64,000 nt of DNA from contig OY540816.1 of the NCBI GenBank assembly GCA_961205875.1, positions 13,898,701 to 13,962,700 on the forward strand, written 5' to 3'. This DNA comes from Sialis fuliginosa (taxonomy: Eukaryota > Arthropoda > Insecta > Megaloptera > Sialidae). Shown here piece after piece: positions 1-64,000 of the stretch. The notes beneath the pieces were generated by a model. It saw only the letters and a program-made list of their open reading frames with translations. It was not told the origin of the DNA and searched no databases. The stretch's first letter is position 1. Every line of letters starts with the position of its first letter. The position numbers were made by a program, and so were the translations under genes.

Positions 1-118
1 TGCTTTATAATATCGAGCAAATTCATAACAATTTAATACCCAATTGATAGCGTTATTTGACAGCTAATGTGCGCAGACGCGAATTTGCACCCATGCAATT
101 TCTTTATAATACCGGGCA
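1..118. repeat. Fragment of a dispersed inverted-repeat element (MITE family A)
   Basis: The sequence ends in a terminal block reading cttataataccggg-like (tttctttataataccgggc near 100-118). Inside is the pattern of a 'gatagcg' core and 'caatttaatacc', which also occurs at 39760-39968, 40925-41252, 42402-42726 and 54960-55045. It is cut by the window edge, so only one end is visible. No coding sequence. Confidence 0.6.
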
Positions 119-594
119 TCAGTATTTTTGTCTGAAAAGTTTCTTTTACTAAATTGGGACATAGAGCACAGAATAATAAATATTATCTCTATGATTAGGG
201 ACCATTAATTTCAGGGCCCTGCTTCTCCTGAATAAACTTTTGTTTTTGAAAATCCGTCACTATTCGTACTTTTTTGAACACGGTGCTCTATATTTATTAT
301 TCCCAATACTTATATTTGAACCATAGTATATTTATTTGATTGATTTTTTGTAATAAAACTAGAAACATATAATAATAAAATTTAATTAAATAAATAATTT
401 ACAAAAACATGAGTTAGCATATTTAGATATACATGTATTTTTTTGAAGGATGGAGGGAGTTCATATACAAAATTTGTAATATTATATATAGTTGTATATA
501 ATTATATAAAATAAATATGTATAATTATAAATTTTATTTGAACATGTACTGAATTATCCTCGGGTGCACCCTTACAAAATATATCTGTATAGTT

Positions 595-3501
595 CTATTT
601 TCTTTGAGACTTGCTTGTACGATGACTTCTACAATATTTTTTATCATCTGGTGTTTTACTGCGTTTGGACTTTTTAGTTTTTTTGTAATCATTTTTTTTG
701 TAATTTGTTCTGCTGTATTCTTTGACTTTTTTATTTCTGCTTCTGTATTTATCATTCTCATGACTATCTTTTTTGTTTTCATTATCATGTCTATATTTTT
801 TATCATTTTTGTGACCATATTTATCGTCACCATTTTCATAAACGACGTACGGTTCTGGTGATTCTGACCACCTGGATAAGCTAAAACAAAAATTGGAAAA
901 TATTTTTATATTTGTCATGCAAATAGCAGATGAGCGTAATGACTGCGCCAATTTAATGTAGTACTCAGAAGACCCCCCAACAATTTAAAATAAAAAAATT
1001 GACTGTAGAACAATGCAGAAAAACAATACAATTTGATTGAACTATTAGGTCCTACTGTTCTTCAACTTCAACATTTGGTGACATTTTAAAGTGTATACAA
1101 ATACGATTTTTTTACTGTTATACCTCCGTAGTGATTTCATCACCGAACTTGCATTAAATTTTAATACAATATAAATAGGAAAATTAAGATTCAAAATAAT
1201 TATATAAAATACCTTGTATCAGTTTCACGTTGTATGTTACTTTCATAAGTTTTGTTTTCAGAAAATAAGTTATGTGGATTTTTAAATACATGTAAGAAGT
1301 TGCAATTTTTTCCTTTTGGACATTTATTATGGTTGTATGTTCCTGTAAAAATATGTATATAAATTTTAAAATTGTATTTTTCTCATTACCTGATAAAAAA
1401 ATTATTAATAGGTGCCATTAATAACAATAAGTAATAATATAAACAAACAAACCACAAATTGCTTGTTTCCATGTAGCTATTTTTACAAACTCTATATGAA
1501 TTTGTTTTCCACCATACCATCTTCCTTGAAGTGATTGGTATGCTTTCACTGCTTCTCTAACATCCGAATATTCTATGTAGACATTACCTCGTAAATGGGC
1601 TTCATGATTTTTACATATTTTTAACTGAATGACATTTCCAAATTTTTCAAGTTCAGGTACAATATCATTGAAGAAATCGCAAAAATGTGTATATGTTTCT
1701 CGATCATCATATTCTAATAGGATATCAGAATCATATTCTTTTTGATTTGAATGTTCAATAGCAAAATGTGAATAAAATCCATTTATCAATAAAATACTAC
1801 TAATTGTAGGTCTAACATGATTTCGAGAACAATAATCTTTAAATCGGCAAGTAGCTGTTTTTTGAAAAAACGGACAAATTTCTTTCCCTGGATTTGTTTC
1901 TATTGTCATGTCTAAATCTGGTGGAATTGGCCCTCTATTACACAAAAACTCATCTAATTGTTTTGTAAACAAATCTTGTTTATTTTGTTCAATAATTAAT
2001 TGTTCTTGTATTTGTTTTTCTTTTTCTGCAATTAACTTTTGCTCTCGTTCCCATTCTTGCCGTATAATTTCTTTTTGACGTTCCTTTTCATCATTTATTT
2101 TAGCAATAAGTTTTTGTTTTTCTATCCATAATTTTTCAGCTTCGATTTCTCTCCTAAGCCATTCCTGTTCTTGCGTTTTTGATATTCTTCTATATTCTTC
2201 TTCTTGAAATTTTTCCAAGATCTCTTGTTCTTTACAAGCTTCTAAATATGCAGTTGTTTTTTTGAATTCGGTTTCCTCTGACATAAAATTAAGTAAAATA
2301 TTTAAACTATATTTTAGTATATTCAAATTATCCAATATAGTATATCGTAGATGCCTGAATTTATTTGTTTAAAATAGCTTCTTTTTCTGAACAAAACTAC
2401 AGTTATCAATATTTAATAAAACACTTATAACTTATAATAATATAATTATTATTTTTCACTCCATAAACTACATTAGTATTTTTCAAAGTATGAATCACTG
2501 GGAGTCGTAATATTTAGTGGATCCAAATACTCCTATTTTTATATCAAGAAACAAATTGATTGTTACAATGAAAATATATTTTAAAAATATGTACCTGCAT
2601 GGTGGGTTACAACAATAATAGTAAAAAAATAAGAATTAAAATACATTTAATATTAGTTAATAGTTGTTGTCATTGTGAATGCTCACATCCTTCTAAACAG
2701 CAACAAATATTGGACATACATAGTTGCAAAGCCTTAAGTGTAGCATGTTTAGCCTATATATGAGCCGGTTATTTTGAAACTGACTAAGTCCATTCATATA
2801 CATATGGACTTAGGGTCACTTTCAAAATAACCGGCTCATATGATCTAACCTAGTTGTATGTAGAATAAACTTAAATTATAAATACATACATGTTTTATTT
2901 TAGGTGCTGGTTTTTCTATATTACAAAATTATTGAGTGTATCACATTGTCAATATTATTTGTTATATTCGTAAGAACCATGTTATTAAATTACTTTTTTT
3001 TTTTTTAAACATGTAAGTAAATTAATTTATCACCAAAAAATATTCAAAAGAAGAAGCTTTTTAACACAAATTGTTTAAGTCATTCAAAGGATACCCATGT
3101 TTTATTACGAAGACAAAATAAAAATACCATAGTGCATTCAAGATGGATGTTTGGTCCATGGTTCTGTTATAAAAAATAACTGAGATTTAATACTTTTGAA
3201 AATAATTAATAGTTGGTTTAATCGAACGAATTTATTTGTACCACTTGTCATATTTAAAATCTCACCTTGTTCACGTAAATAATCTCTATGTTTAGCCAAT
3301 TGTTGTCGAATACGTTTACGTCTTAATTTTTTTATATTATTTCTCCAAATTTTATGTCTATAATAAATTGTATTATTATTAATAATTATTATAACAGCTT
3401 TCTTAATAAGAGGTCCATAACCTATCAAGAATAATTGACATGTTGACTTACTAGGGAACATATCGAAGTGTATCTTACCGGTTTAGATAAAAAAAATTCA
3501 T
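595..3501 (-). CDS. ZRSR2: ZRSR2/URP-like U2AF35-related splicing factor, 5 exons, about 451 aa
   Basis: Proposed exons: 3501-3479, 3357-3266, 2277-1453, 1342-1213, 880-595; the sum is 1356 nt. The protein has a basic N-terminal helix (IKKLRRKRIRQQLAKHRD), a long charged coiled region, a CCCH finger (C-x8-C-x5-C-x3-H, near residue 172), a U2AF-homology RRM, a second CCCH finger (CPKGKNCNFLH) and an RS/KS-rich tail. This order is that of ZRSR2, which recognises the 3' splice site of U12-type introns (family knowledge). The human protein is about 480 aa. The ATG at 2284 is not the start: it lies in the intron end, and the acceptor within 'atgtcag' continues the frame from exon 2. Exon 1 codes only seven residues plus a split codon and is the weakest part. 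An AATAAA lies at 538-533, downstream of the stop. Head-to-head with the gene at 4306. Confidence 0.9.
2757..2843. repeat. Short perfect-looking hairpin, arms of about 40 bp
   Basis: The left arm (from 'tatatgagccggttattt') and the right arm (ending 'aaataaccggctcatatg') are near-exact reverse complements, with almost no loop around 'tcatatacatatg'. It lies in intron 2 of the ZRSR2-like gene. It has no coding capacity and resembles a tiny foldback or MITE. Confidence 0.75.
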
Positions 3502-4305
3502 TTTTCATTTTTCTGGGATCAATTCTCAGAAAATTAATTGAATTTCATTATTATTAGGTAAAATTTTCTAATTCCAGAAAATAAATACACAGGGGTGCCT
3601 ATATAAAAATGAAGTATAACTATTTTTGGTTTATACCACGTTTATATATATTAATAATATAAATGTGATATTTCCATTTAAAAATAATTAAACTTACATG
3701 ACAGTTCCCATAATTGTTACAAAATTAAACATAACCTCAAATAATATACGTTTAGTAAAGATTTAAAGAGATTGTACTGTATAATTGAATTGCAATTGCA
3801 ATTATATTGCAGTTACAATGATTACAAATCAAAATTGGAAACTTTTGACTTACCTTCCCATTTCTAAATCAAATAGGAATGATTTATGACATTAGTAAAT
3901 ACTTAATTTCTAAAAGATATTAGAATATAATTATTAATATGTATATTTATATATTATATAAACTTGAAATGATTTAAGATATATCTAAACGAATTTATAA
4001 TGTATTTTTTATCAATATCGATTTAAACTTTATTATTCTGCAATTTAAACTGACGTTCTGTAGTAGTAAATATAGCCATAAATGAATAAATGGTACCAAC
4101 GGTACCAACCGTATCATGATACCAGCGTGTGTCTGGCCTGTGTACCAATCAGACGCAGAAAACAAAGAACCGAGGCACCAACATAAAGCAAAAAAGTAAA
4201 AAAAATAGAATCATCAAAGTGACAGAACGTCTTTGGAAAGCTGACATGTGACAAACACAGAATTACCACATAATAAATTTATTTAATAATAAAACACATA
4301 ACAGT
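3502..4305. promoter_or_regulatory. Shared divergent promoter region of ZRSR2 and MALSU1
   Basis: About 800 bp separate the two start codons, which face away from each other. The stretch is AT-rich apart from 4090-4180, which is more mixed and holds a short direct repeat of 'ggtaccaac'. No gene is visible. A bidirectional promoter is inferred from geometry only. Confidence 0.4.
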
Positions 4306-5677
4306 ATGTTTTTAAGAAATTATAATTTATTATTTAAATGTATTAAATTACACAAACATTCATTTAATAAACACGATGTGTATCTCGATTTTACTAGAAA
4401 AATGTGTAATAGAACGAACGATATATTGACAAAACATGAAATATCTCTAAATAATCAGTTTAAAATAAAAAATACAGAAGAACGTAATAATTGTTTCAAT
4501 TATCCAGAATTAGTCTGTCAAAATTCACAATTAGAAGATGAACTTAAAGGACTCAACTGTGAGCGTTAGTATAGTTATTATTTATATTTCCTTTTAATTA
4601 AATTTTATTTCATGCACAGAACAATAAATGTCATGTCAAATAAAAATTCCTACGTTACTATAGATACAACACATTCTACTATGTTCTAACAAATCAACAC
4701 GTGATTTTTGATAATTGTGACATCAGTCCACCCATGTTCTCCGTATTTACCCAAATTATTAAGTATAACTATAAAGTTATACTAAATATTATCTCTATAA
4801 AGAGATAACTTTGTTTTAATGGATAACTACATTAGGGCGAGTCCATGAAATGGATTTTACAAGTTTATGCTAATTAAAACAATATTTTTGATAATAATAT
4901 AAATTAGATTTGTAAAATACTCATAAGTACCTGTAACTGGCATTACAAATTTCAGAAGGCTATATAAGCTAAGCTATTAATTAAGTCAGGTAATTGGTGT
5001 TTCTTACCATTTAGGTGTTAATTTATCAAAAAGTGAACTTTTTAGGCAAACAATAAATAAAAGTCAGTGAAAGTAGCAATATTTATGGACTCATCTATTA
5101 AGCATCTGCTTCAAAGCATATTAAAATTTTAAATATTACCAAACAAATACTTTATTTCAATAAATTTTCGTATAAATTCTCAATAGTCAAAAAATGAAAA
5201 TATTTATATATATTTTCAGATGGAAAATACGGAGTATTTGATATTGACGATTTAGTAGATTTATTAAGAAAAGAAAATGTTCGTGATATTTTTGTTTCAT
5301 CAGTTCCTTCACAAATAAAATATGTTGATTACATCATAGTTGTTACTGGTAAATCTAGAAGACATATGTTAGCCATTGCAGAGTTCGTAAGGAAAGTGTA
5401 CAAAAGAAAACGATTCAAGAATGAATGGCTACCTAAAATAGAAGGAAAAAATTCTAAAGATTGGTTAGCTCTAGATTTAGGTAATATTGCTCTTCATATA
5501 TTTTCTAAAGATGCAAGAAAGTTGTATGATATCGACTTGCTTTGGGCTGTTGGTCATGAATATGACCCTGAATGTAACAAACCAGAAGATCCATTTAGTG
5601 AGTTATTAGAAAAACACTCACATTATCTACAAGATCTACAACCAGCTGAACTCAATAATACTAAAACCATTTCTTAA
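4306..5677 (+). CDS. MALSU1: MALSU1/RsfS-family mitochondrial ribosome assembly (silencing) factor, 2 exons, 236 aa
   Basis: Exons 4306-4558 and 5220-5677 join in phase 1 (donor gtgagc, acceptor tttcag). Residues from about 85 form the RsfS domain: YGVFDIDDLVDLLRKENV, then the hallmark DWLALDLGNIALHIFS and YDIDLLWAVG blocks. The N-terminus is basic, hydroxylated and free of acidic residues early on (MFLRNYNLLFKCIKLHKHSF), consistent with a mitochondrial presequence. Known role of the family: binds uL14 of the large subunit and assists its assembly or blocks early joining. The first-exon sequence is poorly conserved, as expected for a transit region. AATAAA near 5800 is a plausible poly(A) signal. 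Confidence 0.93.
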
Positions 5678-6540
5678 TAGACAATCGTATATAATATGTT
5701 ATTATGATTTTATGCATTGGCGACATTGCCAAATTTGTACTTATAAATTTGTTTTCCAACCTGTTTTCTATAATATAAATATCGTGTACATATTTATGTA
5801 AATAAATTATGCATTTAGTATAAATTAACATTAAGTGTTATTTAAATTTCCCTAATTAAAACCAATCAATGGAATAAAAGAAATAAAGAATATGAATACA
5901 GTGGACATTCCATACTGTGAACCTGGTTAGGCACGGTACCTTCCATACTGTGAACTCTCACTCGAAAGCCCCTATATATTTGCACAGCTGTCACTTATAA
6001 GTAACATCTATTGTACCTGTATTTTAGCTTGAAATGCAGGTTATATTTTGTATGTTTCTGTTAGAGATCATATCTAATTAGATCCAGCGGTAATTATTTG
6101 GATCCAATTTGATCTGATTGGATCTAATTAGATGAGGCCGTTTTCAGGGTCTGAACAGCTTAAGAAATTTTGATCCAATTGGATCTAATATTTTTTCTTT
6201 GGGACTTTAGAAAGTATGTAACATTTGTCCAACAATATAAATAAACCAAGCAATTTTTTTTTTTGTAAAATACTTTAATTAACAAAAGTATTTTGTACCA
6301 AAATAAGAAAATTGACAAAAAGTGAAATTACTCAATTTAACTTCTAGGCAAATCTATATTGACTAATATCGCATTTACATTGTGACTAGATATATAATAC
6401 TTTCCTTGGTATATCTAGGTGTGTAACTTTATCTGTTTATCATTAGATAAGGATATCAGTTTAAATATTTGTCAGTTTTATTCACAGAGTAAAAATGTTT
6501 GTTATATTTATATTTATAAAATGTCAAGTAATTTAAAAAA
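5678..6540. other. Intergenic, with a cluster of GATC palindromes
   Basis: No gene seen. At 5907-5955 there are two near-copies of 'ccatactgtgaac'; the 20-mer attccatactgtgaacctgg (5907-5926) occurs again, reversed, at 52611-52630. From about 6065 to 6190 there are repeated palindromic blocks of the form gatcYaattRgatc. Confidence 0.6.
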
Positions 6541-8834
6541 ATGAAATCTATATTAGATGAAAGTCCTAATACTATTTTGGGTTTGCCAATATCTCAAACC
6601 CAACAAGTGGTATTATGCTATTTAATTCCGACTATTGTTAGCAGTATAGTTTATATTGTGTACACAGCAGCTGATATAGTTTTAACATACGAATATATTG
6701 CAGAAGAAGAATATCATATTGCCCTATTAACATTTGTTATTCTTTGTACACCGGCTTTAGGATGTTTTATATTTACTGTTACTTCAATAGAACTATTCCC
6801 AGAAGAATCAGGTTGCGGAGTATTAAAATGGTTTGTATTGAAAGTAATACAACACGTATTATTTCCTGTATGGGCAATGTATGGGTACGTTAACTATTTT
6901 TATTGATTATTATCTGCGCTAACAAATATTTATTTAATACAGATATGCTGAACGTTTATTTTGGTCAATTGAATCAGTACGTAAAGAAGAAGATGAAAGA
7001 GAAATATGTTTATGGAATGCTAGTAAAACTAGACCTATAGAATTGTATCATTTTCTACAAGCATATTTTCAAGCTATACCACAAATATTAGTACAGACTT
7101 ATATTATTATTCGTGAAGACCATTTATATAGAAGTGATAGAGGTAAACCTTACGGTAAATATTTTCAAATATTGTATTATATTATTATTATATTTTAGTT
7201 GATGTGCAAATTTTAAGCATCATAATGTCATTAATAAGAGTATCTGCTACAACAATGGCTTATCAACATTTCGAAAGTCAAAAGTTACTTGGCCGAAGGT
7301 ATCCATGGAGTCGGAAAACAGGAAAATTTTTTCATGTGGGTTATGAAGATATGAAAAATTGTTATCCTCATTTATCAAATAGTGAGTATAGAATTTCAAT
7401 CAATCAAAAAAAATACATATTATATTTGAGGCAGTGATCGAGTTCCAAAACTCATTCATTCCATTTTTTTTTAAATCGAGATGTTAGTGGATTTTAGAAG
7501 AACTCGCTCAATCATATTATGATTAAACGAATTTTACTCAAAAGTTACATTACAATATGAAATAATGCCAAAAATACTTTCAAGATCCACTAACATATCG
7601 ATTTTTTTTAAAATGGAACGAACGAGTTATGGAACTCATTTATATGGTATACTTCTTTAATAGAATAAATTTATTTTTAGATAAAGACAGTGATGAAGTA
7701 GATCATGGTGAAAAACATCCAATGATAACTCAACCACTAAAAACCGATGAAAACGAACACAACAGTATTAACAATGATTATAATGACCTGCCGGAATCTG
7801 ATCAGCACATATTATATAAATCATCAAAGTTCAGATATATCGATAATAGTTCAGAAAGTGGATCAGATTTGACTTCTAAATTATCGAGGAATTCATCCCG
7901 TGTAAATGAAGATTATAAAATAAGAAAAACCATATGTATTGATTCAAGCACTCCACCACCAGATTACACCTCGTCTTCACCTCCAATTTTATTAGAAACA
8001 AATTTAGAAGTAGAAATACATGAGATTGACACAAATATACAAGAACTTAGTAAAACACAAGTCAAAGATGAAGATAATATTGGAAATATGTCAACAAATG
8101 ATTCAGATGATGAATACTTAAATAACATGGAATCACCCGATAAAAAACTTAAAACAAAAAATATCAGGACAAGTGATATTTCGAGTGCTTCAGATCCACC
8201 AAATTACCCTGCTCCGATCAGACCCAATCTAAATGTATCAGATATTTTACAAGCAGAAGGAAATAACAATGTTACTTTTGACAGTACAGTAATCATAAAT
8301 ACATTTTCAGAAGTTCCAGATTGGGCTTTACCAGAACGTAAATTTCCTCAACAAGGACGCAGTCAAGATGACATATTGGGTAAAGCTGTATTATTCTTAG
8401 CATGGATCTGTTTCATATCAGCTAGAACATTAACCATTTCAATATTTTATTTGTTTTTCCCAACACCTATAATATGTATATTAATTGCTCACTTTTTATT
8501 AATGACTGCTATTTTAATCAAACATGCTAAAACAAGAAGTATGAACCGATTAGTACTTTATACATTTTTGGGATATGTTTATATTTTTTGCATTATTGAA
8601 TTTCGTATTAAGTTTAAAAGATTTTATCGAAGTTATATATTATATTTCGTATTAGTATACACAGAAAATGTAATTCTTACTGCTATGTGGAGCTTAAGTG
8701 CTTGGGAAAGTTGGTGGTTTTCTTATCTTTTTTATATGATTTTTTTGACTTCTATAATTAATGTTTTAGCTATGATAACATATATAAAGTTGCTTAAGCC
8801 AGAAAAGAAAGTGCTTTATAATGTAAATGATTAA
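6541..8834 (+). CDS. XK-related (XKR) multipass membrane protein, 4 exons, 626 aa
   Basis: Exons 6541-6884, 6943-7142, 7199-7381 and 7681-8834 join in consistent phases (1881 nt). The N-terminal part has hydrophobic segments near residues 24-46, 60-82 and 96-120, and exon 2 holds the family motif LQAYFQAIPQILVQTYIII. Exon 3 continues with the YPWSRKTGKF-type loop. Four or five further hydrophobic segments follow from about residue 475 (LGKAVLFLAWICFISARTL onward). XKR proteins include XK and plasma-membrane lipid scramblases (family knowledge); this copy's activity is not known. Odd feature: residues about 243-470 form a long acidic, Ser/Asn-rich, probably disordered cytoplasmic insert absent from typical XKRs. 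Which paralogue it matches cannot be decided here. Confidence 0.9.
7440..7638. mobile_element. MITE in XKR intron 3, terminal inverted repeats of about 55 bp
   Basis: The left end 'gagttccaaaactcattcat' and the right end, read in reverse ('gagttccataactcgttcgt'), match over about 55 bp including the shared 'ttttaaatcgaKatgttag'. The element is about 200 bp, non-coding, and wholly within the intron 7382-7680. Confidence 0.75.
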
Positions 8835-10937
8835 AGATGCGTAATATGTTCTGATGAGTGGATCAAATTTCAATTACAAACTTTTTTATGAGTGGAACAA
8901 ACATTACAATTCTATAGTATGTAAAATCTCATCTACAAAAAAATATTTCATGGATTCAGTTACAGGAAAACATATATAAATCACATGTCAACAGAACAAT
9001 AAAAATATACAGTGTTGAATCCAGAGGTTTGCTTGAGAAAATCCTGCTAATATAAATATAGTAGAAATATTTATTCCCCAGAGACCAATTTTTTCATTAG
9101 AACTTCCCCACCCCTCTTCCTGTAAGTTTATATTTCCTACAGTGCACTCTCTGGATTCAACATTGGACACCTAGCACTTGCATTTAGCTTTAAGTATTAT
9201 GTATATAGTACATAGTAGAGAGTCTCTTTTTTACATGGATTTTTTTAATGTGAATTTGAAGTTAGGCGGTGTGATTTTTCATGCAAATTCAGAGATCCCC
9301 CATTTCAGCGAGTCAGGTATCAAGTAAAAGTTGACAATTCAAGGAATTTAAATATGTATAAAAAAATATTGTTACTTTTCAATAAAATTGAAGTTTTAAA
9401 TCAGAATTTCAAACTAATTATTTTGAGTTTTTTTTTTGTGAATTTTCAAAAAAAAACATTACGTGATTTTCAGCCTATTTTAATTGATTGATTTGGTTTT
9501 ACACGCTTTTAGAAGATAATGGAACCTATCACTAATTTTTCATGTAAGCAATGTATTTTTTTAAACGATTTTTTATATGTGATTTGCTGTGAAACGATCT
9601 ACTGCATAAAAAGAGACCCTACTGAATTTTTTAAATTAAATTTTGTATGTAAACTATTTATAATTATAGATAAATAAACGTGATGAATAATTAATATATA
9701 CTTTTCATAAGATTAATCATATATAATAATTAAATTTTTTATTTAAAAAATGTCATAAAATAATTTTAACCAGAATAAATCAACTCAAGGCTTAGGTTCA
9801 ACAATTTGCGTGCATCACAAACTGAAATTAAACTGTAAATAAATATTTTGTAAGAATGACTTGCGTTGATTATTAATATAATTAATAATTATTATATTTT
9901 CTATTCACAAAAAAAGAGATAGAGCACAGTTAGGGTCAATGCATGTCTTTATTAAAACATATGAGTGTAAAAAAGATAGTATTGTTTGGAAAATTCATTT
10001 TTTTAGGTGGCAATCGATTATACATACATTTATTGTAAATTAAGACAATTTATTGACAGTTTAATAAAACAATAACAGTTATAAAGATATCAGACCCAAA
10101 TTTTAAATTAATGTTCCGAAGAATGTTCTTTATTACTGTAAAATATTTATTTTCAGAAGGTAACAACTTAAAAAAAATATTAAAATTAATGAGATATTCT
10201 GTGAACATATTAAAGCTTAATAAAGTGTGCTTTTAGTCACTTTTTTCAGCGTAGTGGATAAACAAATGAAATTTATTTATTTTTTTCAAATTGTAGGCTG
10301 TAGGGAATTTTTATATGGAACAACTTTTATTTGAAACTATTTTGTATCAACAAATTTTTATACCTATGTATCTCACATACGTTCGACGTATCTCCCTGTA
10401 AAATCAAAAATATAAACCGAATAAGAAAATAAAATATATTGAATTATTTGTTACGAAATGCTCTACAAAAAAGTCAAGAAGTATTTTTTTGTAGGACTGA
10501 AAATACAAGAGTTAGCTTGCCTCAAAGATTTTCATCTTCATAACTTTTTAACTTCCCAGCATGGGAAGTTATTGGAAAACCGAAATAAAAAATGTCAACA
10601 TATTTTTATGTTTCAAGGTCGTTAAAGTATTTTTACACTATTTTGAGAGCATGTGTGTAAATTCAGCCATCCTACTGTTCGTTGCAGAAATCGTCCCTAC
10701 CTCTTATACTATTTTTATATTTTTCTATGAATTAGGGCTAGGGTATTTCGTTTCATTAGTATCTGTTAGTTGTGAGGCTAGCAACGTGTTGTGTTTTGTA
10801 AATTTGACAGCAATTAACAGGCTGTGATAATCACTCACAGATAGTGATGAGAAAATTTTGAACTGGTACATTACCAAAAGTATCAAAACGCTATTTCATT
10901 ATAAATATAATTTATATATGTAAAAAACGTCATTAAA
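8835..10937. other. Gene-free stretch with small repeats
   Basis: No exon or RNA gene could be supported. A small inverted repeat (gtgttgaatccagag at 9012 and its reverse complement near 9149-9163) flanks about 120 bp. Near 10550-10580 a palindrome 'aacttcccagcatgggaagtt' starts an apparent repeat that produces a spurious 88-codon ORF. The rest is low-complexity AT-rich DNA. Confidence 0.55.
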
Positions 10938-13900
10938 ATGGACAAAGATATTCATACTTTGGGTAAATAAATATATTATTATATCAAGTAGATGTGATAT
11001 ATTATACATAAATATGTATATTTAATATGTATTATTTCAGCTATAATTCAAAAACTTGTCGAAAGTACTATAGACAAAAATGATATAGTTGTAAATGCTG
11101 TTAAAGCGTCTTTGTATCAAATTGCAAGTAAATTTCCAAATGAAATACTAAAATCCATATGTGATTATTATAAGAAAAATAAATTAATATCTGTACACAT
11201 AACTATTTTATTTGATGTTATCGTCCATATTTGTCGAGAGCATATTCTTAAATTAGATGGTGATACCGTATTAATGCTTATAGAATTTTGTGTTGAGGAA
11301 ATGACAAAATCGAGCTTAATGCATTCAACAGAATTAGAAATAAAATCATCAGATATTCTTGTTGCATTGGGTGAAAGACATTGTATTCAAGTAAGTTGCA
11401 GTGTTATTTTCCTATACAAATAGGTGCTGGAGTTCTATTTATGTGTATAAAAACCAAAGTTTCCTCTAATTATGCATGAAATATGTAAATTTTAACTTGG
11501 TATTTTGCTATTATTGACCGACACCATATGAACATAGACTGGAGAGTACATATATCTAAAATAACCCCTAGCTTTACTAACGGAGATTAGAAGCAGCAGA
11601 GATTACCCTAATCAAGAACAGTTAATTTACCTGTACACATATACATTTGTAGCTTTAATTTTTTACACTAATTTAAAAAAAAAATTACAGGTAATGGATG
11701 GTGTTTTAAAAAAATTTGAAACTGGTACAGTTCCTCATTATACAATTTTACATACAATGGGATCATTAGCATTTACTAATCATTATGGAACTGTCCCTTT
11801 TGTGAAGAGTATTATTGTTAATTTAGTATCAATAATATCTTTATTTAAAGCAGATTATCTAAAACAAGCATTTGCATATGGTATGTATAAGAAATTAATT
11901 ATAAATTTATAAATAATAAATAAATCTCATATTTCCTAGTCAAATATTAAGAATGTATAGAATTCTACTGATTTAATAATTATCATGATTATTGAGATTA
12001 AAAATAGTTAAAAAATAAACTCATTTCAGCTGTTGGTAATTTTAGTTATGCCATATCTGAATACATAGCAAATATTGAAAAAGCACCAGATCCTACTATA
12101 GAGAAAGAACATTTTCAAACTGAATTAATTACAATTAATGATTTATTTTTAACATCATGGCTCCATTCTAAGGAAGCAAATGTCATTGATGCTACTTTAC
12201 AAGCTATGAGTACTGTAATTATAATTTTACCAAAGAAAAAAATTACTGAGTTAGTACCAAAGTTGATTCCCACACTACTGGGATTGTATCGCAAATCTAA
12301 GGAGCCATGTCTGATTACCAAGTGCCTATGTTCTACGTTGTATAATATACCTACTTCTGATGCACACCTGATAGAGGGATATTTTGACAATATAGTACAA
12401 AATCTGTTAGAACAGTTATGCATTTCACCTGATTATGCACAACCGGAATCTTTAAAAAATCATTCAGAAAGTTTAAGATGTTTTGATATAATTGCATCTC
12501 ACTTTCCAGATAAATTGATTGATTATCTCACACAACATTTAAAAACAAATAATGAAGCGACTAAATTAAAAGCTTTGATTGTGATTTCTCATTTAATGAA
12601 CACATCAGATAATATATTGAAAAGTAAATTGTTTAAATTTTTAACGAGTTTAAAGTTGATGTTATCTGAACAAAGTTTAAAAATAAAAAAAATATTATTG
12701 AAAATTATAGTTTTGTTAGCATACCATGATTTAATAAGTGGAGAAGATTTAAATACATTTTTATTGTTTATTATAAAATTGTGTTGTCTTCATCCAGAAA
12801 AAGACAAATCACAGTTGGATAATTTTGAAAAACTTGAATTTAAACGTGTTTGTGATAATTCTTTGTATTTGTTAACATCAACTGTTGTTAAGCTAGAAAG
12901 ACAATTGTGGTCATTTTATTTACAAATTTTTATGTCAGTTGAATATACAGATGCCTCTTGTAGTGTACTTAAATGCTTATCTTATCTTGCTAGTAAACAG
13001 ACAGAAGAACAGTTTGAATTAATGGACAAATCGGAAGCAATAAACTGCATTGCAGTATTTGTCAGATGTTTGGCTCTCTTGTCTTCACCGTTAACTCATA
13101 ATCAAGGAATTTATGTACTCAGCTTTTTAAAAAGTTATTCAATTATAATAAATAAAAAAATAGTGCTTCTGTGGGATAAATTGGTTAATGATACAACAAA
13201 ATACTTAGAAGATACCAACGAAACTTTAAATAATAAGCAATGGGAAAATCAAATTGTACAGTTCTTAACTTTTACTATAAATGAAATTGATGATCAAAAT
13301 TGGGTTAAGGAGTTAACAGCAGAATTTGAACATAACATAAATTCATACACAGAATTTACACCAGAAAAAGGCTTTTTACTTCTGTGTTTGGCAGCAACAA
13401 TAATACATTTAGATGATAAAAAGATTGTTGATAATCAGTTAAATTCAATGTTATATTTAGTCCTTTCCCAAAATGAAAATGAAATAATGATATGTTCAAA
13501 AATGATTACAATTTGTGCAAAAACGAATTTGATTGAAATTTTAAATAAACTTCAAATCATATGGAGAAATGAATGTTCAAAGAAATCAACGAAATTTTTT
13601 GGTTTCATGAAAGATTCTAAACAAGATTATATTGAGAAAATAAGACATACTTTTATAAATTGTTATCATGAAATTGCCTTATCAAACATACCAAATACTG
13701 TGGAAAATTTTATCGACTTTAATATTCTTATATGGATAGTAGAGCAGTTAAAAGAAACTAAAGATACCAATGTATGTTTAAGTGCATTAAGTACTATATC
13801 ACAAATTGCTAATATAATGCATCCTAAAAGAAACAAATCAAATAAATCACATACAGCTGATGAAAAAAATCATGTTCTATTCAGTGTAATAGAATTATTA

Positions 13901-16900
13901 CAAGGTGATATAAAACCACAACACCATTCTTCTGTTTTACAAACAGCTACTGCATTGATCAAATTGCCTCCACTACTAACTCAGTCGCAAAAAACGAAAA
14001 TATTTAAAACTTGTTTTGAAAATATATATAATTCATTTTCTGTAGATGGGAAATTGAAAACTCAAATATTGATTGATGAAATTAATTATAATTTGACCCT
14101 TCTTATTAAAGAGATTTTACTCCAGTCAGTTTCACCTGTTATGCTTGAAGAAATATTTTGTTTATTAGAAATGTGGTTGATTGAAAAAAACACCGAACAA
14201 AGATATTCAGCAATAAAAATGTTAAAATCTGTTTTTAATTGTTATTTAGATAACATTAGCTATGATACAGCAACTGCATTCGAACTTACAGGGTTTATAG
14301 TCGGTTGTTTAATACCTAGATGCTTTGATCCAAATTTACTCATACGTGTAGAAGGAATCGACTGTGTCAGACTGGTTTTAACTATATCGTGTAAATACAG
14401 TGGTCAAATAGAGAGCAATGATAAATTACTACCAATAACTAATACGATACAACGACTAATGCAAAGCTCTGAATCAATGCAAGAAGCAAATGAAGAGCTT
14501 TGTAAAATGATAAGCGAAAATCTACCGCATTACCAGATGATGAATTTCATAGAAAGCTTGTTAAATGGTTTAATGGATGTTGAAAATACAAGTGCCAGAG
14601 GTGTTAGTGAGACACTGAATATGTTTTCTATAATTAAAGGTAGAGATTTGTTTCATTATATTGAAGACATTGTCTGTAAGATAATTATTATTGTTGATAA
14701 AATAACTGATGAAGATGTGAAAAATCAAACATTAAAGACAATTGCTTCACTAGCAACACATCATCCAAAAGCTGTGATTGTAGCTTTATTAATGCAACCA
14801 CTAGGTTACCAATCGTATGTATATTTTATATATTATTTATTAAATAAAATAAATCAATTACCTTTTATCATAACTTTCAGTTGTATACCAGATTGTTGGA
14901 AAATTATATCTGAAAATAATGAATTAGCATCCATAACATTATCTCAGTTTATACATTTGATTTCTGGCACAGCTGTTTATGATGAACAAAATAACAGGGA
15001 TCGTATAAGAATTGCAATGCATCAACCATTAGCTGTATGTATAAAATTATCTAAACTACATATTTATACATTTTTTTATATCTAAGTGGGTTTCCACCAA
15101 GTGCACAAAATGTTTGTGAACCATAAAATACATCACGCAAAATTCATTTCCCTCCCCCCTTGTCATGCTACATCACATTTTTCTCAACCCCCTACCTAAT
15201 TATGTCACAAAACCTGTCACATACTAATACTTTTCAAAAACTATTGATAGTATAGCAAAATCTGCTATGTTACAAAAATATACAAATGAGTTTTCTTTTT
15301 CTTGAAATAAATCAGTATTTTAATAAAAAACCTAATTAAAAATTGTAATTTTTAACCTGTTTATCACGTGATTACAAACGCATCGGTCATTGGTGTTACG
15401 TTATATGCTAGTATGTAATCAAAAATATTGTGTATAGAAATCCTAACGTACTGACAGTTTGACTTGCAATAAATTTACTTAAAATAGATGTATTTTCGAT
15501 AAACCAACCCCATGTCATTTTACTGCTATTTTTATTTATTAAAATGTATCAATCAAGTATTGTTATGTTTTTATTGTCTCCTGAAAAATTATACATTTGT
15601 GACAACAGATTTTGCACGAGAAACGACAATATTTTATGATCAACTAACTTAATATATGTTTCATATTTTAGGCGATAAGTGCATTAAATGATATGTTTAG
15701 TTGGACACATATGAAAAATTTAGCAGTTGCTCAATTTCCAGAATTATTTTGCCTTCTGTATGTCTCCATAGCCACTTATGTAGGAGTTTTGGCACCTGTA
15801 AATATCATACAATCCAAAGAAAAGGAAAAGATTGGGTTGATTGCAAATCGCAATGCATATAAACTAAATACCTTGAAAATTGTTTTCGATACTTTTAATG
15901 CATTTTTACAATGTACAGAGTGTGATAAAGTAGCTGAAGTATTGTTGTCTTGTACGAAAATAGAAAATCAAGAAAACATCACTTTTTATATGAACATAAT
16001 ACCAGCAATTGTAGAGAATATATGTTCAACTGTCCCTCATTCAGTACCAAAAATTATAACAAACTTGGCAAACTATCGCAGTAGTGTTTACGAATCACAG
16101 AGAATTGTTGTTATTGCATTTTATTCTGAGGTAAATGAACCGTATTTCTATAAGTTTTATTATTAATACCAACACTACATAATTAGTTGAGTCCTAAAAT
16201 TAATATTTAAGATAAAAAAATTATTTTCTTGTAGTTCATTCGCATAAATACAAACCATCACAACATTGTGCTCTTAGAAACAATTGTTTCTAGTCTTTTA
16301 GAAGGCCAGACAGACTCATGTGCTGTCATTAGAGAGTTAAGTCTCAAAGGACTTGGATATTTACCTTATTACGGAGAGCCAGTAACTTCTCGATATTGTT
16401 CCACTGTTCTTTCAGCATTTATGAACGGATTAGATGATAACAAAATAAGGTATACTTTATAAAGTAAATTATTATTGTCATAATATAATTATTTTCTAAT
16501 GAAACATTTTAGTGAAAATGCTGTAGTTAACATTCCTTTGCAAGCCTTAAATGGATTATCGAGTGTTATGAGTACTTTAGATGATGAACAATTAACAAAC
16601 ATACAAATGAATATAGGAATGAGGATAAAGCCATTTTTCGAAAATGATAATGCTGTACTTAGAACAGCAGCAATTAGATTATTTGGTATATTCATTTCTA
16701 CTTCGAAACATTTACCCAATCAGCAAATAATGAAGGATCAAATAAATGGGAATTTGATTTGTTTATTACTTCATTTAAGTGATAAAAATGAAGATGTTGT
16801 AAAGGTTATTATATGATTTATTTATTTATTATTATTTATAAATATACAATTGTTTTTTCAGGCTTGTAAATATACTATGAAAGAAATTGTACCTATATTG

Positions 16901-17661
16901 GAAGCTACCAATGTTAATTCATTGATTCAAAATCATTTAATAGATGAAGCGCGTCTTCATTATTTTGACTTCATGACAATTCTTATAAAAAATATGGTAA
17001 TTATACCTAATATAATACAGTAGATTCCAGTTAATTGGAACAAATTAGGATTGATTGGATTAAGCAAATGTTTAACCAATGTTAACTATTGTTTCTTCTG
17101 CATTTTTTTCCGCAAATAAACGGCTACTACAATTATACGGAATTTACTATAGTTGCCTGTAATTTTACGTAACATGTATATGAGGGAAAGCTGAAAAGTT
17201 CTCTACCTTAGGTACTATGGGTCACTCGTAAAGAGTTGCGCAAATAGTGACCCATAGCATGAGCTATTATGATGTTAACAAGAAGTACCCAAGGCCAAGA
17301 ACTTTCCAACCTCCTTTGTAAAATATAAAATATATATAATATTATTTATATCTGACATGGATCTAGTATATTGACCAGAAATCTATATTAATATTATCAA
17401 TATTCTTAGGCTGAAGAATTACCTGAAATGATATCTTTCTTAATGATGAATGCTCTTACGTATTTGAAATCTTGGTGTCCTGAAATACGAGGTAATACAG
17501 CATTGCTAATAGGATTACTTTACAATAATTTACCAAATGGTGCGGAGACACAAAAGTCTTTAGATATTGTGTATCTTAGACTATCACAACTTTTAAAAGA
17601 TCCTGAGCCTGCGGTGAGGGCTAAAGCTGCTACTGCTTTCAGTAAATTACTGGACTGTTAA
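10938..17661 (+). CDS. MROH1: MROH1-like maestro HEAT-repeat protein, 10 exons, 1618 aa
   Basis: Exons: 10938-10962, 11041-11390, 11691-11880, 12030-14814, 14881-15034, 15672-16130, 16235-16449, 16513-16804, 16862-16996, 17410-17661 (4857 nt). The product is a long alpha-helical HEAT-repeat array with no other domain. Blocks typical of maestro heat-like family member 1 include LRTAAIRLFG, AVIRELSLKGLGYL and the C-terminal EIRGNTALLIGLLYNN...LLKDPEPAVRAKAATAFSKL (shown in part). The human protein is about 1640 aa, so this looks full length. The intron 14815-14880 is 66 nt, in frame and without a stop, so the unspliced exon stays open. Introns 5 and 9 hold repeat insertions. MROH1 has been linked to lysosomes in vertebrates; no function is claimed here. 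AATAAA lies shortly after the stop (near 17691). Confidence 0.88.
17175..17322. mobile_element. Short mariner-like non-autonomous element in MROH1 intron 9
   Basis: Inverted ends (gaaagctgaaaagttct at left; its counterpart agaactttccaacctcc at right) and an inner inverted pair 'gtgacccata' / 'tatgggtcac' span about 150 bp. The ends resemble those of the mariner remnant at 18748-19345 (shared 'gctgaaaag' and 'gtacttcttgt' blocks), so the two are probably related. Confidence 0.65.
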
Positions 17662-17939
17662 TTTATCAATTATAGCATATAATACTTGTTTAATAAATGA
17701 TTATATCATATAATTGTTATTATATGATATTAATATATATATGTTGTAAGAAATTATTAATGTGATAAAGATTGTAAAGATAAAAATAATATAAAATTTA
17801 TATGACTGCTATATTTGAATAGTCATTTTTATATGAAAAGAATAAATTGTTAAACAAATAATTATATTATATAAATGTTTTTTTTATAAAAGGAGTGTAT
17901 TTTGTAATATGCATTTCTTGAATATATTATAAATTTGAA

Positions 17940-20355
17940 TCATTTTGCCATTTTATTTTTAATTCTTTTTACCCAAAATATTTTTGTGGGGTCTGTATTT
18001 ACTCTTGTTTGTTGGTCATCCCATTTTTTACCAACATTCATCCATTGTTTAGGTATAGATAGACCATCCTCTATTTTACTTAAATTTTTCTGAAAGTTAG
18101 TTTGAGTTTTTAATATTTTTATAAATTAATACAAATATAGGTAGTGTATGCAAGGTAGGAGACTGTCCCTCATTACTGCTTAATTCTTTATATATTTTAA
18201 ATAAATGTAACTTTGCAATTTTGTTCCATTGGAAATTAACATACCGATGTGCACAGACAAAGTAATATAAATGAAATAACTAGCGAAAGGGCATGCTAGT
18301 GATAGCGTTTCTGGCACTATCCCATCCAATCTACTCACACACACCCAACTTGACCACCTGCACAACACTCCCAACTTGCTCACTCAACCTGCCCACCACA
18401 CGCACAATTTATATTATTGCAATAATCAACAGAAATATCATATTTTTAAATTAAGAATGGCAGTTAAATTTAAAAAATAATGTTTCGTACACGCCAGTTT
18501 TTAAGCATGACAAATTTTCGGACATGTTCATACAGTTTTTTGCTTAAAATATTTTTCTCGATTACTATTCAAGTTTAGCATGACAGTGCTGAATTTTCCT
18601 GTATATAGATTTTACTGCAGATATATTTTAATTTTTTTATTTACTATGTAGATTAAATTTATCGATAAATCTCTATTAATTAGTTAATGTTTGTATGTAA
18701 GTCTATTTATAAAACATCAACTTTCTTAACTGTTTGTTGATTTACAAAGAGAGGCTGAAAAGGTCTCAGCCTCAGGTACTTTTTGTCATTGTAATTGCGT
18801 AACTCTCTCTAGTTTACTGTTCACAGAGAATTTCTTTCACACTCTTGAATCCATTGCATGAAATCCTGTTTGAATTCTGGTTCATATTTCCAATTCATTC
18901 TTTGCTGATGCTTACAGCCACATCTTATAATTATGTGATCCTCCAGAATCAATTTTTTTAATATCTTTGATATTTTCATCGGTCGCCGCTACAGTTGGCC
19001 GGCCAAAATGAGGATTCTCTTTAATTGACTCTCTGCCTTGTTAAAATAGTTGGCTCCATTTTTTGACAATGAAATAAGACGATCCAGATTCTCCATAAAC
19101 AGCAGACATCTTTCTAAAAACTTTTTTTAGCATTTTTCCTATTTTGGTCAGAACTAAATAACAGCACGTTACTCCATTTTTGTAGGTGAGTTAAAAATAT
19201 AGACCTTGTGACATTTATCGTTTAATTACTTAATTTTTGTCCTATATACTCGTAAAGATACGCAACCACGGTGACCCATAACATGAGCAATTACGATAAA
19301 TACAAGAAGTACCCGAGACCAATAACTTTTCAGGCTCCCGTTGTAATAGTTTTGAAATTGTAAAGTTGAATTGTTGGACTCATTATCATATATAAAATTT
19401 ATAAATACCGGAACATCAGCAATTTTAATTTGGTCATGTGATTCTTTTAAATTAACATATTTGTTATTTGAATAAATATAATTGATTATTGTATTATATA
19501 TTCTATCATCTTTAATATCATCCAAACATACTGCCGGAATTTTTCTTGTTTTAATTCGAAATGCTTCAGAGCGGTTTCTTTCCTCATTTGCAGGTTTCTA
19601 AATTAAAATATCCTTATATTAATGCTTATATGTGAATTATAAATAATTAATATATAAGTAAATCTTCCAAGTAAATAAATATATTCTGCAAATTTTGGTA
19701 TTATAAAACAAAACAAAATTTTACTACCGACTCTTTAAATAAACTATCACTATCCAATTGATGGTCCATAAAAAAAAACTTTACTATTAAGACAGAGGAA
19801 TAGTCCTGTAGTCTAATCGAAGCATTGAACTAAAAATATTTTTTAAATTTCTTAGCAGGAAAGTGCCTGGCAAAATTCAGACCTGGGGGCTCACGATAAG
19901 ATGGGGGGATCATTTAATCTTATTGTTAGATTTTTTAGTAATGTGACTGCGGAATAATAAATTCACAAAAATAAGTTAAGATCTATCAGTGTATGCCTGA
20001 TACATGTCTCATTAAAAGAAAAAAATACAATTATTATAATATGTAGTGTTAAATTTTCTCATAATAAACTTAAATGATGAAAATCATCAAAACAGTCGTA
20101 AAACACGATCCTATGTATACAGATTAAATAACTACCTACATTTATAAATACAGGCTTGTAAGGATTTGATTGAGTTATCAGTTTGGAATAGTGGAATAAA
20201 TCAAATGGAATATATTTTTCCCATGGCTCCAGAGTTTCTCCATTGATGTTTACGTTATCTTGAATGTTTTCATGACTATTCATTATTTTTGTAGACTTAA
20301 TATCATATACTTTGTAATCATATTTATATGTTGTTTCAAATTTACTGCAATCCAT
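17940..20355 (-). CDS. Unrecognised 210-aa protein, 4 exons
   Basis: Proposed exons: 20355-20140, 19805-19728, 19597-19409, 18089-17940; all introns are phase 0 and the total is 633 nt. The protein is hydrophilic, Lys/Asn/Asp-rich, with no signal peptide, membrane segment or domain I recognise. The start contains FETTYKYDYK and the end contains PKQWMNVGKKWDDQQTRVN and FWVKRIKNK. Such Tyr-rich, short motifs recall small axonemal microtubule-inner proteins, and the gene is head-to-head with a CFAP119-like gene, so a ciliary or sperm role is a guess. Exon 3 stays open past its donor (ccg|gtattt) into the mariner end in the intron; exon 4 argues that this read-through is not the real C-terminus. 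Exon 2 is the least certain. Confidence 0.6.
18748..19345 (-). mobile_element. Decayed mariner-family transposon (internal remnant)
   Basis: The ends form inverted repeats (gaggctgaaaaggtctcagc at left; ctgaaaagttattggtctcg read from the right). On the minus strand, frame-broken text resembling the N-terminal helix-turn-helix of mariner transposase is visible: AVYGESGSSYFIVKKW, then GRESIKENPHFGRPTVAATD (around 18980-19110). Stops and frameshifts, and the short length, show that it is dead. It sits in the last intron of the minus-strand orphan gene. Confidence 0.75.
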
Positions 20356-21256
20356 TTTTAATTAAATAATTTGATTTACTATTTTAATCTCATAAATACT
20401 AGAAAATGTCAAAATTTTACAATTCAATAAAATGTTATTTTGTTTTTTAAACATATATTTCTTGATGTATTTCTCGATACTTCAGAAAATAATTTGTGTA
20501 TGTTATTTATTATAAAAATTAATTAAAATTATTATTATAATTAATTAAAATTAAAAAAACAGGTTCAGTCATAACAGTTGATCGAGAAAGTTATATATTT
20601 TAAGCAAAAAAATTATACCTATGGACAAAGATTATGCAATGTATAAATTTTGTATAAATACACCCTTCTTAAATAAATTTCTGGATATAATGCCACTGGG
20701 CGTTAATCAAACATTACAATTCTTCTAAACAGTTCATATATAACAAAATGATAATACATATAATTTAAAAAAAACTAACAGATATAATCAATTCAATTTA
20801 TTTACTTATACAAATCAAAATATAATTTTGTCTCTAGTTACGGTCATGGTTCTATGATGAAAGAAACAACTTTTGTCTGAAAAGTTTTTTCAAAAACTTC
20901 AATTTTGACGTATTTTGTTTTATTACAAATTAGCGTTTCAATAGTTATTTGTGTAACAAGGGCGTAAAATGGCACTTTTGTGCATGAGAGGCTAGCACCA
21001 TGACTAACAATCACTCGAATGTGAAAAATACATTTTACGCACAAGGTCCACACAACATTTTTTCTACAACCCTATATTAACAATAATATACTTTAACTTT
21101 GCTATATTAAAAGCCTACTTTTTTAAACGGTTGTAGAATGTAAATACCATTATTTACACACAAGTCAGAACTGATAGTATATATTTGACGAGTTTCCATG
21201 CACACAAACCAAAGGAATCTTGAAGGAATAATTTTAATTTTATTGATGTTAAGAAA
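20356..21256. promoter_or_regulatory. Intergenic region between divergent orphan gene and CFAP119-like gene
   Basis: About 900 bp of AT-rich DNA with no supported exon. The two flanking genes are transcribed outwards from it, so it probably carries both promoters. No motif is obvious. Confidence 0.35.
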
Positions 21257-22524
21257 ATGTCAAAGAAGACTATAAGTAAGTTATTTTCGCATTTAAATGA
21301 ACCAAAAAAGCCATGGGAAAATTTTTCTCAACAAATAATATCAACTGAAACTGAAGATATTAAAAAAATAAATAAAGAAATTTTATGTAGCAGAAAATGC
21401 GCATCGGCACCAGATACAGTAACCATTCCGGTTATAAAAAGAGTTACAATACCAGAATCATTCCTAACTGAAAATGTAGATCAGGAGATAAATATCTTTA
21501 AATATTCATTTTTAACAGAAAATAATTTGTTAATATTAAATCAGATTCAAGAAGAAACTGATAAAATAGAAGAATTGGGTAATTGTATAATTTTTTTGTC
21601 AATTTATCTTCAAATAAAATATAAAAAACAATATATTTGTTACAGAAAAATTTATAGCAAGTTTCTTTTCAACTAAAAGAGAACGATCATTCTTTCTAGA
21701 ACTATCTCTGAGTATACTGAATTTTTGTAAAGATAACAACTTTAATGATGAAAAAACATTAACACTTTTTTCATTATTTTATGAAGTTCATAAATTTATT
21801 ACAAGTTACTTATGGAAAACAACTAAAGAGACTTATGAATACTTCAAAAAAAATCTTCTGTTGAATAGTATGATGGTATGTCATAAATTATATAAAACTT
21901 ATCTCTTGTTCTTTACGGAAGTTACTGTTCTGAAAAATTGAAAGTTAATCTATAAATGTAAAATGGGTTTAATTGATTTTTGTTCTTGTGCAATCGTGAA
22001 TAATAATGTACTTCTGTTACATGATACAAATGGTATGGTTGCCAAGCACAACAGTTTTTCTTTTGATTTATACATAAAATTATGCATTTTCATAATTATA
22101 ATAAAAAAAATTAATAAGAAATAAATAGTTAGTTAAATAAAAAAATAGTTAGCTCCATATCAAAGAAGATTATATATTTAATAACTGTAAGAACAAATGC
22201 AAAAATATTTGTCCAAGACACGTATCGTTATTTTTATTAAATAAAAAAAAATATTTGTAAAATACCTAAATACAATTTTTTCAATATAAATTTAATTTTT
22301 AGTGTCCACCCACAAGTAAATATATATTTAATGCAATTGAATGCAAGAACTGTTTACTGTATTTTTGTTATATATATTTAAGAAATCTTCCATTAATTAG
22401 AGTGTTGTTAATGAATAATTACATTTTGGTTTTAAAATGGAGCGAAGAAGAGCAAGAAACAATTGAATCCATTAAAGAAGTTAAAACAAAACCTGACAAA
22501 AAAAATAAAAAACAAAAACGTTGA
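21257..22524 (+). CDS. CFAP119: CFAP119/CCDC189-like cilia- and flagella-associated protein, 3 exons, 257 aa
   Basis: Exons 21257-21578, 21646-21875 and 22303-22524 join in phase 1 and phase 0 (774 nt). The central region (from about residue 118: LELSLSILNFCKDNNF, then TLTLFSLFYEVHKFI) and the third exon (IFNAIECKNCLLYFCYIYL) follow the pattern of vertebrate CCDC189/C16orf93, now CFAP119, an axonemal radial-spoke-associated protein (family knowledge). The C-terminus is a short acidic and then lysine-rich tail. Resemblance is to the helical core, not full length, so the assignment is moderately sure. The AATAAA near 22698 would end it, tail-to-tail with the coiled-coil array. Confidence 0.7.
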
Positions 22525-22762
22525 GACACATACATATATATATATATATATTAACAATAAAATTATTATAAAAATGTATAAAAACACGACAATAAAGTAT
22601 AAATCATCATTAATGCAAAAAATAATATGTTTATATAAAAGTATAAAAAAGAATGTTAGTTTTTTCACAAAAAGCACACACTAGTAAACACACGATAAAT
22701 AAATGATAAATATATTTCTCTGTACTCAACTATCCTGTTAAGATACTGGTTTATTTAAAACT

Positions 22763-25700
22763 TCAATCATCATATACGATTGTATCAGATATTGTATCAT
22801 CCTGTATAAAAAAAGTAAAAATCAGTATATTTTATAAGAATTTATGAAAATACACATATTTAGTTACAAAAACACAAAATGGCACTTTATAAACTGATAT
22901 ATATATATATATCACAAAGATGCTTGTTTTTCTTATAGTCTTCAGCAAGTATTAATAATAATATTGATGTGAACAGCAGTTTGTTAACGCTAATTAAGTA
23001 GGTAGTGTATAAGTGCACTGAGGTTGTTAAAACAGATTTAAGATATTATTAACTTAAAAGTTTAAACATAAAAACTTTTACTATATACGTATATTGTACT
23101 GAAATTATTATTTAAATTGATTAAAATATAATTGATAGTTTCGTTTTGGCTAAAATTACAGGTTATGGCTCAATTTTGATTACTATTCCCAGAATTTTTT
23201 CCTACCATACGTTAAAAGCTAATTACGCACATTTCTTAATTAGCGTTTACTTACTAAATGCAGTTTTACATAACATATAGAAAGGCTTAACTGCAGTTAG
23301 AGAACTAATGTTGAAAGACGTTTACATGAATATAATCAATGTTAAGAATCTTAACATCACTATTAAACTTTGCATGCACAAAGTTATATATTACAGTATG
23401 ATAACAGATGATAACAATATGTTGGTTAATAAAATATAAATTATTTTATTATCTCACCATTATTATATAATCATTATGATCCTGTTCAGTTATTTGTTCT
23501 AATGAATTTGCAATTGATACAAGAGAACACATTGAATCAGATTTGTTTTCAGATAGCTCTTCTGGTGAATCTTCTATATAATTTAACTTTCTCTTTAAGT
23601 AATCATTCTTTTGAAGAAGTTCCCTATAACATAATTAAATTAAAAATAAATTGGCTTATAAAAGTTTCTTATAACTAAACTGCTGAAATTAAAACGGCTA
23701 TTTCTCAAAACTAACTGTGATTTGTAAATTATAAAATGATTACATAAAACTTACTTTTTCTCTTTCAATAGTTTATCAACCAATTCATGCAGTTCATGTA
23801 CTTGATCAGTAAGACAGGAATAAATATGTCTTTGCTCATTCATCCAACTTTTTACATTATTAATAACAACTTGTGATTCGGAGCGTAGCTCAAATCTATT
23901 AGAATTTATATTTGTCAACTCCATTTCTAAGTTCAAAAGTTGTGTCATTTTTGATACGTTATCTTGTTTAAGTGCTTGACATGCCAATTGCAATTCATTT
24001 AATTCTTTTGTAATAGTTGCATTTTTTTCTTCTATCTGATTTTTTATATTTTTATAAATGTCCAAATCTTGTCTACATGTATGAAATTCCTTCAACATTA
24101 TGTTGTAATTATCTTCTATTTCAGTTTTATTTTCATAGCATTTATGAATTTGTTCTTTTAAATTTTCATTCTACAAAAATTAAATCAAATTTTCAGAAAT
24201 CTTTTGATTAGTATGTATTTTTTGTTATTACCTCAACTAAAGTATTCTTGAAGGCATTGTTCAAAGTTTTGCATTCATCTTTTAGAGATGATATTTCTTT
24301 TTGCATATTCATTATTTGTTGGTCATTTTTATTCAACATTAATGATAATTTTTTTATTTGAATGTCTTTTTCCGATAAATTTATAATATTTTCATTTATT
24401 TTTATATTTTTAATTTTTAGATTATCTTGTAATTCTTTTTCATTTGTAAGTGTTTTTTGTAAATTATTTTCCAGTTGTATTATTTTTTTATCAGCATCTT
24501 GTTTCTACAACAGATAAACATATAACATATACAAATATCGACATAAAAATGTATAGTTTAAATATATTTTATATGTATATACCTCTGTAGTTTTTTCTTT
24601 AATTGCTTTTTGTAATTTATTAATAATTATATTGTTTGACTGATTTATTTCATTTAATCGTGTTACTTCTTTCTCTAAAACCATTCTGTTTTCTTGTAAC
24701 TCTGTGCAGGATGATGTCAATTCTGAGAACTTACATTCAAGACTTTTTATATCATTATCATTTTCCTGAAAAATGAAATACATATGTAATAATACACTAT
24801 ATCAAATGGAGATGTATATAATAATTATAATTACCAATGAAGATTTCAATACTTCCAATATATTATGAATATCTTTTAGATGTTCTATTATTTCTTCAAT
24901 AATATTATCAAATCGATCCTGAAAATTAATTAATTATAAAACATACACAGATATTAAATTATAAAATATTACTTGATCTTCTACGAGTTGTGTTTTATCA
25001 TAACGTAATTTATTTATAACTGCATTTGCCTTATTCAAACGTTTTTTATAATTATAAATACTGTTACGTAAACTACAAATTGTTGTCTGAAGTCGTACAG
25101 CTGTATTCTGAAATAATAAACGTTGCATTAATACACATACACATAATAAATTAATATATCATACTTTATTTCTTTCAATATGATTTTGTTGTAATTCACA
25201 AATATAGGCTTCTCTGATTCTTAAATCTTTTTTCAAAATTTCAATTTGAGTTCTTAAATATTCACATGTATCCTGAAAATACAATATTATATATAATTTA
25301 TTGATAATAGAATTTTTTGTTATAATTAATTTAAAATTAAAATAAAACAAGCAGGCATATTATATTATATCTTTATTCAATCAATACCAAATTATATTTT
25401 AAACTGGTCTTATTTTTTATTTGCTGACTTAAAATTTCCATATCTTGATGTTGCGTGTAAATATTAGATTTTAAATTTAAATTGTCATCTCTTAAGTTTT
25501 CAATCACTTTAGTGAGACGAATATTCTAAAATAAAACATTTATTAGTAAATGACAGTTAAATTTTTTCCAACCAATGTGAGATATGCTAGCAGCAAGAAG
25601 GAATGTTCAAAACACTATAACATACTAATATTGCTATCATCTATCACTTTGGTAAAGAACTTTTATAATATAATGAATTATAAAAGTTTTGTGTTATTAC

Positions 25701-25784
25701 CTCATTACATAATTTATTGTATAAATCCGATGTACAAATAAGTTCATTTTGTAGATTCAATATAACGGAATCTTTATATTTTAT
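22763..25784 (-). CDS. Coiled-coil exon array, distal part (10 exons, 541 aa; start not found)
   Basis: Exons: 25784-25701, 25525-25388, 25272-25165, 25107-24973, 24918-24835, 24765-24583, 24504-24232, 24170-23755, 23623-23458, 22801-22763. The first seven introns are phase 0, then one phase 2 and one phase 0. The product is almost all heptad-like Leu/Glu/Lys/Asn coiled coil, ending in an acidic tail (DDTISDTIVYDD). No initiator exon is visible upstream in 25785-27398, and the first exon opens in phase 0, so it could be spliced to exon 28167-28084 of the next block. I do not recognise the family; golgin-, centrosome- or axoneme-type coiled-coil proteins are candidates. AATAAA lies 8 nt past the stop. 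Confidence 0.75.
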
Positions 25785-27398
25785 CTAAAAAGTATGATTT
25801 ACAAATTAAAAAATTATCAGCAATCTCATAATATATATAATTACCAATATCAAATAATTACTTACCATTATATTAATACAAGTTTTATTCACTACTTTAA
25901 AAATGCACAACATTGTCGAAATTTAACATCAAGCTATATAATATATATTAGTTTCATCTCCACACAATTACAATTACCAATAAATGCGTGCATAATATAT
26001 TTAATTATAAGTCCTTCTTTATCTTTTATTGTATTATACTTGAAAGTATATTTTATGTTTTTTTTATATATATTATATATTATTAATATAATAATATACA
26101 GGTATCTACTTTCAAAATACAAAATCAATCAAAAATGAAAATTAAGTTATTCTAAGGAAAAATTACAAAAATATGTTAGGATTTAAATAAATAAATAAAT
26201 ATTATATTAAACATTTATTTGTAACATATTCATATTATACTACTCAAAAATATAACATAAATAAATTTTATTAGTTGAAATCAATTTACTTAATATTAGA
26301 GAATTCAGTTTGTTATTTTTTGTTAGCAGCTGACATTACATATTTATATATGTATGGTCGTCGAGTATTACAAAATGAAAATAATAAATAAATAAATAAA
26401 AATTAATAAAAATATATGTATAATATTAGTTAACTGTAATTATTACCAACAAACATTCACAACCATATTTGTAAGGAATTATTTTTTAAATAAAATATTT
26501 ATAAAAATATATCCACTAAAACACAAAAATAATTCTAGCTGTAACATTTATAGATCACAAATAAATTATGTAAACAATTTCGCTATTATCACATATCAAT
26601 AATGACATTTTTGTACATTCATGAAATATTTAATCATACGTATCTAAATAGAATTAGATACAATACATATTATGTAACAATTTAGTTTTTTTCTCAAAAA
26701 AATATGTGTATATTATAATACTTCATTTATAAGAAAACAATAAATTATTTATTTATTTACAACTATATATTTTAAGTAACACTTTTAAATAAGTATCCAA
26801 TTATATTTATGTTAATATAGTTATTATTATTAGTCAAGGCACAACAATGTAAGTAGCATTTACATTCCTAACATTTACAATAATTTACTATCATTTTTTA
26901 ATCAGACGGTTATATTATTTTAATAAATATGTTTTTTAAATTATAAATTAGTTTCAATTATGACAACATTAAAACTAGAGTTTTATGCCCAGTATTATAT
27001 AAAAAAATTGATCGCAAGCAAAATCCAATCAAACATTTTTTTCAGGGCACCAAATTCTGTTATGTTGTTCCAAATTGCGTACCATTAATTATACATTAAT
27101 TTGATATTATTTTTTTAAGTTCTAATGGCAAATATATTTATTAATTGTAAGTTATATAAACGGAACTGTTATGTACTATTATTCGCCTAGAGGCGCCATA
27201 AAAAAAATACTGAGATTTTAAGGATCTAGAAACTAAATTACTGAAATCCATAGACAACAAAACATACTGGAAATGTCCCATAGAAAGATATTGATTTGAT
27301 TTTTCTTGTAAGCAATTCTTTATTATATAGGCCATTACTGACTTATTATTAAAATATTTACATAAATTAAGATAATTTGAAGATGACAAACCCTCTGA
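25785..27398. other. AT-rich gene-free stretch
   Basis: No exon is supported. The sequence is mostly A/T runs with ataa and tatata tracts. Near 26990-27010 'tgcccagtattatata' resembles one end of MITE family A. If the coiled-coil array is one gene, this is an intron. Confidence 0.5.
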
Positions 27399-27591
27399 TT
27401 AAAGCCTTGGCACTTTACAGAAACGGTGTCCGTCAGCGCTTCGACCTTGCAAATCTATTATATATGAATCAATACAAGTTGCATTTTAACTGCATCGAAA
27501 TGTAGCGGCGTTTTTTTATTGAATCACATATAATAGATTTGCAAGGTCGAAGCGCTGATGGACGCCGTTTCTGTAAATTGCAAAGGCTTAA
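27399..27591. mobile_element. TTAA-flanked MITE with about 75-bp inverted repeats (piggyBac-like)
   Basis: The left end 'acagaaacggtgtccgtcag' and the reversed right end 'acagaaacggcgtccatcag' match, and pairing continues through 'cgcttcgaccttgcaaatct' and 'attatat' for about 75 bp. Both sides show TTAA, the target-site duplication used by piggyBac elements. It begins 25 bp beyond the stop codon at 27616 and would lie in the 3' UTR of that isoform. An AATAAA (minus strand) lies in its loop. Confidence 0.8.
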
Positions 27592-27615
27592 GTATTTTTA
27601 AAATAACATGCACTA

Positions 27616-30600
27616 TCACACATCATGCACATCGTGGCGTGTAGACCTAGCTCTAAGACCACTGGTATTAGGCCAACCCCACGCAGTACTCACTTCGGAA
27701 CTATTACTGTTTTGTAATTCAGAAAGCTGGTGCTTAACAAACACTAATGCTTCTTGTAAATTTGTTATTGTTTGTTGTTGATACTCCTTCTAAAATGACA
27801 TTACTTAAAATCGCAAAAAATTACACCTTAGTCCATAATGTATTAACATCAAACAATATTAATTGCTTAGATACTATAGTAATGATAATTATTATTCATG
27901 AAAAATTGTATTCTATGGAATATTATAAAATAAGAAATTCGCTTAATAAAACCAAATAGGTTTTTAAATATCACCATTTCTCTATCTATTTACAATTATT
28001 TTTAACTAATTAGTGTAAATGAATAATAGTTTTTATATATAAATCAACAATTATTGTAAACACTAACTACATTAAGTACTTACCAGTTTTTGCAAATCTG
28101 CAGATTGCTTTTCTAATTCTTGAATTGTATTTTGATGTAAGTTTACCGCTTGTTGCAAATTTTCAATCTAAAACATTTAAAATAAATGAAAATTATTGCA
28201 CTTTATGAAAATTTGTCATAAATTTACTTACAATAGCATTTTTGGACAGTAAGGTATTTTCTAGTTCTATTAATTTTTGTACAAGTTTTTCATTTTCAGT
28301 TGATGAATTCTGAAAATAAAAATGTAAATACATTTTTTTATCAAGTTTTGAAAAGACAAAAAAAAACGATTTGACTAAAGTGGGGAAGAAGCTACTGGAC
28401 TATAGTCTCCTTCCTGGACAGTTACCATTTAATTTTTTTAAAGCAGGAGACGTTTTATAAAGTATGTAATGTATGGTTTTGTTTATTTTACAAGTAATCA
28501 CTCCCAGAGTAATTTCCTAATTGCACTACAGACTAGGTACAATAAAATATAAATTAAAAATATACGCATATTAAAATAAAATTGATACCTGCTCATTTAA
28601 AGCTAAAAATTCATATTTATTTCCATTATTAGCAATTTCTGAATTTTGATGTTTTAAATAAACTAATTCATTTTGATATTTACGTAAAGTTTTTCTCTGT
28701 TTTTGGAGTATATTATTCTAAAATTTGTATTACATAATATATATGTATATTTACAAAATAATGTAAAATTAAAATTAATATTGTACATTGATGATTATTT
28801 AAATATTAAAAACAGAATAAAACTATTACCAATTTTTTTAAAAGAGACCAGTTAAATGTATCGTTAGAATTCTTTGGTTGTTTTTTCATTTTACCATAAT
28901 AATGATTACTATCAACATGATATACAGAATTTTTAAATATTTCTGTAATAGATGTTATTTTCTTTGTCGGATTTCTAAAGACAAACTGATATTTGTAAAT
29001 TGCTTTTTCAATTTTTGTCATAATCTTACATTTATCATTATTCTGAAATTTTATTCTTGTAAGTACATTAATTCAAAAATGTATTTATTTAAATGCAAAA
29101 TGAAATATGTAACATATACCATCTTTAAATTGGTGATAATTTCTTTTAATTTATTTGCTCTTTTCAATAATTGTTCTTCTAAATATATCATACGATGTTG
29201 AACATTTGATATTAATTTCTGTATTTTGAAATTATTTTTATTAAATTGTAGATTTGTTTTCAATAAATTGATTTTATTATTCAATTTTAACAAATAATTA
29301 TATTCGTTTTCTAAGTCCACAAAAAGATTATATTGTTGTTTCAGTAATACATTATTACACTCACTTTTAGTACTACTTTTATGAAATTTTTTAATTACTT
29401 CTCTTTGAATTTGAATCTAGAATTATTTTGAGCATTAGTAACTTTAATTTATAAAATTTAGACATATTGTGGAATTTTGTTTATCCAGATCTTATGTAAT
29501 TACTTTTTTACAATAGATGTTTAGAAGCCAGTTAACAATAAACAAAATTAATGCCTTAAACATTTTATTTCTAAATAAGTCATGTAATTTCCAGACTACA
29601 AACATACACAAACATGTCAGCAATTTTCAATTTATTCAGAATCACAGAATATTTTTTTAAATAACGACAATACTAATATGCAAGCAGAGCTTAAATAAAC
29701 AATGGTTTAATACAGATTATAATGTGATCATTAATGTTTTTGAACTTGGATTTCCCTATGTAAAAAAAAATAGAGTAGTGATAAAATGTTTGGGTTTCAC
29801 GTCTTTGCAAGCGTAACAAATTCTTTAGTAGAACCTATTACAGCACAGTCTATCTATACAAATTCCTACACATAGTTTCCATGATATTGAAAATTGTTCT
29901 TAAGTAATAACTTTGCGGAACACCAGTTAAAGATAATTCATCTAAAGCCATTACATTGAAAATTGACCGAGATATGTTTAACACTAATTGTAAGCTTTTT
30001 TAAAATCCTACCCAACTAGACCCTACTAAACATAAATTTTTAGTGTGTCACTATGCCAAACCATCCAGTTTTGTGTAATATTTAGTAACAAGGCTTCCTC
30101 ACCCGTTATCAAAATCGAAAAATACTAATCCCCATTTTATCTGATATTTTTCTAAAGGATAAACGAGATTTCACATTAAAACAAATAATTGACTTTTATA
30201 TGTATTAAAATAAAATATATTAAAATTGTATACCATTTTATAGAAATCAACAATTTTTCTTCTTTTACTTGATTTAGAAGCAGACACTTGATAATTATCT
30301 GAGGTAAAATTAATTTCTTGACTGCTCCTCACAATCAATTTATTTAATAAATATTCAGGTAATTGTTTATTATTACTCTTCTCATCTTTTAATTTATATT
30401 TTAAATATTTTATTTGTTCATCATAATCAATTAATTTTTTTTCCAATAACATATATTTATCTTCAAATTTCATTTTATTAAAATATTCATTTGAATTTAT
30501 ATTCTCATTCTGGTATTTTAAAGTTACCACTTCTTTCTGATATTTATATATTGATTCTTTTAATTTATATATTATTTCTTTTTGAGATAAGTTCTACATT

Positions 30601-33600
30601 TAACAATAAGAGGTGTTTAATTAATATATAATACAATAAATATATACTACACTACTTGTACAATAAAATAATTCAATTCTTTTAACTAAAATGGAGGTTG
30701 TCCATTTAGGCAGCTTTATGTATATTTTTTATTGTTTTTTTTTTCAATGTTGAAATAATTATACTTCATACGACTAATTAACGTTGTCTGTAGCAAATAT
30801 GAGTACAATTTTTAGATTTTTGAAATTTTTGGCCCCTCCATCCCTTGTAAGTATTCATAATAAGATTTTAGAGATCTTTACCCCCCACCCCTCAAAAGTA
30901 ATTAATACATGTTTCCATATGACAAAATATGAGTATAACAATGTGTACCATTTTAAGCAGTTTCATTATAAAAAATACAATTTTAGTTCCTCGATCAGAT
31001 GATTTCATGTCTTTACTTTGAATTATACAATCATTCAAATATATTTGTTGTTCTAAATTTCTTTTAATGCATAGCAAATTTTTAACAGTTTTCTTTAACT
31101 GTAGGTTATCATAATTGAATTTTTGTAAAGCTTTTTCTAATGATAAATTGCATTTTCTTAACCTTAAATATTTTTTAGAATATACATTTGTCTGATTATA
31201 TTTCAGTGACATCGATATTTTCTTATTTTTTTTTGATGATTTTTGTAACAATGAATTCGAAATGAACTGTTAAAAAAATAAGTTTAATTATTTTGGTACT
31301 TGTTAATTATACTACCGCAAATATGAACATAGACTATGTGTATATACACACTGATATTAACACAACTGCGGGCCCAATACGTGGGGGTTATTTTATATTT
31401 AACTCAATCTTTGCAGCAACGGACTGTTTTTAAATACTATATACTTTACTCACATTGGCGGAATATCAGTGCAAATATACACTTATAATCTATGATCATT
31501 TGCAGGAGGATTTTTTAAATTCACTACATATTAAAATGTAATTATATATCTTACTTCATCTTTTAGTGCATTTCTCATATATTCTTTGTTATTATCGATT
31601 GTTTTAGACTGTTTTGTTATATCAGAAAATATTTTTAGTTTAACTTTTTTATCTGCGGTCTTTTGTAAAACATTATCGACTAAGATTACATTTTTTTCAT
31701 CAAAACTCATTGTATTCTGTTTTACATCATTGCAGAAATTAATAAATTCATTATTTACTGTTTCTTGCAAACTATCACACTTAAAATACAAATGTTGAGT
31801 ATTAATTAATAACAATAGTAATTGTTATTAGTAATTATTATACGCATAAATTATACTAAATCTGACAGTATTCTACCATTTTTAATATATGTGAGCCTTT
31901 CAGAAAGAAATATGTAATATTAAAATAAATAAATAAGCTAAACTGTCATTATAAAAATATAAGACTTTACAATGACTTACATATTTTGTAACTTTTGTAT
32001 GGAAGTCTTTAATTCCCATTTGTGTAATAGATAATATCTGCTCTACATCATTAGTTAAATTTTCTGTAGATTTCTTCTTTATTTGTTTGATTTCGTTTTG
32101 AGATTTAATTAACATATTATTCAATGAACTCATAGTTTTCTCTAAACTTATTATCTAAAATGTAAACCCAAGAAATGTTTCAGTTTATTCAAGACAATAA
32201 ATCTCAAAAGTATGAGATTAAATATGACTTAATAAATATTTAGTACCTTATCCTCACGATTTAATAACATTTGATGTTTGCCTTCAAGTTTATTTCTCAT
32301 TTCATCAATAGAACTTTGAGATTCTGTCAACTGCTCTCGATATTCTTCAAGTTCTGATACCAATTGTGCAATCAAAGAATTGGTAGGAGCAACTGATGAC
32401 TAAAAAAATGAATGAATTCAAATATTTTTTAACCAATACAAAAAAAATTAAACATACCTCCGATTGCAATACTTTAATTTTCTCTTCAAACTCTTTCTTT
32501 TCATCAGCTTTTCCTTTCAAAATCTTTATTAACTCTTCAATCTTTTTATCCTTTTGTTTAATAAGTTCTTGCTGAACTTTTACTTTAGTTTCATAACTTT
32601 TTTTAATTCCATATTCAAAATTCATCCTTTCTTCTGAATTTCTTTTCTCAAGTGCGGCTAATTCTGTTTGTGAATTATTCAATTCTTTATGCAATTTGGA
32701 TATTGTCGAATCCAATTCTTCAATTTGTTTGTCGTGATTTTTCATTTTTTCTAACAATGTATCAACAAAAGAATTCCTTTCAGAGGCATTATTATATTCA
32801 TCTAATTGGTAACTTACACTTCTTTTAACCTGCATGTTTTCTTGGAAATTATCACTGCTAATATATTGCGATTCATCACTGAACTGAAACAATGATTGTA
32901 ATTTGTTCAAGTTTTCTAAATTTATTGATATTTTTTGTTGAAACATTTCATTATCTTTTAAATACAATTCCGATTGCTTTAATGCTATGCTAAACTCATC
33001 ACGCGTAGACACTAAAATTGTTTTAATTGTATCGTTTAATTTTTCTAATTCACAAATACATTCACTTCGGCATTCAAAACTCTCCATTATCAATTTTATT
33101 TCATTTGCTAAATTATTTAGTAAGAAATTTTCTTTGACGGGTTTTTCATTGTACATCTCTGTTTCTCTAAAGGAATTTTTATCATCTGACATTTTTTCAT
33201 ATAAATTAAGCTTTTTAGCTTGCAATGTTTCTAATAAAGTTTTTATATCAGATAATCTGTCTTCAATAGTCTTTTGATTATTTTTTATATGTTCAAGACT
33301 TTGTTTCTAAAAAAAATAAAAATAATTAAAATATAAATAAAATAATAAGTGTAACGATAGATAATATTACAAATATATAAAAGTGACAGATATGTTTAGG
33401 TAAACACATGTGATGTATATTTATTACTTTTCTTTATTTTAATACCATGTCTGTTTCTACGGATATTGAGTAACAATTTATATAAAACTGGCGTGGACCC
33501 AGTGTTACTTGAGGATATAAATTGAATGTGTAATAAACCTATTAAACATTGTTTTCACTTATCATTTACTATTTATGCAGACTTCATAAAATATAAAATG

Positions 33601-34208
33601 TGCTACTTTTTGCGGCGAAATATCATGCGTGCCAGTTTTTGCAGTGAAAAATTAAAAATGTTAGTTTCCTTAGTTAAAAAGTTATAATGTTAGTTTTTGT
33701 AAGAGAAATAAAATGTGATATTCTATGTAACAAGTGTTGATATATAGTGTAAGAAAAAAAGTTGTTGAAAAAGTACTTTTATTAATTTTAGAAAGGGCAT
33801 AAATCTGTTGTATTATATTATATTCTAATATGAATCCAAAGGATCAATCCAACTAAAATTCAATAAAAGATAATAAAAAATACATACATGTGTATCTAAA
33901 CTTATTTGACTTGAATTCAAAAGTTCTAAATTTGTAGAAATATTGTCTTGTATGGTAACAACTTTACTGTTATAATCTATTAGCTGTTTATCTCTTTTGT
34001 ATATATCAGAAAGTGTAGCACTTATTCCAAACTTTAGTTCATCAAAAACTCCATTTTGCTCTGACTGAATTAAAAATGTTACTAATTCTTTAGTTGAAGA
34101 TGGAATTTCATTATTAGATGCGTCTTTTAACTGATTCCAGATATTTGTAGAATAATTCTTCAATGTGATATCTGTCATATAAACTTCACACTGATTTTCT
34201 TGGTTTAA
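27616..34208 (-). CDS. Coiled-coil exon array, central part (13 exons, 1114 aa; start not found)
   Basis: Exons: 34208-33888, 33306-32458, 32399-32247, 32154-31981, 31779-31555, 31266-30979, 30593-30234, 29416-29120, 29042-28830, 28717-28589, 28309-28232, 28167-28084, 27789-27616. Every exon is a multiple of three and every intron is phase 0. The product is nearly continuous coiled coil (for example LVSELEEYREQLTESQSSID), with basic patches, and ends in a non-coiled tail (STAWGWPNTSGLRARS) before a TGA. The first exon has no clear initiator and opens in phase 0, so it may follow exon 35657-35475 of the proximal block. Family not recognised. Confidence 0.78.
33596..33735. repeat. Degenerate 'aaatgtgcta-ctttttg' repeat
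   Basis: Several loosely spaced copies of an 'aaaatgtgct..tttttg..' unit occur here in an intron of the coiled-coil array. A similar, reversed series lies at about 62540-62760, and a weaker one near 18480-18540. Non-coding. Confidence 0.5.
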
Positions 34209-34707
34209 CTGAAAATAAATAAAATCATGTATTTTATTTAAGGAATCAAACCGAACCCAAACCTAAAACAAAAATTGGTTCAAAATTTTATGTTGATCCT
34301 GAACCTAAATTTTTAATCTGACTTTGAACCGGAACTGGAACCGAACCGAAAAATAGATTACCGAAGTAATGGTTTTTTATTTATTACTTTCTTGTTTTTA
34401 TTATTAACATGTAAAATAAGTAAGTAAGAATTAAGAAAATATGTAATATTTTATTGGAGTAGATACATACATATTCCTCTTTAAAATTTAAATAGAATTA
34501 ACAATATTTTTAATTGTAACTTAATTGACATAATTATTATATAAGTAAAAAACACATTTAACAATTAGTTTATTTTATTGTAAATAAAATCAATTTAATT
34601 ACTAATAATTTTATTTATTGTTAAATACAGAAATTACAAAAAAATATTTCAATTATTTTTTTTAAATGTAATTAAAAAATTTATTATTAATAACTTTATA
34701 AAAAATA

Positions 34708-37340
34708 TCAATTATTATCTTTTTTTTCATATCTGTTTAATGTTTTCATAATATTATCAGTCAATACGTTTAATGATTCCAATTTTTTTGAAAATTTATC
34801 GGTAACATTACAGTTTTTTTTTGAACATCCACTTTCCACTTTATTATTATTATGATTTTTATATCGATTGAAATCATTTTTTAAACCTTTCTCCGGGTTA
34901 TTTAAATTATTTGATTGATATGAGAGTTTCCAAGAATATTCATAAATTGGCTCTTTAACACCTTTATCATCACATGTACATACATTATAATCAGACTGTT
35001 TATGATCAATTTTATTAGGGATTTTATCTGGTAAGATAACTGCAGTGCGAGAATTAGCAGAATGTTTCCAAGATTTCGGCGAAGAGACTTTTGCAGATAA
35101 AACGGGTTCATTAACCTCAGCAGATGACAATTTTGACATAACGGATAAATACTAGATAGGAAATATTCACATTAATATATAGTTTCACTACAATACTATT
35201 TAACATTTTTAAAGACGTTTTAGTAATATTTGAGTTGTTCATAAGCCAAAATGATTAACTCCACAAAAAGTTATTGGATGTTAAATGGGACATACAGTAA
35301 TTTTTTTAAATTTTATTGGTAAATAAATGAAACATCAAACAATTTGATAAGATATCTTTGAAACAAAACTCTTAAATCAACAAAAAGTGGAATCAATAGT
35401 TCTGGCAACTGAGTTCTTCATTTATAACTAAAAATGATGTAATTATTTATAAAATTTATAAAAAAAAAATTTACCTTTGATCTCATTGCACGTAATTCCT
35501 TTCTCATTTCTTTTATTATATCTTCTTTAAAATGTGTTTGTTGATCAAGTTGTCGACATTGTTCTTCTAAATTCTGATATTCATGACGTAATGCACGAAC
35601 ACTATCATGTTTATCAGCTACTTCTGCAGTTAATGCATCGCGAGTTTCTTTGGCAGACTGTAATAGACAATCTCCACTTTTTATTTTAAACAATTAAAAA
35701 AAAAAAGAATTATGTTTTAAAATTAATATTCAATATTATCAAAAAACAAATAATATTAATTATTATCAATGCAAGAATATTTATATCAAAATTAAAAAAT
35801 GAAACATTTTAAAACTAGACAACTATTGTTTTATTAAAGTACTAATCCACAGTGACAAAGTAGTGAATTCACGCCTGAAGATTAACTAGTGGATACGTAT
35901 CTTTATAAAACAAAATACAAAGTATAAAAAATTCTAACAAAAATTATATACACCACCCAATTTAACATCCAATCTGCAGAGTCCCTGCAGATTGGGTCGT
36001 GTATAGGCAAATCAGGGCGATTATATATAAAAAACACTACTTACTATAACAGTACCCAATTTACCCCCACTCTACCTCCCTACAAATCGGCCCTGCAGAT
36101 TGGGTGGTGTATAGAGGCCTTTAGATGTAAATTGTTAATAATAAAATTACCTTTTCCATTTTAGCTATTTGTTCTGTCAAAGCTATATTTTCTGCTATTT
36201 TCTTATTCAAATGTTCTTTTGTCTGTTGCAGATCATCTTTTAAGGACTGTAAATCCTGCTAAAAACATAATTACTATTAAAAATTTGAATATACCCATTG
36301 AATTTTGTGTACATGATAATGCAATAATATAAAGTATATTTGATATTGACTAATAAAATCAGAAAATACAACTGTGGGCAAGACTTGGCTACTACAATCA
36401 ACCAAAAATCGATCCGCGCTGTCCAGACTCTTACTGGAGTGACTCTAGTGCCCACCTAACAATCAAGTACATACCTAATTAACTAATGGTAATAGAACCC
36501 TCAATTTTGTCCAGCCTCTTGGAATATTTATAATAAATACAGATAATTTACATACCTTAGTTTTATTCTGATTATTTTCAATAGTACGAGTATTTATTAA
36601 TGCTTTAGACCTGAAAAATAAATACATATTTATGTATTATTAAAAATATTGTACAAATATAGGTATTTACCTTTTATTCTCAATAATATCATCACCATTA
36701 ATAGTATGGAAAGTTAATTCTTTAATAGACCATATTCCTTCATCTCGTATTCGACGAATAACCTCTAATAAATTTTTAACATCTGCTTCTAAATTTTTTA
36801 CTTGTATTGTTTCTGATTTATTTTTAACCTACAATTAATTGTGTTAAAATATATGTTATTAATAATTGATATTTAATAATACATCATCTATTTTTGAGAA
36901 TTCTTGAGGTCTACAACTAGAGGAAAGTGCTTTATAAACTGCTTGAGATGATTGTAGTTTTTCTTCTAACAATGTAACTCTATCCGATGCTTCTCGTTCT
37001 AAATCTTCAACAGCTTCTACTAGCATCGTATTTTGATCAGTTATGTCACGTACCCATTCTTGAAGCATTTGTATTTTTAACTACAAAATAATTGATATAG
37101 AATTAAGTAGGTTGTAATTTTGGTAAAAAACCATTGTGATCACCTCCGAAGCATCGACATTTTCTAGTTCATCGATCTTTTTAAACTTATCTTCATATAA
37201 TTTTTGAAATTCTTTTATAATTTTCAAGGTTTCAGTTTCACCACAAAAATTATCATTGACCATACAATGAGCCCCTGACCTAAATGGAATAAAAAATAAT
37301 AATAGTGTCTTAATATATATCATAATAAATTAAACTTACA
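34708..37340 (-). CDS. Coiled-coil protein, proximal part with its own stop (8 exons, 427 aa)
   Basis: Exons: 37340 (only 'AT' of the start is coding, 37341-37340), 37279-37144, 37080-36883, 36828-36671, 36610-36556, 36258-36151, 35657-35475, 35151-34708; coding total 1284 nt. The start ATG is split by the first intron (AT|G TCA GGG). The protein has an acidic N-terminus, then LKIQMLQEWVRDITDQN and further coiled coil (LRHEYQNLEEQCRQLDQQ). The last exon is non-coiled, Asn/Lys/Ser-rich, ending KTLNRYEKKDNN. AATAAA lies about 90 nt past the stop. Exon 35657-35475 ends in phase 0, so skipping the last exon would join it in frame to the central block. I do not recognise the family. Confidence 0.75.
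35945..36115. mobile_element. MITE-like element with repeated termini
   Basis: The left end 'tatacaccacccaat' pairs with the right end 'attgggtggtgtata'. A third, inverted copy 'ctgcagattgggtcgtgtat' lies inside at about 35985-36004. The element is in the intron between 36151 and 35657 and is non-coding. Confidence 0.65.
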
Positions 37341-38936
37341 TTTTAATGTTTATTTAAGTACTTTTGCGTTTAAAATGTAAATAAATAATTGTAAAATAAA
37401 TTCATAAATATTTTTGACATTTCTAGATGCCAAATTCAAAAACAACACAAAACTTCAAACCTTATGTTGGTAACTATCACTATTTATAAATCTTGAGGTT
37501 CATGCTACCTTGCACATGACTTTCACCATTTATGAATATATATTTATATCTCATTAAAATAAATGCAACTGCATTATATTAACTTAGAAAATTAAATATG
37601 ATATGTATATGTAATTTATGTAAAATAATATGCATTGAAAATAAAGATATTCAAAATAGATATAGGTACTAAATTGTAAACAAAACTGAATCAAAAGTAT
37701 CGATCATAAATTGTTCCTGCAGCATAAAGCTTCATTTTGATAAAAAATAATTTATTGGATATGAAAATAAGTATAATTATTAACTGGTATTTACCCACAG
37801 GAATAAGTAAATCCACAAATATATATAAAACAATATAAATAAATATTCTTCAATTTTTTCCATAAAAAATTATACTGTAAAAACAATAAAAAAAAATTCT
37901 CCCTTGCAAAAAAAATACCTTCTGGCCACAGAATAATAAAAGCTAATAAAAAGCTTCTGGCTATGCATACGTGTTCAAAAATTACTGGTCAAATCCAAAA
38001 ACAAAAAATATGTAATAATATTTATTTAAAAGAACATTAAAAACAATATACCTATATAATTATAATTGGTATTCTAAAAATGATTTTATGATAGAACACC
38101 AAAATATAATACACAACATCAAAAAAACTCATATTTTTTTTTATCCTACAAATTATACAAAAATACATATTTCATGTATGATCTAATTTTAAAAAATTAT
38201 ATACATCTAAATTGTACATACACAAATAATGCCACAATAAATATATAATATTTTAGGCACAATGTAAGGTAGGTAATAATGGTCATTATGAATATTTTAG
38301 TAATAATTTTTCCAATTGATTATTTTCTGATATTGGAAAATATTTTATATCATTTAAAATTTTTACATTAAAGATAATAAGATACAAATAAATATATATT
38401 ACCCCAGTAGCAAAACTTTATAAAATTTATTTTAATATATAGGGGTCGGTTTTCACATTTGTCTATAAAAAATCAAAATTATAACAGGATTTTACAAAAG
38501 TAGGTTGGTATCTACACAAAAATTTTGCATAAAATGTTTGTGATTTAAATAATAGTGCATGCACTACAAATTACAGCAGTAAAATGCAAGTGCCCATTTG
38601 TATTTCTTGTGAATGATTTGTGCCCGTAATATTGTGTTGCAAGATCAATAGACAGATATGCAGACCCCCACGACATTGCTGATGAGGTTTGCAAGCTATA
38701 ACACAAGATTACATTTTGATAAGAATCAAAATTTCATTGCTTTTAAAATTTACACTGATACTAGGGTATAATACGAAAATTAAAATATTTTAGAATACAA
38801 TATAAAATAAAAAGTTTATTATAATAGTATAAACTACTGTTAATAGATATATGTATTGTTATTATAATTGTTCCCCCTTTATATTATATATATTATGATA
38901 TTTAATAATATAATAGTAGTGACGTTAAATATTATA

Positions 38937-39128
38937 AATAATAACAACTTAATTGTCTAAACGTCAAAATTTAATGAAAATAAAAGAAAATGCAGGCTTT
39001 CGATTCACAGAATCATCATCATGCTTTTAAAAGGAATAGAGATGTTGTAATCTCAAATTGTATTCTTGTGTTTACTTTCAATTTCATTAAATTCTGACGT
39101 AGAGACAATTAAGTTGTTATTATTTATT
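38937..39128. repeat. Inverted repeat, arms of about 50 bp
   Basis: The left arm 'aataacaacttaattgtcta' and the right arm 'agacaattaagttgttatta' are reverse complements, with pairing continuing into 'acgtcaaaatttaatgaaa'. The spacer is about 80 bp. Probably a small MITE. Confidence 0.65.
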
Positions 39129-39759
39129 ATGATATTTTATATCTTATACATTTAACATTAAAAAAAAAAATAATAATTAAACATACATATTTAATTTTAA
39201 AGAGTTTACCATCAATCCTGTTTAAAACTATATTTCAATTATAAATTATGTTAATTGGTAGATTAAAAACTATATGTTCCAAATTAGTAACAACTCATCA
39301 CTGTAATCTTGTTGAGAATGATAAAATAATACTTTTAATTCATTTTGTAAACAAATGGTAATCAATTATAAATAGAAATACTAAAAATACAATATTGATC
39401 AAACTATCAAAAGTTTTAAAAATAGATTCTAAAAATTATTTTTATAAACTGCATTTGATTAAAAAAATAAATCGAGATATTCCTTTACCTATACTTTATG
39501 TTTCATAAAAAAAGTAATCAATTGGAAAAACTATTCAAAATGCAATAAAATATTAAAACATATTAACTATCTCTTTTGAAAATAATTATATATTATATTA
39601 ATAATTTATACAAAATAAATTATTCATGTCAGGTATTATAAAGATATCTGCGAAGTATTAATCCGTTAAAGTTTTATGCTCGCTTTTGTTCATGTTCTCT
39701 AAAAGAAAGTCAAGTATAGAAACTCGCTGTCCTATATATAAGATTCTGGGCATTAACGG

Positions 39760-39968
39760 GTTAAATATAAATGACAGCCCACTGACAATTCTAATCAATG
39801 GTATGGTTTAAATGAATGACCTTGACGCATGTGTAGAAAGTAGAAATTAGCGATCTAAAAGCAATGGTGAGTGTGTGCTCTAAAATCCTGAGCAAATTCA
39901 TAGCAATTTGACACCTTGCAGATAGCGTTAACTTAGCTTTTGCTTTGCAAATTCTTTATAATACCCAA
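39760..39968. repeat. MITE family A, truncated copy
   Basis: Shares the internal 'gaccttgacgcatgtg' and the terminal 'gcaaattctttataatacc' with the full copies at 40925 and 42402. The left terminus is eroded. Confidence 0.6.
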
Positions 39969-40924
39969 CATCAGTAATTAGATTTAAAAAGTGAAACAAA
40001 AATCTATAATATTTTACCGTGCATTTCAATATCACAGTATGTTAATGGAATATTTATTATCATTTAAAATCATTATTAGCAATGATTACACAACAAATAA
40101 CTACTAAAAAAAGTTAAATTGAGTATTCTAAAATAAAGTACAAGAATATATAAATAAAATTATGTAGGAACAATGAACTTGTCTATACTTTTTACTTTAT
40201 TTTAAAATATATTCTTTGTAATATCACAGGAAAACATAATTTAATATTTCAAGATTTCATTTTTATAATTAAACACAATTTATATTGATATCAATAATTG
40301 TACGTGTTAACTAACTTATCAGTATTGGATTCTATAACATAGTAGATCAATTATTTGTATATACGAGTATATATATCTTTAGTAGAATGCAAAAAGATTT
40401 TTATATTGGAACTCAGTACCACTATTTTGTGAAACCTTCTGCAATGTTCAGAGGAATTTGAACCGGTTACCAAAATAAAAAATAAGTAAATAAATTGAAC
40501 TGAAAAAAACCGAAGTCAAACCGGTTCAAGAAATTGTATCAGTTCGACTCTCTGCGTATAACTTTAAATATTAAAGTTTTTTTCGATTGTTGAATTTTTC
40601 AATAATTCATTCAGTGAAACTGGGTTATGAGATTTTCCATTTTTTTTTGTATAATTGCACTCCACTAATATAGGTTATATTAAATCACATATTATTTATA
40701 TTCTCTGCTGTTTTATAATTTGGACTTATACATAAGAATCTTGCATATAATATTTAAACTTGGTATGTATATTGCATTTATATAACTGTTGTTTAGATAT
40801 TAAAAATATCAAATCAGTTTTTATAGTCAATCAATATTTATGATGGTATTGAAGATATTACAGTCATAAAAAGATACATTTTCAAGTGAGGTCAATTACA
40901 GTACCCCAAATTATAGACATTTAT

Positions 40925-41252
40925 GCCCGGTATTATAAAGAATTTGCTTGAATGCAAAAGCAAATTAGCTTCCAGCTAACGCTATCTGCTAGGTATTAAA
41001 TATAAATGATAACACACTCATAGATGTAGCAAATGAAATCATATATTTGATAACCTTGACGCATACGCAGTGACTTAAAATAAGTGCTGTCAGGTGTACC
41101 TCATAAAATGCATAGCATTTACATTATTATACATTTATTACAACTGCTTTACAATATCGAGCAATTTCATAACAATTTAACACCTAGCAGATAGCGCTAG
41201 CTGGAAGTTAATTTGCATTTGCACTCAAGCAAATTCTTTATAATACTGGGGC
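40925..41252. mobile_element. MITE family A, full-length copy (about 330 bp)
   Basis: The termini 'ggtattataaagaatttgct' and 'caaattctttataatactgg' are inverted repeats, with pairing for about 90 bp through 'agctaacgctatctgctagg'. No ORF. It lies just past the timeless stop and may be in its 3' UTR or flank. Confidence 0.8.
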
Positions 41253-41467
41253 TTAATGTAATTTTTATTATCGTTACTATTAGTGTCACACTTAAATTTG
41301 TACTTCTATCGAATGTATGCCAAGTTCAATTTTATCACCCCTACCACTTTCTTCCCACAAAAAGTTTATTTTTACTTAACTTGAAAAGTTGAATGACATT
41401 AACATAGATCAATAACATATTGACCTAAACATCATTAAATTTAGCATAAAAATTAATTAAAATTTTT

Positions 41468-44400
41468 TTATAATTTTTCTTCTTCGTCACTGACGTACAT
41501 TCTTGTTAAATCCGAAACAACGGATGCAGTTTCACTCATTGTACCAATATGTTCTGATTCCTTCATTAGACTATCTGCTTTAACTGAATACATACAATCC
41601 ATCTTCTCAAAAAAATAGTTTTCATTTTCATCGTTGATTTCACATTTATTTTTTGTCTCAACCACCATTGCAATCATAGGAACTTCGTTAGCTATAGGTA
41701 TAGGAGTAAAGTCATCTGGTATTTCTACACTTATTTCTTTATCACTGAAAGGATTGTAATATTTTATATTAATAATGATTTAATTTTTAGTATATGTAAC
41801 CCAAGTCTTGACTTAATGTGTGATGAAAAATTGGTCAAAATCAATATTGATTTTATTATATAGGTATACAGCAATACATATACAATCATATGGCAGGTTA
41901 GGTAACAAATAGGAAATTATTTTATAGTGAATTAAAATAAATACCTTTCACTGTGTACCATATTGGAAGCATTTGTGGCTATAACCGTTTGTAGCCAATT
42001 TGTGGGAGGGTTTGGTCTGTAAGCAAGACATACATATATGTTATTAATGTATTCTTATTTTAATAAAGAAAAAGTAGGTACTTACAATGGTGTAAATCTG
42101 ATCATCGATATTGGTTGAACAGGTGTAAACGATTCACTTAAATAGTGAACATTTTCAGATTCGGTATCATCGTCCATTGAAGATAATTCTTCTACATTTT
42201 CTATACTTTTATTTATAAGATTGATATCAAAATATATCATTGCTAAAATAATAATAAATTATTTAAAAAATAATATTTCGTAATACAGCCATTCTTTATT
42301 ATTACGATTGTGGAATAAACAAATTAAAAACAATTTTTATTTATTTATTGTTATTTTTAATAATAACCCAGACAGCAATATTATCAAAATGATTACATTA
42401 ATTCCCAGTATTATAAAGGATTTGCTTGAGTGCAAAAGCAAATAAGCTTCCAGCTAACGCTATCTGCTAGGTGTTAAATTGTTATGAAATTGATATTTTA
42501 AAGCAGTGGTAATAAATGTATAATAATGTAAATGCATTTTATGAAGTATACTTGGTAGCACTTATTTTAAGTCGCTGATTGTACTTATCACGCATGCGTC
42601 AATATGTACGATTTCATTCGCTACATATTTGAGTGTGTTGTCATTTATATTCAGTGCCTAGCAGATAGCATTATCTGAGAGCTAATTTGCTTCTGCACTC
42701 AAGTTAATTCTTTATAATACCAGACCTAAGAGATCTTTTTTTGACATTTACAAAAATACCTCTTTATACCATTTTGAATTTTTTTGCTATCTCCCTGTGA
42801 GGGTAAAAAATATGTAGTATTAATTACATACTAAATATATAAACATCTTTTTAATCACAATAAAACAATACCACTCAATTTCAACATGTACCGTTTTGAC
42901 TTCACAATTGTTTTATTCTGGTTAAATAAAGACAGTTATGAACTGTCAGCCAATTAGAGCTTGCTAGACAAAAAGGTTGTGGTTCATTGTCCTATCTGTT
43001 TTGCAAGATAGATTTTTAACATTGAATTAAACCTGCCTAAAATTTAACGTGATCGCTCCGATATTTTTTTCCGTTTCACAGATTTCCATCTTACAAAGTA
43101 CAAAAAAAAATAATTACATTTCGAAATTTATTTTCAGTTTGTCCAGGTTTTCCAGATTAGGCAGGTTTCACTGTATTATATTTCTATAGATACAACTTAC
43201 ATTTGTCAATAGGTCCTAATTTTAATGCAACATTAAATAACACTTCAGCTGTCCAAAATTCAGGAACTCGAGGAAATATTAATCCTGTATCTGATGACAA
43301 ATGGAACCCTATTTTATGCATTAATAAAACAAAAGGTAACTGAGATAATACTTGTGTTTCTTCATAACTCCAAGCAACAATAGGAATAGCTTTTTTCATA
43401 ACTAAAAAGAAAAAATAACTTAAGTACTATAAACATTTTGTAAAATTATCTCTAATTCGCACTGTTTCAAAAATAATTCGAAAAATTTAAAAATCTACAT
43501 CAGTAAACATCCGTATCTGGTTGAAAAATCATTTTCAAAAATAGGAGGTTTTCTTCTCAGACAAAAATTAATCTTAAATATAAAATTTTACGCTTCTACA
43601 ATTTGTCGTATTTTATACACAGACATCATGGCGAAAATAGTCAAAATGAATTCAGGGAAGGTCAAAATGGATAATTCCATCAAAATCCGGATTTAAAAAA
43701 AAATCAGTTTTACAGTACTTACTTATACTATGGGTATAAGTAACAAAAAAAATGTAATACCTGAAAAATAATGAGGTATTGGTTCCATTATATGATCAGC
43801 ATTGGAATTCAACTTTCGATTCAAAAGCCTAATTTTTACATAGCACGCATCGAGTAACACTTTCTGTAACCACTTTATATAGGAACCAAAATTATCTTTC
43901 ATTAGTATTTCTCTCAGCATTATTATGTCATTGTCATCTGTTTGTGGCATCATAACAATACTATTATCGTTATAAACGTTTTGTCCTTTGACCCATTCAT
44001 TGTAAGTATCCATATTTATTAAACCTTGTTCGTAAAGTTTATGCAGAATTGAAAATTTGCTTTTAATAACACCTAATTCTTCAAATGATTTTACCATATT
44101 TGAAATTGGATCAAATGTGTGCTGACTCTCATCATAGTATTGTTTTAATTTTATTATTTCTTCTTCATTCCAACTGTAAAAATTATTATTGTATACATTA
44201 AAAAATACAAACAATTAAAAATAAAACATACTTCTTTTCTGAAGATGTACGAGTGTCATCTAGTGTAGAACAGCTGTCTGTTGTTAACGGACTTGTTCGA
44301 GGAGTATTTATAAACTTATGAATAACAAACTCAATTAAATCAGCCCAATCCTAAAAACAAGAACATCACGAACAAATAATATGTTCTTATATAATATAAC

Positions 44401-47400
44401 TGTGAATCCTTAAAAAATAAAAAGATTTGAACCAGTTCAAAAATTTTCTTTTCTATCTATATCTTAACGAATAAAACAATACACTATACTAAAATTTATA
44501 TCAAATTTACCAACTAAAACAGTTGTTAGCCAATCATTTGTGCTTTCAAATCCATTCTTTATACTCCTTTATACTAAGTAAATACATATTTATACCGGAT
44601 GTTTTTTTAAAGACTTTCTAACAGATTATACCCAAATAACAAATTTTCAGAAAAAATGTTTCCAGACAAAAGTTTCATAGTTTCAAGAACGCTAATTGTT
44701 TTTTAATTTTATTATTAATTTTTTTATGCTACTTTTTATATAGAAAAAAGTTCATCCAGAAATTTTTATTTGTTTTGTTTCATATCATAAAAAAATTTCA
44801 AACAAAAGTTGCTTATTTTTTCCCGTTAATTACAAATGTAAAAAAAAGTAGAACCTAAAAACCCATCAAGGTGACCCTTTTAAGATTATCTCATAATGTC
44901 AATATTTAGCATCCTCGAAACCATGAAGCTTTTGCCTGAAACATACAAGTCCTTAAAAAAACATTCAGTATATAGATACAATAAGTCCTCGACATACAGA
45001 TATTACATATATTTTTACATTTATGTACTCCTTAAAATATTAAATAATTTTTTCAGTATGTAACCACTTAAGTCGAGTACTTACTGTAGATATAAAATGC
45101 TACTTCGCTGAAAAGAATAAATTAAACCAAAATGATTTTTAAAATTTTTAAAATTATTTTTTCTTGAAATGGTCATGTCTTATTAAATGCAAATGAATTA
45201 GTCAAACTCCTTACATCACATATTTCATAGTCTGTTTCCCAAATAAGAGAGAATGTTTTAAGTATTATTGGCTGAAATAATGTTGACACTTTGTTCAAAT
45301 CGCCTCCAACATGATGCATCATAGTAAATACACAATCATTAACAAATTCACCATTATTTTGGAAATTTTCCAACAGCAAACCATATTGATGCATTATTTC
45401 TACTGTTGCAAATCTGAAAATATCAATAATTCCTATATAATATAAAAACATTATCAAAAATGTCAAAGCCGGTCTACACAATGATACTTAATATCGACAT
45501 TTATGTCTAGATTACTGTCTTTGCTGTAGAATAAACTAGAAAAATCGAAATATTAAAAATATAAAAATGATTACTTTTTAAGATGGTCAGTCATACTTAT
45601 TGAAAGTTTATTTCCAGGTTGTTTACTAGTATTGTCCAAAAATATCAACATAATATGATTTGTAACAATCAAATCTTGTAAATACTGTTGGTTTTGAATG
45701 CTTGAATTAAATTGTCGAATTAGTAATACAAATAAAGATTTTAAATTTTCTGTGGAAGCTATTTTTAACTGTAGTTGCATAATATAATTACGATCATCTT
45801 CACTGATGTGTGATAACTTTTTATACATATTCACTGCTTGCAAAAATTCACGAATTGCTGTAACAACCTGAAATATTAAATATGAAATTATAATTCTTAC
45901 AAGGAATTATCAATATGAAGTTTATTTATAAATCTTTTACAATGTTTATTATTTTATGATATTAAACATAAAAAAGTCAATAATATTTTTAAAGACACAA
46001 TTAAAATTACGAACTGTTCAAAACAAATATAAAAATAAAAACTTACTAAATGCAATCTTCTTAAACATGGTTTTAAATCACCACCAATCTGTTTTGTAGT
46101 AATTTCAAGTTGTTCGCATAAATTAACACCTTCAAATACTAAGTACGAGATAATATCAAATGAGAGAACCAACATTACATGTTCTAAATCCAATTCAAGT
46201 TGTGTAGAAAATTTAAGAAAATATGTTACTAGCCAAAAGAAATGAGATGTATCTATCTGAGCGTACATGTTAGACAATAACTGGCCATGTAGTTCTTGTA
46301 CCAAGTGACTGTAACCTTTGAGTAAAAAGTCAACAGTAAATTCTTTTAAAATATTTGATATATCATCATTTGTTGGCATATGGTGCATTAATCCCTTCAT
46401 ATTTATTCTGAAAATAAAAACCGAGACTTAATATTTAAATAATGCTTAAATTATAATGTTCCAATCTGTGTTTCATACTCATAATAGTAATTCAGGCATG
46501 TTACACAAAATTAATATTTAATAAAAAATTAAATAATATATAAAATATATTAATCTATTTGAATTAACTACGCACATATGTGTTTTACTCCTTTTAATTA
46601 ATTTTTTTCTTCTCCATTCCTTTTTATCTAAAGCCGACCCTCTAGCTTTATTTAATCTTGATTTTTGTGATGTGTGTGGTTTTTGATGTACAGGTTTTGT
46701 ACGAGGAGTATCGTCATCATTACTCGATGTTGATATAGATTCTTTTTCCATTTGAGTAGCATAACCGCAATCTGATAATTCTGATACCGAAGGACAATCC
46801 ATTTTTTTAATATTATTATTTGAGTTTGTAGACTATAAACATAATAATTTGAAATTAATATTAGTGTATTTATTTAATTAAAAACAGAAATTATATTTTT
46901 GTGAATGATAGTATGAAAAATGAAAAAAAAAAATTGCAAAATTAATTATCGTCACTATAATCAACAAAATGCATAGCCCTAAAATTGAATCATTCTTAAT
47001 ACAAGTAGTTAATGATTAATTAAAGATGTTATAAACCGTATTTATGGGTTTTTTTCTCTTTATAAAATACATAAAATTGTGAGTATAATGTTTTCCACAA
47101 TGAATACAGATTTAATGTTTTTTCTAAATAAAAATAACAATGATTTTTTATAGCTATATATTTTAATTTGAGTTAATCATGTTATTTACCGACATATTTT
47201 TCAAGATAGAGCTGTGCCGCAGTCCGAACGAGGTAAACATGGAATGATTATGTGACCAAGGCGAGATGTTGATGCCATCCTTCTATAGGCCGAATGACGT
47301 TCAACTTGGTTATAGGAAAATCATGAATTGGTCAGATGGATGTTCAATGATTAGAAGGTATTCAGGATTGGTGTAAAATGTAATGAATGAACATATAAAA

Positions 47401-49546
47401 GTACATAAAATATTTTTAAAATATAAAAGGCACAAGTTGTAATATATAAATGTATATATAAAAGAAAAAGAAAAAATAAATTAGTTATAAAAGTATGTTT
47501 AAAATATTTCTACAAACTATAGTTTATAAATATAAAAAATTATTATATTTCGATCAGCCATGTTTAAAATATAAATGTTGCCTTTCTATTACAAAATATA
47601 TTTTTTTTTATACATTTATAACAGTGAATGATCTGTTTGAGATTATTTTTTAAGAAATTGTAATTTACAATCCAATCATATAATTACAATTATATATATC
47701 ATCAGGAAAATGCTCATCTAAAAATCAGTAAGCTAAATATTGAAATCTTGCAAGTAATCTGTTTAATAAGGTAATGAGGGTTGAAATTCTTCAAATATGC
47801 AATGTTATTAATTATTACTGTACAACAACAAACATAGAGTTCTTACTGTATAACAGAATAGAAAATCTGTAATTAAAATATATACAGTAGATACCGGATA
47901 TTGTAATCATATTTGTCCAACGAGTTTTTAAGTCTAAATATTTTTTTTTATTCCCACTTCCAAAACTATCAATTACATTTAACATGAATTATTTGATCAC
48001 ATTTATAACGGGCGAAGTGATTCTAAAAATCAGCAAAATATACATATAATTTGGTTGGTTGAGTCTATCATAAACCATAAAACAGAAAAATCAGCACCTA
48101 TATATTGTATTATTAAAATTTCAAACTACTTTAAAGTTATTTGTACTTTTATAATGAAAACAGTTAATAATAAAATATATTAGCTATAAAATATAAACCC
48201 AAAAAAACACAAGATTTATAAACAAAAACCTAAAAATGATAGAATGTATTTAAATAAATCAGTACCTATAAATAAATATTACACTTGCCTTATGTTCCGA
48301 TTCTAAAGGATTTGACAATCTCTGTGACACATTCTTCATACAGGCTGTAATATTTTTAGGTCTAACCATTGGTTGTTGATTAACATTCATATTTCTATTG
48401 TGTTTATTTGATTGTTCATTTGTAGAATTTTTAACATTTATACGATTAGCATTTGATTTACTGCTGCCTCCATTATCAGATGAATCTGATGTAGGATCTG
48501 ATGTTAACATCGGAGAAGAATCGCCACTACCTTGGTCAGGTGGAGACGTATTACTTTCATTATCCTCTGAACTTTCACTTAGTGATGCTTCAAACCATAG
48601 ATTTAATAACTTATGTAACATACCCACATGTTGATCTTTATACATTAAAGCAATTAACTGTACCATTGTAACTCCCCAATAGGCCTAAAAAATAAATCAA
48701 CGTTTAAATCTGAATGTGAATATTTTTATGATAAGAATAAAGGAATTCAGAGTTAAATTTAGTTAGTGCTACTTCATTTACATCTACAATAATAACAGTG
48801 TACAATATTATAAACTTACTGTTCCACCATTCTCAGTGAATTGTTGAGGATGTGAAATGAGATGCAATATCAGCTTATCAATGCTCTGTGTGAATAAATT
48901 CCATAATATTTGATTCTGTAAACTTGTATGACCAGACAATGGATCCGTATTTTCAGGAATATGTAAAACATTTCTGAGTAACAATAAGCAGTTATTTATA
49001 CATTCACATTGTTCTAAACTGATTTTTTCATCTTTCTCTAAAATTACTCGGATATAATCCAAAATAGCTTTGGTTGTACGTGAATCAACAAATGTCTCTT
49101 TACTTGTTGTTAACAATCGGTTTAATTCGAACATTGTGTGACGTCCCACATCAGTTTTAGTCATTACATCTGTAGACACTAAACATTCCACTGGCATTGT
49201 AAGATTTACAAGTATTTTAATTGTTGTTTCTATTATTTTCAAATCATTTTTTACATTTATCATTAATGGAATCAAGTCGTTTTTTATATTTTGTCCGAAT
49301 GCAATCGCTCTTCGAAATGTACGAAGAGCTCGATCTTCTTTGCATAATTTATCAAGTATTTCATTTAAATTAGCTGTACAACAAAATTTTAAAGTTACAT
49401 AATGTTCATTATTAAAAATACGTATATCGATTTAAAAATTAATACATACACAAGCAATTCTCGCCAACATTATACGAGTCCCCTTGTTGGACACCAAGTG
49501 ATGCAAATATACTATGGATTTGAGGGTTTACTAACATCCATGCCAT
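41468..49546 (-). CDS. tim: Circadian clock protein TIMELESS (insect tim type), 13 coding exons, 1131 aa
   Basis: Exons: 49546-49450, 49373-48820, 48684-48289, 46832-46576, 46407-46047, 45867-45575, 45413-45215, 44350-44232, 44173-43761, 43401-43201, 42242-42086, 42016-41945, 41744-41468 (3396 nt, consistent phases). Diagnostic of Drosophila-type TIM rather than the paralogue timeout: [13 protein letters not shown], the Ser-rich patch [16 protein letters not shown] (residues 251-266), [11 protein letters not shown], a basic nuclear-localisation-like [14 protein letters not shown] (about 419-432), [17 protein letters not shown] and the C-terminal [15 protein letters not shown]. In flies TIM pairs with PERIOD and is degraded after light through CRY/JETLAG (known). 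It is about 270 aa shorter than the fly protein, mostly in linker regions. Intron 3 appears to use a GC donor. A 5' UTR intron lies at 50764-49562. Confidence 0.95.
42402..42726. mobile_element. MITE family A, full-length copy in a timeless intron, inverted orientation
   Basis: The termini 'cccagtattataaaggattt' and the reversed counterpart ending 'tctttataataccag' match those of 40925-41252. The asymmetrical interior (tgtataataatgtaaatgca) runs in the opposite direction from that copy. It lies in the intron 43200-42243. Confidence 0.8.
43024..43173. mobile_element. Pogo-like MITE in the same timeless intron
   Basis: The right end, read in reverse, is cagtgaaacctgcctaa; the left end retains 'aacctgcctaa'. 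The same terminus occurs at 56696. TA flanks the right end, as for Tc1/mariner/pogo elements. No coding sequence. Confidence 0.6.
46833..48288 (-). other. Large timeless intron with apparent GC donor and a less AT-rich island
   Basis: The exon before ends cataag|gcaagt, a GC-AG donor consensus, and the acceptor is gtttatag|tct. Removing 48288-46833 keeps phase 0. Within it, about 47180-47390 is noticeably richer in G+C; on the plus strand one frame reads [20 protein letters not shown] but has a stop just upstream. This may be a decayed gene or transposon fragment; I could not identify it. Confidence 0.55.
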
Positions 49547-49561
49547 AATTCAATATAAGAT

Positions 49562-50764
49562 CTATAATAATTAATAGTTTTTATACATATATTCAGCACC
49601 ATACCAAGGGGGTATTCTGGGTATTGTTATGTTTATGTGAGATGTTTTGTTCTAGAAATTCACTAAAAAATGCACTGGTGGACCCGTTTACACCATATTT
49701 TTGTTGTGTAATCATAGTATTATTACTTTTATTGTAAATTTAGAGAGATAGCTGATATATTCTAGTTTTCGCAAACCCTTTGAAGCACAAAAAATGCTGC
49801 GACCTGTAGAACAAATATGGTCGTCACGCGAAAAAAAAAAATTAAAATAATGGTCATTTCGAACTACCAACATGTTAGAGTAATTATAATCTTTTTTTTA
49901 GAATGATCGAGCAACCGGTGCTGGACCACTTCATATGGATTGACCCTTATACTAAATAATATTATTTGAATATTTCATATACATTTTCTTTTCCCCCCAA
50001 AAAACTATTTGAATATAATATTTCATAACGTGTCACCGGATTAGGGGGGTACCATAACTAACATTAATTCCGCCGGGGCCCCGACCTTCCTTAGTCCGCC
50101 ACTGATAAATAAAATTTAAAAATCATCAAAGGAGTATATTTTACAGATAATCGATAGGTAGGTAAAAATAGGCATTGAAAAAAAAAAAAAATTTTAAATG
50201 TAATGCAAATGGCCTTAGATAATTAGATACTTTATAATCTCTCAATCTTCAGCGAGGGCGCATTAAAAATCCACCAAAGGCGCCATGGCGCCCGCTTGCG
50301 TCGGGTTGCCGACCCCTGAAATAGAACCTCCAAAGTCCACGACCCGGTATAGCTCAATAGCTGTATTAGTCCCCTAGTCATCGGGCCCGTTTGCCCTGGG
50401 CGAGATTTTTTACGCTAAGTACTTAACACACAAGTGCTGCATTCTAATTCGTTAGTAAAAAAAAAGTCACGTTTGAATATTCTACTGCACGCGCCAAAAC
50501 ACGAGAGCTAAAAATATATGCAATATTAATCAATACATTTGAATATTAATTAAAAACTAAATATCACAGCTAAATATCAAAAATAATATAAATGTAGTAC
50601 ATGTTATGTATTACTTATAATAAATTGTTTTGTAAATATACTATTCCATACTTCAATATAATAATATGTATTTTAAATTATTTTAAACAATGAAGTGGTA
50701 TAATGGTTGATTTTCAAATTTCAAATCAACATTTATAATTAAACAATTGATCATTTTTACTTAC
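49562..50764 (-). other. tim: 5' UTR intron of timeless
   Basis: A strong donor (aaag|gtaagt, exon end 50765) and an acceptor (attattatag, next exon from 49561) lie upstream of the start codon, 15 nt before the ATG. The intron carries repeat debris, including a hAT-like terminus at 50302-50318 and 'ccgccactg' near 50097. Inferred from splice consensus only; no transcript evidence. Confidence 0.6.
50302..50318 (-). mobile_element. hAT-type transposon terminus
   Basis: Read on the minus strand the sequence is caggggtcggcaacccg, the common terminal motif of many hAT elements. No matching opposite terminus or transposase is seen in the neighbourhood, so the element is partial. Confidence 0.5.
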
Positions 50765-50926
50765 CTTTCTTTGAAAATAAAGAATTTATCGAATCATTAG
50801 ATTTATTATATGTTTTACACTAGTAATACTTTGAAAACACTAAATAATACTCGAAAACTATCATTATTTGTTGGACAGTGATTAAACACAGCAACTTTCA
50901 ATACAAACGCAAGGTCGCACGCGTCG

Positions 50927-50945
50927 CACGTGTTGAAGCAACGTG
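50927..50945 (-). promoter_or_regulatory. tim: Tandem circadian E-box (CACGTT-N7-CACGTG) in the timeless promoter
   Basis: On the gene's strand the order is cacgtt, 7 bp, cacgtg. Two E-boxes 6-7 bp apart form the high-affinity site for CLOCK:CYCLE (BMAL1) in clock-gene promoters (established). It lies about 160 bp above the putative first donor at 50765, where a core promoter would be expected. Confidence 0.75.
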
Positions 50946-52149
50946 ACAGTTAACCGATTGGAAATAATAGAGAAAATTGTTAATGGCATGCGCGTCTCTA
51001 GGAAAATGTGATGTCTGTAAACGAGTTTAAATAATGTATTTTTAAATAATACACATATTATTTTAAATAATAAAAGTATACAACTTCTTTAGATATTTAT
51101 AAAAACATAATTTCCATAATATTTAAATTAAAAAAAATGTAATTACAATATTTTGTAATATTAAAATAAATTACATATAACACAAGCACATTATTTCACT
51201 TTTAATAAGAAAATATTATATAATCAGTAATCACACTTAAATTGTATTGACATGATTCATTATAAGAATAAGTTTTTGACATTTAATAAATGTCACAATC
51301 AACAAAAAACCCAAAAAACAACTATTGTCACTGGACGTGTTCAACCAATCAACTTTTTAACCAACCAATGATGTGCCAGTAATTTTAATATGCCATTCAT
51401 GCCACCAATACGATTACAGCAACATAATGGCGGCAAAAATAAATTTATGTTTGAATATTTTGTAAACAAACCCTTAATTATTTTCATTATTTCAAAACAC
51501 ATTCTTTGTATTTATTTATCATGACTATATCAGTCGATTAATTAAGTATTGTTTTAGCGACTGTTACAAAATGGTCTTAAAATAATCTTTTTATCAGTGC
51601 CATAACTAGAGGCTTTGGGGCCCTGCGGTAGCAAGTGACCAAGGGGCCCTTACTATATGCAGAATATACAAATTAAAGACCTTTTTTTTATTGTTACCTC
51701 AATCTACAATGTTACGCTTCTTACTAATTTTAATTACCTTTTTTTTTGTTCCTCAATCTTGCCGACCGCAATTTTTACGCTGCTGCGTAGGCCTCGGGAC
51801 ACTGCCCCAGTGGTATTTACGGCATTGCTTTTTATGTACTAGTACTAGTAAGATACAACAATAATAGTAGTGTAATGAAAACATATTATAATTACTGCAA
51901 TTTTAATGAATTAATTTTTATCTGAATATCATTAAGTAATAAGCCATTTTATAAAATTATTTAATATTTATAATTCAATATCATTTACAGAGGAGCATAT
52001 CTGTAAAAGGTTTCTTATCTTATCTTATATTAAATTAATGAAACAAGAAGTATAGCGATCAAATTTAAATTTTATTTGTCTATTTACAATAACTTACTAT
52101 ATTATACACATCACCATAACCAATAATAATACTTATTTTTGAAAAAAAA
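50946..52149. other. Gene-free stretch between timeless and PDCD10
   Basis: No exon seen. 51598-51800 contains less AT-rich fragments such as cagtgccataactagaggc and ggggccctgcgg, typical of decayed transposon ends. The rest is AT-rich; the PDCD10 3' UTR enters from the right (AATAAA on the minus strand near 52070). Confidence 0.5.
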
Positions 52150-53836
52150 TTATTCACACTTATTTTTAACTGTTACCATAATCATATTTGTTTGATGAAT
52201 CAAATATAAGGCACTTATGAACACGGCATTGGCTCTGAAATAAATATTTATAATTTTTAAAAATATAAGGAATGAGCTTACTAACATAATTTTTTTGTTC
52301 TTGTACTTACTGTCCTTCCTTAAAATATTCCTTTAAAGTATTACTGAATCGCTTAGAAAATTTAACAAATTCTCTTTTTCTTTGCTCCAGAGCTTGCTTT
52401 CCTGTACTGCCAGGAATAAATGCAGCCACTTCGTTAACTGCATCCAGAAGCTTTTTAATAGCACTAGCAATCTCTCTGTAAAAAAATTATTATTATAATC
52501 TAACTGTGTGTAATTCATATAACAAACAAATAATAAAACCATTGTTTTTATGTACGTACTTATAAAAAATTAAACGTGAGATACAAAACAAGAACTATGA
52601 TTATTAACAACCAGGTTCACAGTATGGAATATGTACTGTATAACAAGTATGTAAAAAACTAACTATTACTCACTTTATAGTCTCTAGGAATGTTTTTCGA
52701 TCAGTTATTTCATCTGGAATACGACTTAATATTTTTTTCAAGCCCATTGATTTCTTATTTAATTCTTGGAATGTATCTTCAGAACGACTCAAACGGTATT
52801 CTAAAATTATTAATGAAAAGGAATGAAATAAGTACTGTGCCTATTATACAAAATCTATAAACTTTTTAAACTTTTAAAGTGTAAAACTATTTTTAATAAT
52901 ATTTAATAATTTTTGAACGTAGACTTTCGCGGTTATTCAATTGTATAAACATTTGATTGTTGGGTTGTATACCGCGTTGCACTATATTGTCACTTGACGT
53001 TTCGACCAACATCTCGTGGTCTTCTTCAGAAGTGAAGTGTTGAGTACAGAAGGTGTAGCTGCTTAATTAAGTAAGGGTTGATGTTTGCTAGAATTAGTTT
53101 TGATAAATCAAGTGTTGCTTTGCAACAGCACCAGTTTCAAATGTTTATACAATATTTAATAACTTTGCTATTAATTACGCCAAATGATATTTGTGGCGTA
53201 ACTATTATACGGACAACATTTTTGGAGACTATAATTTTAATAGCGCCATGGGCACCAACCTTCCTAAGTTTGCTGACCATAACTAATGTACCTACTTTGT
53301 TACTACACAAAATATCTTGAAGTTTAGTCTGCAGTATTTTTTTGTACTGTATTTTTTAATATATATATTTACAAAAGAACATATTCATCTATTATGGGAA
53401 TATAATTTACAATGATCTTAAAATAGGACATGGAGAAAATATAAATTGAATGATTTTGACCCAACTTCCTCCCTCCAGAATAACAATCACATATTTTATT
53501 GTGTTAGGTTATAAACATACCATCTGATTCAGAAGCTGCACCTTGTAGTCGTAAAATACTTTCATTCATATTTATTCCTATTTCTGCATGTCTCATAATA
53601 CCTACAACCAGATCATATGTAAGCCCTGCGTATGCTGCTTCAGCTTTTGTAAAAGCAGCTCGTAAAGTTTGTGATGCCGCTAAATCATGACGCTCCATCT
53701 ATTTATTGATAATAATATAATTAAAACAAGATTATAAAATTAATAAAAATTAAATATTAAATACCTGAGCCAGAATAGGACGTATCAAAACGGGAAGAAC
53801 TAATGATGTGACAGGAGTGTCATCTCCCATTGTCAT
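52150..53836 (-). CDS. PDCD10: Programmed cell death protein 10 (PDCD10/CCM3), 5 exons, 208 aa
   Basis: Exons: 53836-53765, 53698-53521, 52800-52674, 52475-52311, 52234-52150 (627 nt). The length matches the human protein (212 aa). Recognisable blocks: [20 protein letters not shown] in the N-terminal dimerisation helix region, [35 protein letters not shown] and the C-terminal four-helix FAT-homology part ([23 protein letters not shown]). Known role: adaptor binding GCKIII kinases (MST3/4, STK25) and STRIPAK, at Golgi and cell junctions. The gene is head-to-head with WDR55, 430 bp apart. Confidence 0.95.
52950..53340. mobile_element. Possible retroelement fragment in PDCD10 intron 2
   Basis: Contains 'tgacgtttcgaccaa', then 'gtggtcttcttcagaag'. 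This kind of motif is frequent at the ends of Penelope-like and other retroelements in animals. No reverse transcriptase is visible. The identity is a suggestion based on remembered motif style. Confidence 0.3.
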
Positions 53837-54266
53837 ATTTTATTTTATATTTATTTAACTATTTGTGAAATTCAATAATTATCTCTTAGATTCTTGAACA
53901 GCACATTAAAGTATTAAAATAATCTAATAAAATTATTGCACTTTCCTGAAATATACAAAAATTTTACCACCTCACAACAAAATATTCACGACTCATCTGA
54001 CAAATCGGACATACTGTGACGGTATTTCAGTTTGCAATTTTTTGGCTTGAGCAAATGCAGCAAATGATTAGGTATGTTTTTCGTATTTTTAACACGTTTA
54101 ATTAATATATATTTCGAAAAAATAAAGTTTGTGTCGTTTAAATGTTCTTGATAGTATTTTTATAAACTAAATACATATTAAAAATTATCATAACCTGTTC
54201 TAAAAGTTCTTATATTTATTTTTAGGTTACTTACCATGTTGCTTTATTGACCAATTCAAATACATA
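53837..54266. promoter_or_regulatory. Divergent promoter region of PDCD10 and WDR55
   Basis: 430 bp between start codons of two genes transcribed outwards. It is AT-rich with a less AT-rich central section (about 53980-54060). No motif is assigned. Confidence 0.45.
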
Positions 54267-56507
54267 ATGAAAAGTAAAATTTTTAATGGTGAATCTGATA
54301 CTGAAGATTCAGATACTACTTCAGAATCTGATGTATCTATTTCAAGTTCATCAAGTGAAGAAACAGAAGAACCTGAACAAACTGTAAGTGCAAATATAAA
54401 TGATGAAAATATAACATTGAACATCAATGAAGAAGAGGATGAAACAATAAAAGCTTTTATCCGTGAAAAAAACAAGAAAAATAACCATCCACCCAGCATT
54501 AATTTTGATGATCATATAGTAGACGTATGTTTTCATCCAAATGAAGATTTACTAGCCGTTGCTAGCATAACAGGGGATGTTTTTGTATGTAAATACACGG
54601 ACGATGAAACTACTATTGCTGACACTTGGGAATTGCACTTAAATTCTTGTCGAGATATTGAATTTAGTACTGATGGAGAAGTATTGATATCAACAGCTAA
54701 AGATAAATCTATAATGATAACAAATGTACAAACTGGTAGATTAGTTCGATTCTATGAAGAATGTCATGAAGTACCTGTATATTGTTTAAGAGTATTGGAT
54801 AATAATATATTAGCATCAGGTAATTAATTTTTTTAAATCATTAACTATATTATGTTTTTTTATGCCACAATAAGGCTAAGAACAACAGTTTGTGACTAAT
54901 TGACGATTTGTCCAATGCTTACTTCAGCACATACTGATAAGTTAGAACTACCACTACTCTGTCTTTTATATTGACTACTTTGCAGATGGTGTTAGCTTAG
55001 TTTTTGCTCGAGAGCAAATTCTGTATAATACCAGATATTAATGAATTTTATACGTATTCCATATTCTTTGTTCACAGCAACGGGTGTATAGTACTAGTAC
55101 TCTATTTATATAATTTATTTATATATATAACATAGAAGTCAGTATACTTATATTAAATATATTAAAAAATTTCAGGTGATGATGATGGTAGAGTCAAGTT
55201 ATGGGATTTGAGAAGTGATTCCGATAAACAAATTTATACAATCAAAAAACATGATGATTTCATCAGTGATATGGTTACAAACGAAGCAAACAAATATCTT
55301 GTGTGTTCTAGTGGAGACGGTTCAATATCATCTGTCGATTTAAGAAAAAGGTATTAGTCTAACTTCCTTTTATTCAATAGATCAAATTAAATTTGTTTAG
55401 TTACTTTTTCTAAGTAGATGTGTATTTAACATTGAAAATTCAGTTCAGAAGGTATATACTATACACCTCACAATAATTCCTTGAAAAATGTTTCTTATGC
55501 CTGCATTACACATGTCAATTTTTTTACCGATTTTAAGTACTTAAAATTGACGACTGAAAATCACATTTATATATTATGTATATTAAATTTTAAACTTCAT
55601 TTCTTGATGAAAACAAAAATGTTTAATTTAATTAACATTTGCCAATTGACTTTTTCACAGTATAGAATTACTGTTTTTTTAATTTGTATGATTTTATGTT
55701 GTTAATTATTTGTGCATTTTATTCTTCAACACGGAAAGAATTTATTTGTTATTCTATACAATTTTTCTAAGTTGGTATTAAATTAGAGAAATTGTTGAAA
55801 AATTTAAAAAAAATGTGTAAAAAACTTTAAGGCACTACTTAAAATTGGTAGAAAAATTTTAATTGTAATACATGCTTATAGTCTACTGCTAAAATTATGA
55901 TTTGATGAACAAAAATTTATTGGTTGAATATTTAGGAATCCGTATTTATACATTATCATTATGACTAGTCATATAAATTGCTTATGAATTTCACATACAT
56001 TTATTTATCAATTACAGAGGTTTTCATCTACAATCAGAAGAATATGATGAAGAATTTACGTGTATGGGATTACTCCGTACAGAATCTAAACTCTTAGCAA
56101 ACACATCTAAGGGAAAAATGTATTTATTCAATTGGGAAGAGTTTGGATACCACAGCGATGAATTTCCGGGCCTCAAATATTCAATAAACTGCATTGTTCC
56201 AGTAACTGAAAATATTGTAGTTACAGCGAGTGAAAATGGTGTTTTAAGAGCAACGCATTTGTTCCCACATAAACATTTAGGAATTGTTGGTCAACACACA
56301 ATGCCTATAGAAAGTATTGATATTTCAAATAACGGACATTTAATAGCATCAAGTTCACACAACAATGATGTAAAATTTTGGAATATTCAATATTTTGAAA
56401 CTTTTGAAAAAATTAGTTCAACAAGTAAACGCAAAACTAATTTGTCTAATAATTTACCATCTTCAAAACAAACGAATGTAGCTGATTTCTTTGCAGATTT
56501 AAACTGA
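54267..56507 (+). CDS. WDR55: WD repeat-containing protein 55, 3 exons, 405 aa
   Basis: Exons 54267-54819, 55176-55350 and 56018-56507 join in phases 1 and 2 (1218 nt). An acidic, Ser/Glu/Asp-rich N-terminus of about 75 residues precedes a seven-bladed WD40 propeller (VDVCFHPNEDLLAVASITGD; GDDDGRVKLWDLR; NNDVKFWNI). The C-terminal ADFFADLN matches the short tail motif of WDR55. Known role: nucleolar protein needed for rRNA production. AATAAA follows 4 nt after the stop codon (56511). The start chosen is the first ATG of the open frame, directly before the acidic stretch. Confidence 0.93.
54960..55045. repeat. MITE family A, one end only
   Basis: 'gcagatggtgttagctta' and 'gagcaaattctgtataatac' correspond to the terminal 90 bp of family A. 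It lies in WDR55 intron 1. Confidence 0.55.
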
Positions 56508-56695
56508 AAAAATAAAACATTTAACATTTCGAAGTACATTTATTGCTATTAAAAACAAATTGTACAGAAAATTAATAGCGTATAATAATAATTGTTATTA
56601 ACTATCAACTATATTATAATAATAAAACATATAAGTTGTAAAATATTTTTTTTAATATTAATTGTGTATTATATTGCACTGAATACAGTGAAACC

Positions 56696-56853
56696 TGCCT
56701 AAACCTTATATACCGGAAACATAGACAAACGAAAAATAAATTTCAGAACTGATTTATTGTTTTATTAAAACACAACTCTTTGTAAGATGGACACATCTGT
56801 AAAAAAGAAAAAAATACCATAATGATCGCATTCCGTTTTAAGCAGGTGTTACT
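56696..56853. mobile_element. Pogo-like MITE
   Basis: Left end cagtgaaacctgcctaaacc, right end degenerate (ttaagcaggtgttacta). It shares the terminus and the interior 'aaataaatttcag'-like text with 43024-43173. TA flanks both ends. Confidence 0.6.
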
Positions 56854-57771
56854 ATATATTTCTTATTTGAAAACATTAATTTATATGTATTTAAATATAA
56901 ATTGATCTGATAATTTTGAGCTCTTCACTATGTTTACAACATGCAATATGTTTATAAGCATGTAATTAGTAATATTTCTATGTAACATTTTGTATCTTCA
57001 ACAATATCCACACATCATATACATATAATAAAAGAAAATTTACTACTAATAACAAATACAATATAAACAGAGATATAGAGCAAAATACAGTAATATCAAC
57101 ATAAAAAAGGAATGTTTAATTTTGTATCACTTAATTTGTGAGAGTTTTAAATAAATAGTAGGTTGCATAAAACGATAGCCACAATTAATTGATCTTCCAT
57201 TTTCAATTTGCAAACCAAAAGATTACTAAACGACTAATTTTCTAATGAAATCTATCAAATCTTGATTAACATTAAACATGTTTGAAAATAAAATGAGTAA
57301 CAAAGATTATTTTTGTTTTATGCAACCAAAGTGACTATAATAATTAATTAATTTACCAATAACTTCACAGATAAAACTGAGAGTAAAATAAGAAACACGT
57401 CTTTCAATTGGTGTACCGATGAGTACAAAAACTTAACAAGTTTTGATTTAGAACAGTTCATGTAATGAAAGTATTGTCACTAATGAAAAGAACATATTAC
57501 GGTAGTTCCTTACTGTGGCTCTTTTTCTTACAAAATTATTGAAATTTTATTGATCATTAATTAACTCTTCATGACTACGTAGGTAAAACTAAAAAAATAT
57601 GATATAATTATCTTTAAAATTTATTATTTTAGCATTTCATCCATACTAAATCAAAACATTTTTGATGACAAATTCTTTGAAAGTAGAAAAATATTAAACT
57701 TCATTTTACCGAAATTTTGAAGATGTTTTAGAAATAAAAATTGTTAATGGTTAAAAATTTATCATATGTAT

Positions 57772-58376
57772 CAGTGGCGTAGCATAGGTTTCTGTTGCCA
57801 AATTTGCCGCCCCTTCCCCCCTACACTAACAATAAGAGAAAATATGATTATTACAAAATTTCTAGAGCGAGAAAATATGAAGCTGCAAAATTCAAAATTT
57901 TCAATAAAAACAATTTTCTCCAAGATTTAAAATTCTTAAAAACATAATTTTATTGTAAAAACATGTTTTGAAGTCTATTATTAATTAATCAATTATTATC
58001 TAAAAACTAGATTATTATTTCAAAAAAATTTATTGTTAAAAAAAATTATTCAAGCTACTGAATGTTTAATGTAATAAATATTTTCTTCACTGAAGAAAAT
58101 CATTTTTAGTATTGGCTTTCAAAATAAAAGACATTTCAATATAAATAAAAATAGGTATTAATTTCTTTAATCTTTTATTGAAAAGAAATAAGGAGTAATA
58201 TAGTAATTACAGATTATGAAAATATTATATAAAGTTGAGAAAAATTGTCTATTAAAACTTCTTTTTTAAACTTGAACGCTCCCGTACCCATAGATTTTTA
58301 TTTTATTTAATAATTTTTTTTCAAAGTGCCTGGGGCGGGTACACCCCCCCTCCCCCAATTTCACACTATGCCACTG
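57772..58376. mobile_element. Non-autonomous element with CAGTGGCRTAG ends, about 605 bp
   Basis: The left end is cagtggcgtagcataggt and the reversed right end is cagtggcatagtgtgaaatt. Poly-C/T tracts (ccccttcccccct; acacccccccctccccc) sit inside both ends. There is no ORF. A further terminus of the same kind lies at 63641-63656. The superfamily is not resolved. Confidence 0.65.
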
Positions 58377-58992
58377 CGTCGTATTCGTTTTCATGAAGAT
58401 TTATGTAATTTATAAAATCTAATACTATTTATACTGTATACATAGATATATAAAGAAAGAATGAAATAAGAATATATAATCTATATCTGTTTATATATTG
58501 TGTTATATTTCTTTTTTGAACGACAAAGTTACAAATCTAGTGTATCCTTGTTTACATAATAAGATAAAATTTTGTGTTAAGACTAACAAGATAAATACCT
58601 TAAATATCAATCTAGCAGTATCATATGCATTCCAGTCATTCTAAGAATTTATTTTTAATTACTACAGTAACATTCACTTAATAAACATTTAAATTTGATA
58701 ATGATTTTAAAATCAGATATAGGTACCATATAACTAAACATTTATTACAATTTAACCATAAAATCGAAATACGTCCATTAACATTTTCTAATTTCTAATT
58801 ACTTGATACATAGTTACTAATAAGCACTGATGTTATTTACTAAATTGTTTATAGAAAATACATGAAAACAGTAATAACAGGATATTTCCAATGACAATGT
58901 GCATATAATATCAGTATTTTATAGTAATCGATATACATTTAGGTACTATAAATATATTTATGATTATTAATTATTTAAAATAATAAAGGTGA

Positions 58993-60640
58993 CTAGACTT
59001 TCTTGCCTTCATAATCTTCCACTTCTTCAAAGTTCAAAATGTCAATCTTCAGAATCTTATTTCCAGAAAATTGAGCAAATTTGCCACCATCAGGTAATAA
59101 ATCTGCTGATCTTTTAACAACTGAAAAAGCAAACAATACTTTATATATAACAGAGATAGTCAACTAATTATAAAATTACAGACATAATTTAAGATACAGT
59201 AATCCCTCCATTTATGCAGATTCACTTTTACGCGGTTGATAGAGTTTTATATGTTCATTAATCTACTAGACACCGGTTGTCACCACGCAGAAGTATAAGT
59301 AGGAGGCTTAAATATTCAACAGCTACAGAGGGTAAGACCATTACATTGATTATTATGTAATAGAAATCGGCGACTGACAGCATCTCAAATAGGCACTGCA
59401 TACAACTGTTTTCATGCTAAAGGGGTCTCTATCAACTGTAAAAAGAGGGCTTTACAAGTTGAACCTTAAGGGGCAAGTTACGTTGAAAAAACTTGCTATG
59501 ACCGTAAAATCAAATGAAATGAATAAAGTAAAGACAAAACCACCAGATTTTTAAAATTGAGAACTGTAGAAATGAAAAATAAATAAAAAAGAAAATGAAA
59601 TGATCAATAAACGAATGACCACAGCTGTATAAAATAAAATTTACATTTCGTCGTCTATTGACAAGACGCGTACTTAAAGGGGTAATTTAATTGGAATAAT
59701 GTCCACTTTCAAAATCCCTCATTACATTTTAATTTTAGTTTAAGCTGTAAAAAAGCTGATTGAAAGTCCTCTTATTAGTGATTACGATATCACCATCAAA
59801 ATAAAATTGAATACACATTAGTATTTTATAACTAACCTGAAGAGATGTACTTTTCAAGTCTGTAAGTTGGCATTCCATTACATTCCTGATGAATGTAAGT
59901 ACCCATACCATTTAAATCAGAAATTGGTGGTGTAATGACACGCATTGTTTCTCGAATTTCTCTCGTATCCACTTCATAGTAACCTTCCCACATTTTATGT
60001 ATTAAATCAAAAAGTGACCGAGGTGGTAAAACCACATCACGATTTAGAGGCATTACAAAACAACGATGATTGTCTACATCAATTATTCCAGTTTTATTTG
60101 AGTTAAAATCATGAATAAACCTTCCACGTCGACCATCTTGGAAATCAGGCACATCAATTTTTTCATAATTTTCATTGTCTAGATCAATTTCAATTTCTTC
60201 TTTAAAATGACTTGCTTTGTTCATCGCAGTCATAAAATCTAACATCGTAGTAGTTTTTTCAGGATATGGAATATTACACCAACCTCGAAAACGATGTATC
60301 TTTGAAATAGCATATTGGCGATATAGATATACACCAACGATTATTCCAATACTCATTACTAGTAATGCTGTTAAAAACAAACATAATGTTGTAGCTGTCG
60401 AGACACGACGAGCTCTGGCTTTGAGTACAACATATTGGCCTTCATCACTGACCGATGATTCTACATCACCATTCACTGACTGTTATCAAAAAGAGTATTT
60501 ACAAGTATGACAAATCAGGAAATAGATAAATATATATAATTATAAAACGCAATACTTACTGTTCCAAGAGCCTCAGTATCTTTAAGAAGAACTGATTCGT
60601 CTACCTTTTTTTCGGTTGATATTTTTGTAATAATCGTCAT
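58993..60640 (-). CDS. ITM2B: ITM2/BRI-family type II membrane protein with BRICHOS domain, 3 exons, 283 aa
   Basis: Exons: 60640-60560, 60479-59837, 59120-58993 (852 nt). A cytoplasmic N-terminus of about 57 residues precedes a single membrane helix (LCLFLTALLVMSIGIIVGVY, about 59-78), then a linker (FRGWCNIPY) and the lumenal BRICHOS domain with its Cys pair (HRCFVMPL and HQECNGMPTYRLEKY). A dibasic site VVKRS at about 242-246 is placed where furin releases the C-terminal peptide in ITM2B/BRI2. The resulting peptide would be 38 residues (KILKIDILNFEEVEDYEGKK) without cysteines. Orthology to one vertebrate ITM2A/B/C member is not implied. Intron 2 holds a pogo-like end near 59195 (cagtaatccctcc). 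Confidence 0.93.
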
Positions 60641-61097
60641 TATATCGGCTTAATTATTACAAATATAAAAACGTGATAAAAACAAAAGCATTGATTTGAC
60701 AATCCAATGTAAACCGCAAATATATCAACACAAGCCTATTACAATATCGTTGACGGAAAACCACTAAACACAGAATAACAACAAAAGTCACAGAATATAT
60801 ATGAGAAAAGTGAAAAGAGACCACAGAATAAAGAGACAGGTAAGTTGACAGTTCTATAATGGTTTTAGTTCATACGGTTCATACTACAGGAACTCATAGC
60901 GCTAGCGTATATTTTGAATTTACCGCCGTTAAAGCGCCAATAGTAATTTAATTACATATTCCGATTATTCCTATTATTCCTTTTTGTCTACTTTCATTTA
61001 AGAAAATGTTTATCACGTATAAGTATTCTGTAATATCAGGTGGATATTAATTAATTATAAAATATATTAATGTTTATTTTTATTACGTACAATACAC
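60641..61097. promoter_or_regulatory. Upstream region of ITM2
   Basis: No gene seen. The ITM2 promoter and 5' UTR should lie here, given the start codon at 60640. A short mixed-composition stretch at 60880-60930 includes the palindrome-like 'agcgctagcg'. Confidence 0.4.
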
Positions 61098-63448
61098 GGG
61101 GGTGTCACTCTGGTGCTAAAACTGGAAACTCAGTTTGACATTACCGGGTGTGGGGATCTCAGACGCATGGGCGGTAAGGGGATACCGGGTATAGGGATCT
61201 CAGACGTATAAGAGGTAAAGGGAAGTGTTTCGCACAATAGTGCAACGTTGATAAAAATTATACAACGTTGTAAAAAAAGTTGGTGATGAAGACGCTAAGT
61301 TCTTCTAAAATGGCGTAAAGAATTTGTAGAAGAATATCGTTTGCAGAACGTTGACATTATTTTTTAGTATTCATGTAAGTATTTAATTGTTATTAGTTTT
61401 TCTATTACATATGACAAATTTGCATGTTTATTTTTATTTATATGCGTGAGATACAACTTTTGATTTAACTTTTTTTATTAAAAACAAGTGCAAATATTTT
61501 TATGCTAATAATTAACTTAATTAAAATTTAATAATATTTCTTCCTCAGTTTACAGATACTACATACACCATATTTCCTGATCTCCTTGAAGATAAAGAAA
61601 CATTTAGGATATCGGTATGTGATAATAAGTTTTACGTGATTTTATTAAATTTTATTATTAAATCAAATATTTAACTATATTAAAAGCAAGCAACAAGTTA
61701 TGTTATATTCTTTTAATTCAATAAATAAATAAATCTAGTGAATTTACTGTAATAAAATGTGAATCATGTAATTCATCGTAATAAACAAATTAAAACTATA
61801 TGTATTATATTTTTATTTCATTCACCTTTACGTAAGAATATTCTATTTATCTTTTAACAATCCGTGATGTTTTATTGTGTCTGACATAATTTGTACATTT
61901 ATATTTTGTACAATCAGAAATATTGTTTGACATATTAAAACATCATGGGTTGTATAGGTTAGGTTTAATTCCAATAAACAGAAAACATATGTGGATTTCA
62001 AATATTTATATACTGCAACGTGATTGGTGCAAAGAAAATGTATACTCAACCAATCAGATCCGTCCCACCTCGTAATGTCAAACTATGTTTCCAGCACAGA
62101 ATAATAAATATACAGAAGCGACACTCAACGTTATTTTACTGGAAACATCGTTTGACATTAAGAGGTGCGACGGTTCTGATTGGTTGGGTATATATATACT
62201 CTGAACCAATCATGTACCAGTATACGAATATTTGAAATCCACATATGTTTTCTGTTTATTGGAATTAAACCTAACCTATACAACCCATGATGTTTTATTA
62301 TGTCAAACAATATTTTTTATTGTACAAAAAATTAAATGCACAAATTATGTCAGACACAATAAAACATCACGGATTATTAAGGAATAAATAAAATATTCTT
62401 ACGTTAAGATTAATGAAATAAAAATACAAAATTGTTTTAATTAATGTTTATTAACTATGACAAATTACTTGATTTACATTTTTTTACACTTAATTCACAA
62501 AATTTATATATTTCAAGTACAATATTACATTATTTCAATTGCGTTATTAAGACTAGCACGTTTTATTCCTTACGAAAACTAGCATGTATGATATTTTGCC
62601 ATGAAAATTAGCACATTTTATTTCTCACCACGTTACCTAGCATTTTTGATAACTCACTGCATATTTTAAACATGTTAATTTTCTTTAAAATATGTTAAAC
62701 ATGTTAGTTTTCCTGATATTTCAAAGGTGCTAGTTCTCGTAAGTTAGGCTCAACTCAGACACTTCAAGTCACTAAAAAAATGCCTCGAAGTTGAATACAA
62801 ACTGAAGTCGAGTTTTGAAGGCATACTGTCACTGGCAGTTACTTGGCAACATTGAGCCATATTTTAGTTGCTGGAAGTGGCTACTCGGACTTGAGCCTTA
62901 ATTATAAAAACACATCAAACTTGAGTACATACCAATATTCTTAATGTTTCTTTATCTTCAAGATCAGGAAATATGATGTATGTAGTGTCTGTAAAGTGAA
63001 GAATAAATCTCATTAAATTATAAGTTTAATTATTAGCATAAAAATATTTATACTTGTTTTTAATAAAAATAAGTTCAATTCAAAGTTGTATCTCAACACA
63101 TAAATTAAAATAAAGAAGCAAATCAGTCATATGTAATAGAAAAACTAATAATAATTAAATACTTACATTAATATTAAAAAATAACGTTAACGTTTTGCAA
63201 ACGATACACTTTCCGAAGTTCTATACGCCATTTTAGAATACTTCGCATCTTCCTTCATGTCTAAACTTTTTACATCGTTGCAATATTTTTATCAACGTTG
63301 TACTGTTGTGCAAGACACTTCCTCTTACCTCTCATACGTCTGAGATCCCATCACCCGACATCCCCTTACCGCCCATGCCCCTGAGATCCCTACACCCGTT
63401 AATGTCAAACTGTGTTTCCAATTTTACCACTAGAGTGACACCCCCGTG
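61098..63448. mobile_element. Nested foldback element: outer arms about 520 bp, inner arms about 265 bp
   Basis: Outer arms: 61098-61623 and 62938-63448 are reverse complements (cgggggtgtcactct at the left end; agagtgacacccccg at the right end; internal shared gataaagaaacattt). Inner arms: about 61826-62090 and 62150-62412 are reverse complements (ccgtgatgttttattgtgtc / gacacaataaaacatcacgg). The loop is about 60 bp. Arms are divergent by substitutions, so it is not recent or is a composite of two elements. No intact ORF. Confidence 0.85.
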
Positions 63449-63501
63449 GTTTCCAGTAAAATAACGTTGAGTGTCGCTTCTGTATATTTATTATTCTGTG
63501 G
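63449..63501. repeat. Inverted copy of the palindrome's central loop at its outer edge
   Basis: 'ccagtaaaataacgttgagt' to 'tatttattattctgtgg' is the reverse complement of the loop at about 62093-62146. This implies that the loop is itself a small mobile unit, or that the outer edge was once joined to it. Confidence 0.7.
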
Positions 63502-64000
63502 TACAATATACAATTTTTATATAAAATTTAATATAAAAATATTTTGTCTGCGCAATCACCTCAGGAAACGAATTTTATTTGATTAATTTTAATGTGTTAA
63601 AAAAGTAGGCACTGGATCTTTTTTTAAGTTAAATTAACAACCCAGCTACGCCACTGAAAAGATTTCCCAAAAAAAATTCACATAGCGTTGATTTCAATTT
63701 ATATTCTGTTTGATGCAAGGTTGATACGGTTGATTCAACTGTAGCAGCTGTAGCCTTGGTGTAGCGCGTTATATTCTGTGCTTGTCTTGTTGAGCGTCAC
63801 AGAACATATACAAGTAGAAGGGACATATAATGTTGAATATTGTGGCCAAAGCGCCTCTAGGGTTCGTTCATATGAACTAAAAAATAAAAGAAGGGCTATT
63901 CATAAAAATATAATTTTCTCCATCTAGCGTTTAATATGCAAACTAAAATCATCGGCGGGATTTATAAATTAAATTATTTATTCTATAATTATTATTTTAT
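63502..64000. other. Right edge of window, no gene seen
   Basis: Contains the terminus 'cccagctacgccactg' (63641-63656), the same class of end as the element at 57772. The rest has mixed composition without a supported exon. Confidence 0.45.

Follow-up and report, generated by a model that had tools for sequence, protein, structure and literature searches.

A probable E1-E2 tandem E-box upstream of the circadian-type timeless gene of Sialis fuliginosa and its recurrence beside a Pdp1-like gene

The enhancer of the Drosophila timeless (tim) gene is described as carrying two tandem E-boxes with a spacing of 7 nt, each of which is indispensable to the binding of CLK and CWO (PMC5096704). In a second description, the fly TER1 is an E-box-like sequence with a canonical box 7 bp downstream (PMC2254435). 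An E1-E2 (EE) element combines a canonical CACGTG with an E-box-like NACGTG placed in direct orientation, at a gap that these two sources put at 6 or 7 bp (PMC2254435, PMC5096704). The mammalian EE-elements, which belong to other genes (Per2, Nr1d1, and Dbp), are likewise described as direct repeats of an E-box and an E-box-like element; that of mouse Nr1d1 is given as CACGTGAAGCTCTCACGTT, with a gap of 7 bp, whereas the conclusion of the same paper sets the gap at 6 bp (PMC2254435). An element of its own is reported in PMC5499816 around tim, vri, Pdp1, and cwo of 12 Drosophila species, found using the model that had discovered E1-E2, a model that was presumably trained on those same four genes. 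Among the literature titles listed, none dealt with a tim E-box of aphids or hemipterans.

We analyzed a window of 64,000 nucleotides (64 kb) from the genome of Sialis fuliginosa, and all positions given without a contig or locus label refer to this stretch. The plus strand at 50927-50945 reads CACGTGTTGAAGCAACGTG, which on the minus strand, the strand of the gene discussed below, is CACGTT-GCTTCAA-CACGTG. The E-box-like CACGTT (E2, 50940-50945) is the upstream member of the pair, and the canonical palindromic CACGTG (E1, 50927-50932) is the gene-proximal one; the spacer GCTTCAA (50933-50939) sets them apart by 7 bp, confirming the exact spacing on the gene's strand that an earlier note on this DNA had claimed for CACGTT and CACGTG. 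The locus thus holds a canonical CACGTG and an E-box-like NACGTG in direct orientation with a 7-bp gap, as in the definition of an E1-E2 element, and their order is that described for fly TER1 (PMC2254435). As far as the fly layout is known by description, the two loci agree in an E-box-like word followed by a canonical one on the gene strand, in the 7-bp spacing, and in a position upstream of the ortholog (PMC5096704, PMC2254435), and the gap given for mouse Nr1d1 is also that found at tim. We consider it very probable that these 19 bp form the E1-E2 circadian element in the timeless promoter of this insect, bound by CLK:CYC and driving daily transcription of tim.

On the evidence of its sequence, the gene below the pair is an insect timeless of the circadian type (tim1). 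The open frame 48808-49431 on the minus strand matched the Pfam family TIMELESS (PF04821) with an E-value of 1.5e-30. A query of 718 residues, spliced from the 5' and middle coding exons with some boundaries set by eye and the 3' exons left out, scored 898 bits against the PDB chain named "Protein timeless" (8dd7) and 137 bits against that named "Protein timeless homolog" (7pfo), which we take to be the fly and the human protein, respectively. This difference indicates the circadian tim1, and an identity as TIMEOUT was rejected on the same two scores; the naming of the gene as timeless in the earlier note was borne out by the Pfam match and by the 898 bits to 8dd7. The start codon (ATG, 49546-49544) is in frame, aligned to residue 1 of 8dd7, and lies in exon 2 (49450-49561), followed by exon 3 with the Timeless domain (48820-49373, within the scanned frame). 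Further coding exons fall in 45173-48684, within the open frames 48259-48684, 46518-46832, 45954-46427, 45571-45906, and 45173-45487, with boundaries drawn by eye; searched alone, 48259-48684 and 45954-46427 each gave no Pfam match. Probable 3' coding exons (41468-44214; frames 43723-44214, 43184-43426, and 41468-41779) are assigned by position, and a Pfam scan of the first and last of these frames returned no match. All of these exons are on the minus strand. At the end of exon 4 (48288-48300), inspection by eye suggested a possible GC donor (AAG/GCAAGT) instead of GT. A search of the viral_contigs set for relatives of tim returned none.

A splice donor (AAAG/GTAAGT, 50765/50764) follows the pair at a distance of 162 bp on the gene strand, in agreement with the roughly 160 bp estimated previously. 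Together with an acceptor downstream at 49562, this donor frames a plausible non-coding exon 1, so that the minus-strand interval 50765-50926, ending at the donor, may comprise the core promoter and the putative exon 1, and 49562-50764 would be the first intron (GT...AG). By eye, GC-richer, transposon-like stretches were seen at 50000-50400, in this intron, and at 51600-51830, above the promoter. A point against the E1-E2 reading is the distance to the gene, which seems much shorter here than in flies, where the enhancer fragment spans -578 to -714 relative to the start (PMC5096704). A further difference is that TER2 is reported for flies as well (PMC5096704, PMC5499816), whereas 50765-51300 contains no ACGTG besides the pair. 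The same interval showed no match to the initiator TCAKTY or to TCAGT. TATA-like words are present at 51222 and 51101, both above the pair; if they are used, transcription would start above the pair, and the pair would consequently lie inside exon 1. The promoter scan also returned 8 relaxed matches to the initiator and 5 words resembling a DPE, as is usual with such short patterns, and no start site could be placed from the searches for TATA, initiator, and DPE motifs or for PDP1/VRI boxes.

To a reading of the pair as two E-box-like words that came together by chance within a short GC-rich stretch above tim, the local composition lends some support: the patch 50881-50960 has a GC content of 46%, above the 21-31% found per 2 kb of the window. 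A single CACGTG is unremarkable here (3 observed vs 2.64 expected). Against chance, no other two NACGTG words of the entire 64 kb lie in direct orientation 3-14 bp apart, and dinucleotide shuffling of the window, repeated 100 times, never produced CACGTGN{5,9}AACGTG. A third-order model of the window was used to simulate 20 Mb of sequence. The simulated sequence contained no copy of the exact form, 4 pairs of CACGTG with NACGTG spaced 6-7 bp apart (roughly 0.013 per 64 kb), and 7 pairs when any two NACGTG with this spacing were counted. Among 20,000 dinucleotide shuffles of the local 300 bp at tim, 2 contained the exact form and 14 a CACGTG+NACGTG pair.

Across the 392-Mb genome, CACGTTN7CACGTG occurs at 18 sites, as against 16 for the backward pattern; the exact pattern is therefore not enriched, and its location alone is special. 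The near equality of the two counts favors a chance origin, but the expected density of exact sites at tim is only 4.6e-5 per kb (with uniform placement, GC-rich promoters being ignored), and two of the 17 other sites are beside a Pdp1-like gene. On the window shuffles, the uniqueness in 64 kb, the simulation, and the local shuffles, chance was rejected as the likely cause, though genome-wide enrichment is absent, and we regard this explanation as highly improbable. We examined 10 kb around each of the 17 other sites and submitted a total of seven open frames from these surroundings to Pfam, including three from the Pdp1-like gene. Neighboring genes could be placed at three of the 15 sites that are neither at tim nor beside the Pdp1-like gene, and none of the three has a clock link: one site (L009) falls in an open frame flanked on both sides by 7tm_1 frames of a 7tm receptor, another (L013) is 2.2 kb from a VWD frame, and the third (L024) is 0.8 kb from a transposon-like RNase H frame.

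The two sites beside the Pdp1-like gene, at C9:13987846 (L020:5047-5065) and C9:14031351 (L021:5052-5070), are 43.5 kb apart and are both upstream of one minus-strand bZIP exon (C9:13983637-13983924), the first by 3.9 kb and the second by 47.4 kb. This exon encodes a PAR-type bZIP (Pfam bZIP_2, E-value 4.1e-13) with 82% identity over 71 residues to a segment of human HLF, and its top PDB match was NFIL3 at 37 bits; on these matches the gene is called Pdp1-like here. Position and strand suggest that the distal site is part of this same gene. Pfam searches of the open frames L020:1289-1741 and L021:1931-2401 gave no match. Both sites carry a CACGTT-N7-CACGTG identical in form to that at tim, and the distal one also shares the orientation of the tim pair relative to its gene, whereas the proximal one is reversed. 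The distal site differs further in being a triple, CACGTG-6-CACGTG-7-AACGTG, with gaps of 6 and 7 bp, and the surroundings of the two sites are GC-richer (43% and 56%). The probability of at least two exact sites in the 55-kb Pdp1 interval is 2.8e-6, calculated with uniform placement, GC-rich promoters ignored, and an interval chosen afterwards. Of 20,000 composition-preserving local shuffles for each of the Pdp1-side stretches, 6 and 18 contained the exact pattern and 85 and 215 a looser pair, compared with 14 for looser pairs at tim; that looser pairs are less rare at Pdp1 counts against the reading.

The fly-like layout at tim and the recurrence of a rare pattern at the Pdp1-like gene together support well the reading of the pair as a tandem E-box for CLK:CYC. 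To this extent the proposal of the earlier note stands, whereas the "classic negative-feedback control" of tim that it also proposed is a step that we infer. The element is most likely of a known kind, E1-E2, and what is added here is a strict pattern that has no more than 18 copies in 392 Mb and locates the Pdp1-like gene twice. We tentatively suggest, with rather less than even confidence, that the strict CACGTT-N7-CACGTG marks a small clock regulon in this lineage, comprising tim and two alternative Pdp1 promoters, and that a scan for it alone may point to core clock genes. A looser pattern, CACGTGN{7,8}ACGTG, gave 212 matches vs 113 for its backward form, with palindromic pairs counted on both strands. 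Among the looser matches listed was CACGTG-7-CACGTG at C5:11718795-11718813, a place noticed afterwards because a cryptochrome gene on the plus strand lies 6.2 kb downstream of it. An exon of this gene scored 155-156 bits against chains named Cryptochrome-1 (4k03, 4jzy, and 4gu5) and 146 bits against the best others; the former are presumably Drosophila Cryptochrome-1 and the latter mammalian CRY1, so that the C5 gene appears to be CRY1-like. The Pdp1-side sites and this C5 pair speak for a presence of the element at other core clock genes of the species. Against it, for the gene at C14:9727045, which we take from its translation to be vri-like, no exact site was present within 4 Mb, and the sole exact site on C14 is at 13.77 Mb.

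In the most likely mechanism, two CLOCK:CYCLE heterodimers would bind CACGTG and CACGTT cooperatively, slightly more than one helix turn apart, and their occupancy would turn on tim at a particular time of day. Repressor complexes containing PER would then remove CLK:CYC, and CWO would compete for both boxes, so that tim would be switched off, as described for flies (PMC5096704).

The boxes might instead be real yet read mainly by other bHLH factors to which CACGTG or ACGTG is acceptable, such as Myc:Max, USF, PAS proteins of the HIF/ARNT type, or CWO alone, which would place tim under general or hypoxia-type control. CACGTG is bound by many bHLH factors. A paired HIF-1 site in which two non-canonical E-boxes stand 8 nt apart is also described (PMC2254435), but at the present locus the gap is exactly 7 bp, the partner is CACGTT, and the gene is tim, all matching the descriptions of the fly enhancer (PMC5096704, PMC2254435). 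The identical pattern at the Pdp1-like gene speaks against such factors as well, and we consider their predominance at these boxes unlikely.

If the pair is bound by CLK:CYC, the tim gene of an AT-rich insect would be controlled directly by the clock, just as it is in flies, and the strict architecture with its 7-bp gap would have outlasted the turnover of the surrounding sequence. Direct E-box input to tim would also bear on the share of TIM in the core loop of certain insects. The pair offers a 19-bp target for reporter tests and a means of seeking clock promoters in unannotated genomes.

Upstream of the pair, a WD40 gene (54204-56507, plus strand) is arranged head-to-head with tim at a distance of about 3.3 kb from the E-boxes. 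The top Pfam match of its open frame 54204-54827 was WDR55, with 127.9 bits, below the family cut-off of 200. Given the head-to-head arrangement of this frame with tim, the pair might serve this divergent WDR55-like neighbor, or both genes; the neighbor, however, is about 3.3 kb off, compared with 0.16 kb to the putative exon-1 donor of tim, and WDR55 is not known to us to be a target of the clock. Of the explanations weighed here, service to this neighbor seems to us the least credible, with hardly any probability, and control of tim by CLK:CYC remains the preferred reading. On the same side, 10.5 kb past the right end of the window, a match to the cryptochrome/photolyase family (PF03441, E-value 8.5e-74) was found at C8:13973216-13973806 in an open frame of 539 aa. 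Some 24 kb separate this match from the E-boxes of tim, making tim and a gene of a light-receptor family near neighbors. Within the window, two tandem 41-bp units with 82% matches were observed at 61142-61223.
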